From positions 26,955,649 through 27,019,648 of the forward strand of contig NC_092685.1 of NCBI RefSeq assembly GCF_964275005.1: 64,000 nucleotides of DNA, written 5' to 3'. A program made the translations under genes and the position numbers. Under the pieces are notes generated by a model. That model was not told the origin of the DNA. It saw only the letters and a program-made list of their open reading frames with translations, and did no database searches. Positions 1-64,000 of the stretch are shown piece after piece; within the stretch, counting starts at the first letter, position 1; each line of letters opens with the position of its first letter. The stretch is from Diadema setosum (taxonomy: Eukaryota; Echinodermata; Echinoidea; Diadematoida; Diadematidae).

Positions 1-694
1 TCTTATTCTGATGAATGTTCATTCTCAATAACAATATTCTTCGAAAAATATATTCTCTCTTTCTCTTCGGGCTGTCTCTCTCATTCTCTATGTCATTTAT
101 CTTTTATGCGTTACTCTTTTCTCTTTCATCTCTGGCATTCAATTAATTCAATTCAATTCAATTTAATCGAACTTTTCTATCAATGTTTTTGTTTTATTCT
201 GCTTCCACAGAACATAACATAAGAACATTACTTGCCTTCCTTTCCTCTTTCTCAAGCTGCCGGTCTTTCTCTTTTCGCTTCGCCTCTCTGCGCATTCACT
301 TCATGTTGCAGTCTTAATTCATTGTGTCCTATCAAAATGAGCTAACGTTCCCATGAGACAACAAGTATGATGATAAGCTATCTCCCTGTTTGACTCATAC
401 TTCACCGACTCTGTTCGTTTTCCGTGAAGTTGCACTATCACGAAAAGACCTTGTACTTCTGCGATAAAGGATTCGGTTGACAAGGACCCATGTATTGTTA
501 ATGTTTCCCAATTAAAAACGAATTCCTCTTCAAATTTGGTTGTCCTCCAGAGTGGCATAGTAGGGCTGGACTAAACAAGAGAGCGCATATTAAGTGTCGT
601 ATAAGAGATAGTCGATGATTATAATCTTTCTGGGTATACCTCGATGGAAGTATAAAATAATTATGTTGACAATGTTTGCAATCTGATGACGCAG
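1..694. other. 5' flank or upstream intron of the kinase gene; no gene recognised
   Basis: The first ~300 bases are pyrimidine-rich (many TCTCT runs), followed by unremarkable AT-rich sequence. A short tract of AATTC repeats lies near 140-165. The first exon I accept starts at 695 in phase 0 directly after an acceptor, so the gene should continue upstream and this stretch is most likely its intron. I saw no convincing start codon or promoter here. Confidence 0.4.
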
Positions 695-835
695 GACTAC
701 AAAATTCTTGCTGGCACTGTGCAGAAGACCATTGGCCTGGAAGGTGACTACGGACTAGATGATCTATCCTACAACTTCACCGAGACGTGGAGGGAGCTAA
801 CAGAGAAGAACCAACGTCTGGTCGATAACATGAAG
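695..835 (+). CDS. Exon A, acidic helical segment of the kinase gene
   Basis: The exon lies between acceptor GACGCAG and donor AAG|GTATAG and is open for 47 codons in phase 0. It starts DYKILAGTVQK and ends in a charged amphipathic stretch (TWRELTEKNQRLVDNMK), which looks like the start of the coiled coil. It has no initiator Met at its left edge, so an earlier exon is expected. Confidence 0.65.
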
Positions 836-3800
836 GTATAGATTGCTTTAGTTCGAGATTACATCTTTCTGTATGTGGTGCAGATCTCATGCGTTCCGTT
901 GAATGTGAGGGCGGGTGATTATCTCGTGTTATTGTTCTGTGTGCAGATACGTTGTTCTCCATGTTCTTCCTTTAGCTCTTTGGTTCATTAATCTATTTCC
1001 TTTCAGTCTAAAAACGTTGTTTTTTTTTTTCTTGCATGTATACTCCTTCGCATTTACAGTAACTGCCATTACTGTGTCATCGAAAGATCCTCTTCGAGGC
1101 GTCTTTTAAATCCCTCTTGAAAAGCACATACAGGAATATTCCCAGCGAATGCTTCACAGTTGATATCCTCTGCCTCGGCCGAAATTCAACCATTTGGCGT
1201 CTCACTCTCCACAGAAAACCATCTCCATCCTGTATGTTATTTACCTCCAACATTGCTGGGGTGCTCGTCTGAATGAAAAGACTCAAAAGTTAGTGACCAT
1301 GCAGGCGAAATTGCGGGTTTTAATGAGTGAGAGCGCGTTGAATTACTACGATAAAATCAAATAACAAGCAATATGTTCATGCCGTATATCAAGTCATACT
1401 CAGTCCGAAGAGAAAAATAAAACAAAACAGCAGTTACGATGCCGAAATATCACATCACAAAAATCGCAACACGTTGGCAAATCAGTTGGTTAGGAGTGAT
1501 CTCTTTCCACGATATCTACAAACGGCATCCGAAAACAGCATTATGAATAAATTCGTTTTCCTCGTTTTGATTTTGATATACTCCCTCCCCACTATAGGAC
1601 CAAGTGATGAAGGCTGTTCGTCTGGAAGAAAAGTCCAGGGACCTCCAAGAACGCATCCAGGTAAAACTCAAGCTATCAATAAATCATTTTGCAATTGCAT
1701 GATAGTTACGTAAAATACAGTAACTAAATCACGAGTACACTTTGGAATAGGTATTATTTCTCGATCTCACCACCACGCCACTGAGGGCTTTTATTCGCCT
1801 GCGTATTCAAAGTGTTAATTTTTATAGTACAGTACACTCCCGTCAACATGCCCGTTATAACGAACACGGTTATAACGAAATTCTCGTTACAACGAAATCG
1901 AAATTCAAATCCCCAAATTGCAATTTATTGTCTTTATACACTATACTATTCGGTTGTAACGAAAGAAAACCGCTGGAGACCGCAGGCCCCCCCCCCCCCA
2001 CACACACACACACACAAACACACTTTTGGAGGGTCTTTAAGAAATCGGGGGAAAAAGAATCGGAAAAAGAAATAACAACACCCATGGCTCTCCAAAGTCA
2101 TAGTCTTATACCCATCTAAATCGGGGTGGGGGTACCACACCTCACCCACCCTTTCCGCGCCCGTATAATTTCCTGTTTAATTCATAGCCATCTGCATCAA
2201 GCACATTCTATGTGATACCTCCGATTGATCATTGAAAATAAAAACGTTGTTCAATGTGCCTGCCTTTAAGTTGTCGATGAGGGTCAAAGCACATTGACGA
2301 TTCTTTACTTTGACCATGGTCCATGCTTTGACTATCCTCTCAATGTAGATTCTTGCAGTAGACGCCGGACTGTCTACCGAAACCATCGACTGCCGAGCGG
2401 CCGAAATCGTCCCGAAGATCCACGAGAAGTTTGCCGAACTTCGACAAGAGATTCGATTACTCCATGAGGAGAGGGTCATTTTTGGAGATAATGCGAAAAG
2501 AGTGCAAGTGAGTCAAAATTGCTTTGTGACGTCACAATTGTTTTGTTGGAAATTGTTACATTTCACAGAGCGCTAGCGACAGTAGTACGACGCAGTTCGC
2601 GCTGTCAGTATTGCTTTGTGATGTCACAATTGTTTTGTTGGAAATTGTTATTTTCACAGAGCGACGCAATTACGGTACGACGCAGTGCGCGCTGTCAGAA
2701 TTGCTTTGTGATGTCACAATTGTTTTGTTTAAATTGTTACATTTCACAGAGTGACGGTGCAAAGCTGCGCATTTTGCAAATAATGTAACTACATTTTGAT
2801 TGTACTTGCAAAATGTCGTCATAGGAGTACATGACGTCATTTTGCAAACAGTACTTCATGGAGTGTCAAACATGCCAACACTCTGACATAGCTGATATAC
2901 CTATAATCACGTGACGTGTTCAATGCTATTTCAACCAATCACTATAGAGGATATATATATTTTTTTAATCTAAAATAATTTATTATAATCTGTAATATAC
3001 CTAATTTAGCTATTCAAACAAAATATCTCAGTGGATAAGACAACGGATTATGAATCCGAGGTCAGGGGTTCGAATCCCCTGAAAGTTCTCCATCTTCATA
3101 GCTTATCCCTTCCTTAACAGTCACGTAATACAAATTGACAATACAAATAAAATTGTTTTATGTCACGTCCCCTCTTGCTTGTCCCCCCCCCCCCCCAACC
3201 CGTCCTATTTTTGATCAAGGAGCTCGAGGAAGCACTCAAGGCGGCTTGCAATAGGAATCAAGGCCGCAAGTCCCGGGGAATGAGGAGGATGTTAAGGCGA
3301 TTGCTTGGCAAGAGGAACAACAGAGTTGACGTGGATCCCAAAGAGGTACATGAGAAGAAAAAAAATCCATATTCGCCCTATATTCTTTCATTCTCAATCA
3401 ATGAATTTAGCATCATAAACAGTAAAATGCTGATTTTCATGGTTTGCTGTACAATGCCCATCATGCAATATGATGTGAATGCATGGCTCAATAAATCAAG
3501 ATGAACTGAACATGACTTTATTTTTTATTTTTCTGATTGGTAAATTATTGTGAGAAATTATAACGGTAAATAAATAAAGTAGTATTTTCATATGCTTACA
3601 CACTGAATACCATCTCAAAATACGTGATTGTTACAGCATGACGACACTATACGGGTAGTCATGAAATGGTTCGATGTGAAACCGGCATGGAATCGTTTGA
3701 AATGATATAATACTACAGTATGAATACGACAAAGCCATCACTTACATTGTAGCAAGACTTTTATCACTAATACACTGTATAATTTCCTGACATAAAGTTC

Positions 3801-6800
3801 AGTAATGGCTCCCGGAGGTGTTTGTAGAGACTGAATATAAAGTAAACTAATAAACTTCACCATTGGACCTAACCTCCAATGTGCAGGGGTCATTGTCCAA
3901 GAGGATGAAATGATATGCGTCTTGCTGCTCACATTTTATTCACGGCAGATACAGCTGCAGGTGGAAAGAGAAAATCAGTTCAAACGATTCATCGACGAAC
4001 AAAATTCCCGAATCAGGTGACTATATTTTAGTGACTGATATCAAATTGGAAATAATATTTATGTAAATCTAACCGAAGTGGCTGCGCCAGCCAATAATAT
4101 CAGTGTTACTTATACTGATTGTAAGCTTCCAGGAGATTTGACAGAAAAATAATGAACATTCAATAAAGCATACAAAAACGTAAGAAAGACTGTCAGTCAT
4201 ATCCGATTAGCACAGTTTTGAGTTTAGTTTTTGTTATTTATAAATAGGAAAAGTTACTATTCAGTTTCTTAATATTGGTGCATTATGTAAATTGTGACTA
4301 TAAAATGTGACTAATTCAACTTCGATTTATGTACACTAAAGCTTCTTTGTATAATATACTGGATGAATAATCCCACATAGCTAACACTCAAATAAAAAAG
4401 CAAACTCAAATGGGTAAAATATATATACGCAAAAAAAAAAAGTACCCCAAAATGGCCCGGTTGGTATCTGCATCCGTGCATATAGCAAGTTATTGTCAAA
4501 AAGATGAAGTGTTCTTCGCATAATGATCGTATAATCACAGTACAATGTGTATTAAGCAAGGAGTTTCTGCTAACTCCTTGATAATATATGAAGTACATTC
4601 TTATGATAATTAGTGTGTGCATTTGATCATTATGGGTTCATATACAGTGCCCTGCAGAAAGACAAAGTACTCCTCGAGTCCCAAATTGAAAAGCTTCAGG
4701 ACTGCGACCAGATAGCGAAGAGGTTGATCCAAGACCTAGAGGACCAGAAGGCCGACGTCGAGGCCGTGAATCGGAAGATCAATGAGCAGGGCTTCCTCAT
4801 CGAATACGAAAGGGACGCACAGACGAAGCTGATCGTACAGTTGTATCTTCTGCTAGAAAAGTATGCCGCATTAAAGGGATCGTACAGTGTTGGTTGAGAC
4901 CTATTTTCAGGTTTCTATCATTTTTTGGTGAGATAATGAGGAACCTCTTATGAAATATGAAAGAGCATGTAATTCTTTGAGGAATTCAACATTTATTTGA
5001 TGAAAATTGGTTTTGAAATAGCTGAGATATCCAAAAAAAAAATAGCGATTCTAATAAAGTGTAGGACCCATACTTTCTTACGATCGCTTTGTTTTACTTT
5101 GTTTTTGGATGATTCAATCATTCTAAACCCGATTTTCATCAAATAAACTTTGAATTCCTCTTAAAATGGTATGCTCTGTACTATATCATGAGTGTTTTCT
5201 TGGTATCTTGCTAAAAGTTAAAAGCACAATTCTCATCTCCACCAATACTGTACCATCCCTTTAAGTTTGCTTGATTTTTCCTCACTCTAATTTATTTTGT
5301 CAATGGCTATTTTCTATAGACTCTTCGTGATTTCCAACATGAATGTCATGTTGTTGCCACGTTGGATATTAGACTTAAGCATCATGAGTACGTATAGTAA
5401 TCATAATTCTGTTTAAAGTGCGCTGCAAGAGGATTTTGGATGAATGATACGTATATTATTACTATTTTTCCCATTTTCATTATTATTCGACTTGATTGTA
5501 TCAAATTCACGGATCGAGGCTGCAGCATCACAGCTGAAAAGATCAGTTTACAAAAATCAACTTATCCATACTACAATGTTTCATGTGGATCGATCAGTTT
5601 TCTTCAGGAACGATTATAAATGCTCCGAAATTCGGCCCCATCATTTTATACGCATATAAGTAATTGATTCCACATAAACAATTAAACACAAGGAAAACGT
5701 GAGTGGAACCATTCTGGTATTGTGTCCAAATCAAAAGAAAAATAGTTGCTTTCAGTAATCTAATATGTTCCTAGGTACTCCTGAAGTGTTTACATGGGTA
5801 ATTGCACGAGCAGTTATGGAAGTTGTTGCATAAAACAACGAATTTAATGGGGAATATTTAATCCTTATATGCCTGGTTACTGTTCTCTGCAGGATGGAGG
5901 AAAATCTTGCGAAGCCTCACAGCGCCATCATGGACGCTCAGACTCAAGGTGATCGTGCTGTCACTGCTATGCTTTCCGACATCCGCTGCACCGAGCTGGA
6001 CCCATATGATCTGAGGGGCCCCGACCACTCTCACATCTCTGGCGGAATGCTAAGCTTCGATGAACTTGGACGCGGTTCCTATGCTGTGGTGCTACTTGGT
6101 CGCCTCGAAGGTCACCCCTCTCAAATCGCCATAAAGAGACCATTCCTGCCGGAGGGATGCCCCAAAGACAGGGAAGATGCAGAGAGGAAAAGCAACTACG
6201 CTCGCTCGAGGAAGGAGTCTATGGTCCACCAGCTACTCTCTGGAAGCCCGTTCTTTCCTGCACTTCTCGGCACTGTCACGCTCGAGGGCGACTTGTGTGT
6301 CGTGACGGAATTTGTCGGTGACAAGACGACGGGAAGAGCGTATCCCCTGTACTATGCTTTGTGCCCCATCAATCCTGAGCCCATTCTCACCAGGTGGAAC
6401 ATGGCAGCAGTAGCTGAGGACATAGTGAGAGGCGTTATGGTCCTCCATGGTCATGGCCTTCTGCACAATGACCTCAAAGACGACAACGTCCTCCTCGAGC
6501 ACAGAGGACAAAGATGGCACGCGGTGATCATCGACCTTGGTCTCGTTAGTACGATGGCCCGGTCGATCACCCTAACTGCCACGCCTTCTGATCAGGAAGC
6601 CCGCAGGCAAAAGAGGGACAATTTCACTCACATAGCCTCCGAGGTCGTTCTCGAGGGAGCATGCACAAATGAGTCCACCGACATCTACTCTGTGGGCATG
6701 CTGCTGGGCATCATCGGGCGGTTCATCCAGGAAGCCGACCTGGTTACGGTCGCAGAGTCATGCACACAGGACTGGTTCCCTCTCAGACCGAGAAGCCTTG

Positions 6801-6931
6801 CAGCTGTCTTGCCAGACGTTGTTGCTGTAAAGGACGGACTTCAAAGCCGAAACAGCGTTCAACCGAAACGCTGCGACACAGTTGTCCTCTATTCACACTC
6901 ACCGGAGGACAGCAAAGACGGGGTAGGATGA
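695..6931 (+). CDS. Coiled-coil protein kinase gene, 5'-partial, seven exons
   Basis: Proposed exons: 695-835, 1598-1660, 2349-2507, 3220-3345, 3949-4016, 4648-4860 and 5893-6931. Each is bounded by AG and GT and all join in phase, giving 1809 bases (602 residues plus stop). The first ~257 residues are charged, rich in Glu, Lys, Gln, Arg and Leu, and look like coiled coil. The remaining 345 residues carry a protein kinase domain. By family knowledge it should phosphorylate Ser/Thr, but the substrate is unknown. The coiled coil suggests self-association or scaffold binding (inference). The first exon begins in phase 0 without a start Met, so the N-terminus is missing. I do not recognise a named orthologue. 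The exon chain is supported by phase and splice sites only; the kinase part is secure. Confidence 0.78.
836..1597 (+). other. Intron A-B of the kinase gene
   Basis: AT-rich with a T run near 1020-1031. No repeat family or RNA gene was recognised. Confidence 0.5.
1598..1660 (+). CDS. Exon B, 21-codon coiled-coil exon
   Basis: The exon lies between acceptor CACTATAG and donor CAG|GTAAAA and is phase 0 at both ends. It encodes DQVMKAVRLEEKSRDLQERI plus Gln, a highly charged helix. Its short length and perfect phase match with exons A and C are the support. Confidence 0.6.
1661..2348 (+). repeat. Intron B-C with poly-C plus CA tract
   Basis: This intron holds a C run directly followed by a short CA repeat at about 1987-2017. 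Apart from that I see only unique-looking AT-rich sequence. The long open frames across the tract are low-complexity artefacts. Confidence 0.5.
2349..2507 (+). CDS. Exon C, coiled-coil exon
   Basis: The acceptor is TCTCAATGTAG and the donor CAA|GTGAGT; both ends are phase 0 and it is open for 53 codons. It contains the charged helical run IHEKFAELRQEIRLLHEER. The AG at 2357-2358 could be an alternative acceptor but would place a stop at once, so 2349 is preferred. Confidence 0.65.
2515..2762 (+). repeat. Three-copy ~90 bp tandem repeat carrying CRE-like sites
   Basis: Units start near 2518, 2610 and 2699, a period of about 90. Each has the words ATTGCTTTGTGAYGTCACAA, a TTTTGTT tract and TTTCACAGAG; the first two also share TACGACGCAGT. 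The first unit holds a perfect CRE palindrome TGACGTCA (2527-2534); the others have TGATGTCA. It lies just inside the intron after exon C. Confidence 0.75.
3017..3089 (+). tRNA. tRNA-like sequence, probably a pseudogene or SINE head
   Basis: The T arm is excellent (AGGGG, loop TTCGAAT, CCCCT, giving the B-box GGTTCGAATCC). An A-box-like TATCTCAGTGG starts at 3024. The anticodon arm has loop TTATGAA with anticodon ATG, nominally His. The seven bases before the D arm (about 3017-3023) do not pair with the 3' side (about 3082-3088), so no acceptor stem forms. A rare ATG anticodon and missing acceptor stem argue against a working tRNA. Confidence 0.45.
3220..3345 (+). CDS. Exon D, basic segment
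   Basis: The exon is open for 42 codons, phase 0 at both ends, with donor GAG|GTACAT. It starts ELEEALKAACNRNQG and continues into an Arg/Lys-rich run (GMRRMLRRLLGKRNN). The acceptor GATCAAG has a poor -3 base. The pyrimidine tract upstream includes a run of 14 C at 3183-3196. Confidence 0.55.
3346..3948 (+). other. Intron D-E, nothing recognised
   Basis: AT-rich sequence without a recognised repeat, RNA gene or further exon. Confidence 0.5.
3949..4016 (+). CDS. Exon E, coiled-coil exon
   Basis: Acceptor CACGGCAG, donor AATCAG|GTGACT. It encodes IQLQVERENQFKRFIDEQNS plus RI and two bases of the next codon, completed by T at 4648 (Ser). Phase and charged helical content agree with its neighbours. 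Confidence 0.6.
4017..4647 (+). other. Intron E-F, nothing recognised
   Basis: AT-rich. An A run of 12 near 4430-4441 is the only notable tract. Confidence 0.5.
4648..4860 (+). CDS. Exon F, long coiled-coil exon
   Basis: Acceptor CATATACAG, donor GAAAA|GTATGC. It is rich in Leu, Glu, Gln and Lys at heptad spacing (for example KDKVLLESQIEKLQD and RLIQDLEDQKADVEAVN). It ends with two bases of a Lys codon completed by G at 5893, joining directly in frame to the kinase exon. Reading on past the donor enters the Rep-A MITE at 4875 and soon stops, which also argues for the splice. Confidence 0.7.
4871..5264. mobile_element. Rep-A copy 1: palindromic MITE with TTAA target-site duplication
   Basis: A 386 bp element (4875-5260) flanked by TTAA on both sides (4871-4874 and 5261-5264). 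Its ends are inverted: left AGGGATCGTACAGTGTTGG, right (reverse complement) AGGGATGGTACAGTATTGG. The two halves are loosely complementary throughout. There is no coding capacity. TTAA duplications with AG ends fit Kolobok- or piggyBac-type non-autonomous elements. It lies in the intron before the kinase exon. Confidence 0.85.
5265..5892 (+). other. Rest of the last intron of the kinase gene
   Basis: AT-rich sequence. A short exon-like stretch at 5319-5388 was considered and rejected because exon F joins the kinase exon directly in frame without it. Confidence 0.5.
5893..6931 (+). CDS. Terminal exon with protein kinase domain
   Basis: The acceptor is TTCTCTGCAG at 5883-5892. Counted from the Met at 5894, motifs are: glycine loop GRGSYAVV (59-66), ATP-anchoring Lys 81 in AIK, helix C Glu about 108, catalytic loop HNDLKDDN (191-198), metal-binding DLG (214-216), an ASE in place of APE (248-250), subdomain IX Asp 263, and a subdomain XI-like RPR near 298-300. 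Lys, Glu, both Asp and the loop Asn are present, so activity is plausible despite HRD to HND and DFG to DLG changes. The exon ends at a TGA at 6929-6931, 60-odd codons after the domain core. A splice just before this stop (GG|GTAGGA) cannot be excluded. Confidence 0.9.
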
Positions 6932-8530
6932 GGACCCCCAGAAGGGTGGGGGAGGGTGAGGGGTGAGGGGAAGAGTGGGGGACTTCGAGAAGGTGCAAAG
7001 GGAAACTCTTCAGGCAGTGAATTAAACTCAAGAAACATATACGGTGATGGATGAGCTAGCTTATTTGCAAGACAAAGAAATCATGGTGCTCGAAGCAGTA
7101 AAGCTAAATTATTGGATATTAGGGATCGAGGACATCACTCTCTGGAAGAAATCAAAAGAGCAGAGGATTGAGGAATGGTTAAGGGTTAACACTGAGAGAG
7201 CAGTGCTTTTGAATGGATGCTACGTGAGGAAATTTTGCTCGAAGTCGCAAATAACTTCATTTCTGATTTAACAAGGATAGACAAAGGCAAATGGCTATAC
7301 ATCACGCAGCGGCATTGAACAGGAAAGATGAACTTTGAGTGCATGCATGGTCACAGGATGTGAACAAGTCCACGGACACGAAAATGGGAAAACTGAAAGA
7401 CACTTGCAAATCCAAATTACACTCATATGACGTAAAGCGTGCAATATTTAGTATAACCAGGGAGGTGAGCGGATTGGAAGATCTAATGACAATAGGACAG
7501 TCAGTACTTTACGACAAAAAAGGGGGAAAGAGACAAAGCATCTTTCCAATATGGTGACCAAAGCACTTAACGCGAAGACTATAGATGCATCACCAGGGGC
7601 AAGGTTGAGTGTCCTGAATACCAAAACATTCAAGGTGGCATAGTACTTTGCACTGCATGCAATTATGGTTGTGTCTGAAAACCATCATCATCATTAAATG
7701 CAGTTCACAGTATACGCCGGGGGGGGGGGGGTATTGCCTAAAAGAACATCAAAGGATAGTGTCATTATTGATCAATCCGTTTTAGAAAGAAAGCAGTATG
7801 GGAGTGAGAAAGAAAAAATAGCAGAAGAAGAAAACACAACAACAAAACAAACAAACAAAACAAAACAAAACTGAAACGGCTCATAAGACTACTACAATTT
7901 TCAGATGACTGTCCAGAGACCCCATCACAAACTTAACCAACAGATTAATGTACCCTCATGGGGCGGAAAGTTTGTCGCGCAGAAAGGGTTAATCTGTTCC
8001 CATAGAGTAACTCTCTACCAAAATAATCATCAAAGAATCGCTTAAGTGAGAGATTGCGACAAGCTGAAATGGGATATCGAATTGAGAATTTGCCCATTAG
8101 AGGAAGAGAAGGTCGCGCACTACATAAGTATCATGATTAATAAACTTTGACTCGTCTCCGAAATATTTGTTGCGATTTGTGTTCATTGGCTTCACGTGCT
8201 CATGAAAGATGTAAACACAATAACAATAAAGTGATTAATCCATAATCATTCTAATGATACTTAAGTGCCATCATCTTTGCCAATGGGTTAAAAGGTATAG
8301 TTCTGTTGTTGTGGATGTGAGATTAAAAAAAAAAAAAAAAATAGGCATGAAAGTGCTAGGTTGGTGAAAGGTATAGAATATGAATGAAGGATGGATATCA
8401 ATACTGCAATATCCCATCAAAAACATCACGGCGTATACTTGGTTTGCTGGATGGCGTTGGCAACCGTTCGTAAGCGAAACAACATTGAAACCAGAAATAC
8501 ACCTTTTTCTCTGTAACGTAAAGTTCACAC
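6932..8530 (+). other. 3' flank of the kinase gene
   Basis: It starts with a G-rich tract (GGGTGGGGGAGGGTGAGGGG at about 6944-6965), possibly quadruplex-forming, then unremarkable sequence. There is a G run at 7720-7730, an A-rich CAAAA tract at about 7835-7872 and an A run at 8326-8342. AATAAA near 8138 could be a poly(A) signal. The two open frames at 7044-7271 and 7339-7557 match nothing I know. Confidence 0.45.
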
Positions 8531-8558
8531 ATCAACATTCACGTGTCAAGTACCTTCA

Positions 8559-8561
<3 letters not shown>

Positions 8562-8593
<32 letters not shown>

Positions 8594-8597
8594 GCGC
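8562..8597. repeat. CA microsatellite ending in CG steps
   Basis: About 15 CA units pass into CGCGCG. Further loose CACA words continue to about 8680. Confidence 0.95.
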
Positions 8598-8934
8598 CAA
8601 TAAGTTATTACACACATATACACATGGACACAAAACAATCACACACATAATATATACTGAAGCACAAACACACAGTCATGTGCAGAATATGGCATTTATA
8701 CGTCTTCAAGAGTCACCAGCAGATAATTATCAAGATGACATTTTTAAGCCACGTTTCAATTAAATATGCTATCCGATCGTCGTCAATCATCGATACACAC
8801 TTTTCAACCTCAGTGTCACTCTCTTTATCCTTGCATATGAGAATGAGCTTCCAAAAGGATTTTGTTTGGATTGTTTTCATAATCACCTTCAAACGAAAGT
8901 TTGTTTGTTTGTTTTTTGTGGTTTTTTTGTGTGT

Positions 8935-8935
<1 letters not shown>

Positions 8936-8965
<30 letters not shown>
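8936..8965. repeat. Poly-T tract
   Basis: A T run of about 30 follows a GTTTG-rich stretch. On the minus strand it could be a poly(A) tail of a retroposed sequence, but no recognisable body adjoins it. Confidence 0.9.
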
Positions 8966-8968
<3 letters not shown>

Positions 8969-10261
8969 AAATTTGATATCATGAACATGTCATAATAGTA
9001 AAAAAAAAGTATGGATTTTTACTATTCACAGGGCTTGCAATACTATACTTCACGAATAATTTTTAAAATATATACATAATTAAACGGTTGGCTTTGTTTG
9101 ATTTTTTTATTATTTTTATTGATTTTTTCTTCTTTTTTTTTTCTTTAGCTTTTGGGAGGTGGTTGGTTGGTTTGCCGTTTACTTCCTGATGGCTTTCCTC
9201 TATGTATCCTTTTTATTATTTTTTTTTTTTGTAGGGATATCAGAAAGTTGCTACTTTCAACTCTGACACAATAAAGACGTAGAAAGATCTGTCGAGAATC
9301 CATTTTTCCTGTTCCAGATATGTCATAGTCGGTTTCTATCGACTGAAAGAAATTGAACTCTTCAGCAATCTCTATTGAAGCGGTCTAAAGAATGCACTTA
9401 TCTCCCTTCCAATGCGATAGAATTACCTAAATGCTCTCTATTAAATATCAATACACTTTTTATATGTTGTTGTTATATGGAAAAAGCATTAAAAATCTTG
9501 ATAGTTAACATTACTGAAATTGAAATAACCGCAAGCAAATATGCCCTTATATAGGTTCTGCTGACAGAACTCTGTAACTTCTATATAACCTATAAAACGG
9601 CATGCAATCACGTAGATCATTCAGTGTCATCACCGAGGGTATAAAAGAGGGTTTTTGCAAAAATCTTTCAGACTCCTTAATACTAGTACCCGAACTCAAG
9701 AAAAAAAAAATCCTTACATAACATGAGTTGCAAAGATATTACATCATCAATGATTTTGAGGAGGGGATATACAGAGCATTCTTTTCTTTCTTTTTTTTTA
9801 ACCAAAAAGAAAGAATATTTTGTAACAAATAAACCAATAGGACTTTCAGGCGTTTACAATATTATAGCTGATTTTCTGATTGTTTCATTGTCGCACATAA
9901 AATTATATAGAAAAGAATGCTAAACCTCGAAATGTCCTTCTTTAGGTCTTTCTTTGACTGCAGAGTGTCAAGTTAATTGGAAAAAATCAATAGAGTGAAG
10001 TTTCCATAGCTTTGAATGAGCTTTCCCCCATTGATCTTATCTTTATGGTCTTTTATAGCTTCGTTGTCGTTTGCTGGCTTTACATGCATATGGGCACCAT
10101 TTTTATCATGATTCTTATCACAGTCATTGATTATGATAATAGATGATCATCACCATTACTACCACGGTGTATGTCACAATTATTTTGCAAAATATATTAT
10201 TTATCCAAGTATACACGATTTGTCGAATAAGTATACAAAGTATACAAAGCCAACAAGGCTC
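8966..10261. other. Intergenic, AT-rich, no gene recognised
   Basis: Several short T and A runs (about 9120-9145, 9220-9232). No exon, RNA gene or repeat family was recognised. Confidence 0.5.
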
Positions 10262-10329
10262 AAGTTTACAAAACGTGGCCCAGCTATTATGCGTATAATA
10301 CTCGTAGATGGGCCACTTTTTGTAAACTT
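10262..10329. repeat. Short near-perfect hairpin
   Basis: Arms 10262-10282 and 10309-10329 pair over 21 bases with one mismatch (AAGTTTACAAAACGTGGCCC on the left). A small palindromic element or its remnant. Confidence 0.75.
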
Positions 10330-10569
10330 AAATGTTGCATGAGATGTAGATGTCCTTGCATGGTTAGATTTTGGACGCGGGTCCCTCTACAACATAGGTC
10401 AAGGGTAACCGAACTGAAGCTGACACTTTCCAGCTTTGGTATAAGGGTATTATAGGAATTAATGTCCAGTGGTATAGGCCTATGACATTCTTATATGAAA
10501 TGAATTGTAACGAAGTAAGTCGACACAATAATTATAACTACAAAATATAACGATGAATGAAATTATAAT

Positions 10570-10725
10570 TGTGAAGTAGTGGCGGATCCAGGGGGCGCAC
10601 AGGGCGCGGGCCCCCTCTTATTTTTTTTTAAACATAAGAAATAAAAAGAAAAAGGGGACGTCCGCTCCCCCTTTAAGCCCCCCCCCCCCCCCACTTCGGA
10701 ATTCCTGGATCTGCCCCTGTGAAGT
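10570..10725. mobile_element. Rep-B copy 1: hAT-like MITE with 8 bp target-site duplication
   Basis: A ~140 bp element is flanked by TGTGAAGT at 10570-10577 and 10718-10725. Ends are inverted: left AGTGGCGGATCCAGG, right CCTGGATCTGCCCC. The interior has poly-T/A and a C run. An 8 bp duplication plus CAG-type ends is the signature of hAT elements. No coding capacity. Confidence 0.85.
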
Positions 10726-12134
10726 GTCAAGTCAAGGGTCAAGGTAAAAGATCGTTGTATCATTTTGACAAACTAACATTTCCAGCCATTATCATACTTC
10801 TGCTGTTGATGTCCAGTGGTGACGAAGATAAGTTGGAGAGCAGAGCTTGCTTTAGTAATCAACAATAGTTTCCATGAAAATGAAACTGATGATACTCCCA
10901 TAGGTCAAGTGTCACCGAAGGTTAAAAATGCCCTTCTATATACAGCCATACGACTTCATTGATTAATGTCTAAAGGTAATATTTATGTTAGTAAAAAAGA
11001 AAGCAATAAATGAAAATGAATAGTTCTCTGAAATGACTGTGGTGGGGGATCAAAGGTCATCGAAATTTCATAAAATTTTGGCATATTATAGAGTTCTTTA
11101 TGATAGGTAAACCCAATGCCATGTAATGTTTATTTTGTGAAATTGAATTAAACTAAACCTATATTTCCCAGATACATGGTATCTAAAATAATGCTGGTTT
11201 TTACTAATAGTGCATAGTCGCATGAAACCCATAAACCCACTAAACCCTCCTATACATTTAAAAAGAGATTGAAGTTTTCTCTTTTACAATCTTGTTGATG
11301 GTGCATTTTGTGTAAACTCACTCGCAAAATCTGCACTATCACCTACAATGTTGCCACCAATGTTATTGCCATGCACTATTGCCGGAATACCGAGTATATG
11401 CACTTGAGTCTCTTTCATTCACTTCCTTAATTCCTTTATTTATCTTCTGTTTTTTTTTTTTTTTTTTTTTTAAGCTCCACAATATCTATTTTATACAGGC
11501 TACTTCTTTTTTTGTACAGGTCGCTGTCTATTATTCATAGTCTGTCCATGCATGTTGTTTGCTCACTATTGCCGTCTCATTTTGTTGTGCCAATGTTGTC
11601 TCATGTTGCTTTTTGTCTGTTATTCCGTCTTTTCAGTGGGCTTTCGAATCTTGTGTGTGTGTGTGTGAGTGTGTGTGTGTGTGTGTGTGTAACTTAATAT
11701 TTCTGCATGTGTGTTAATTCTACGATATAGGGGGCCCAGTAGGCCTACACGCATTGCATCTCATCCCTCTATTTTCGTACATTATTCTTCACTTCACTAT
11801 TCACTACAATGTTATTAAATGGGTTAGTCAAATATCGGTAAGTGATTCGCTAAACACAGTCACGTAATGGAGGCACATTGGTTATGTTCGCCCATCATGA
11901 GCACGACATTTTTGTAATGTTCTCCCATGGGAAAACATTTTCACGTAACAAATGACACACGATACCAAACTATTGAACGATCATATTTTTCACGTAATCG
12001 ATAGGATAAATTTGCCTATTCCATATTAATAATATGAAAAAGCAGATGACCGATTATTGTAATGCGTACGAAAGTGTGAAAATTTGACTAACCCATATGA
12101 TATAACAGAATCTCGATGATGATTTTGCTGTCGG
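10726..12134. other. Intergenic with AGGTCAAG words and a GT microsatellite
   Basis: Degenerate segments with the words AGGTCAAG, GTCACCGAAGGT and GTCCAGTGGT recur at about 10396-10480 and 10735-10990, probably a decayed tandem or dispersed repeat. A T run lies at 11450-11471 and GT repeats at 11658-11691. No gene recognised. Confidence 0.5.
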
Positions 12135-12277
12135 GATCATGTACCAAACGTTCCACCCTCAGGGTTTGAAATGCTATTTCGGGATCTGAGGCTATAAGTC
12201 CCTCGACTTCGTCTCGGGACTTATAACCTCCCTCAATAGCATTTCAAAACCCTTCGGGTGGAACATTCGGTATGTTC
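12135..12277. repeat. Long imperfect hairpin with CCTCG...CTCGGG apex
   Basis: Arms of about 60 bases pair, for example CCACCCTCAGGGTTTGAAAT on the left with ATTTCAAAACCCTTCGGGTG on the right. The apex is CCCTCGACTTCGTCTCGGG. No coding capacity. A second hairpin of the same design lies at 56248-56440. Confidence 0.8.
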
Positions 12278-12787
12278 CCCCCCCCCCCCCGCCAGTCATC
12301 ATCTATATTATAATGTTTCGCTATGTCCCTTAGTCAGTTTCACAATGTATTGTTCACATTATTTTCTATTTTATACAAAAGGGAGTCCAGTGTATTGATG
12401 CTTTCGTCTAGATATACAAATATATTTGAATTGAAACTGAAATTGAAATTGAAACGTCAATAAAAATTCAAAATTAATTAAGGGTGATGCGTCCTTAACT
12501 TTGCTTTTTTAAGGTTTGCACATATCAACCGAAACCTAATGTTCTAGTTGTGTAATTCCACCGATATTTTGATAACAGTGATCAGCCGTTTCGTACAAAA
12601 AAGTTAACAATGAAGGTGATCTGTAAATAAACGAAAGGTGAACGGGGAAGCCTACAGGCTTGCAATACGGCGTATAAGGAAACAAATGGCAGCTGCAATG
12701 ATTCCAACTGGGATTACAGCAGAATAACTTTTTCAGGTTTAATCTCACATAGGTTTACAGTATCGTGTCTTCACAATGGTCTGATGA

Positions 12788-12793
12788 TTTATT
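12788..12793 (-). promoter_or_regulatory. Poly(A) signal of the GPCR gene
   Basis: AATAAA on the minus strand, 17 bases after the receptor's stop codon. This spacing is short but workable. Confidence 0.55.
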
Positions 12794-12810
12794 TTGGGGG
12801 CACGAATGTA

Positions 12811-13920
12811 TCAGGCCATCTCCAGACCATCGACACCGCATAAACGCAGCCAACGATTATCACCTCGTATACGGAGAAGAATGTGGCGACATATTTTTCG
12901 GGCTTCTCCGTTTGTAGCCAGATAGACGAGGGGTTGGATCCAGGTGCAGGATGCAGCAAATTTATCAACGACATGTTCTCCTGCATCGCCTTGTATCATA
13001 TAGAAGACCAAGAATGGAAACCAGCAGACCAGGACTGAGCCCGTTAAGAGGAACACGGTGACCATTCCACGAACAGGTCCTTTCGGTTGACCGCCATTCG
13101 ACGATCGTCCAGCAACGGCATGGGCAGAACTACTAGGATTGGTCGAAGATCTTTGAAGACTTTGGATGACTGTAGGTTGGTCGATGCTATTAACACTGCT
13201 GGTTCCTGATGAGCTGCTGGCTGTAAAATTTGGCGCGATGTTGGTTCTCGATACCACCTCTGCGCCAACTTGTCTCATTTGCTTCCAGGCTGTTCTCAGC
13301 AAAACTGCGTTGACCACGGACGTGAAAACAATGGTGAACGAAACTGGAACAACCAGAAATAATGTCTTTATGATGTACAAGCGTTTCTCATTGGGCAGAA
13401 GGTCTTCGGAAAGGCATTCCTTGTTGATAATACCATGAAATGGCATCATTGGCAGCGGGAGAAACACGCAGCAGACGGGCAGAACAAGGGAGAAATGAAT
13501 CATCATCGCCAGTCGAACTCTCCTCGGTGAGACGATGGAGTGATACCTCAGAGGTCGGTGTACGATCAGGAACAGGTTGAGAGTAATCCCACTGAGGCAC
13601 GCCATGACCGATATGATGGACGACCTATAAATGAACGGGAAAATTTTACTTGTGATGCCACACATTTTGGGACTGACGAAAGAGTACCATGTAATGGACC
13701 ACAAATTCCAGCAGGTCCCGAGAACGAGGTTAAGTCCCGCCAGGGCTTGGTAAAGGAGTCTCATTGAGTCTTGGAGTTCCCTCTGACAGTGGATGACGAG
13801 TGAAACAAAGGAATTCAAGCTCATAGCGAGAATTAGATAACATGCATACCAGGCCGTGTGGTAAGAAAACGTCACTTCCAACGTTCCCGTCACATTATGA
13901 TTTCCTACGTCGGCAGGCAT
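12811..13920 (-). CDS. Intronless rhodopsin-like (class A) GPCR
   Basis: A 369-residue seven-helix receptor, presumably at the cell surface, with the N-terminus outside (N9-V-T sequon). Helices lie at about 23-45, 56-80, 88-120, 138-158, 182-208, 286-310 and 318-336. The disulfide pair is probably C87 and C169. TM6 has the classic CWFP (299-302). Deviations: DRY is VHR (120-122), and NPxxY is QPLVY (329-333). The third intracellular loop is long and Ser/Thr-rich (about 210-285). A helix-8 segment follows TM7. The start at 13918-13920 is the first Met of the open frame. Single-exon, divergent class A receptors are strongly expanded in echinoderms (established). The ligand is unknown; the altered switch motifs could mean unusual activation or constitutive activity (inference). 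Confidence 0.92.
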   Translation of the reverse strand: MPADVGNHNVTGTLEVTFSYHTAWYACYLILAMSLNSFVSLVIHCQRELQDSMRLLYQALAGLNLVLGTCWNLWSITWYSFVSPKMCGITSKIFPFIYRSSIISVMACLSGITLNLFLIVHRPLRYHSIVSPRRVRLAMMIHFSLVLPVCCVFLPLPMMPFHGIINKECLSEDLLPNEKRLYIIKTLFLVVPVSFTIVFTSVVNAVLLRTAWKQMRQVGAEVVSRTNIAPNFTASSSSGTSSVNSIDQPTVIQSLQRSSTNPSSSAHAVAGRSSNGGQPKGPVRGMVTVFLLTGSVLVCWFPFLVFYMIQGDAGEHVVDKFAASCTWIQPLVYLATNGEARKICRHILLRIRGDNRWLRLCGVDGLEMA

Positions 13921-14656
13921 GTTTGCTTGATTTTTAAATCAAATGGTACGGTTCACCGATGCGTCACCTTGTTGGATGGAGAACGCGGTGTTTATATCAA
14001 TAACTAGAAATGGTTAGTATTAATTGTTACACAGGCTGTTGTTACGGTCGGATTCCTGTCCGTTTTGTCTCTGCAGCCAGGCTAATGTAATTAAGTTTCA
14101 CATTATAAATTAGTCGCACTTCAATGGCATCCCGAAGCTCTCGTGCCCTTTGCAATAACGGTCCGATTCAAAATGTAGTTACGCAACAAAGAATTTATAC
14201 AAAGAAAGCTAAAAACCTGATCGAGATCATCGTATGGACATTGCCATGTCCAAGTTCCCTAAGCAACCATGCAGCCGTCAGTTGAAAATCTTAAAGGTGA
14301 GATTTGTTGAATCATGAACAAACATTATACAGTCATCAAATCCAATGCAATGCCGCATTAGCACCACCCGGCGGTGCACTGTGGAGAGGATGTCAACAAG
14401 CTTTCGATTGGCATAATAATATCACACGACTGAGTGCAAAAACAAATTTGAAGAAGTCGACTGGAGGCTGTGCTTGGCAGCAGCGCTACAAACTAGAATG
14501 CAGAAATAAAGAATTAGCTTGCAATGATGGATTGATGCCTCATGAACCATTGCTGTCCGTAGATAGTATACTCATGACTCCCTGCGTGCGATCCGTAATA
14601 ATCGTGACGAAATTCTGGGCGCGTTGCACGCGCGGACACACCCACATCAGCATTAT
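13921..14656. other. Upstream flank of the GPCR gene
   Basis: Presumed promoter side of the minus-strand receptor gene. No TATA box or repeat was recognised with confidence. Confidence 0.4.
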
Positions 14657-14925
14657 AGGGATGGTAATATAGTTTTGGTTGAGATGGTGATTCAGATTTT
14701 AACTTTTGGCGAATGGCGAGATAATTAGAAACCACCTATCATTTCAAAATATCAGAGACAGTGGCGAATCCAGAGGAGGGCGCAACTGGCCCACGCTCCC
14801 CCTTATTTTTCTTTAAAGACAAAAGAAATAAAAAATTCCTGGATCCACCCCTGAAAGAGCATGCAATTCTGAGGAATTAAAAGTTGATTTGATGAAAATA
14901 GAAAATAAAGTAAAACAAAGGCTGC
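14657..14925. mobile_element. Rep-A copy 2, interrupted by a Rep-B insertion
   Basis: The left end AGGGATGG and the following GGTTGAGATG match Rep-A. The body resumes after 14853 with GAGGAATT and GATGAAAAT words typical of Rep-A. The right end is lost. Rep-B (14758-14853) was inserted later. Confidence 0.65.
14758..14853. mobile_element. Rep-B copy 2: hAT-like MITE nested in Rep-A
   Basis: Left end CAGTGGCGAATCCAGAGG, right end CCTGGATCCACCCCTG, with the AAAGAAATAAAAA core shared with other copies. Confidence 0.8.
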
Positions 14926-15261
14926 AGCCCACCCCCCCCCCAGCGTTCCCAGTGTAAATGGCATTCAAATGAGCTCCCATATACATGTACGGACGTTTTC
15001 ATGAGCTTCCCAACAATATGGAGACGATGATAATGAGCTCCCTCATGGAGGCACTGCGTAGACTTATACACAAGCTCCAATATACCATGCACTGTGTATA
15101 TAATAATCTGAAGACAAAATTTGCAGATTAGGTTTAATTGATGATAGGGCCTTATTATATTTTAATTTGTTGATAATAATGTTTAATTTGAAGAGTGAAT
15201 GATACCACTCCTGATGGCTGGGGCAAATTATTTCCGATACTAGAGCCCACTTTCCCCTCCT
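14926..15261. other. Unassigned stretch between Rep-A and the LINE
   Basis: A C run lies at about 14931-14941. Nothing else was recognised. Confidence 0.4.
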
Positions 15262-15324
15262 TTTCATTTCATTTCATTTCATTTCATTTCATTTCATTTC
15301 ATTTCATTTCATTTCATTTCATTT
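15262..15324. repeat. ATTTC pentanucleotide microsatellite, likely LINE tail
   Basis: About 12 ATTTC units; on the minus strand they read AAATG after the 3' end of the adjoining LINE. LINEs of the CR1/L2 group end in short tandem repeats rather than poly(A), so this may be the element's tail. Confidence 0.8.
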
Positions 15325-16430
15325 TGTTCCACATTGAAAACAACAATCACTATACATTTTCAAGTCATAGTATAAACATATTCATTGAGGGGGACCAGAA
15401 GCCTTTCAGGCTTGTTGGAAATAGGCCCCAAAGTAAATACAAGACTTTCTCAACTTAAAATAATACAGGTACAAAATATATAGAACACAAATGGTACACA
15501 AAGCAGGCTGAAGAAGGAAAAAAAGTAAATACTGACAGAATATACAAAAACAATGTTGCTATTAAATACGGAAAGTGCGTCTAAAGTTATTTCTGAACTG
15601 CTGTAATGATTTGCAGTTTTCAGTTCCTTTGGTAAAGTTTTCCACAAAATTGATAAAAAGTTGTTGACTTGGCTAATTCGGATCCGTAAAGGGGAGGATG
15701 AGATTTTGTTGGTTTCTTGTATTATAAGAATGAATACTGCTATTGAGATAAAAACATTGTTGTATAAAGGGGTTGGTAATGCGCCAAATAAATACTGTTG
15801 CATAGAAAATCCTGTTTGGAAGCAGATTGTATCTTGAATTGGTGATGTATTCGTTTTTTTTTAATGGAATGATGCAATCAAAGCTTGCGACAAATAATGT
15901 GAATGGGTTATATTACGAAAAGCTTTCTTTTGCAACAAATGAACACGTTTCACATTCTTTTTAGTTGAACGGCCCCAGGCGAGAGTCCAATAACTCAAAT
16001 GAGATGAAATGAAAGAATGATACAACAATATCGACACATGTTTAGGTAAAAATTTCAATTTTCGCAATATACCAATATTTCTCGACTGTGTTGCGAAGCA
16101 TATATATTAACATGACTATTCCAAGACAGTTTATCATCCAACATAACACCCAAAAGCTTTATATTAGTTACACGTTTTTTACTATTGTAATATAATATGA
16201 AATTATCAATACACTCACGAGTCCCAAAAATCATAAAATTAGTCTTTACTGCATTCAAAATTAACTTATTTGCCTGCATTCATACATCTATATATACTTC
16301 TTCAATTCTATATTCATGTTGTTAATTAATGATAGATCCGTGTTACGCATAGAAAATATATGTACGTCAGCAAACAATATATAATGTAACAATGAAGAAC
16401 AATTTGTTAAATAATCATGAAAATGAAATA
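15325..16430 (-). mobile_element. LINE 3' fragment, CR1/L2/Jockey-like reverse transcriptase
   Basis: Minus-strand pieces in shifting frames match the C-terminal half of a non-LTR reverse transcriptase. In order they show the palm motif as FADV instead of FADD (16363-16374), then ANKLILNAVKTNFMIFG, then a thumb-like IKLLGVMLDDKLSW, then LLYHSFISSHLSYWTLAWG, LQKKAFRNITHSHYL, and finally LRIRISQVNNFLSILWKTLP of the C-terminal tail. At least two frameshifts (near 16060 and 15830) and the lost catalytic Asp show it is dead. The endonuclease and N-terminal parts are absent (5' truncation). Clade assignment is approximate. Confidence 0.82.
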
Positions 16431-16590
16431 TTTCCATTTTCATGAAAACAACAACAGTATACATGCATGGACACTTTATAATGCTAATGCGGCACTTATA
16501 CTGCTGTAACTTACACTGTAAAAAACCGGATACGATTTTACTGAACACTGCAAGGCTATAATCATTTTGTTCATCTCTCATCTCTCTCTC

Positions 16591-16593
<3 letters not shown>

Positions 16594-16630
<37 letters not shown>

Positions 16631-16915
16631 GAGTGAAAAAGTTTACTCTTGAAGGAGTGAACAACAGAAAAGAGTGAGTTTAGAGTAAAATTGGAATGAA
16701 TTTGAGTGAAAATGTTTATTTTCACTGATTTTGGTGTGACCTCAAAGATCATCCAAGATTTTTTAAGTGATCCCTGACGTCACTCCAAAATAAGTGAAAA
16801 AAAACACATACTTTCATTCAAAGTTCACTATATACGATTTCACCCTAGATTCACTCTTTTCTGAAATTCACTCCTTCGTGAGTGAACATTTTCACTCGTC
16901 AGTCTTTTTAAAGAA
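16594..16915. mobile_element. Palindromic MITE with GAGTGAA words and a long A run
   Basis: After 35 A (16594-16628) comes AGTGAAAAAGTTTACTC...GAAGGAGTGAAC, which is the inverse of GTTCACTC-type words at 16860-16908 (ACTCCTTCGTGAGTGAAC). The outer boundaries are uncertain. Confidence 0.6.
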
Positions 16916-17082
16916 AGTATTAGTCACTAAGCATGCAGTGAGGACTGATGTGAGATAATTCTGAGGTCCTCTTGAATTCTTCTTGCGTTAAAATATCATC
17001 ATCAGATGGGAAGCAGGGCAGCTGAAAAAATGTTCAGGGTGGGGTGGGGTCTGTAGATCAGGGGGTCAAGATCAATACACGA

Positions 17083-17325
17083 CCCCCCCCCCCCCCCCTC
17101 TCCCGCCCTCCCCTTTAGACGGGAAGACTGTAAGGACGGAACCTTTCATGGGTGTGGAAATTCATAGGTATTGTGATTTTTGGCCCGATTTTACTCCCAC
17201 CACTTTTATTTATTCATTTTTATTGGTTTATTTATTCATTTTTTTATTTTATTTTATTTTATTTTATTTATTTATTTATTTATTTTTTTATTTATTTATT
17301 TATTTTTTTTTTGGGGGGGGGGGGG
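17083..17325. repeat. Poly-C, TTTA/TTTTA tract and poly-G
   Basis: A C run (about 17083-17098) is followed by a TTTA/TTTTA repeat at 17205-17311 and a G run at 17313-17328. All open frames here are low-complexity artefacts. Confidence 0.9.
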
Positions 17326-17420
17326 GGGAGGAAGTCTCTTTATAAACGAGCCAAAAAGTGGAGGATCCCCCCAGTCCCGGGTATGTAATTATAAGTGAGA
17401 CTATATTATGTGTAAGACTT

Positions 17421-17870
17421 TTGATAAGAGTGGGGAGGAGGTTAACCTCTAACTCCGTCCCCAATCTCCCATTCTAACGCCTGGGTAAAACTTGGGAGGT
17501 GGATCTCTATTCCACCTCCCCGGTAAAGTTCCATTCACTTGATCCCGTTGATCACGGCTCTGCTACTGATCAGAGCAAGGAGGTTGTATAAAACCTCCTT
17601 GATCAGAGCCTTTGAAGGGTCTGCCATTGATAATGTTGTGTCGCCCTCTGCGGTGCAAGTTTTTTTCCGTCAGTGATTGGCGTATGGCACTGTTGGCACC
17701 AAAGAGGTTACATAGAGGACCCCTTTGTTTGGCACCCACCATCTCTAGATATCAGTGGTGAAGTCCCATGGAGCTACATACTAAGTAACTCCATTGTCGT
17801 CCCGAGGAGGTACAAGTACGACCTATGGAGTTCTGACTGGCTTTAGTATTCAAATACTAGTACTTGTCAG
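17421..17870. repeat. Chain of short perfect hairpins
   Basis: Successive stem-loops: GAGGTTAACCTC near 17436; GGGAGGTGGA/TCCACCTCCC (17493-17520, loop 7); GCTCTG/CAGAGC (about 17559-17578); AAGGAGGTT/AACCTCCTT (about 17577-17601, loop 6); and ATGGAG/CTCCAT near 17770-17795. GATCAGAGC is also repeated directly around the third pair. I recognise no known RNA gene or element. Confidence 0.6.
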
Positions 17871-18700
17871 CTTTCTAGGGATGCACAAACGAATTCCACA
17901 GGTGCATGAAATGTATGCCCTTCACCATCAGGGTCTGATACAGCCATCTTTCTCGGCAATTTGAAGATTCATTTTGAACTCCAGTATAGGATGCCTGCAA
18001 TGTATAGAAACTTATCTTTATACTTCGCGAGAACCGTAGACACATCCGACACCAGCGCTTGATGTGATGAAAATCATAGGTTTCTTGATTTTTTTAAAGG
18101 GGTGATTGATTTTTATTTTAGCCACGGTGGGGAAGAGGTTGCCGCCCCCCCCCCCCCCGCGCGACCCCTAACAAGATCTTCACACTATCCCACTGTCTGA
18201 AATCCAGTGATCTGAGTTTCATCCCTTTAGATCCTCATGTTCGCTTTATTGGTTTCGTTCTTTGACATTAAAATCAGTGCATTATTAGGGCCTACGTTAT
18301 ATACACGAAGGGGGGGGGGGGGCAAAAGTGTGATGATACACAACCTACAGAGAAAGAATGTAAAAGAGGAGCATGCCTGACTAGAAGGGCGAAGGTCCAA
18401 GCGAGTTTAGCCTTGCAAAATGCACCGGCCACATACGTGTATAAAAATTATTGTGGTATATACTTATAGGCGAACCGTCCCGCGATGGTAGACAATTAAT
18501 AGTTAGTGTGCTCGAGAATATTGGTTCTATGTTCGTGAAAAAAAAATATATATATATACATATATATATATATGGTGTACTTAATAATATTATCACGAAG
18601 GAAGATGACGCTTTGCTCCTCCCTTGCCGAATCCTATCAAGACTTAATACTTTCAAGAGCACTGACCACGTCCAAGTTTGGCGTACAAAATACGCGCGGT
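17871..18700. other. Intergenic with C and G homopolymers
   Basis: A C run lies near 18145-18159, a G run at 18310-18321 and a short TA stretch at 18547-18574. No gene recognised. Confidence 0.5.
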
Positions 18701-18702
18701 GG

Positions 18703-19060
18703 AGTGGTTGAGACCTAACTTCAGGTTTCTAACATTTTTTTTTTTTTTTTGGTGCGTGTGTTTGTGTGTGTGGGTGATTGTGAGATAATGAGGAACGTCT
18801 TATGAAATATGAAAGAGCTAGCATGTAATTCCAAGAGGGATTCAATGTTTATTTGATGAAAATTGATTTTGAAATGGCTGAGATATCATCCAAAACAGAG
18901 CAATTCTAATAAAAGGTCACGGACCCACCTTTTAATAGGATCGCTTTGTTTTTGGATGTCTCAGCCATTCCAAAACCAATTTTAATCCTCATAGAATGGT
19001 ATGCTCTGTATGATTTCATCTTTGTTTCTTGGTAGGCCCCCTATCTCGCAGAAAGTTATC
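18703..19060. mobile_element. Rep-A copy 3, left end truncated
   Basis: It shares GGTTGAGACCTAACTTCAGG, TGAGATAATGAGGAAC, GAAATATGAAAGAGC and GATCGCTTTGTTTTTGGATG with copy 1. The terminal AGGGAT is missing. Confidence 0.8.
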
Positions 19061-19124
19061 AGCTCAGTCATGACGTTCATTAATACCAGGTGTTAATCAA
19101 AGGTAGAACGCTATAGCTACTGTT

Positions 19125-19515
19125 TACCATTTGGAGCAGTGATTTAAAAAATGTTCCGAGTTATCACAAGTGATATTTACGTGTAGGGCAGTTGTGTCAC
19201 AAAAGATCCTACCACATCAACATTTCGCAATAGAGCCTGAAATATGAGATATCAGTATTTTTCTCCAAAAAAAAAAAAAACACAAACAAACAAATTCTAG
19301 GCTTAACTGTGCTCTGTAGACTATTTATTCTAAAGACAATAGGCCTAACTATTGTTCACGTTATTATATACGCTATTTAACAACAGGCCTACTTAACATT
19401 CATATTATACTGATTAACATTTTACATTGGCTGCTTCTATCCCTAACTCACGTTTAGAAATATTTGGAAGCACCAGTAAAGCTGGATTTTGTTTCATCTG
19501 CAAAGTAAATGATGC
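19125..19515. mobile_element. Rep-L copy 1 (inverted relative to 33205)
   Basis: The reverse complement matches the element at 33205-33555 through the words GCAGATGAAACAAA, GTGAGTTAGGGATAGAA, ATATCTC...TTTCAGGCT and GATCACTG. Two copies in opposite orientation show it is a dispersed repeat. Confidence 0.75.
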
Positions 19516-19575
19516 CGAGAAGAGCATACGTGGCGCGGGGATCGTTGTTGTCGGTGGTAGGCGCTTCGTTCAGTA

Positions 19576-19585
19576 TTGAATATAT

Positions 19586-19647
<62 letters not shown>
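19576..19647. repeat. TA microsatellite
   Basis: About 27 uninterrupted TA units follow an imperfect leader. Confidence 0.95.
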
Positions 19648-19649
<2 letters not shown>

Positions 19650-19747
19650 TAATAGAGAGATTTACACTCAAATATTTTTTCTTTTCAGTACGAAGGAAAA
19701 AATATTCCACTGCTAAACAACTAAAATAATAATAATCATGATAGTAA

Positions 19748-19759
19748 TTTGGCGCGGGG
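19748..19759 (+). promoter_or_regulatory. E2F-like site
   Basis: TTTGGCGCGGGG matches the E2F consensus TTTSGCGC exactly. A second TGGCGCGGGGA lies near 19530. The ~300 bases downstream are GC-richer than the surroundings, but I recognise no gene that this would control. Confidence 0.35.
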
Positions 19760-20340
19760 AGCAATCCGCACGGTGATGAACAGACGAACGCGAACCATGG
19801 AAGTGGAAACTGGAATGAGGAATGTTGGACAACTCGGTTGGTTTGCTATTTATATGACGGCAGGCGGATCCGCACGCTCGCTCGAGAAGGCCTATACGCC
19901 TACGTATCACCGCTTACGTGCGCCGCTCGGTACCTTCCCGGCAAAATTTTTCGAAACAAGCGCCATAATGCAAATTAGGAATCATCCTTTCATTATGCTT
20001 TGTGAGCGAGACCAAAAGCAGCGAATCACAGTAACCCGTTCCTTTAGACTGGCGGTGCAATAGACGTAAAACATGTACAAGCTGGTACACCAAGGGGTAT
20101 TCTCCCCCCCCCCCCCCAAAAAAAAAAGAAGAATAAAATAGAAAAATAAAAAACCTACGTTGTATCAAATTCTGACCTCCTGCAGCGACTCCCGCGTTTG
20201 TTTTCGTTTGGTTAGCTTCAATAGGCCCTACTAGTATGCTCGCTCACAACCAGATATGCGAACAAACAATACAGTAATTTATTTGGTGACTCTCACACAG
20301 AACATACAATGTAATATAATATGCAATATTCGAAGTAGGC

Positions 20341-20386
<46 letters not shown>

Positions 20387-20400
20387 AGGGGGGGGGGGGA
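20341..20400. repeat. CA microsatellite followed by a G run
   Basis: About 20 CA units (20343-20381), then AAAAGGA and about 11 G. Confidence 0.95.
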
Positions 20401-21526
20401 GACGAAGAAGAATCAGGGCAATGTAATGACTGCATTCATCTGCCCGTGACCGCGCCCTTTGTTCACAGTCCAGCCGATCGAGGCGCACAAGCTTTTTCTT
20501 TGGTCCAGTCATTTCGACCGTGACCACCCATTCACAGAGGCACAGTGTACATTGTAGCTGTTCAATATGCAGTGCAGCGGCGCCATATTCAAGCAATGAG
20601 TATCTACCAGTATACTGCTTGATGCAAGCACCGAAAAGCAATGAGCGTGTTGTCGCAACACAGCACAATATTGCTTACATTGAAGTAAGACAACCAAGTA
20701 ATAGTAGTAGCTCCATGATGTACTAGTACTCATGGTAGGTATGCATGTAGTAATTAAGTAGGAGTCATCAGGACCCTTCATTAACAAAAGAAGAAAATCA
20801 TTTCGTACTGCAGAAAATATATTTTATAGGCCTACCTGACACCATACAGAGTTTGACTTCTGGAAGTCCCTTTGTTGTATTTTCTATTCATCAAGGAAAC
20901 TGATCATACAGAAATTTGATTCGTCACTTACGATGGAGGAATACGTTCAAAATAAACCCTAAACTGTAAAGGCCACTGTGTGAGTGATCCAATTATAAAC
21001 TATATTTTTAATCTTTTTGTTATTAAGAACAAGTAATTCAGTGAAAACCCATGTTATTTCACTCATACACATTTGATATTATCAAACTACCCAGCAGGAA
21101 AAGAGTTTTATCACAAAGTGAACTTTTACAACCAAAATTAATTTCAATGAGTATATGCTTTTTGCACAAAAAAAAAAAAAAATCAATTTAGGAGACTACA
21201 CGGACATTGATGACATGACTCACTGTTAATGTATTATTATGCAAATATCTCAGAAGTGAAAAGAGATAAATTCTTGAAATGTTTGTGTTGGTGTCATCAG
21301 ATCAATGTACAACACCGGGTAGAGAATTTGGAAAAGCGTTTAGGAAAGTTTGAAATATATTGTAAATTTCATATGATAATATGTAGGCCTAATTGTGATT
21401 ATATTCAATTATAGATGTAGGCCTACATAATTATGATATAAAAAGGCACCCAACACACAAAAAAAAAAAAAAATAGAAAAAAAAATAAATTTGAAGAGTT
21501 TTGTTTGCTGAAGGCCTATTACTAGT
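20401..21526. other. Intergenic, no gene recognised
   Basis: AT-rich sequence with A runs near 21168-21182 and 21459-21473 and scattered TAGGCCTA words. The frame at 20279-20668 on the minus strand owes its length partly to the CA tract and matches nothing known. Confidence 0.45.
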
Positions 21527-21641
21527 AAGGGCGGATCCAGGAATTCCTCAAAGGGGGGGGGGGGCTTCTTTTTATTTCTTTTGTTTTAACAATTAAGGGG
21601 CGCGTGCCCTATGCTCCCCCTGTAGCTGGATCCGCCGCTAA
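21527..21641. mobile_element. Rep-B copy 3: hAT-like MITE
   Basis: Left end GGGCGGATCCAGGAATTCC, right end AGCTGGATCCGCCGCT, with a G run and the inverse AAAGAAATAAAAA core. Confidence 0.8.
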
Positions 21642-22560
21642 TGAGATATCCTTTACTAAAAACCAGAAATGACGGCTGTGTTATGACTAAATTGCACAAC
21701 ATAAAACGGTGGGTTAATTCAGAAAACGGTGAAAAACAAACAAGTAAATTCTATACGCTTAAAGATCGAGCGATCGAAATGAGAAACAGAAGTTCACAAG
21801 TGTTGTGACCCGGCCTACATGTCATTCACGGCTTTCACCAAGTACTTACTAGGTCTTACTCATAGTAGGGCTAGTAGATGCAGAGAAATCAGAGTTAGCC
21901 AGGGTGTTTCACGAAGTCAGTTAATTAAGAATTTTAACTTATTTTCTTTGTGTAGGGCAGGAAAATTTGAAAGTATCATACCTTGTACTGTAGGCTACAC
22001 TTTAAGAGTTTGTGAAAAAAAAACAAATGTTGGAGATGTCCGTATAGGCCTACCTATCGCGAGTTAAGAGTCTTGCTGTCGTGCGCTAATATTTCATCGA
22101 TCGTTGCTGCAATCAAGAATTCAGTCTTTTATCACTGTAGATCTACCTACACCTCTAACTCAGCAAACCTTGTACTGAGCTGTTTACTAGTTACTTTTAT
22201 TAAGCAAAATACACATTATCGTGATATAAAAAATACTTTCTTACTTCATTTTGTTACTGATCATACATTCGCTCATCAGTTTAGTTGGTTTATTTAATAC
22301 AATAATGTACTGTAAACTGCAGAATGCTGATCAAAAAGAAAACACGAGAGAGAAAGATTTTAACTAATTGATTCGTACAAAGCACGAGCGGCGTTACATA
22401 CATTAGGGGGGATTCGTGTTATCTTGTACACTCTGTCCTATTTTACACCGTGTAGTATCCACATGCTACACTGTGCACTGCTCAGGCTCGCCACCCAGAT
22501 ATTCGCAGAGTTGCGTTCTAACTAAATCTGAATTTGGCGGTAGTATGTAAATTTATGATA
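21642..22560. other. Upstream flank of the H2A gene
   Basis: AT-rich, with no recognised gene or repeat. Confidence 0.45.
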
Positions 22561-22570
22561 ATTTGCTCGC

Positions 22571-22715
22571 TCCCGCGAAAGCTCCGCCTTAAGCACGCTC
22601 CGATTGGTCACAGTACTTCCTGAAACGCTCTCATTGGACAGTCAGGAAATCAGACTGATTCACTGGATCCGCGCGGTGAGTATAAATGGGTTGACGACAT
22701 CTTCCGAAGCTATCA
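22571..22715 (+). promoter_or_regulatory. Histone H2A promoter
   Basis: In order: TCCCGCGAAA (22571-22580), whose complement TTTCGCGGGA is E2F-like; two CCAAT boxes in reverse orientation (ATTGG at 22603-22607 and 22633-22637); and TATAAAT at 22681-22687. The start site is expected near TCAGTTT at about 22713. The layout is typical of replication-dependent histone genes with S-phase expression. Confidence 0.85.
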
Positions 22716-22723
22716 GTTTCTGA

Positions 22724-23125
<402 letters not shown>

Positions 23126-23150
23126 ATACTTGTCCTTCGGTACATTCAAC

Positions 23151-23185
23151 GGCTCTTTTCAGAGCCACCATTCACTCAAGAAAGA
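23151..23185 (+). terminator. Histone mRNA 3' stem-loop and downstream element
   Basis: GGCTCTTTTCAGAGCC (23151-23166) is the canonical 6 bp stem with a 4-base loop bound by SLBP. CAAGAAAGA (23177-23185) is the purine-rich element that pairs with U7 snRNA. Together they direct cleavage without polyadenylation. The stem-loop starts 25 bases after the stop codon. Confidence 0.97.
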
Positions 23186-23189
23186 ATCT

Positions 23190-24880
23190 GAAGTTATCTC
23201 ACTTTTCTATGGCTTTTAATGTTATCGTATTGTAAACCAACAATCACTAACGTCAGATAAGGCACAGTATTCAGTAGTGAGACCCCCAACTTACTCAAGC
23301 CAAGCTTGTTGGTGTAGGCCTAGGTAGCGTATAACTTGTTAGAATCCACAACTGATGTTTTAGGTAGCTAGGGGTTCTAACCCTCTATTAACGTTAGACG
23401 CATTAGGCCCTATAGAGTAAGGTTCGTATGTGCCGATGTAACAAAATTTAGAATATATCTAGGCCTAACGTTAGCCTACTTTGAGATATCGGCTCTTGAG
23501 CTCTCCTCCGTTACAGGCATGTCGTTATGGGATCCGTGAAGCCAGACAGTCTCTCCGCGGAACCAGGGACTTTTAGGGAGGTGAGAGTGAGACCTCCTTG
23601 GCCTGGCGCGGCCTGGCGGAACATATCCCGGTGATCCCCGCGACGCGTATCGGGGGAAACTGGTGACTCTCAGGGTTCCCTATTTATTTCCTCCTCATTC
23701 TCTACGGTAGAAAATGATAAATTAATCTAACGTTAGGGGGTTCTCCTATCTATTTTACATGTTAACGTTAGAGGTCTAGTCAGTGTATCATTTTTCTCCC
23801 TCTCTTTTCAAAGCAGACTCATGAACAAGGGCAAAGCGGTGAGGCCTGGTGTCTATAATTAGGGGAAAGCATGTGATGTAACGTTAAGCATTTCTCTGAA
23901 TACCTTGACCCTACCATTATTGAATTGATACATTTTTGTGATCTTCGTACCTCCTTGGTGTTATTATTGCTATATTCACGTCACCATATAACATGTATAA
24001 TTAGACAATTTAGGCCTATGCAGAATCAATGATTTCAACTCGACTAGCGGCTTCTAACGTTAGAGGCTAGAGTATAAACGGTACAGATCCTATTGTTGTT
24101 TAGTGAGTAGGAACCTAACGTTAGTGCATGGTAAAGATTAGATGTAGGCCTATTTTAAACGTTAGATCTAACTTCTTCTACGTTCTAAACCTCATTTTCA
24201 ACGTTCAACTTCTGACACGTGTAGGCCTATTCGTTAGGCCTCATTATTACCAGAAAAGGCAGCGCATTGGAATAATCCAAATCTACTATAAAGTTCATAA
24301 TAAATTTGACCAGATTGAATAGTTTTCCTCAAACTGTTTTGGGTTTCTCCCAAAAGACACTGGTCTAACTTGTAACCGCACCCTTTGTGGCGACCCCAAA
24401 CATGCGTCCGGGGTTAGGGGTATAACCAACATAGGCCCTAGATCTAAATAAGTTACACCTAACCGGTTAGGCTATCTAGTTGATCACGCAACCAGCAACA
24501 CTAACGTGTTAAATATCTTTTTTTTTTTTTTTTTTTTTTTTTTATCTTTCTGCTCCTCAGGTCTAAAAATTCAAATTGCAGGTTTGTTTGTTTTGGGGTT
24601 TGTTTTTTTTTTGATAATTAATGTTTATATTTTTTTTGTTTGTTTGTTTTTGAGGGGGGAATTACCTTTTTCTCTCCCTAACGTTGGGCCTTCTCTTGTT
24701 TGTTATTGTCAATCTCCCTCGCCCCCACCCATCTCCCTCCCTCTCTTTCATGCCATTTTATACAAATCAGCATAATATTCATTCTGTGGGGGGGGGGGGG
24801 GAGGAGGATATCCCCACCCTCTCCCAAATTTTAATAAATGGATGGTAGAGTATTGCGAGATACAGTACTGTACTCGATAC
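23190..24880. repeat. Intergenic rich in TAACGTTAG words, poly-T and G run
   Basis: The palindrome-like word TAACGTTAG or close forms recurs roughly ten times between 23388 and 24690, often beside TAGGCCTA. A GC-richer patch lies at 23515-23680. A T run of 26 lies at 24518-24543 and a G run at 24787-24801. No gene recognised. Confidence 0.6.
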
Positions 24881-25452
24881 TTAAAGGCCAAGTTCACCTT
24901 CATAAACATAAGGATTGAGAGAATGCAGCAATATTAATAGAACACATCAGTGAAAGTTTGAAGAAAATTGGACAGTCGATGCAGAAGTTATGAATTTTTA
25001 AAATTTTTGTGTTGGAACCGCTGGATGAGGAGACTACTAAGGCTCGTGATGTCATATGAGTACAACAGCATAAAGAAAATGTAAAGAAAATTCAACATAT
25101 TTTCACTTTTTTCGCATAATAAAAGAGCACTTGACTTGCCTCTTTCTAAAGGCAATGGGAATAATATTACCCATAACATATGTCAATAACGAGTCAAGGG
25201 ATTGTGTACTTTTTTCAAAAGATGAAATTTTGTGAAATTCTCTTTATATTTTCCTTAGTCTATATTGTTGTACGCTTGTGACATCATACACTGTAGTTAG
25301 TCTTCTCATCCAGCGGTGACTGCACAAAAACTTCAAAAATTCATACTTTGGAACGGACTGTCCGATTTTCCTCAAACTTTCAATGATGTGTTCTACTAAT
25401 ATTGTTACATTCTCTCAATCCTTATGTTAGTGAAGGTGAACTTGTCCTTTAA
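24881..25452. mobile_element. Rep-H copy 1: TTAA-flanked palindromic MITE
   Basis: TTAA flanks at 24881-24884 and 25449-25452 enclose about 564 bp. The ends are inverted: left AGGCCAAGTTCACCTTCATA, right GTGAAGGTGAACTTGTCCT. The halves are complementary across most of the length. A frame that recurs in copy 2 reflects shared repeat sequence, not a gene. Confidence 0.88.
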
Positions 25453-25474
25453 AAATCACTTTATTAAAGAGCAG

Positions 25475-28363
25475 CAGTGACGGATCGAGGAGGGAGCGCA
25501 CCGGGTGCGCGCCCCACTTTATTTTCTGTTGAAACAAAAGAAATAAAAAGATAAAGATAAAGATAAATACTGTAGTAGACGGTGAGTTGTAATGTTCTTA
25601 AAATTTTCTGTAGATTTTGATTTTTTTGTGCTATTTCTCCTATTTTAGGAGTGCTGAACACGAATCCACTTGTTGCCATTTTTCTAACCAACGTCTTCAG
25701 CCGTTGCCATGGCAACGCATTATTTTCCTTAAAAGGACATGTAAGTTTATTCTTCATTAAACATCATAAAAACATGTTGTAAACACCAAAATATGTCATT
25801 ATAAACCCTCTTTAATCAAATCTAAAGAAATACAAATTTTGTGTCATGGTTACCTCATAGCAGTGACGGTTACCATGGCAGCAACTAATTATAAAGAAAA
25901 AATATATTTTCATGAAAAAGCAAGAAAATATGACAAGATTGAGTGGAATATTTATCATAAATTACTATCTTGATTATCAGCTTATTTTTCCACTATGTTC
26001 ATTTCACATCATTTTCGTTGCTATGGCAACAATTTGACAAAAGCTACCTTTTAAAGAAAAATAAGCATTGCGATTGAAAGAAAAGCAGGAATAAAATACG
26101 GTGGTAGGTGATAACTTTCTGTATAGTGAGATTTCTTTTGTGCTATTTCCCTTATTTTGGGGGTGCCAAACACGAATCCACCTGTTACCATATTTCTAAA
26201 TGACATATCTTTAGCCGTTGTCATGGCAACAAATTATTTTCTTTAAATGAACATGTATTCTTCATTAAACTATAAACACAAAAATAAGTCAATATAAACA
26301 TATCGCTTCAATCACATTATAAATCACAATTTCCGACTGTTACGGCTCCCTCATAGCAATGACGGTTGCCATGGTAACAGCTATTTAAAAAAATGTTTGT
26401 TTTTTTTAAAATCAAAAAGCATGAAAACATGAAAGGTTTGAGTAGCATACTCATTACAAATCATTATGATAATCATCAGGTTTTTTTTTTCACTATGTTC
26501 ATGCCACATTATTATCGTTGCTATGGCAACAACATGATTTTTTTTTCCCAGAAAGGAGAAGTATGTCATTTAAGAAAAAAAAAATCAATTTTCGTAGTGT
26601 TTAATTTAAAAAAAAATCAACAACAACAACAACAATCTATTCCTTAACAAGTTGTTGCCCTAGGAACAGAAATGATGTTCCATGAGCAGAATTATGTATG
26701 GCTAATAGTCTTGCTCATTATTGTAATACAGTACTTCAAAATTTAGGCCATAATTTCAAGATTTTTTCTTGAAGATTTTCTTTTTTTTTTCAAATTGATG
26801 CTTTTCCATGGCGACCATGTTAAATATTAACCATTATTACGGATATTTAAGGTTTTGAAGGTGCAATGTGATCAGAAATTCAGGACGTTGACTAAACTCT
26901 TGTGTTTTTACTTATTTGTTTTTTTGTCTGGTATATCCTTTCCTTCCTTATCTAATGATTAACGCTATTCTTTTCTTTAAAAAGCAGTTTTTCTCATGTT
27001 ATTGCTATATCAACAAAGACGATGTGGGATGAATATAGTTAAAAAAGTGTTAGTAATTTGTTATAAATATGCTACTCAATCTTGTCATTTTTTCATTTTT
27101 TTTTTCATTTTTTTTTTCATGAAGATAATATTTTTCTGTAATAAATTGTTGTTTCCATGACAACTGTCATTGTTATGAGGTAACCATGAAATTGGAAAAT
27201 TGTAATGTTTTACTAAATTAAATAGACATGTTTATGTTGACACATTTTGGTGTTAACAGCATATTTTCATGATGTTTAAAGAAGAACACAAGTTCTAAGT
27301 TTTAAAGAAAATAATTTGTTGCAATGGCAACGGCTGAAGACGTCATTTAGAAAAATGTCCACAGATGCATTTCCTGTTCAGCATCCCCAAAACAGAGGGA
27401 AGAGCACAAAAGATTTAAACTTTACAGAAATTTATCATTTGTTTATTTCATTCTTTCTTTCCTTTTTAATGAAACAGTTCTTCTTTCTATAAAAGAAAGT
27501 TTTTCTCATGTTGTTACCATAGCAACGATAATAATGTGGGATGAGCATAGTGAAAAAGAAAATCTGATAGTCATAATAGGACCTTACTAATGAATAACTA
27601 CTCAATCTTTTCATGTTTTCATGCTTTTTGATTTAAAAAAAAAAATCATTTTCTTTTAAAAATAGCTGTTACCATGGCAACCGTCATCGCTATGAGGTAG
27701 CTGTGACAATCGGAAATTGTGATTTTTGATTTAATCAAAGAAATATGTTTATATTGACATCTGTTGGAAATTACAGTATCTTTTATAATGTTTAATGAAG
27801 AATACATGTTCTTGTAAAGAAAATAATTTGTTGCCATGGCAACGGCTAAAGATGTATTTAGAAATATGGCAACATGTATTCGTGTAAGGAACATAGTGGG
27901 AAAAAAGCTGATAATCATGATAGTATAGTTCCATCAATATTCCACTCGATCTTGTCATATTTTCTTGCTTTTTCATGAAAATATCACTATTTCCTTGAAA
28001 AATAGTTGTAACCATGGCAACCATCGTTGCTATGAGGTAACCATGGCATGATAAGAATTGTGATTTTTAATTTGATTAAAGAGATGTTTATATTGACTCA
28101 TTTTGGTGTTTACAGCATGATTTTATGATGTTTAATGAAGAATACACGTTCTTCGTTGCCATGGCAACCGCTGAAGACGTCGGTTTGAAAAATGGCAACA
28201 GGTGGATTCGTGTTAAGCACCCCCAAAATAGGGGTAATTTGATGTAGCACAAAAAATCAAAATCTACAGAAAATTTTAAGAACACCCCAATGTTGTGACA
28301 ACTCGCCGTCTACTGAAAGGAGCGCGTGCGGCCCCCTTTTTACGGGATTCTGGATCCGCCCCT
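25475..28363. mobile_element. Rep-B copy 4, split by or expanded with the fold-back element
   Basis: The left piece (25475 to about 25550) starts CAGTGACGGATCGAGG and carries the AAAGAAATAAAAA core. The right piece (about 28315-28363) ends CTGGATCCGCCCCTG. Between them lies the 2.7 kb fold-back. Either the fold-back inserted into Rep-B or Rep-B ends mobilise it as cargo. Confidence 0.65.
25574..28314. mobile_element. 2.7 kb fold-back element with repeated X-box motifs
   Basis: Inverted ends start AGTAGACGGTGAGTTGT on the left; the right end is its complement ACAACTCGCCGTCTACT. Arms are built of ~0.5 kb units: two on the left (landmark CACGAATCCAC at about 25660 and 26171) and three on the right (complement landmarks near 27366, 27877 and 28204), around a spacer at about 26560-26990. 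About a dozen copies of a 14 bp palindrome occur; three are exactly GTTGCCATGGCAAC (25703, 27830, 28155) and others differ by one or two bases (for example 26017, 26217, 26365, 26517, 27318, 27513, 27668, 28008). There is no coding capacity. The plan resembles fold-back elements such as the sea urchin TU elements. Confidence 0.82.
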
Positions 28364-28708
28364 GAAGTTTATTTGACAAATATATCTAACTAGAATCGGT
28401 TTTGAAAAGGTTGATTTATTTTTACAAAGACAAAGTATAGCCTTAAACAAATTAAAACAAAGCAATCCTAATAAAAGATGGGTTCCATCGTTTTAAATTA
28501 GGATTGCTTTGTTTGGATATCTCAGCCATTTCACAACCAATTTTAGACAATAAACTTTGAATTCCTCTTAGAATTGTGATCTTTCATAACATCTGCAGGT
28601 TTCTCGTCTTACCAAAAGATAAAATAAAATAAATGAATAATAAATCATCAAAAAAACCGTTAAAAACCTGAAGCCCCATCTCAACCGAAACTATGCCATC
28701 CCTTTTAA
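28364..28708. mobile_element. Rep-A copy 4 abutting the Rep-B end
   Basis: The right end is GCCATCCCT followed by TTTAAAG, matching the inverted Rep-A terminus and a TTAA target. The words TTAGGATTGCTTTGTTTGGA and ATCTCAGCCATTTCACAACC match the family. Its other end is missing where it meets Rep-B. Confidence 0.75.
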
Positions 28709-30880
28709 AGTGTCTCTGGTATAACTGGATTTCGCAGAGGCATAAAATCGTAGCCTATAAAAGGAATAAAAGAGGGCACTATCACGATGTGGACATCTTC
28801 GCATATTTCATGCAACATGCTAGGGACAACAATTAAACACGCCATTTATTTCTTGTTTGTTTTTTGTTTTGTTTTGTTTTTTGCTTCATTATATATAACA
28901 CAGCTTCATACAATTTGGTTCCGCGGAATTAAAAACAAGCAAAATTCATCTTACAAGGCCAAGAGCGAAAAAGGCGAGTGATTCAAAGGACTGGTCACCT
29001 AATACTTCTGCTACTGCCACTGCACAAACTGTAGTCGCCCGTATTTTGTTGTAGACTATACTAACTACAATCATGTAGTACAGTACTGCTACTGTAGTAT
29101 GTGATTATGTACTAGTAGTTGTCATCTGCAAGTCCACTGTCAATATAAACGCGCGCGAAAAAATGATCGCACTATTATACTCCGTGTTCAAGTTGATTTT
29201 GTAATAAAAAGAAAGAAAAAAAAACGGTGCTATAAAATTCCAGTAAAGTCAGAAAAAGGAAACATCAAATTAGTTTTCATTGTTCACATGCTTACAAAAA
29301 ACAAAAACAAAAAAGTTTCCGCCACAATCACAGAATGGAGTCATGAACGATATATTCGCAAATCTCCTATTACTTTTTTTTTTTTTGGGGGGGGGTTGAC
29401 AAAGTAAGTAGGGGCCTACAGCCCCCTTGAAATCGTATCTATAAAAAAAAAGAAAAACAAAAAAACAACCAACCAAACAAACAAACAAACAAAAACAGAC
29501 AAAAACCGGATGATGGTTAGATACGCAACTCCTTTATTCATTATAGTTACAAATGCCGTAGCTATTTGAATAGTATATAGGGCCTAGTCCTTTATAGGAT
29601 TCATGCGCAAGACAATGCACATCATTGATTATAGGCTATAATGTCACTTCAGTTATAATAAATGAGATTATGTGATATCATCACCTATCCAATTTGCACG
29701 ATATTATAGTGACCAATATCACAATTTTGTGAAAATGTGTGCAACCTCGGTATTTCCACTGTAACGTTCCTCTTCTTTTTTTTCTTCCGTGCAATTGCAA
29801 TGAAATTATTTTCACTTCCTCATAATATTATAGACATAGCCGTATATATTAATAGCCACTCAGTATTCTTGAATCCATCTAAAATGCTAATATAGAACAA
29901 TCGTTACTCTGTAGGTTCTTACACAAACCTAATAGAATAGATTTAGGGATATAAGACATATCTTTCTTATAACCCGTTACTTGTGGTAACTGGTGACCTG
30001 CGTATGAAGTCTATGCCAGGTATTTCAAAATTCAGTATGGACGGGATAACGTGACGTATTACAGTAGTATTATTTCACCGGAATTTTGTCGTTCCTCAAA
30101 CAAACTATACTTGCTTGTAATTTTTGTTATATAGGCCTATATTATGTTGTTCCTTACACAAATAGATTGATAGCATAACCTTCTTAGGGAATGGATTGTA
30201 GGAGCTACATTATCAAGGAGAAACATTAAATAGACATAGGTTTACAACAAAGACAAACGTTCTGTATAATGTATTGAACCTGCGGTACAGTGGTATGATG
30301 GGCATCAGACCAGTCCGTAAGGCAATAAGATTCCACTTTGCGCACCAGCAGACATGTAATTAGATGTGGGGCATACATGTTATTGTGACTACTACTATGG
30401 GAGCCTTCCAACAAGCATGTTGGTTTGTAAAATCACCTAGATAATTGCCCGGATATTATTGTGATAAGATGATTATTATGTGAAGTGGTGCTTTGCCAGC
30501 ACATCCACTTGACAGTATATGTCTGTATATTTGGCTAAGTTGATAGACAATTTTCTTATAAATGCAAACTATTATGAAATGTATATACTTCCCTAAGTGT
30601 CCTATATGCCTACCATTCTGGTCATCTGCTCTGGGCAAGTTCATGACATTGTTTGAACATGAATTCCATAATTATTGTCATACGTCGGGCAATCCTGTAC
30701 GTACTTATTATGTCGCTTTGAAAACGAGTGAAAGAAAGGTTTTTGTATATACCATGCACTTCATGCTGTATCTACTAATACTAGTAATAGGTTTTGTACC
30801 CGCATAATATCCTGTTTGGCGCCATCTGTAGGCCATAAATATTATGACGTACGTGTATTCTACGTGTATTCTACGTGTGG
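28709..30880. other. Intergenic, no gene recognised
   Basis: AT-rich, with TTTTG tracts near 28860-28885, T and G runs at 29375-29395 and an A/C-rich stretch at 29445-29505. No exon or repeat family identified. Confidence 0.5.
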
Positions 30881-30884
30881 AGTG

Positions 30885-31322
30885 AATGCATCAGCATGCA
30901 AGATTAGCAGAATACGTTAGTGAAAGTTTAGGAAAATCGGACAATCCATTGAAAAGTTTGATGCAACCATCGCTGGATAAAAGACGAAGTTACAGTTCGT
31001 GACACTGCGTATGAGAAACGATACAGAGCAATTAAATTCCACAAAAATTTCATTAAAAAAAGTAGGGACTACATTCACTCGACTTGTTGCTGGCATAATT
31101 AAGGATTATTATTATTCCCCTGCTTTCTGAAGGAGGTAAGTCTAGTGCTCTTTCACTAGAAAGTGAAAATGTGTTGAATTTTCTTTATGTTTTCTATATT
31201 ATATCGTTTCCATCGTCACAAAGTGTTGCTTATAGTCTTCTCAAGCAGCGATGGCAGCACAAGAAACTTTGAAAATTCATAGCGGAATGTCCGAACTTCT
31301 TTAGACTGTCACTGATGTGCTC
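30885..31322. mobile_element. Rep-H copy 2, degraded
   Basis: It shares GTGAAAGTTTAGGAAAATCG, GGACAATCCATTGAAAAGTT and CGCTGGATAAAAGACGAAGT, and in the second half TCTTCTCAAGCAGCGATGGC, with Rep-H. The terminal repeats are eroded. The right edge runs into the ATATC microsatellite. Confidence 0.65.
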
Positions 31323-31330
31323 TATTGTAT

Positions 31331-31515
31331 AATATAATATAATATCATATCATATCATATCATATCATATCATATCATATCATATCATATCATATCATAT
31401 CATATCATATCATATATTATACATGATATGATATAATATAATATGATATAATATGATATGATATAATGTAATATAACAAAATATGATATAATATTATATT
31501 ATATCATATCGTATT
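31331..31515. repeat. ATATC/ATATG microsatellite
   Basis: A run of ATATC units to about 31414 passes into ATATGATATAAT words. The two halves are mutually complementary, so the tract can fold back. Confidence 0.9.
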
Positions 31516-33204
31516 ATATATATAAAGTTAATGTGTACTATTATCAATAGTAACCACATTCAAGTGTATACATGTATTTCTAAATGAATCTCACTTGGAT
31601 CTCGAGACGAAAAGAGAAACTTTTGGGTAGATCACTACACTACAAAATGCGAAACTTGTGAGTCATGCCTCATTGCCTCATTCTTATTTTTATAATAAAA
31701 CTCGTGGTTGCAGAGAAGAAAGGGAAAACCTCTACCTCACCAATGGGTGCATAATTATATAGCAAATTGTCAAATGAATAACTTGTGTGCGTTCGTCTTT
31801 TGAATAATCCGAAGATACTTCTCGCCCATCTGACACCACGGACCGGATAATGGAATTCTCGTTGCCCAAACGAATGAAATCATGTACGTAATAGGCCTAT
31901 CACTTTTTCTAAAGCAAATATGAAAAAGCATAATTTTTTTACATGTCATATCATGGGGATTGATCGATATCTGATTACAGTAACCATACAATGGCCAAAG
32001 TTCTATGTTTTTTGTCCCTCCCGTCAAGTCTGTTTACAACAAACTATTTTATTAAACATTGATTATTTAAATTTAGACATTGAGAAAGGCACCTCGTACC
32101 GCTCCTGCTTGGCTAATTCACTTGCACCAGCACTCACCACACTCAACTAACTGTATCTAAACAGTATTTTGTTGTTGTTAGTAGTCGCAATGTAATGCCA
32201 GAATATCTGACAATCTGCATGGCTTGTTCTTTTTTTTCTTTTGTTTTGTTTTCGATAAGTACACATGATAGGTTGCTTTTTTTTCTCTCCGTCTTTCAAT
32301 CAAAGGCTGTCGTATCTTCAAGCTATATGCTAATAAAGTCCTCTGCATTCACATTCCCAATACGTAATGTACCACAATTCAGTCAGATCATTTTTGTCTC
32401 ATTCATATATCCCGAGTAGTTCCCAATCGGCTGTGTGTTCTTTTCTTCACTAACAAGTCTATTAACGAGCCCATTGTACCCGCTGATGTTTGGGGTGTAC
32501 GAGTACACGCTGCATGCCTTAATCTTGCGTTGAAAAAAAAAAAAGAAAGAAAGAAGAAGAATGACTGTATATATTATATATATGATTATATTCAATGCAG
32601 AAAATTCCGAACGGATTTAAATGAATTGAATTGTAATGAATTAAACATTTTTAAACAATTACCTTTTATGTCGAGCAGCTCAGCATATAGGCCTATGCGT
32701 ATCATATTACATAAAACATGCGTTAGTCATGACACTGACTAATGGACAAACAATCTTTAAAGATCAGGAAAAAAAAGGGTGCACATAGGCCTCACAGAAG
32801 GAGAGAAGGGCTTGAGAGAAATCATATTTAGAAGAGAAAATGAAGAGAAAGTTGTCTGTTTGTTTCTGTTTTTGTTTTTGTTTTTGCTTTTGTTTTTGCT
32901 TTGTTTTGTTTTGTTTGTTGTTGTTGTTGTTGGTTTTGGTTTTTTTTTTTGCTTTGCATTTAACACAATATTGATCCTTCATTGCAGTTTGTTTTAAAGT
33001 CTCTTGAACTTTTATTATCAAATTGAAGCACAATGTCGGCCAGTGCTATCAACCCCCGCATCGCCGCCACCTCCTCTTCCTCGTATTATAATATTATGCA
33101 TATTTCACTCGTTCACTACTCAAAGTGGCCCCTCAATTACTGTCGGGAATGTAACCTCCGCCAACAAATTAGAAATAAACAAAATGAATAACATGAACTT
33201 GAAG
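31516..33204. other. Intergenic, no gene recognised
   Basis: T-rich and A-rich stretches, with TTTTG/TTTTTGC repeats at about 32860-32950. No exon supported. Confidence 0.5.
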
Positions 33205-33555
33205 TTAAAGGCATAATTCACCATTTGCAGATGAAACAAAAACTCAGCATTAGTACTTTAAAATAGTTCTAAAATGTGAGTTAGGGATAGAAACAACCAC
33301 TGTATAAATTTGAATCGGTAAAATCGATTGTTAAACATACAAAATGTGAAAATGGTTATACTAAAAATTCTTCCAGACTAAACCGTCTACAGTTACAGTT
33401 TATTGAGAAATATGCCGATATCTCCTTACATTTTAGGCTTTATCGCAAAAATTTTATACGATAGGATATTTCTTGTGGTACAACAGACACAATCCCATGT
33501 CATAAGTTTATCTTGACAATTTTTTAGATCACTGTTCCCAAAGGTAATCGGGACC
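33205..33555. mobile_element. Rep-L copy 2
   Basis: It begins TTAA followed by AGGCATAATTCACC and matches the inverted copy at 19125-19515 throughout. The right boundary is not sharp. Confidence 0.7.
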
Positions 33556-34164
33556 TTTGAGACGTTAGTAATCAATTTAAGTATTAGTAAGTAAGTATCA
33601 GTAAGCCCAAGTATACAGGTTATAACACATCATCATCATGTAGGCCCTAAATGAATGGAAAAAAAAAATGTAGACACGAATAAACAAATAAATTATGATG
33701 TCATAAAGGGCTATTCCGATTTCAAATATGTTGCAAATACATTGCTGCTTGTTGTATCATGGCAATGAATAATACCGGAGTTCCTATTTTCTTCATTTTT
33801 TTTTTCTGGGAAGCGATCTAGGAAGTTTCAAGGGAAGTTTTCTGCTATTAGCTTTTGTAATGATGTACATTGATCAGTCACCCGAGGAATATGAACGAGC
33901 TCCCTCAACGCACAGAGACTTCGCTGCTATGACGCACGTACTATGACCTGAAAGAGGGGGCAGAACGTCTTGATCTTCGATTGTCTTCGCTGTTCAGTAC
34001 GCTATACGTGTGTGTATGTGTGCGAGTTGTGTTACGGTGCTGCTACGTGCATTACATTGTACACTCTGTAACAGCTAGTGTATTACTCTGTGCCATGTGT
34101 TGTGGAATGTAGCTAGCTCGCTTGTAAACGAACGTGAAGAAGTCCCTGAACACAAATCTTAGGA
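33556..34164 (+). promoter_or_regulatory. Likely promoter and 5' UTR of the PPP1R14 gene
   Basis: This is the region directly upstream of a coding first exon. It is less AT-rich after about 33890 and holds TGTGTGTATGTGTGCG near 34010. No TATA box stands out. The exact start site cannot be read. Confidence 0.4.
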
Positions 34165-34378
34165 ATGGCGAGCACAGATTCTTCAAACCACCGAGTTAGC
34201 TTTTCTGCTCCATCGAACGGAGAAGAAGCCTCCCAAAAGAATGTCATCTCAGACGAGAGGGCGAGGAGAAAACAGCAAAATGTCACATGTAAATACGACC
34301 GCAAAGTGATGAGAGTTCGCCTGGATATAGAGGAATGGATGGACGAGAAACTGCGAGAGCTGTACGAATGCGAGGCAA
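34165..34378 (+). CDS. PPP1R14: Exon 1 of a protein phosphatase 1 inhibitor, PPP1R14B/C type
   Basis: The first ~71 codons of a PHI-1/KEPI/CPI-17 family protein, a cytosolic inhibitor of PP1 and myosin phosphatase activated by phosphorylation. Residues 10-13 are RVSF, a PP1-docking RVxF motif placed as in vertebrate PPP1R14B/C (RVYF, RVFF). Residues 40-46 are VTCKYDR; T41 matches the inhibitory phospho-Thr (T38 of CPI-17). The helix RLDIEEWMDEKLRELYECE fits the family core. The frame runs on to 34488 without family similarity, so a splice is required: donor A|GTATTT after 34378, or a GC donor (GAG|GCAAGT) after 34374. Start ATG 34165 follows TTAGGA and is the first in frame. Later exons were not found downstream. 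Confidence 0.88.
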
Positions 34379-35417
34379 GTATTTCCCGTCCCGGGACGCC
34401 ACTGGCTGGGCCAGCCAGGGACATGGACCCTGTTGCGCCTGCCGCCGTGCTCGTTGCAGACACTAAATGCAGTGTTCATTATTCATAGATAATAGATGGC
34501 TAGGCATGGCATGGGGTGTCGTGCAACGAGTCTAATGCTCCTTTCTACTTGCGTTTAATATGTGCAGAACTTGATTTGGATTGCCCTTGATTTAAACTTA
34601 AACAGCAACAACAGTCAATTCAACACTCATGCTCATTAACAGAACAGATTAAATTTATATCCCCTGCCTTCATTCACCTCCTGGTTATAGGCACCTAATA
34701 ATCAGGTTGTCGTGTTGAACAAGGGCCAGCAGGGCGGGGTGAGATTATATGGTGCACTACAAAATTTGTAAATTCCATCATGCCTAGATCTAACCGTTTG
34801 TATAGTAAGGGTACTAGATCTCGCGCAGGGACCTAATGATCGCGCATAGCGTAACTGCGTATAGCAAGCGATATTACGCGTAGGACTAAGCGCAAAATTT
34901 GCCGATACGCCCATGGAATAAACATACCTGACTTACCGCTCAACATGAGAAGGAAGCAGGTAAGAAATTTTGATTTCCAACGAATTTTCCACTAAATTTC
35001 CAATTTTTTACCTTGTGCAAACCTACCTTCCCTTAAAATCTGTTCTAAGGATGTTGTAGCCTAGACGTGTCGTCTCGCTTGTCTCGTTCGTAGTCGATAG
35101 AATTCGTAATTTGTTCGATCGATCGTTTACCACGTGACGTCATCATACACAAGAACAATGTATGCTGCCAGCTACGCTGAAATACTGTTAATAAATGTTG
35201 TTTTAAGTCAAATTTTAACACAACGATTATAATATTACAAAGGAATAAATATTTCAGTCTATCGAAGTTGAAGTGTGATTTCAATTTGAATTTGCTTGTG
35301 ATTTCTTGCGCTAACTTGTGATATATTTGTGACAGGGGAGGGCCATAATATGAAGAAAACAAATTAGATGAGAGTGTGACAAATGGGTGACGAAAATGAG
35401 AGGGTGACGAATGGGTA

Positions 35418-35453
<36 letters not shown>

Positions 35454-36320
35454 GTATATGTTCATATTTTACTTTTTCCATTTTATATTACGTGTATATT
35501 ATTGGTTAAAGTGATTAGAAATATTGTAAGAAAACTTTATAAATGAAAATCATTAACGATTATGAAAATATCAATGATAGAAATAATGATAATAAGTGAT
35601 AAAATGATGATGGTGGTGGAAGTGATAATAATAATAATGAAAATGATAATGATGATGATGATTATGATGATCGATGATGGTGGTGGTGATAATAGTAATA
35701 ATGATGATAATAATAATAACAATAATAATAATAATAATGATAATAATAATAACACATATAATAATAATAATAATGATAATAATAATAACACATATAATAA
35801 TAATAATAACAATAATATACACAAGTTAGGTAAAACTGCTGTTGCTTATAACAGGGACAAATTTAATATCAAGTGAAAAAATATTCTACGAAAGCCGGAG
35901 CACGTTACAGCCGCAGAGGGGCAGACACTTTCACGCATGAAACTACAGAGGGCAGCTGCGCGATCTTTACATACCCCGAGAAATTGAACGCATAAAAGAA
36001 AGTCCGACATACAAACGGCGACAGCGCACTACTCCGTCATCGTATCATCAGGAGATTCTGGGAGGTGATTTTTCTGCTTTTTCGTGATATTCATTGAGAA
36101 ATTCAGGTACGATTATAGAATAACTTCTATTATAAGAGCATTTCAAATTTACGTGCGCGATATCTAGACCCCTCAACCATACTACTACCGTTTGTACTAC
36201 TACTACACTGAATGACACCCCCTCATGACACACAGTTCGAGTTCATCCCGGTATAGCTTCATGTACAAGCTGCTTCAAGGGATTACTACATCAAGGTATC
36301 AAGGTACTAGTGCTAAACAC
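34379..36320. other. Presumed intron 1 of PPP1R14, first part
   Basis: It contains a CA microsatellite at 35421-35451 and a GAT/AAT trinucleotide tract at 35560-35820. No exon with the expected acidic continuation (as in EEEIPELEIDVDELLDM of PPP1R14B) was found. Confidence 0.5.
35560..35820. repeat. Trinucleotide microsatellite (GAT then AAT)
   Basis: A graded GATGAT to AATAAT repeat. Asn-rich, Ile-rich and Leu-rich frames here are artefacts. Confidence 0.95.
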
Positions 36321-36323
36321 TTT

Positions 36324-36654
36324 GGCCCAAATTCACGAAGGTGGTACAAATGAAACCATGGTTTAATTAAACCATGGACAAAAACCGTGGATCACCAAGT
36401 ATGGCACGGAATGTTTCGTTGCGAAATTGGTCATTTCATCGACAAAATGACCGTTTCGTTAACGAAATTATTATTTCGTGGACGAAATATTCATTTAGTT
36501 TCAAAATGTTGTCATTTCGTTTCAAAATAATCATTTCATCGACGAAATGACTGATTTCGTAACGAAATATTCCATGCGACACTTGGCACTCCATGGTTTT
36601 TGTCCATGGTTTAAACCATGGTTTCATTTGTGCCACCTTTGTGAATTCAGGCCC
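36324..36654. mobile_element. Rep-E: palindromic MITE with ATTTCGT words
   Basis: The ends are inverted: left GGCCCAAATTCACGAAGGTG, right CACCTTTGTGAATTCAGGCC, followed inward by AAACCATGGTTTAA on both sides. The interior has repeated TTTCGT and ACGAAAT words in both orientations. About 330 bp, non-coding. Confidence 0.85.
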
Positions 36655-38107
36655 ATGCCCATAAGTTTATTTGTAGTTATGATATACTAAATTTACCACT
36701 GTAGATCTAGTGACTACTACTACAATATACAATTACCAAGACTCAAGGCCAAAATCCTTCATTGCGATAATAAAATGGGAACCAAAAAAGAGTCAACCCA
36801 CACTAAACAAAAGAGAGTCAAAATTGTGTAGAAATAACAAATTTACTGTTCTAGAATGTCTAGTTATTATCAGACTAGAGATGTTTCTTCTCCGTCTAGA
36901 CCTATGCAGAGTAGAGAAGATTTGTCTAACACTAGTGCAGTCTACTCCAAGAGGGATATGAATTTATGATATGGAGTCACTTTCGCTTCCCTCTCTAACA
37001 ACGAACATTAGAGTAATTATTCCTGTTTGCAGCAGGGGCAATTTTACTTATTGATAAATCAGCTACAGAGTGTTTAATAAGAACAAAAGTGGGAGTTACG
37101 ACCCCACAAGAGCTCAGAGTGGGTAGCAAGTGAGCGAGTACTCTCGCACCAGATTTGGCCTTTTCATCAACAAATGAAAAGGCCCCTGCTGCAAAAAGGC
37201 ACCCTGTTTACCATGATTACCGAAGTTACGCAGGGCTAACGTAGATGAGTAGATCTTGGTCAAACTAAATTATTTGATCTATTTTTTGAGGGAAGGGAAC
37301 TGGTCCTTTGCCTCTTTCCCTTAGTTTAAACTTTATAGAGCTTCTATGCTATGTTGTAGTTAATTAAGTGTTGTCAAGCATATGCATACATCACCTGGCT
37401 GGCTCTTGTCTTTGCATATATGTTTTTGGAGCTCATACAGGTCTAAAATGTGAGGAGATACAGTTCTAGAGTTGGATCTTCATTATTCCATCATCAAATT
37501 TATCATCAAGAGCAGTGCACACCCAAGGATACAATTACCACGATCCAGGAGTCAACAACAACAACAACACTCCTTCCCTACAGTTGTAGCTAGAGCCATG
37601 GTTAGGGTATGGAATGCTTTCCCAGCCCAGAATTAGAGTCCCATTAGTTCCAGCAACATAATGATGGGCACTCTCGTAGTGTCAGCCCCCTCGGTCAAAG
37701 CCTACCGTCTTTACCTACATGTAGTATTGTGCCTTTCCCTGTGGATGATTCTGAATGCAGGCTTTAATCCTCTCTATTCAGATTAGCTGGATCATGGATA
37801 CATGGAATGGCATCAAACTAAGACTTGATAAGTTCATACTAGTTCATACATATACTGTACTTCCAAAACTTGTCCAGACCAGTTTCAATAGCTTTATAAA
37901 CACTGTATGCATCTATTAAGTTTTTTAAAACTATTCCAAGGTTTCCTAATACGCATAAAAAACAAATTTATCTTGTAGTGGTACAGGATTAGAAATATAT
38001 GTTTTTTTTACCATGTCCTCTATAGTGCGTTCTTTTGTCAGACCCAAGTCAGGCACTTCATTCACTCCCTTCATTTGGCGAGAGGCTGTATGTAGCAGCT
38101 AGATCCA
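36655..38107. other. Unassigned intron/intergenic sequence
   Basis: No exon, RNA gene or repeat family was recognised in this stretch. Confidence 0.45.
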
Positions 38108-38277
38108 TACCAGGGGGGTGTTTCATCAACGTTTGTCAGCGCTGACAACTGTCAGCGCTGACAATTTCAGCAAAATCCTTGGTTTTGATTGGCTGAGATG
38201 CTCTGGTCACTGACTGTTATACTATGGTGATTCAAGTTGTCAGCGCTGACAAACGTTGATGAAACACCCCCCTGGTA
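38108..38277. mobile_element. Rep-D: mariner-like MITE with TA duplication
   Basis: TA flanks (38108-38109, 38276-38277) enclose 166 bp. The inverted ends of about 39 bp start CCAGGGGGGTGTTTCATCAA and include TTGTCAGCGCTGACAA. A further internal GTCAGCGCTGAC adds symmetry. Confidence 0.88.
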
Positions 38278-41200
38278 GCGATTTTTACTTGCACCCTTGT
38301 ATGATAGCACATGCACCCTACTCATGTGTGACACACATTGTATTTGAAGTCCTGCGAGAATTTCACTGTTTGAAGGAAGCAGATTAATACTAAGCAGAAA
38401 AGCAGTTCTATCTATTCTGAGTATTCACTACATGTGTGTTCACATCAACAATCATCTGCAGTGTATGCATGCAATTATTGTATTGTATCTAATATTGTAC
38501 AAATGCATATAATCTACTTGGATGAAAGCTTGAGATACAGCATTTAAGTTTGCAAAGCAATATTCCCCCCCCCCCCCACCATTAAAAAGTGCCCAATATG
38601 TACTGTGTCTTCAAAATACAGATTAACATTAGGACTGTGACTCATGACAATGTTTAAAGTAATCACATGCTCATTGATATTATATCTTCATATTGTATGT
38701 ACAGTTATAGGGGAAACCTGTTCTTTGAAAGTGACATTGCTACTATGATAGTTCTCCCTCATTAGGGTAGATTTCTTATGGTCATAATTCTGTCAAGGTG
38801 TTTGTTACATAAGTGCTTGCCCGATGGCCCAGGGCAAGTGAAAATCAAGGTCAGGTTAGTGTTTAAGAGCGAGATAAAATGCTCGACCAAATTAGGCAAG
38901 CAAAACATTTTGAAGCCACCTTTAGCTTTTACTTTTCCCCCCTACAAACCCATGAAGTCAGTGGTACAGAAGCCCGAAGACAGTGACTGTTTTGTAATGT
39001 CCAACAATCACACTATGTGAAGAGGCCCTAATGCAATGCAACACCAACACTGATCAAACCAAGTTTGTCGCTCCACTGTGTTAAAGTGTTCAAATCAGTG
39101 TGACCTGTTCATTCAAATGATTGTGTTTTATTGAGCCCTTGACGTAGAAGTGGTGTTCTCTATAATTTTCTCATATTCTTACTTTCTTTTTGGGCAAGTA
39201 AAATTCATGTTCAGCAAGTATTGTGCAGCATTTGGAAATCTGCTTCCCCGACCAGGCAAGTGGTTATAAAAAGGTAGGCTAGCATCCAGTACATTCCTTT
39301 TTTCTGTGCAGCAAGGCATGATTTCTTAAGTGAGAGTGAAGAAAAAATGTGTACTGAGCATTAGAAATAGCATTAAACAAATATGGTGTAAGTCGAGGAA
39401 AGATGGAAAGAGAACTCCTTTTCAGACAGCCCCCCCCCCCCCATTATATTATACAAGTTAACCCTGTCCTGACACTAACTATAACCCTAACCTCAAAGCT
39501 ATTGGGTTTTAACTACACTATAATAATCTATTTCGGGGGGGGGGGGGGGGAAGGTTTATATTTTGTTTTCATTTTGGGTGGCTTCCCAAAAGGAACTCGC
39601 TCTCTCTCAAAAGAAGAAATGAAAAAAAGAAAGAAAAAAGAGAGTGGAGAAAGCAAGTTATACATGGGCAGAATTTACCTCTTATCTCTTATAAGGTCTT
39701 GCCATTCACTTCATTTCGACTATGACATCAGAGGAGTCGCACATAAATCTATTGCTATATTTCTCTCTCCCTCTGACAGTCTCTTCTATATATGTCTGTC
39801 TGTCTCTCTTTCTAGCACTCCTCTATCAAGAGAGGCAATGCATACATTTTAGGCAAGAAAAAATATAAACATAATATGGATGGAGTTGCCATCCTTGATA
39901 GTAACGTTACATGCACTTGACTTCACTTAAAATGTGCTGGCACTGCTTGGTGTGGCAGTGGCCCTGAATAGAGAGTGTGGGATCTGACACCCAATCTTTT
40001 GTCCTCGACTGATGAGCAATCCACCTGGATTCTGTGCACTTCTCCGCATTATACAAATGCATGATGCGTGGATCTGGGCAGGCCGCATTGAAGGGCTGGA
40101 GAGTTCATGAGTGTTGGGCTTGAATCGTACAGTAACTGTAGAGCTACATTTGTAGCAAGCTCCGTACAGTTGCTCAAGATCACGAGGTTCTCCTGTGAAA
40201 TGTTGATTAGTATTTCAAACAATTGATTTCTTGGTCTTGCATGGAGGTGATAAGCTGAAATACCTTGTTACCCTGTCAGCGATCTTTGTCTTTAAAATTT
40301 TCTCTTCATATTGCTGTTTTCGTAGTGAATAGTGTGGATTGGCAAAAAAAAGTCTTTAAATCTGGAAGATTTAAATCTGGAAGAAAAGTGTCTGAGGTTG
40401 CTTTTAAAATTTGGAAATGGTATATTACCCACGTCCAGGCTCATAGTGAGTCTTCATCACACTGATGTTATGGGTAATTGAGTTTGTTGTATTTGCTGCC
40501 TATGTTAGCAGCCTCCATCTGCTAATACCATCATACCTACTGTACTAAATAATTCAGCGTACAGACAAGGAATGAGCTTTGATGGTGTTTCAGAGTAATT
40601 TAGCAAAGGTTTAGTGTGGCTGCGAGCTAATGATAAAATCTATATTATCTCTGTGGCTTTGAAAAGTGTGAAAAGTCTTTGGAAGTTGTCACATGTACAA
40701 TTGATGTATGCACGCACACTCACACACACACACATTTTTCAGGGTGTCCCATTTATGTCAAAACGTGTAGCCCATGCCAAATTTTGATCTGGAGAGGACA
40801 TTTATCAATGGAGCTTGGACTGTTCTTTGTTCATCATGACTACAATTGTATGTATGTTCAACAAAGAAGTTTACAAACTCTTATTCCACTGACCAATTCC
40901 TTAATGATCAGAATGAAACAGCAGCAACAAATTGATGAGAGTTTGAATGAAAATGATCACCAATATTTTGACCATTTGGATGTTGGTATTGATTCAGTAT
41001 GGCATTCATCCTGATGATCCAAAGATAGAGTCTCGAAATTACTGTTGTCTCCTACACAGTGAAGTCATCTCCCCATGATGTTCCTTGTGCTGGCATAGCA
41101 ATCTTTTGCTGTTCTTATTATTAGATTCCATTGGAGATACATGTATAGCTGATATTTTGAGAAAATCAATATTGTACTTGTTTTTATTCAAGGCTGTCTA

Positions 41201-44200
41201 ACGAAAAATTGTATAAAAAAATCAAGTACTGCATGAAAATGCCATTATAGCTCAAAGTGTAAAAGTGAAGATGAATTTTTGCAGTGTGTAGGTGTAGAGT
41301 GTTCCAGTAGATATGTTTTCAGCGTGCAGACATGGTCGTATGAGAGTGCATCTCACTTGCATGTTACATGTCATTTTTATGGAGTATGTTTCTGAAGGCT
41401 GCTTGGCATCTGCCTTGCAGATGGACAGCATGGCTGATGAAATGGAAGTCTTCCATGGGGCCCCTTCTCCTTCGTTACCTTGATGGCTCGTTGGTAGTCC
41501 TCTAGGAATGTACTCTCAGTGTTTGATTAGAGGCCTAGGCAGACTGTCCCAGCAAGGGATGAGTTTCTTATAAAATCATTTCATTTGGGGTGGGGAATGG
41601 GGGAGAGATGTTGCCCCAAAATTGCTTGTAGTGATGGCTTTATTATGATTTATGAAAATGGGCAGGGTTGTAGGTACTGTAATGCGGGGATTTGATCAAT
41701 ATGTAGCGCAGTGAGATCTGTGAGGCCTACATTCAACTTCACTTGTTTCTCTGTTCAATCTCTGTTATGTTGTAATATACTGTACATTACTGGTTTGTCA
41801 TCGTGCCAATCTTGGCATGCATAACAGTCAAGCTTCTTCTCAGTAGTGCCTGCAGTTTGTGCCTATCTCCAGGCAGCCAAACTTCACAAATATACAGGTA
41901 ATATAAACTGGCCAGTTGTGCACGCTGTCATAATTTTCTTCCATTGTGGAGATAAAACGGGACATTCCCTCTCTGTTGTTCTTCCTTTGTTTGATAAAAG
42001 TTGCTCTGATAAAGATATTATACTTTTTTTTTTTATTCGTTTACCTGCCATAAATGGGATGCACTGTAAAGTCCAATGTCCTGCAGTGGGACTTCTAGTT
42101 TGTGCTCACTCTCCCTGCCCCCCCCCCCCCCCCCGGCACAATCAAATGTAGGCATATAGTCTACTCATTATTGTAGGTCTCCATGTTCTTTCATAGATTT
42201 TTTTTTTTTTCTAGCATTTAGGTAAACAGAACATTGCACACTACTCGGGCAATACCAGAGAGGACCTCTGTGTTTCTGTGTTTCAACTAAAAACAAAAAC
42301 AAAAACAAAAATTAACAGACTCAGCACACTTAGTTTACACTGGCTTGTTTGCTTGATTGTGTATTTGTTTGTTTGTTTGTTTGTTTTTCATTTAATGTAC
42401 ATAGTAAGTCATCTGGTATTTGACTTTATAATGACCATACTTTGTCAGCTGCTGTTTTATCAGTTGTGTTCACACGTGCATGACAGTTTCCCGTCTGTTC
42501 AACTCTTCTACTATTACTAGCAGAAGTATTGTGGGATATTGTTCTTTTGTCCACAAATCATTGAGCTAGGAAGATCTGACCATTGTGGAGCATACAAGTT
42601 CTGTAAGAATAATCCATTTCTGATATCTTTTTCAATGAAAGACATTATTTTGATCTGGATGTTTGTAATGGAAGATTACTGCTTTTGAATTGCATGTCAC
42701 TTTTAGGTCAGTGCTCTCTGTAGTTCCTGCAAATTTGGTTTGCTGTAATAATGTCTTGGAGTATGAAAACAAATTATAAATGTAGTTATTCTCTACTTCA
42801 GGACTTTTAAAGAGGACCTTCAAAATTTCTACCAAGTAATGCCTGAAGCCAGCATCTGATATCAGAATAGCAAGGCCAAATAGTCCTATATTTTCATACT
42901 AATTGTAAAGTAGCAGGGCATACTATTACTCTAAATAACACAGAGTCTTAATTGAAACTAAAGCAATGCATGTATTTCCCCTTGTCACAATCCTGTCCAT
43001 GGAATTAAAGTCTCATTTTCAGTATCAATATCGGTGTGACTTGGGAGCATTTTCGCTTTTATCATTGTCTGTGATCTGTGATTACTATTGGGAGGTCTGC
43101 TCCCAGTGCTGTTTTGAATGTGTTTGAAAAACGTTTATATTCTCGCTTTCATTGTAGTTAATGGTGTTGAAAATTTTTATCATTGTCAGCACTACACAAT
43201 ACAGCAATGCATTACAGTGCAACCAGCACTTCTACAACCAGTAGTACTTTGCGTGTGTTCAAAGTCAATTCAAGTCTAGTATAAGAGGATGCAAGGTATT
43301 GCAAGTGGTCAATAGCACAATCAGGGTATGCAATTGTGTAACAGGGCAAAAATGAAAAAACTTGGTGAAAATGCTTTTTTGTTGTTTGTTGTAGCTGAGT
43401 GTTCAAATTTTCATTTCATGTAAAGAAAGAGTCAAAATTTTGCATTAAACTGCGCATAAATTAGCATTTAAATTAGGGGTGTCGAATTACATTGAAATGA
43501 CTAATATATTGGAAAAATTCATTAAAAAAAAGGAGAATGTTTTTTTCATCTGATATTGCCTGTTAGATATTCCTGATAAATATCCCTTTCATTCACCACC
43601 AGTACATAGCCATGACATGTCACAAAATATGAATGAATTTCATATTTTCACTTCTCGAAATGGATGATCAATTTTGTAGGCATTATTTTGAATTCAAATA
43701 AAACCACTTTTACATATTTTATCATATTTCACTTTTGCCAAAGAGTGAAGAGGCGAAACTTTCAGGAATAGGTAACAGACATATAGTGGCCATTATTACA
43801 AATTTTTATGAAATTAGGGCTTGTACTTTGGAAGATATTATATTTTTCATTAAAAAATTATCTGTACAGTTTGACCTTGAATGTGCGCACAGTGTTTGGA
43901 TCAATTCTCATATTTGTAAACACAGATAGAAGAATGAATGTGAGATTTATGATGACTTGAGTTGATATCCAAGCTGTGGCACTCAAACAATGACATATTA
44001 AGCCAAAATACTATGTTTTTGCTTATGATATCTTTAGAAATTGAACAAGCATTGAAATATGAACACTGAACACTTATCATATGACCTTCATGCAGTATAA
44101 CATGGGCGTGTATCGCACTTTTTTATGCTCAGCAATTTGTAAAAATATAAAAAATAAGTTCCTATTGCTCAAATTTGCTAAAATTTTCACACAATAGATT

Positions 44201-45825
44201 TCTACATATGTACAATTCATGGTTAAAAAAACAAGGATATTCAATAAGGGGAAAAGATTCTTTAAAGTAGTCAAATTAGGATATACCTCACTGAAAATAC
44301 TGAAAAACGGCTGCACTTATTTTACTCAGCATTTGAAAATGGCTCAAAACTCAAAACTGGCTGAACATTTATTGGCAAACAGCGCGCCATATTGTAGTGT
44401 GTCTTCAGTACTCTCAGGAAAAGCAGAAAAATAAGCTGTTTCTCCATGTATAGCTGTACAGCATGGGTTAAAAGGTCACAATGTCACAAAAATAAGCCAG
44501 CATTACACTCCTACCAGGATGGGACTTCAGACCTTATAACTTTCTCCAGCTGAAAGAACCACTGTTTTTTATTGCATGCAAGCAATGCCAGGAAAAAATC
44601 CATTAATTTGATACCAAACACATAGGGGTAGACTTAAAATATGGACCTCAAATCTTGATTTTACGTAAGTTGTAAAACTCTTTTTTTGACGCATTACGTG
44701 GGTTTTGGGGGACTTTTTGGTAATTAATCTTTAATAATTAACAGTAAATGAGAAGAAATTAGCTATAGTCTTACCACATGTGATTCTGATGTCTGAGCAT
44801 GCTGCATGTGAATTTTTAAGTCAGTTGGTGCATTCTTTTAGAAGTTACAATTTTTTTAAGTGAGAAAGTCATGATTGCATACCCTGATTGTGCTTATCAC
44901 CAAGTACAAAAACAAACATGTTACCAAGAAGTTATGGTATACAAGAAATAAATATGTAATTCCTGCTGAAACTAGATGGAATGTGTAGTGGTAGTACATG
45001 TACATGTAGTATGTAAATACAAGTCATGTGTAGTGGAGAAGGCAAACTTGAGCAGCTCCTTCTCCTGGTTAAAATATGGAGGCTTTATAATGATTATACG
45101 TTGTCCTGTGATTACGTTAAAGCCTTTTGTCTGCTGATTGTTGAAATTTAGCAAACAAAAGAGTCTTGGGCTATTGAAACGCCAGGAAGGATTGAAATTG
45201 CCTTTCACTGCGCCCCCTCAACATTGATCTCGGATCAATATCCATCAACCAGGCACGGCGTTTGGACCCATTCACCCTTATGCAATACTTCTTGTGCATG
45301 AGAACAAGAACAAGTACAATGTGTTGATACTCGCCACAGTTCTCCCCCCCCCCCCCCCCCATATATGAAGACATACAAAAATTTGTAAAAATTCTTTAAC
45401 ATAGACCAGTCGTCACTCAATTATATGTGGTATGGAAGAGCATGGTACCAGTATAGGTTGGCCTTTGGATTGTTGGTACAACATATCATCAAGATTGTCA
45501 TTCTGATTGCATTTTCAAGATACTTCTGGCTGTCAGGGTTAGACTTCAACACCTCATGTACATGTGTATGTGGATGAATTATCACTTTACGTAAATAAGG
45601 ATACGAAAACCCCTATCCTTGTTGTGAAACAAATTTCGTCTCCCAGGCTTTGTGGTGTTTTCTGAGATCACTGACTTAAAGAGATCCAACAGAGTTCAGT
45701 GAAAGTCTTGAAATCCCTCATTAGATCATGTAATTTATACTTTTGGTGCCATTATGTGAGATATTCGATAGTCAATGTTTTTTTTTTATATCTTATACTC
45801 TCATCATGTATCAAATCTGCTGCTC
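38278..45825. other. Long stretch without a recognised gene
   Basis: Holds C runs near 38566-38578, 39430-39442, 42118-42134 and 45343-45360, a G run at 39535-39550, a GTTT repeat at 42366-42387 and A/T runs. No exon, RNA gene or transposon with clear ends was found. It may be intron 1 of the PPP1R14 gene. Confidence 0.45.
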
Positions 45826-46423
45826 AAAGGGGAATTCCAAACCAGTTTAAAAATGGTCTGGAAAGGAGGATTAAAGATTTATAAGCAAAGATTGAAAACT
45901 GATCAAACTGGGATGAAAATTAAGGAAGTTTGAAACTGTGAAGCTTTGCTAATTTTTGCAAAATAGTTCTCAAGCAGTTGATATAAATATGCAAATGAGT
46001 GAGCTGATGATGTATCACCTCACAGTTTTCGATTGAAAAAACAAAAAATCTGATAAAAATTCAATTTTCTGATGTAGAAGTGCTAAACATAATGTTATTC
46101 CTGACAGAATAAGTTCAAAATAAGGAACAGTTAGATAAAGATTTGAGACTGGGGCATAAAATATGCATTTGAACACACACAGAAAATGTGAAATTTCAAG
46201 ATTTTGTGTACAAAATAGATAGCAGGTTGTAAGGGGATGTCATCATCAGCTCTCATTTGCATATTATTCATCTTGACTGTTCTAGAAGTTTTTTGTTGGA
46301 ATCAGCAAAATTTGGAATTTTTCTTAATTTTTATCTGATTTTGATCAAATTTTTACTGTTTTACTTATAGAATTTTACTTTTTCTGATCAGACAAACTTT
46401 TAACTCGGTCCGGAATTCCCATT
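45826..46423. mobile_element. Rep-I: ~600 bp palindromic MITE
   Basis: Inverted ends: left AAAGGGGAATTCCAAACCAG, right GGTCCGGAATTCCCATT. Inner complementary words include TTTGATCA/TGATCAAA, ATATGCAAATGA/CATTTGCATAT and GATGATGTAT/GATGTCATCATC. No coding capacity. Confidence 0.75.
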
Positions 46424-48892
46424 CAACAGTGTGTCATGATTGGCTATCCTGTTTACTTCCTGTGTGAATATTTGTGGACTTGCACATGAGAAGCACCGAG
46501 AAGTACATCATTTACACTTTGCACCATAGTTTTTACTCACATTCACAAGCACTTCAATGTCTCCATGATGGACAGTCTGTGGACCGATTATCCTTGCAGT
46601 GCCCCATGATGTACCAGTGGGCTGTAACGAATGTCATTTGCCTCTTTATACGTTATTCTTCCATGGAAACCGCCCTCAATGATTAGCTTACCCACAATCC
46701 CCCTCTTAGAGCTGTGCCCCATCTTCTTACCATAATGAAAAAAAAAAAAAAAATCATAATGACATCAATTGGACTTTGAATGATGCAGGGCAATTTTGTG
46801 TTATACGAGTACAGTGTAAATTGCAAGGGCAACTCGAATTCTGCAATGCACCACTGGTCACGGCGGAAATAATGAGGCCCGAAGCATTGAAAATGAATTA
46901 CAGACACTTGCGAAAATGATATTGCTATTTCTTTCCTACAAGCGGGAGAGCACAGGCGACTGATGTTTTTAGCCATTACGTTTCTGAATATGGTCAAGGT
47001 TCCACAATTTTCACAGGAAGTTTGGGTGAACTGCTGCCATCAACCTTTTGAATTTGTTCAAAAGGTCAACAAAGAATATTGTGTAATCACTATTAGTTTG
47101 AGAAATTTTTTCATACATAGGGAGGGGTTAAAAAATGAAATAAGAACCGAAGAAGTATCTTATAGTGATGCTGCTACAACTGGGCAGTACGGCTGACACA
47201 TGCAAAGCTTGTGGTCCTCGTGATGTGAGTGTATCACATGTAAATTCCACAGTGTATTTGTAACTGAAAATCATAACATTAATTTAATAGGATTGTGATT
47301 GAAGACAATGCAAGTTTCAGCCATATTTATGAATCAGAATTTGGCTTGCCTTCAGCTGGAACTCTTATGTGTTGAGTTTTATCCAGTTTATGAATTGGAT
47401 TTTTTTTTTTCTTACCTGAAGAAGCTTTGTGTAATTTACTTGATTTTTTTTTATATTTATTTAACTGTCCTGCAATAATTGGTATTGCTCAAGAAATCAC
47501 TGTCATTGAATTGATTTGACATTCTAAGCCAGTTGCATTCAAAACTATTTCTTACGACAAAGTGTTATGTGATCCTTGTATCTCACAATTTCTTCCTAAT
47601 AAGTCAATGTACATACTGCAGAAAGACGAGTGGGTGTATTCTATCTTAGTCTGTGGGCGCAAAGTTACAGCTGCCTTGTCTTTTGTATTTGAGCAACAGT
47701 CCCGTTTCGTGAAAAACTCAGTCAGATGTGAAAATTTGATTCCAGTTTCATTTATGGAAAGCCAACCACCCATGAGAACCAGAATATTGGATTGTCCACG
47801 TGATGGGCCATAACAACTGAGTACAAAGGATTTCGAGGCCACATGATTGAAAAAAGAAAAGAAAAAATAAAGAAAGTTTATATCATAAGAGAGGGCTGGA
47901 AAAATGGGACAAAAGAAACATATAAACTTTAATTTCAGCAAACTGAAAAAAAAAACCAAATCTTCATTTCTGAACATTCGGTGTACTATCCAGACAGAGC
48001 TGTGACCTGTGATTTCTGTTCAACAGTATCCTTGTGTGTCATACTTGTACATGAATTCATGCACTACTTACTATAAAAAAGGAGAGATTTTGTTATATTA
48101 TTCACAAATAGTCTTCCACTGTGATCAGTTTGGACAATATATTTAGTCTGTCCAGGGCTTTTAGAAGTGAAAGGCCACTACATCATACCTTAAAGATTGG
48201 TCTTTTTTTCATGCTTTCCAAAGCATCAGATCTTTTCTCCCCCTCCCCTCTTTCATATTCTCTGATGGGATTGTGTGCCTGTCCTCTTTAGGGGCCCTGT
48301 GCCTTTCTGGTCAGATCTTGGTTGACCGGAGTAAAAATAACCCAGTTTGTGACTACTGTACTGTCAATTTTGTAGGCAGTGAGTACTCAAGATTCTTCTT
48401 TTCTTTCCTTTTTTTTTTTTTTTAAGCACTCTTTATTTATAGAGCCCCTTTTTCAAAGTCGCTAAGCACACTCCATGCTGTCTACAGAGGCATTGTACAC
48501 TGTTTGATGCTCAAATTGGGGCAGCTTGGTTATGTAACGGAGTGGGAATTTGTCTTTAGCATTGTTGGTAGGCCAGGATCAATAATGGGGCTCTTAATGA
48601 GGAAGAATAAGGGAGCGGATCTCCTCTCCTTTATAGAGCTGTTATTATCATCCCAGGACTGAACATCATCACAAGAACAAAAATTTTGGTTAGGGAATCT
48701 TTGCTACACCTGTATTAAAAAATCAGTGTCGGTCATAAGTTACGACAATCAATGTACAATGGTCTTACAAAGCCATGTCTTCCTTTGAACTGTACTGAAG
48801 TTCTCTTTAATGTGCCAACATTTCTAAATACCCCCATATTTCTACAGAAGATGGATGTTGGCATAGGTAAGGCAGTAATCAGATCACCTTAA

Positions 48893-48924
<32 letters not shown>

Positions 48925-49607
48925 ATATCAGATGTAGGCCTATAATGTATTGTATGTATGAAAGCATTGATTGAAATTTCTGCATTATGTATGTATTGTC
49001 CAGTAGCTTAGGGTTTGCGATCTCAGTGAACTGTCACATTGACAACCCAAACCAATTGCTGTGACTTGAATTGCCAGCGTAATGCACGTAGCATGTTTTG
49101 CATGTGAATTGATATGTCTCAGTAACCACGTCATGTTTCATAGTGATTGACATGAAGGGAATTACTCTACATGATCTGCAGCCAGGCAAGGAACAATAGG
49201 ATGCCCATAAACATCCATAGACTTCATACAGCATTAATTAGTTTGTGGTTTCAGTAACAATTTGCATTCTCTCAAGTGGCTGTTATGAAAATGTAAACAT
49301 GTTATATACGCCCTTGATTTTTTTTTTTTTTTTATCATGGCATCTGCTCAAACACTGAATAATTTATGCTTATTCACATTGATGAAAGGCAGTTTGTCAA
49401 TCAACAATATTAGCAGTATGGTGGTATTCAGGATTAAGACCCTTGTAATTGTTTGTCTTTTTATCACTTGGATGAAAAAAAAAAAAAAACTAATGTTAGT
49501 GCGAACAAAGGTATGGGGTGCACCTAGTTAGAAATTTTGTTGATTGTGCTCTTATTTTCAATATAATTATACAAATGACACACAGCGGGAATAATGTGCA
49601 TTTATAA
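46424..49607. other. No gene recognised
   Basis: A runs near 46739-46754 and T runs near 48410-48423 and 48893-48916. Overlapping open frames on both strands at 47552-47977 match nothing known and are not supported as exons. Confidence 0.45.
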
Positions 49608-50218
49608 GGTAACTATGGAATGCTTGACCCATGTGAAGCTGAACGAGTTTATTACCTCCACCAAGGGAGGAGGTTATGTTTTCGTTAGTTTTAGTTAGCG
49701 TTGGTTTGTTTGTTAGTTAGTTTGTCTGTGTGCAAAATAACTCAAAAAATAGTTTACAGATTGGGATGAAACTTGCAGGTAAGGTTGAGAATGACACAAG
49801 TAACAAACGATTAACTTTTGGTGGTGATCCGAGAATTTTTTTGGAATTTATGAAGGATTTTTTTTTAATATTTTGGCATGTAGGGTCAATGAACTTGGGA
49901 GTTCAGGCTGCGCGTATTTGAGGTTTGCATGTGTGCACTAAAGTGCGTGCTCCACTTTCTGCTAGGGCGAGGGGCGCCGTGCAGCTGAGGGTTTATGACG
50001 TAACAAAGGCTTCTATATTGGGAAATCAGGCAATTTCAGCATGTAGACCTATGGGTGGAAATCACTGATTTCTATGTAAGAGCCCAAAGAGCTCTTCCCC
50101 AGTGGTAGAGAGGAGAAAAAATCTCTTTGGGAAGAGCAAGATCATCGGTGGAAAGTAACTGCTTGGCGGAGGTCTGCGCTCTTAGAGTACTTTTTTAGTT
50201 CTTAATTCCATAGTTACC
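49608..50218. mobile_element. Dispersed repeat bounded by a 14 bp inverted repeat
   Basis: GGTAACTATGGAAT (49608-49621) is exactly inverted at 50205-50218. The interior has CCTCCACCAAGGGAGGAGGT, AACTCAAAAAATAGTTTACA, TTTTGGTGGTGATCCGAGAA and GGAGGTCTGCGCTCTTAGAG, words of a repeat I have seen as very widespread in marine invertebrate DNA. No protein is encoded. Confidence 0.65.
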
Positions 50219-53200
50219 GCATACACATTATTCATACTGACACATGAAAAGACATGTGTCATAGATCTGTATGAGGGAATGGGGGACTTTTTTTTTCTCA
50301 CCAGAAATCCATTTTTTGATATGCTACCTGATGGCATATTCACTGAATGCATATATTTTTGGCTTGCCATAATTGAAAATTACCGGTATGTAATCCAGTA
50401 CTTCCAACCATGTTTTACTGTTTACTGGATGCATGGTTTGCTAGCCAACTGGCGTCTCTTACTGAATGCGCGAACACTTACTTAGTCCACAAACTCTTGC
50501 TACAAGTGTGCGTGGCGATTATGTTTATAGTAGCTATCATCATGAAGCAATATGTGAGGCATGTGAAAATCAGCAGACAGCTCTCAACCAATGAGATCAC
50601 AGGAGTTTTGCTACCTGTTCTATAACATGTAATTGACTTATAAAATGTGATTTCTGAAATTTTTGCCTACCGGTATTTTAGAATGACTGATTCCCTTCTG
50701 TGGTGATCATGAGTGCTAATTGAAATCTTACACTCTAATATGAGTAAGGTGCAAATGTGGGATGGGGATGGAGGTGGGGAAGGAGGCAGAAATTTGCTTG
50801 TCCAAATTGCACACAGACTTTAACAAGAGGGCAGGATGTGGCTTTGTTCACAGACAGAATAGATCCCCAGGAGAATCCCTGGATTATCCTGTCTCATCAG
50901 GAGGGAAGGTATGAATATGCGGAATGGACACACAGTAAAATGTATGTGTGGGACTGATGCTTCTACTCCTTGCTCATTATAGCCGTATTATTCAGTACAT
51001 TGACATTTTCACTGCATTAGTAATAGAGTCTTAGCAAATTCTATTCACACTCTTGTGATATGTATGTCATCTGCCCATACTTTACAATATAGGGAAAAAA
51101 AAACCTTTGAAATGTGTGTGGTGGACATTTATAGCATTAAAACCACTGCCAATACCATGTTATCTTCATAGACAGTTTTCCTCCTTTGCAAAGCATAGCA
51201 TACCCAAGATGTCTCAACCACAAGATTTGTCACAGTAGTGTTGAACTAACATGCTGAACACAAAGTTGTGTTTATGATACAGCTGACATGTAAGATAATT
51301 CATATCATTGTCATCAGCAGGAGTTAGATGCCTTAAAAACATTTAGGAAAAAAAAAATGATGAATGAAGCAAACATCCAAGAATAATTTTCAGCCCCTCA
51401 TTGGAGTAGACTGTATTTTGCTTGTAATTGATCTGTTCGTCATTATTTTGACAGTAACCATCCTTAGATGACGTTTTGTTGAATTGGCTTTTGAGATTTT
51501 CAGTCTGCCTGCGTGTTTATCATTGTTGTCGCCTCATGTTGCAAATAGAATATCGTTACAACACAGTTATGTCAGGGTGAATATATGGCTGACATGAAGC
51601 AAAATGTTATTTGTTGCAAATCGGTCATATTTCACATACCAATTTATCATTCTCAAATTGAAGTGAGCTGGTATAGGAGCAGATGTGTCAGTGTGTGCTA
51701 TTTGCTGGAAAGTCCTCTTTTAGGAAGTAATGATATTTTATCATGCCGAAGTGAAAAGTTTTTTCATTGTGACAGGATGTCCTCACTGTAAAGATAGTAA
51801 TGTGAGAAGAATTTTTTGTTGTACACTGAATATGCATGCAATGCTGAACAAAATGTACTGCTAATGTACTGCAGGATGATGACATAGAAGCCCACTTGCC
51901 TGCTCGCCCATAACAGGGCAACCATAACTCGCTATTGGACAAATGATATGAAGGAGCTACTATACTGCTTGGTGGTTGCATGAGTACAGGGCTGTTCAGA
52001 AATGCCCAGTAGTCCATTCAGACAGTAGGCCAAATATATCTATCATAACTCTTTGAAGTGTAAATGTTGTGAACTTCTTAGTTTACAGTCCTATAAACAT
52101 TATTGCCCCAACTCCCATTAGACTTGAGTTTATTTCCAAATCAGTATTGGTTCTGAGGTAGACATTCATGTCAGCTCTTGGACCCAACCCGTAACATGTT
52201 CTACCCTCAAAAATCTTACGTGAAGGTCTACCTGATTAGTCCAAACATGGAAAGGTCAATGTCTAAGATTTTTCTGTATGAGCCTCCTTGTCAGTACCCC
52301 ATGCACTTTAGCCTAATGATGTTTTTACTCATGGCTAAAACATGGTTGATTAGTATGTGGAAACGGGTCAACAAATTATGCTGACAGCAACTTCCCCACG
52401 CGGTACACGTATCAATTGCTTTTAGACGTGCACTCGCCTGGATTTTGATTTGTAGGTTGACTATATTGATCTTGGTCCAAAGCAAGCACACTTGACAATG
52501 AGCAACCATCACGAACTCTGGCAGTGGCGTGTTAGGTATACATGTGTACACAAGAGGGCCCATAGAATCCTTCCCCATTCTTGCGCAAGCTTGTGGTCAT
52601 CATCTTCATCACCATCACTTATTAGCAAAGGATGGCGGTCCAAAGTCCACTTCCAGACTTGCAATTCCCTGCTCGCGCACACACTGAAGATTCCTCAGGA
52701 TGGCTCGATTAGAACGGAATAGAACAGAACGTGTGTGTGTGTGTGTGTGTGTGTGCTTGTTTCTCTTCAATTCTACTCTATGTTTGTGGTCCTTGCTATT
52801 GTCAACTTTTACTCCCCCCCCCCCCCCCTTTGTGTGTACCTCTTGTGCCTAGATCCACTCCCTTTTACTTTTTCCTTCTGCTTTACGATAATATATCTAA
52901 TGTGCTTGCTTGATCTGGAAAAGCTGTGTGTGGTTAACCTTCCTCCGGTACATGATTGAAAGATTACTGGTATGTGTGCATTTTGTGCACAATCATTCCC
53001 TGTTTGCAGATCAATTCATTATCACTGGACGTGACATTCAGCTCGTAGCGAGTCAAGAAGAGCTTTTGTATAGCATGCTCTTCATATTGTGCCTTAATCC
53101 ACTGAACCTCCGCTCATAGTCATAAGCTGTTTTTTTTTTTTTCCTTTCCCCTCTGTGTAGCTAAAGTGATAATGGTTCAAATGTGACTGAATCATCCATT

Positions 53201-53513
53201 TTGCAGGTACGCATAGATCTCACAGTTCGAGGAGCATCATTTTTATGTGTAATTTTGTAGCACATGGACTTGGATGAGCTGGATTTAAAATGCTATAATT
53301 AGTACAATCCTAGTCCAGCAAAGCTAGCAGTTTTTTCCCCATGCAATGAATGTATTAAAGTTACTTTGAAATGATTTACAGTTTCTTAGTCTGAAGATAT
53401 ATTGATATTCTATCAATACCATAGCAAGAGATTGGAAATTAAAAAGACACGGGTGAGCATAGCAATCTGAAGGAACTGTAGCTTTCATGTACTGCAGGCA
53501 GTCAAATCTACCT
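50219..53513. other. No secure gene; one weak exon candidate
   Basis: GT repeats at 52730-52755 and a C run at 52815-52828. A 119-base open stretch at 50790-50908 with a CPNC motif and a GAAG|GTATGA donor is the only exon-like segment, and its acceptor is poor. Confidence 0.4.
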
Positions 53514-54071
53514 TTAAAGGACAAGTTCACCTTCATTAACATAAGGATTGAGAGAATGTAGCAATATTAGTAGAACACATCACTGAAAATTTGAGGAAAA
53601 TCGGACAATCCATTCAAAAGTTATGAATTTTTGAAGTTTTTGTGCAGTCACTGCTGGATGAGAAGACTACTACAGTGTATGATGTCACATGCATACAACA
53701 ATATAAGGAAAATATAAAGAGAATTTCACAAAATTTCATCTTTTGAAAAAAGTACACATTCCCTTGACTCGTTACTGACATATGTTGTGGGTAATATTAT
53801 TCCCATTGCCTTTAGAAAGAGGCAAGTCAAGTGCTCTTTTATTATGCGAAAAAAAGTCAAAATATGTTGAATTTTCTTTACATTTTCTTTATACAGTTGT
53901 ACTCATCACGAGCCTTAGTAGTCTCCTCATCCAGCGGTTCCAAGAAAAAAGTTTTAAAAATTCATAACTTTTGCATCGATTGTCCAATTTTCCTCAAACT
54001 GTGTTTGTGTTCTACTAATATTGCTGCATTCTCTTAATCTTTATGTTAATGAAGGTGAACTTATCCTTTAA
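53514..54071. mobile_element. Rep-H copy 3: TTAA-flanked palindromic MITE
   Basis: TTAA at 53514-53517 and 54068-54071 encloses 550 bp with the same inverted ends as copy 1 (AGGACAAGTTCACCTTCATT). It is in opposite inner orientation to copy 1. Confidence 0.9.
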
Positions 54072-54157
54072 CTCCTTCCTACCTTGTGATCAGAGCCTTT
54101 TGAACATGATTGTGAAGTGAACCTAGTTTGTTCTCCCCCTGTATGCCACCATGACCT

Positions 54158-54316
54158 GGGCCCTGTTTCATAAAAGATGTTAGGATGGCAACTCTTGCTG
54201 GAATGGCAACTTCCAATAGCAACAGCCAATCAGGAAGCTGGATTCTTGTCGTTACCATGACAATTGTCATTCCAGCAAGAGTTGTCATCTTATCAACCTT
54301 TTATGAAATGGGGCCC
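54158..54316. mobile_element. Rep-C copy 1: palindromic MITE
   Basis: The ends GGGCCCTGTTTCATAAAAG and TTTTATGAAATGGGGCCC are inverted, followed by AACTCTTGCTGGAATGGCAA and its inverse. The centre has AGCCAATCAGGAAGCTGG. It contains GTTACCATGACAAT, an X-box-like word. Confidence 0.85.
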
Positions 54317-55430
54317 AGATCTCTTCATACCAGATGGGTTTTGAGTGAGAAACGTTTCCCCCGTCTTTGCTAATTACAGGTCGATCTCCAACGATACGTA
54401 CCGGATTTCTTTTGTACTGTCACCCAAGATATATACCACAATATCCCATTACATATCCATATCCCAGTCTCAGCTCTTGCCCAAGATATCCACAAACTTC
54501 TTCCTCATAAACATAGAGAGGTTGCAAATGTTTTGAGTGCTTTGAAGTTTTGAGAGGCGCTTAAAAATACCGGGCATGGAGAGATTAAATGTCCCGTCCC
54601 TCAGGGTTTCCTGATCTCTCTGTAGACATGGGCAGAATCTATGATTTCCTCGAACATCACTGCTGGCATTTTCTGCTAATATATTTGCATTCACAGGATC
54701 TACTTGAAAGAATTTGATTGCGAAACAAATTTACTCCATTCTTGTGAGTTTGAGATGTTTGTGATTAAATCTGCTAAAAACAAAGAAAATTATAAGAAAA
54801 TATGGGATATTTGTATTATGATAAATCAAAAGCATATTTCTCTTCATGCAACAAGTGAGATATCTTTGGGGAAAGTTTGATTTTGTTTTTACCTGATGAT
54901 GGACTCACTTGAAAATGTTTAAAGATGGCGCTTAATGCAATCAAACTCCTCATATATATTAATTTTGGCTATGCTTCCATTCAAATGAGGAAAAGGGAGT
55001 TTGGAATGCTTGAGCAGTCATATCAAAATAAAGGCCTTAGATATGTAATGCAGGCATATGTCTGATCAGTCAAATCAGAGTAACAGGCTCAAAGTCAAGT
55101 TTCCTACTGATTGGACTTCAAGTTCAAAGTCAACTGCTAATGCATGTAATCAAAGTGAGTTCTGACTGTTTGAGCTTCAAGAAACCTCCCTTTGTTTTGT
55201 CAGCTGTAGCTGAATGAAATTGCTGATAGGATCTATAGAAGAATCTGCAAAGAGTACATACTAAATATGTCACCATCCTCCTCCCCCCCCCCACCAACGA
55301 AAATGAATAAATAGATAATATGAAGAAATGCATATGCAGTAAAATTTGTGTCACTGAAACAAGGAGTTTGTGTGGTGAGATTGTTTTCTACTTCGAGAGG
55401 TATATTGTCGATAATAAGCCTTTTCGCAGT
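54317..55430. other. No gene recognised
   Basis: A minus-strand open frame at 54470-54694 was looked at as a possible exon of the SAP-domain gene but lacks a convincing link. A C run lies at 55283-55292. Confidence 0.4.
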
Positions 55431-56100
55431 CTCGACTGCGCATGCGCGACATTTTCTTGTCTCCAATTTTTTGGAGATAAACAAGCCTGAGTGAGGCGAC
55501 CTGACCGTGCGGATTGTGCATCTTCACTCGTACTCGTACTCCGTACTACTAGAATCGCTGGATTTCCTTCATTTCTATCGCTATTTTGTTATTATATACC
55601 TCATAAGTGAGATTCGTATTGATTGGTCAAAAGTATATCACGTGACAAGGTGTAGTCCTGTCTATCTCGCCTTAGGGTTTTCATGTAAGTGATAGAAAGG
55701 CAAAACCCTCGTGATAGAATTCGTAAACCCTCCGCGACTTTTGTACACATAACAAGTACACTAGACTTCGCACGCGGTGTCCGCAACCCCTCCAAGGACG
55801 TTCACTACGCGCATATTATAAACACAGGCAAAATCATCGCACTAGCGCACAGCAGGCATGTTTCAACGTGGCAGGGTGATCGAGCGCTCCCCCGTGATTT
55901 GAAGTGAGCTGGATCAAAGATCGTACACTTTGTCTTAGGATTTCTTAGGATCCCGAAGCAGAGACAAATCTCAGCATGTTGGAAATATCGAATTAAAACA
56001 CGAGCGACGGGAAACTGGATGTATACTGTAATCTTCTGCCAAGATTTTATGCAGGAGCTCGCCAAAGGCTGTGTGACTTTAACTGTGAGTGAGTACCGTG
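55431..56100. promoter_or_regulatory. CpG-richer segment with an NRF-1-like site
   Basis: TGCGCATGCGCG (55437-55448) matches the NRF-1 consensus. The following ~500 bases are richer in CpG than the surroundings. This could be a promoter, but no coding exon was identified on either strand. Confidence 0.35.
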
Positions 56101-56247
56101 CGTACTGGGTAGTCTACGAAATGCACGAAAACCACGCAAGCAAGCGCAGGCTGTGGCCTGATTTTAGGGCTAACGTTCAGGCATAACAGTTAGAATTTAC
56201 TTCGTATTTGCCTAGCCCTAGATCTTAGTTAAGTCTTAAACGATGAG

Positions 56248-56440
56248 GTATATAAAACAAATATTAACTGCTCTGTATTCGGATGGTGGTGGAAATTATC
56301 ACTCCCTCGGTGCTTTTCATACCGACCCTTCCATCACCCCTCGGCTAACGCCTCGGGGTGATAGAAGGGTCGTCATGAAAAGCATCTCGGGAATGATAAT
56401 TTCCACCATCATCCTCATGAGCAGTCAATATTTGTATACT
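56248..56440. repeat. Long hairpin with CTCGG...CTCGGGG apex
   Basis: Arms of about 95 bases pair, for example GGATGGTGGTGGAAATTATC on the left with GATAATTTCCACCATCATCC on the right. The apex is CCCTCGGCTAACGCCTCGGG. Same architecture as 12135-12277. Confidence 0.85.
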
Positions 56441-56903
56441 AACGAATGTCAGTATTTCATTGGCAAATATCTAAGCCCTAATATGTATTGTTAGTCTCGT
56501 TTAAAATGTATTTTTCCTACGTTGCTTTCAACGAAATTCCACCGGTTAGTTAAAACATAACACATTTTATCACAAGTGGGACTGTGATACTAGTGGAACT
56601 ACGATTAGAATATTTCCGAACCGTGCCGTGTGACAAAACACAACTGAAATCGTGATTGAAATACCGAAATCTTATTCCATATTTACCATCCGAGCTAAGT
56701 AGGTAGTGCAGACAATTTTTTACGGGAAAATGTCATTCAATTTTAATGAAAAATTGTTCAAAATGAAAAAAAAACAAAAATCTTGTAATTTTGCTCTCTG
56801 CTCGTAATCCTGTCTTGAGCTTGGTACGCTGATACATGGAGCATCGTTCAGTATAGCCATTCAACAATCTCAAAATAGCTCACTGGTGGCCAAAATCATA
56901 CAC

Positions 56904-57126
56904 CTTCTTTTTCTGAAATCCAGTTATCAATCTCAACAAGGGGATCTGGATTTTTTCGCCTCCAATGTTCAAAAGTTCTGCTTACTGCTCCGATCTCAAT
57001 CTGTCTTCTTCCACTTCTGTCTGTTTCACTTTGAATCCAAGTTGTATGGTAAGGGTACCACCTATCGGCAGGGTACCTTGGCATCGGCACCCCCTGCGTA
57101 TCATGGCTGTTTGCGTATAGTAGTAG
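56904..57126 (-). CDS. Candidate exon 2 of the SAP-domain gene
   Basis: On the minus strand a strong acceptor (TTATTGTTTTCATAG) is followed by 74 open codons in phase 0 and a donor GAAG|GTGTAT. The peptide is Trp- and charge-rich (for example YPADRWYPYHTTWIQSE and EHWRRKNPDPLVEIDNWISE) and matches no domain I know. Phase agrees with exon 1 using either of its donors. It ends with one base of the next codon, so further exons at lower coordinates are expected. Sequence words such as GGTACCACCTATCG occur inverted in exon 1's flank, so a repeat origin is possible. Confidence 0.45.
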
Positions 57127-57498
57127 CTATGAAAACAATAAAAATGAAGAAACGAAAATCAAACTCATAAACAACTAAAAAACCAAACTAAACAGTTTCA
57201 ATTACACATCCGCTAAGTAACGACGGCTCTGAAATGCACGTGTATTATACCTATGGAGGGAAGGGGTGCCGATCGCTAGGTACCCTTTTAAGCTGCGCGA
57301 AGAAAACGGACAGCATGCACTAAAATTGCGCTATTTTATAACGGAGATTCATAATCAACGAGACGGTCACGACATTCAAAACTGCAGTATTTATGGCATA
57401 TTTGAGGTAAGAATTAGGCGAATTTGTTTTATATTTTTGGAATAAACAAGCTACAACTTAGTCCTTAGGATGACGATAGGTGGTACCCTCAATCATAC

Positions 57499-57636
57499 AG
57501 CACTTAATACGAGAGCCTGTAGTTCGGCTTTTCTACCCACGGTTTTCAGTCCTCTTTCGCGAAGAAATATCTGTAATTCCTTCACAGTGAACTGTTGAAT
57601 TTGTTCAAGACTAAACTGAACATCGTCTCCAGCCAT
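57499..57636 (-). CDS. First exon encoding a SAP domain
   Basis: ATG at 57634-57636 in good context (CAAAATGG) opens a frame that reads MAGDDVQFSLEQIQQ and then FTVKELQIFLRERGLKTVG with RKAELQAL. This fits the SAP motif, a helix-extended-helix that binds AT-rich DNA in chromatin and RNA-processing proteins. The frame stops after 47 codons (stop 57493-57495), but GT donors in phase 0 lie before it (GCT|GTATGA after 57499, or CTC|GTATTA after 57511). A protein of only 47 residues would be odd, so splicing is preferred. SAP domains at the N-terminus are also common in multicopy, possibly transposon-related invertebrate proteins, so this may not be a conserved host gene. Confidence 0.65.
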
Positions 57637-57820
57637 TTTGAGTCATATAAAGGGGTCTAATATCCAATATTTTGCGAGTTTAATGAGCAAATCGATCAGG
57701 GCAGCGTGACTCGGTACACTCGGTCAGTGTGTATTGCACTCCGTTACGCATGGCAACGCTCTTTGTTTATCTCCAGCGATCCGCGAGTCTATCCCACAAT
57801 GCACCGCGGCGCTGAGATAG
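57637..57820 (-). promoter_or_regulatory. Likely promoter/5' UTR of the SAP-domain gene
   Basis: CpG-richer sequence with GCATTGTGGGATA (minus strand, near 57790-57802) and an RFX-like GTTGCCATGCGTAAC (minus strand, near 57741-57756). No TATA box. It ends in AT-rich sequence on the far side. Confidence 0.4.
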
Positions 57821-60033
57821 CGAAATGGCTTATAAGACTAGATTACTGATAAACATTGGATATACTGATGTATCACTCAATTGTTAATTGCCTATCAATC
57901 GTGGCTGCCGAAGGTAGCATTTAGCAGGACAACTATACTCTTTCCATTGTACGTTATCATTAACATGAGCCCACACCCAGTCTAAAGGAGACTGTAAGGA
58001 GATTTTCCCTGTCGCGGGTTAAATGTAGCATGACATTTTGTTTGTCATAAACAGGTGACAGATTGGGTACAGGCCCCAATGCACGAACACATTAAGGTAA
58101 TATGCAGTGCTGATGGTTACAATGAATGCATGTGTGGCATGTGCCTCCGACATGTTCACAGATGACCCCTGTAAACCTAAATTTGGTCTACTTCCATTTG
58201 TCTAAACAGAACAGAGACTTCAATGGTGTGGGACTGGGGAGAAGGGAAGGGTTTTAAGGCAGGGTGTGGACCAGGATTTAGTATTCAGGGTTGGGTTTTT
58301 CTCCCTCCCCCACCCCCTCTTTTTCTTTTTTTCTTTTTTTTTTCTTTTTTTTTTTTTTGATATGAGCTGTTAGGTCATGGTATTGAATGTTTCTGGGTGT
58401 GGTTACAGAGACATAGTTTGCAGTAGACTTAATTGGATGAGATGAACTAATAAATAGTGATTAACCTTTACTTCTGAGCAGTGGCATTTCAATGTACTAG
58501 TACCTTCTTCACATAATATGTAGATGCACTGGCACCAATGTCTTTTTTTACCTAACTTGACTCAATAAATAGTAATGTCACTATTACTTGTATTTTTAAC
58601 CAAAAAAAAAAAAGAGAGAAAATGCTGGTACTTGAGACTACATTACATTCCCCCATTGTGTCTCACAAATTACTGTGGGCCATCTGTCTTGGATCTATGA
58701 CTATGTAGACGCATTCATGCGTTTTCCATAATGTAAAACACAATATATTTGCGGCATAAAATTTTCGCGAATTGGAGCCGACGGCCTATTTCGCGGCGTG
58801 AAATTTTCGCGAATTGCCACTGGCATTCAATGCATCTAGTGTAGGTAAGAACTTTCGTGTGCATTTTCATTTCGTGAATCTTGGCTCTCGTGAAATTAAT
58901 ATGCACGCGAACATTCCTTGTTTTACAGTATGTTGAACATGCAGGATATCTCTTGCGTCATCCATGGGTCCTCCTTCCCGTGCAGGGTGTTTCTATCAAT
59001 GAACAAAGCTTTGTAGTGAGATCATACAATTGGCAACGTTCTAACCTGAAGACGTGCGCAAACAACCTTGCTGCTAAATAGAAACGTGGTAACTTGCATT
59101 TGCAGCCACAAGGACATGAATGCAGCCGAATTTTTTACAAGTCAGATACTAAAGTATAGAGAGCAGAATTCAGTGGGACTGATTTATTACTGTGAAGTTT
59201 GATTACTGAGAAATTCCGCCTTGGACTTTGGCATGTACGTGTGCATTTCTCTCTGATACCCCTCTTATACTGGGAGTTAGCTCGCTTCAGGTCCTGACCT
59301 GAAACGAGCTAATTCCTAGTATAAAACTTTTAAAAAATATTTATCCCAAGCTGAAGTTAGCCCGCTCTCTGGAGGTAGATCAGGTCAGTTTCAGGCCGGA
59401 GCTAATGTCAGTAAAAAAAAAAGGTATCTCAATTTTTACCTTGGGCTAAATTCACTGACCCATGAACCTGAAAGCGTGAATGATGCTTCCAGGTTACCAA
59501 CACATACTGTACAAGCTTTAATTTTCGCGGTGGTTTTATTTTCGCGAATTTTGCGAATCACCTTTTAACCGCGACATCACGCGAAAATAACAATGTGCGA
59601 ATAAGTAAGTTCAGTTAGACCCTCGCAACCGCGAAATTAACAACACGCGAAAATGTCCTCCAAGTAGCAATTCACGAAAATATCTGTACACAAAAATTTC
59701 AGCTCGTAGAGTATACGTGCTACTGTTGTTCTGTTGCCACAATTGCTGATTGCGCTATTTAGTGAGATTTCCATGTCCATGCAGGTGAAAATCTCCACGT
59801 TTGGATCGCAATGCGAATCTCGAGGTTTGCATCCCGCTAATTTGCATCAGTGTGAATCCCACTATCAAAACAAATTGAGTGCATGATCCTATTTTTGGGG
59901 TTAACTGAAAAAAAAAAAAATTTACTGTGACTGTCACGCACACAAAGATTTCTAATTTACAGATTATTTTCAGCACACCCTGCATACCACTTCTAAATGT
60001 TAGTGACCAGTCATGCAGGAGTTAGTATGCTTC
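57821..60033. repeat. Intergenic with TTCGCGAA-rich MITE remnants
   Basis: 58729-58930 is palindromic with ends TAATGTAAAACA and TTGTTTTACAGTA and repeated AAATTTTCGCGAATT words. 59515-59710 holds related TTTTCGCGAA and CGCGAAAAT words. A short palindrome around AGGTCCTGACCT lies near 59289-59312. T runs lie at about 58330-58358. No gene recognised. Confidence 0.6.
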
Positions 60034-60627
60034 TAGGGTGGTATTCTGAAATCCTTCCTAGGAAGAAATTTCTTCCTAAGTCAGGATTTTTTCCTAAGTG
60101 GTATTTTGAAAATCTTCCTAAGTAGACTTAGGAAGAAACTTAGGAAGAAACTTAGGAAGGGGGCGGGAATATGCAAATATCTGACTTAGGAAGAAGTTGG
60201 TATTCTAGAATGCACTTAGGAAAGAATTTTAGGGAAATATTTAGGAAAGCTCCACCCCTGTCCTAAGTACGTTGTTAAGAATAGCAAACTGCAAGCATCG
60301 TGATAGGCGCGCTTGTCAGTCATTGCGCGCACATGTACTTTGATGCGCGAAATGAGCTTGAGAAAGGGGACATGCCGCACACTCATGTATTTGACCCTAC
60401 GTCATAGTAATATGCGATTGTCATTGGTTAGTTCCTTATGATACGGCATTTCGTATTGGCTTAGGAAAGGACGTGGGCGGGGATAAGGATGGCCTAATTT
60501 GCATTAAGAAGTGCCTAGGAAGAAATTTCAGAATACCAATTTTGTCTTTCCTAGGCACTTCCTAAGTTTTTGACTTAGGAAGAAACTTAGGAAAAAACTT
60601 AGGAAGATTTTCAGAATACCACCCCTA
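60034..60627. mobile_element. Rep-F: ~590 bp palindromic element with TA duplication
   Basis: TA flanks (60034-60035, 60626-60627). The ends are GGGTGGTATTCTGAAATCC and GATTTTCAGAATACCACCCC, followed inward by many CTTAGGAAG words in both orientations. The centre (about 60250-60480) is unique and non-coding. Confidence 0.82.
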
Positions 60628-60663
60628 GAGCGCTCCTGAACTACCCTCAAGAGTGACATAACT

Positions 60664-60756
60664 TTAACCCGTTGAGGACAGTTTGATCTTGCTACAACAC
60701 ACATTTCCCATAGACGCTTGCCAGCGTATACTTGGGACTCGTCCTCAATGGGTTAA
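60664..60756. mobile_element. Small palindromic MITE with TTAACCC ends
   Basis: The ends TTAACCCGTTGAGGAC (60664-60679) and GTCCTCAATGGGTTAA (60741-60756) are inverted with one mismatch. It may include a TTAA target duplication. Confidence 0.8.
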
Positions 60757-60898
60757 GGCACTTCAGCGCCACTTTATCTGTTCATACAGAGTTCAGAGTA
60801 CTTCAAGAGCGCTCCTGGAGCGTTCAAAATGCCCTGTACAAATGGGGGTATGTACTAAAGTATGAATGGACTCAAAAGGGCATATGTTGAAGCACTTA

Positions 60899-61042
60899 TG
60901 GGGGGCATTTCATGAAGCGTTTTGTCATATATTTTTTCTGACAAACTGTTATAAGCCACAGAAATCCTTGCATATGATTGGCCGAGAGAAAGTGTTTTAT
61001 CTGACAAATTTTTCAGACAAAATGCTTCGTGAAATACCCCCA
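60899..61042. mobile_element. Rep-G: palindromic MITE
   Basis: Inverted ends TGGGGGGCATTTCATGAAGC and GCTTCGTGAAATACCCCCA, then TTTTGTC/GACAAAA on each side. About 144 bp, non-coding. Confidence 0.82.
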
Positions 61043-62636
61043 GGAGCGTTCCTGTGCCTGACTTTCTGTATAAATTGGGTATGAGACAAATTCATGTTTC
61101 TGTGGGCATTGGACTTATAGCTCTCTTCAGTCTCTTACTATTTTCATGTTCCACCAACCTCTAAATCCTATCAAGAGGGCACATTGTCTTTAATCCGTCA
61201 TCGTGAACATATTTCTAACAATCTCTCAGGATCACGTTTCTGTTGTCAATGTAAAGTGTAATTTGGCACTTCAAGACTTTGAATATCCACTCTGTTGTGC
61301 ATATTATATACCATGGAAAGTAGAGCACACATTGCCCCCAAGGTTAGCCCTATTTTTGTGTTTGACACTCCTTCTATTGATCTGCAAATTTGGACTACTA
61401 CTGTGGAATGACAATGTGGATGTCATGCCATTCCTACCAAACTACCAGCACCATGTCCTTTCCTATAGTCCATGAATCCAATTGCCCTCCATACTGCCCT
61501 CCATATATGCCTTGGGCCTCAAAATATCCTGAACTTTGCCACTCAAAATATCCCAAATATTTCTGTGAGGCATTTTACAACTTCAAATATCCTATCGCAA
61601 CTTTGGCAAATATGGCAATTCTTGTGCAAATATACGCTTACCCGTGTAAACAAGTCCGCGCTCATCACACCTCCTCTTTTCTATCCAAAGATTGTGAATG
61701 TAGGTCACTAATGTGTGATTTTTGTGTTTGTACTAATGCTAACATCAGCCATGTAAACTCATTGATTATATGAAAGTATGTCCGCAATGCTTTAGAACCA
61801 AAAATGACAAACTCTTTAGATAAACTATGTTTTTAGTAAACCATCATTTTTACTATCATTAAAAGAGCAGGAAAGGGGAAGATATCCGAAGTTTTCCTTT
61901 CAGAAAACTGAAAAAAAACCAAAAAACCTAAAATGTGTTTCCTACAGATACTCGTCTAAGGCGATACCTTGTCATACTTGTTGTATTCTTACAAGAACAG
62001 AAGGATGCAGTTTGCTACCTCCGGGGACTCCCCATTGCAGAACTGCACAGCCTTGATGGACAAGAAGTTGTCCAAGGCTCAGTTTATGCCTCTGAAGGCC
62101 TGTAACTTCTGGTTGTCTGGCCATTCATCAGATTCCCCCCCCCCCCCCCCCCCAAAAAAAAAAAAAAAAAAAAATCCTGTTTTTCTGTTACGTTCTTTCA
62201 CAACCAAAATGTAAAGAAGTCTGGGCTAATTTTGGCTTTAAATCAGCTCGCATCATCAAGTGTTGTCTTCTAACGATTCATGGACTGGTAGAGAGAATGG
62301 AAATGTTGCCCACTCTATCACAGCGTATATTTGTACATAGTGCAGGTGATTGTGTGATGTACATTGCGCCTCATCGGACTGACAGCCAGCATGTAGTAAT
62401 ATACGCTGCACATTGTATGTGAAAGTAGCCGCAGGCAGTTTTTGCACATTGACGGTATCAATGGCTACATCTGCACCAGTTATCCATTATGCATGTTGTA
62501 TTCAGGGCACCTTAAGCTGGTTTCCTGTCCATCAAAGGTAAAGCAGTGTTGTGTAAAGGACATCAACCAAACTGGATATCTCTCCACCCTCAACTGTCAA
62601 GGCAAGGGGTGATGGAAACTGCTGTTCAAAGACTTC
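61043..62636. other. No gene recognised
   Basis: Contains a C run followed by an A run at about 62136-62174. Open frames at 61390-61773 are not similar to anything known. Confidence 0.45.
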
Positions 62637-62793
62637 GGCCTTATTTCATAAAAAGTTGATATGATAGCAACTCTTGCTGGAATGGCAATTGTCATGGTAA
62701 CGACAAGAATCCAGCTTCCTGATTGGCTGTTACTATGGAAAGTTGCAATTCCAGCAAGAGTTGCTATCCTAACATCTTTTATGAAATGGGGCC
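62637..62793. mobile_element. Rep-C copy 2, opposite orientation
   Basis: Matches copy 1 at 54158-54316 inverted: ends TTATTTCATAAAAAGTTG and TTTTATGAAATGGGGCCC, inner AACTCTTGCTGGAATGGCAA and its inverse, and centre CAGCTTCCTGATTGGCTG. Confidence 0.85.
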
Positions 62794-64000
62794 CAGGTAG
62801 CATGAGGATTCATGGGTATCCCAATTTATTCGTTGCGCACTGGGTACGTCAGAAAAACACAAATAGCACTGGTCAGCGAATATTTGCATCGGAGCATATG
62901 CGCATTGGTATCGATCGACTCCAGTCAAGATTTTGCGGCTCTGTTTGTACTTACACGTATATTGAGATCAGTCCCATGTACACAAATTGTTACGGGGATT
63001 CTCGAATATATCCGACCCAGGTCAGCCTCCATGCTATATAAATCTCCACACTACAGGGTCTAAATTTTAAGTGAGCTTTTCAATTCTGTGGCATTATAAT
63101 TTTGTAAGGCATCGCTAGAATGTAGATCCACTCGTCAATTGTGTTTAGTAAAGATGCAAGAGTGAATCTGAATTAGACAGCAAACAAACGTCTTGCCACT
63201 TTTGTGTTATTTTGAATTAGTTTAAAAGCTCTTTGCATTTCATGTTGTAAACTCCCTGTGTGCAGCATTGTTCTGAGATTGCAAAGTATGAATGCTTTTG
63301 GAAAACTTTTCATTTTTTAACGCCATGTAATTTCTTATTGAAGCATTCTTGCTAGAAAGGGTTGTGGAGAAACTTGCAAGCTTTGCTGGGATATTAAGTT
63401 TATGATAAGGCTATAGCTATGATGCCTTCAATGTGCAGTCGCATAGTTTGATCGGTTTGTTCGCGGTTGTGCGTTTGAGCCAAATATGAGAAGTTGGCAA
63501 GCCGTCAACTGAGTCTGGCTTTCAAACGTTGGCACCAAAGCAGTTGAGGATCACATTATACTGCTATAGGCAGTGTTCCAGAATGGTGTTACTCTAGATC
63601 TCTATTTCTGCCTTCCCAAGACAGCGGAATGACATCCTGGTGGATATTTAAGAATGAGTTGCGGTTTGGATGTGCCTTTATAGAGACTGGTGGGTATCAG
63701 ATTCCCAGTGAATGCTCACGTCCCAAGCTCTTTGACAGCATGTCCTGTGTCATGTCCTGAATGCTTTCGAGTTAATACCAGGTAATTTCTGATGCTTAAA
63801 AACTCTTGTGAACCTTCTTCCATCCTTTCTACAAGCATCCTGTTTCAGTGTCTTTCTGATCACTGCGATCACATTTTTCATATTTCTAAAGTACAGACAT
63901 TGACATTTGTGATATTACTTCCTTCAAATGAACACAAACTGACCAACCAACCGACCCCTCTCTATCCCCTTCCTACTCCAAGAAAAGAACCTAATGTAAT
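62794..64000. other. Right edge of the window, no gene recognised
   Basis: Unremarkable AT-rich sequence; no exon, RNA gene or repeat family identified. Confidence 0.45.

Follow-up and report, generated by a model that had tools for sequence, protein, structure and literature searches.

An X-box ladder in a foldback DNA transposon of the sea urchin Diadema setosum and its possible relation to host RFX proteins

Introduction

Why would a transposable element carry about a dozen near-perfect copies of a motif that resembles the binding site of a host transcription factor? The question is raised by a locus on contig NC_092685.1 of Diadema setosum, which lies in a stretch of 64,000 nucleotides that was analysed as a whole and is referred to here as the window. 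A first-pass annotation, made from the letters of the window alone, described an inverted-repeat element with units of about 0.5 kb and a 14-bp palindrome that recurs in them, and it read this palindrome as the X-box of RFX transcription factors, for which the accessible part of PMC3414849 gives the consensus GTNRCCN{0-3}RGYAAC. It also suggested that the motif spreads with a foldback transposon, is more conserved than its surroundings and may serve the life cycle of the element. Here, we compare the window with itself and with the genome of the species (912.7 Mb in 102 contigs), and we weigh RFX binding against other explanations for the persistence of the boxes.

Results

Extent and architecture of the element

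Self-comparison of the window confirms both the inverted-repeat structure and the units of about 0.5 kb, and a pair of terminal inverted repeats (TIRs) now places the exact ends of this family 1 foldback element at 25575 and 28313 (25575..28313, no strand assigned). Comparison of the TIR pair puts the left TIR, GTAGACGGTGAGTTG, at 25575..25589 on the plus strand and the right TIR, GTAGACGGCGAGTTG in minus-strand reading, at 28299..28313 on the minus strand; the terminal inverted repeat of the element is given as GTAGACGGCGAGTTGT, and the ends of the family are also written GTAGACGG. When the ends of the window element are set against other copies, most of the listed matches stop within a few bases and a few overrun by about 20 bases. 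The letters of the window show a TA dinucleotide at the left end (25573..25574, no strand), as against TG in the right flank at 28314-28315. In the sampled stretches of family 1 copies, TA lies directly outside 41 of 44 distinct ends, in agreement with a target site of the Tc1/mariner type.

The arms consist of units of about 505 bp, with an arm-to-arm identity of 70-79% in the self-comparison, so that the element has the long inverted terminal repeats containing tandem repeats that characterise foldback elements. Self-comparison and a scan for sites locate the units and their X-boxes as follows. In the left arm, on the plus strand, unit 1 (25602..26112) has X-boxes A at 25703, B at 25869 and C at 26017, and unit 2 (26113..26588) has X-boxes at 26217, 26365 and 26517. 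The centre (26654..27014, no strand) holds decayed X-box-like rungs at 26654, 26802 and 27001, which differ from the degenerate form GTTRCYATRGYAAC at 2, 3 and 2 positions, respectively. The units of the right arm are inverted and lie on the minus strand: one at 26935..27433 with X-boxes at 27151 and 27318 in addition to the decayed site at 27001, one at 27447..27885 with X-boxes at 27513, 27668 and 27830 (exact), and an outer one at 27889..28275 with X-boxes at 28008 and 28155 (exact).

The element appears to have inserted within a short repeat, CAGTGACGGATC...GGATCCGCCCCTG. Its left part, which starts with CAGTGACGGATC, was recognised by eye at 25475..25572 on the plus strand and its right part, which ends with GGATCCGCCCCTG, at about 28316-28364, also by eye; in the self-comparison, stretches elsewhere in the window resemble the left part, at 10575-10654 and 14759-14834. 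Several other features of the neighbourhood were observed. Just left of the X-box element is another inverted-repeat element of about 0.5 kb (24876-25457), with an apparent copy at about 53513-54071. Short inverted-repeat elements at 54158-54316 and about 62640-62800 have GGGCCC and TTTCATAAAA near their ends and contain several half X-box-like GGCAAC/GTTACC motifs. An H2A gene (22724-23125; gene region 22724-23190) with a canonical histone 3' stem-loop lies about 2.4 kb from the element.

Copies elsewhere in the genome

The proposal of a foldback transposon with further genomic copies is borne out by a DNA search with the element, which gave at least 287 matches (40 scored of 1101 candidates), and by the end sequence TAGTAGACGGCGAGTTGT, which at up to one mismatch has 97 matches in the genome versus 2 for the reversed control. 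Manual grouping of the listed family 1 matches yields about 35 places, of which 15 were sampled with full flanks (L035-L049) and others in part (L005-L034). Two-ended copies span 1.8-10.5 kb and their middles differ from copy to copy; such dispersed copies with common ends and a variable middle again fit the definition of a foldback element.

No transposase was recognised in the copies examined, whose frames were inspected by eye. Two larger TIR-bounded copies were considered as candidates for the autonomous partner; by eye, neither the 3.4-kb copy L055 nor the 10.5-kb copy (L056 with L037, C9:22744752-22755318) has a recognisable transposase. The latter contains reverse-transcriptase-like frames, also seen by eye, which suggests that a retrotransposon has inserted within it. 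Positions 25575-28313 of the window hold a single copy of a foldback DNA transposon that is non-autonomous and occupies TA sites.

The X-box ladder inside the element

The exact palindrome GTTGCCATGGCAAC is found three times in the window, at 25703, 27830 and 28155. Allowing up to two mismatches, there are 13 sites in the window and 13 of 13 fall inside the element, compared with a mean of 0.25 and a maximum of 2 in 100 shuffled windows. The degenerate form GTTRCYATRGYAAC at up to one mismatch has 12 sites in the element and none in the rest of the window. The X-boxes noticed at first reading are therefore present as such, with three exact sites and 12 within one mismatch of the degenerate form, all of which agrees with the RFX consensus, and they amount to about three per ~505-bp unit at distances of about 150-190 bp. 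Viewed along the whole element, including its middle, they make up a 16-rung ladder with X-box-like sites 137-200 bp apart (mean about 163 bp), a count that includes decayed sites, four of which depart from the degenerate form at 2 or 3 positions. The 15 copy regions have 6-23 sites each at up to three mismatches; distances close to 165, 149 and 190 bp are seen repeatedly across them, with gaps where rungs have been lost.

X-boxes and ladders genome-wide

The genome contains 2,076 exact copies of GTTGCCATGGCAAC, while about 3 are expected from the genome size divided by 4 to the 14th and the reversed control has 0. This count, together with the shuffled windows (maximum 2 versus 13 sites), rules out a chance palindrome. 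The idea of family 1 as the main source of these boxes finds no support either: the site-A context AGCC accompanies 133 of the 2,076 exact boxes, a number that is a lower bound for family 1. The GGTAAC form of the box, GTTGCCATGGTAAC, occurs 9,238 times. Among the first 100 places listed for this form, all on contig C1, 92 are clustered, and their commonest spacings are 146 and 159-163 bp. Paired GTTGCCATGGYAAC matches number 4,967 at 145-174 bp, 342 at 115-144 bp and 38 at 175-204 bp, with all reversed controls at 0; these counts cover both strands, so that a two-palindrome pair is counted twice, and 4 such repeats occur among the 38 rows for 175-204 bp.

Four loci picked for closely spaced exact boxes or runs of them (L050-L053) contain 4-15 rungs each of a second family, arranged as tandem arrays with a period of about 150-165 bp. 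One of them, at L050:1431-4130, has 15 rungs about 146-165 bp apart. L050 also has a 5' subterminal inverted repeat, a complementary repeat, a (GGTC)n microsatellite, the repeat array and a 3' subterminal repeat, and by eye a short 3' palindrome. The hallmarks of Helentron-associated elements are complete in this one of the four loci and their 5' part is partly present in L052, while none were seen in the stretches of L051 and L053 examined. Judged by its arrangement, the L050 copy of family 2 looks like a rolling-circle, Helentron-associated element. Related flanks link families 2, 4 and 5, and a weak similarity joins those of family 1 site A to family 2, which means that the families are not fully independent. 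A third dispersed repeat contains one exact X-box, set in a context like GATATTGCTGGTTGCCATGGCAACCGTAAACTGACAACCATG (L001:1501, L003:1501, L053:3680 and L054:1360).

Conservation of the boxes against their flanks

To compare boxes with flanks, 231 partial and full matches were reduced to 62 near-full units and to 59 once identical ones had been dropped. These 59 distinct near-full family 1 units come from 40 stretches. The comparison covered the window, those of L035-L056 that matched, and 26 of 30 loci in the set L005-L034. Their consensus boxes are GTTGCCATGGCAAC at A, GTTACCATGGCAAC at B and GTTGCTATAGCAAC at C. Mismatch amounts to 2.1% at A, 6.6% at B and 4.2% at C, versus a mean of 10.7% for all 14-bp windows, and among 482 windows A ranks 1, C 29 and B 110 in conservation. 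When the three boxes are shifted jointly around the unit, none of 481 circular shifts is as low. The difference is also seen for the individual bases, with G and C mismatch of 2.4% and 7.0% inside the boxes and 16.0% and 16.5% outside. Family 1 boxes show stronger conservation than the sequence flanking them, most clearly at site A (rank 1 of 482; joint shift 0 of 481), and the equal divergence that the first-pass annotation had named as the alternative was not found.

A flank-anchored check, in which the boxes were left out of the anchors and places were kept at up to three mismatches to the degenerate form, retained 71 of 96 places at A, 69 of 87 at B and 63 of 68 at C. The dropped anchors, with four or more mismatches (25/96, 18/87 and 5/68, respectively), have no recognisable box and represent box loss or misplacement; leaving them out biases the substitution rates downwards, which are 21 of 994 positions at A, 126 of 966 at B and 64 of 882 at C. 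At site B, 102 of the 126 substitutions are transitions at positions 4, 6, 9 or 11. Degenerate half-site positions take 5 of the 21 substitutions at A and 26 of the 64 at C.

Family 2 (25 units from 4 loci) gives a similar picture, with a box mismatch of 5.4% versus 22.2% elsewhere and rank 1 of 147; its units were chosen by a left flank without the box, and the reference row of the alignment did contain the X-box. Of its box changes, 12 of 19 are C/T at position 11; the other 7 lie off this Y position and include 3 at position 14.

When the constraint acted

Variants confined to a single unit would mostly post-date insertion, and variants common to several units would mostly pre-date it. For both counts, columns outside the boxes were used where letters made up at least 80%. 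In family 1, shared variants per site per sequence are 0.033 in the boxes and 0.102 outside, with 0 of 479 shifts as low, whereas private variants (singletons) are 0.0094 and 0.0118, which 67 of 479 shifts match and is not significant. Family 2 has shared variants of 0.043 in the boxes versus 0.193 outside (0 of 155 shifts as low) and singletons of 0.011 versus 0.026 (15 of 155). Compared by variant types, the contrast between singletons and shared variants has P = 0.06 in family 1 and P = 0.21 in family 2. The ratio of box to flank divergence is 0.51 for the closest unit pairs (flank distance <0.1) and drops to 0.37-0.39 for distant pairs. With these P values and a ratio of 0.51 already in the closest pairs, the timing of the constraint is not cleanly separated. 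We have moderate confidence that selection, as read from these variants, acted mainly on active elements, before insertion. The suggestion that the X-boxes are used in the element's own life cycle is favoured by the deficit of shared variants (0/479), as compared with private ones (67/479).

Agreement with RFX binding

By the RFX consensus, tolerance is expected at Y (position 11) and at R (position 9). The Y-position variant GTTGCCATGGTAAC, in which both half-sites still read RGYAAC although the whole is not a perfect palindrome, has 9,238 occurrences in the genome, versus 580 and 532 for the control changes G10>A and C14>T. A comparable excess predicted for the R position failed to appear, as the variant GTTGCCATAGCAAC, with 489 occurrences, is no commoner than these controls. 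Taken at face value, the genome-wide variants would fit RFX tolerance strongly at Y and not at R, and large families may have inflated the excess at Y through a founder effect. Changes at position 14 are common at site C, with C>T in 15 of 63 kept places of the flank-anchored check and C>A in 9 of 56 lettered rows of the unit alignment; they count against RFX, for which intolerance is expected there.

Exons of the RFX DNA-binding domain give 10 matches at about 6 places in the genome, without expansion, which rules out a transposon-borne RFX domain. In adult mouse spermatogonia RFX2 is robustly expressed, according to the accessible part of PMC11999699; by analogy this makes RFX activity in the germ line plausible, and it is silent on Diadema setosum.

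Discussion

What keeps the boxes in place while the sequence around them diverges? Our main reading, to which we give a probability of roughly one half on the patterns in the genome, is that host RFX proteins bind the ladders and that this binding helped the elements to propagate. In the most probable scenario, RFX dimers of the host would bind the boxes, one for each nucleosome-length of DNA, and would hold the element open or phased where RFX is active, which may be in germ cells or in ciliated cells of the embryo. A transposase supplied in trans could then reach the opened element. A similar ladder occurs in other repeat families of the genome, one copy of which looks Helentron-like.

In the main rival to RFX binding, the element's transposase would recognise the 14-mer as a subterminal site present in several copies, and the likeness to the X-box would be coincidental. 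Galileo indeed has subterminal repeats with extra transposase sites, as described in the accessible part of PMC4079207, and a role in transposition would fit the deficit of shared variants. However, the same 14-mer is the best-conserved stretch of family 2, of which one copy is Helentron-associated in structure and would thus depend on a different enzyme, so that the same box is unlikely to be a transposase site; this is the main counter-argument. A full match to a known 14-bp consensus would moreover be an unlikely coincidence, and the RFX domain itself is not expanded (10 matches, about 6 places). We consider the transposase explanation unlikely.

It is likewise unlikely that the palindrome persists for structural reasons, as a cruciform, as a hotspot of recombination or gene conversion, or through satellite-like homogenisation, without a role for a specific protein. 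An inverted and tandem layout does promote conversion and unequal exchange, and the accessible parts of two papers describe satellite-like monomers of about 168 bp in oyster (PMC7492417) and bivalve BIV160/Cg170 repeats that have two conserved motifs in common (PMC5139131), so that a comparable period is seen where no connection to RFX is stated. Yet the commonest form counted, GTTGCCATGGTAAC (9,238), is not a perfect palindrome, its asymmetry falling on the Y of RGYAAC, and conversion would be expected to homogenise the flanks as well.

That the host has co-opted fixed copies as RFX-responsive enhancers, with host-level selection keeping the boxes, we regard as improbable. The strength of the boxes and the number of copies speak for it, as do the pig SINEs that spread RFX sites (PMC10471783, accessible part), the slight, non-significant shortage of private variants in the boxes and the ratio of 0.51 in the closest pairs, but the private-variant deficit is not significant in either family (67/479 in family 1, 15/155 in family 2). 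Descent alone, from boxes in one ancestral ~160-bp repeat that have not yet decayed, is highly improbable: kinship is seen among the flanks of families 2, 4 and 5 and, weakly, between family 1 A and family 2, but flanks of the same age are far more diverged than the boxes, and the box/flank ratio drops from 0.51 in the closest pairs to 0.37-0.39 in distant ones.

If RFX binding indeed helped the elements to propagate, a wider and more tentative proposal can be made. RFX ladders at nucleosome-repeat spacing might be a module that TA cut-and-paste foldback elements and Helentron-like rolling-circle elements both exploit for accessible, phased chromatin in RFX-active germ or ciliated cells, and more than ten thousand high-affinity sites could buffer or rewire the RFX network. 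The genome has more than 11,000 near-ideal RFX sites (2,076 exact boxes plus 9,238 with GGTAAC), many of which stand in arrays with a ~160-bp period, and sites in such numbers would titrate and rewire a conserved ciliary and spermatogenic regulator. The recurrence of such ladders at thousands of genomic places suggests that a host regulator is put to use by the mobile DNA of this species. The contrast between singletons and shared variants makes it testable whether transposons keep host-factor sites for their own spread or whether the host keeps them afterwards.

Among foldback elements of echinoids, the TU elements of sea urchin are modular, with 15-bp repeats and 8-bp target duplications. 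The window element differs from them in its TA target and its ~505-bp units. Tetris and Galileo, foldback elements of Drosophila, are alike in having inverted arms with tandem repeats and in being non-autonomous, and for Tetris, too, the autonomous partner was not found (PMC4079207, accessible part). Unlike these, the window element has TA-flanked ends, units of ~505 bp with three X-boxes and a motif of RFX consensus, and the accessible text of PMC4079207 does not mention an X-box-type motif for Tetris or Galileo.

By the criteria in the accessible part of PMC7492417, the HINE elements of bivalves (pearl/Cg_HINE) resemble family 2 through the hallmarks of L050 and its ~146-165-bp repeats; the window element is unlike HINE, as the Helentron-associated likeness belongs to family 2. 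A search for the string CCATGG in the main texts of two papers on bivalve repeats, PMC5139131 and PMC8268682, finds it in neither. Foldback arrays, Helentron-associated arrays and the amplification of RFX motifs in pig SINEs (PMC10471783, accessible part) are thus already known, whereas an X-box ladder in a DNA transposon with a deficit of shared variants was not found in the accessible literature outside subscription journals and supplements. The pig SINEs are alike in that a mobile element carries and spreads RFX-family motifs, and they differ in being retroelements, for which the accessible part of PMC10471783 mentions neither a ladder nor a ~160-bp period. In sequence the boxes agree with the X-box of ciliary genes, as both GTTGCCATGGCAAC and GTNRCCN{0-3}RGYAAC occur in the element; typical ciliary targets have a single upstream site, as far as the accessible part of PMC3414849 describes them, whereas family 1 copy regions have 6-23 at up to three mismatches.
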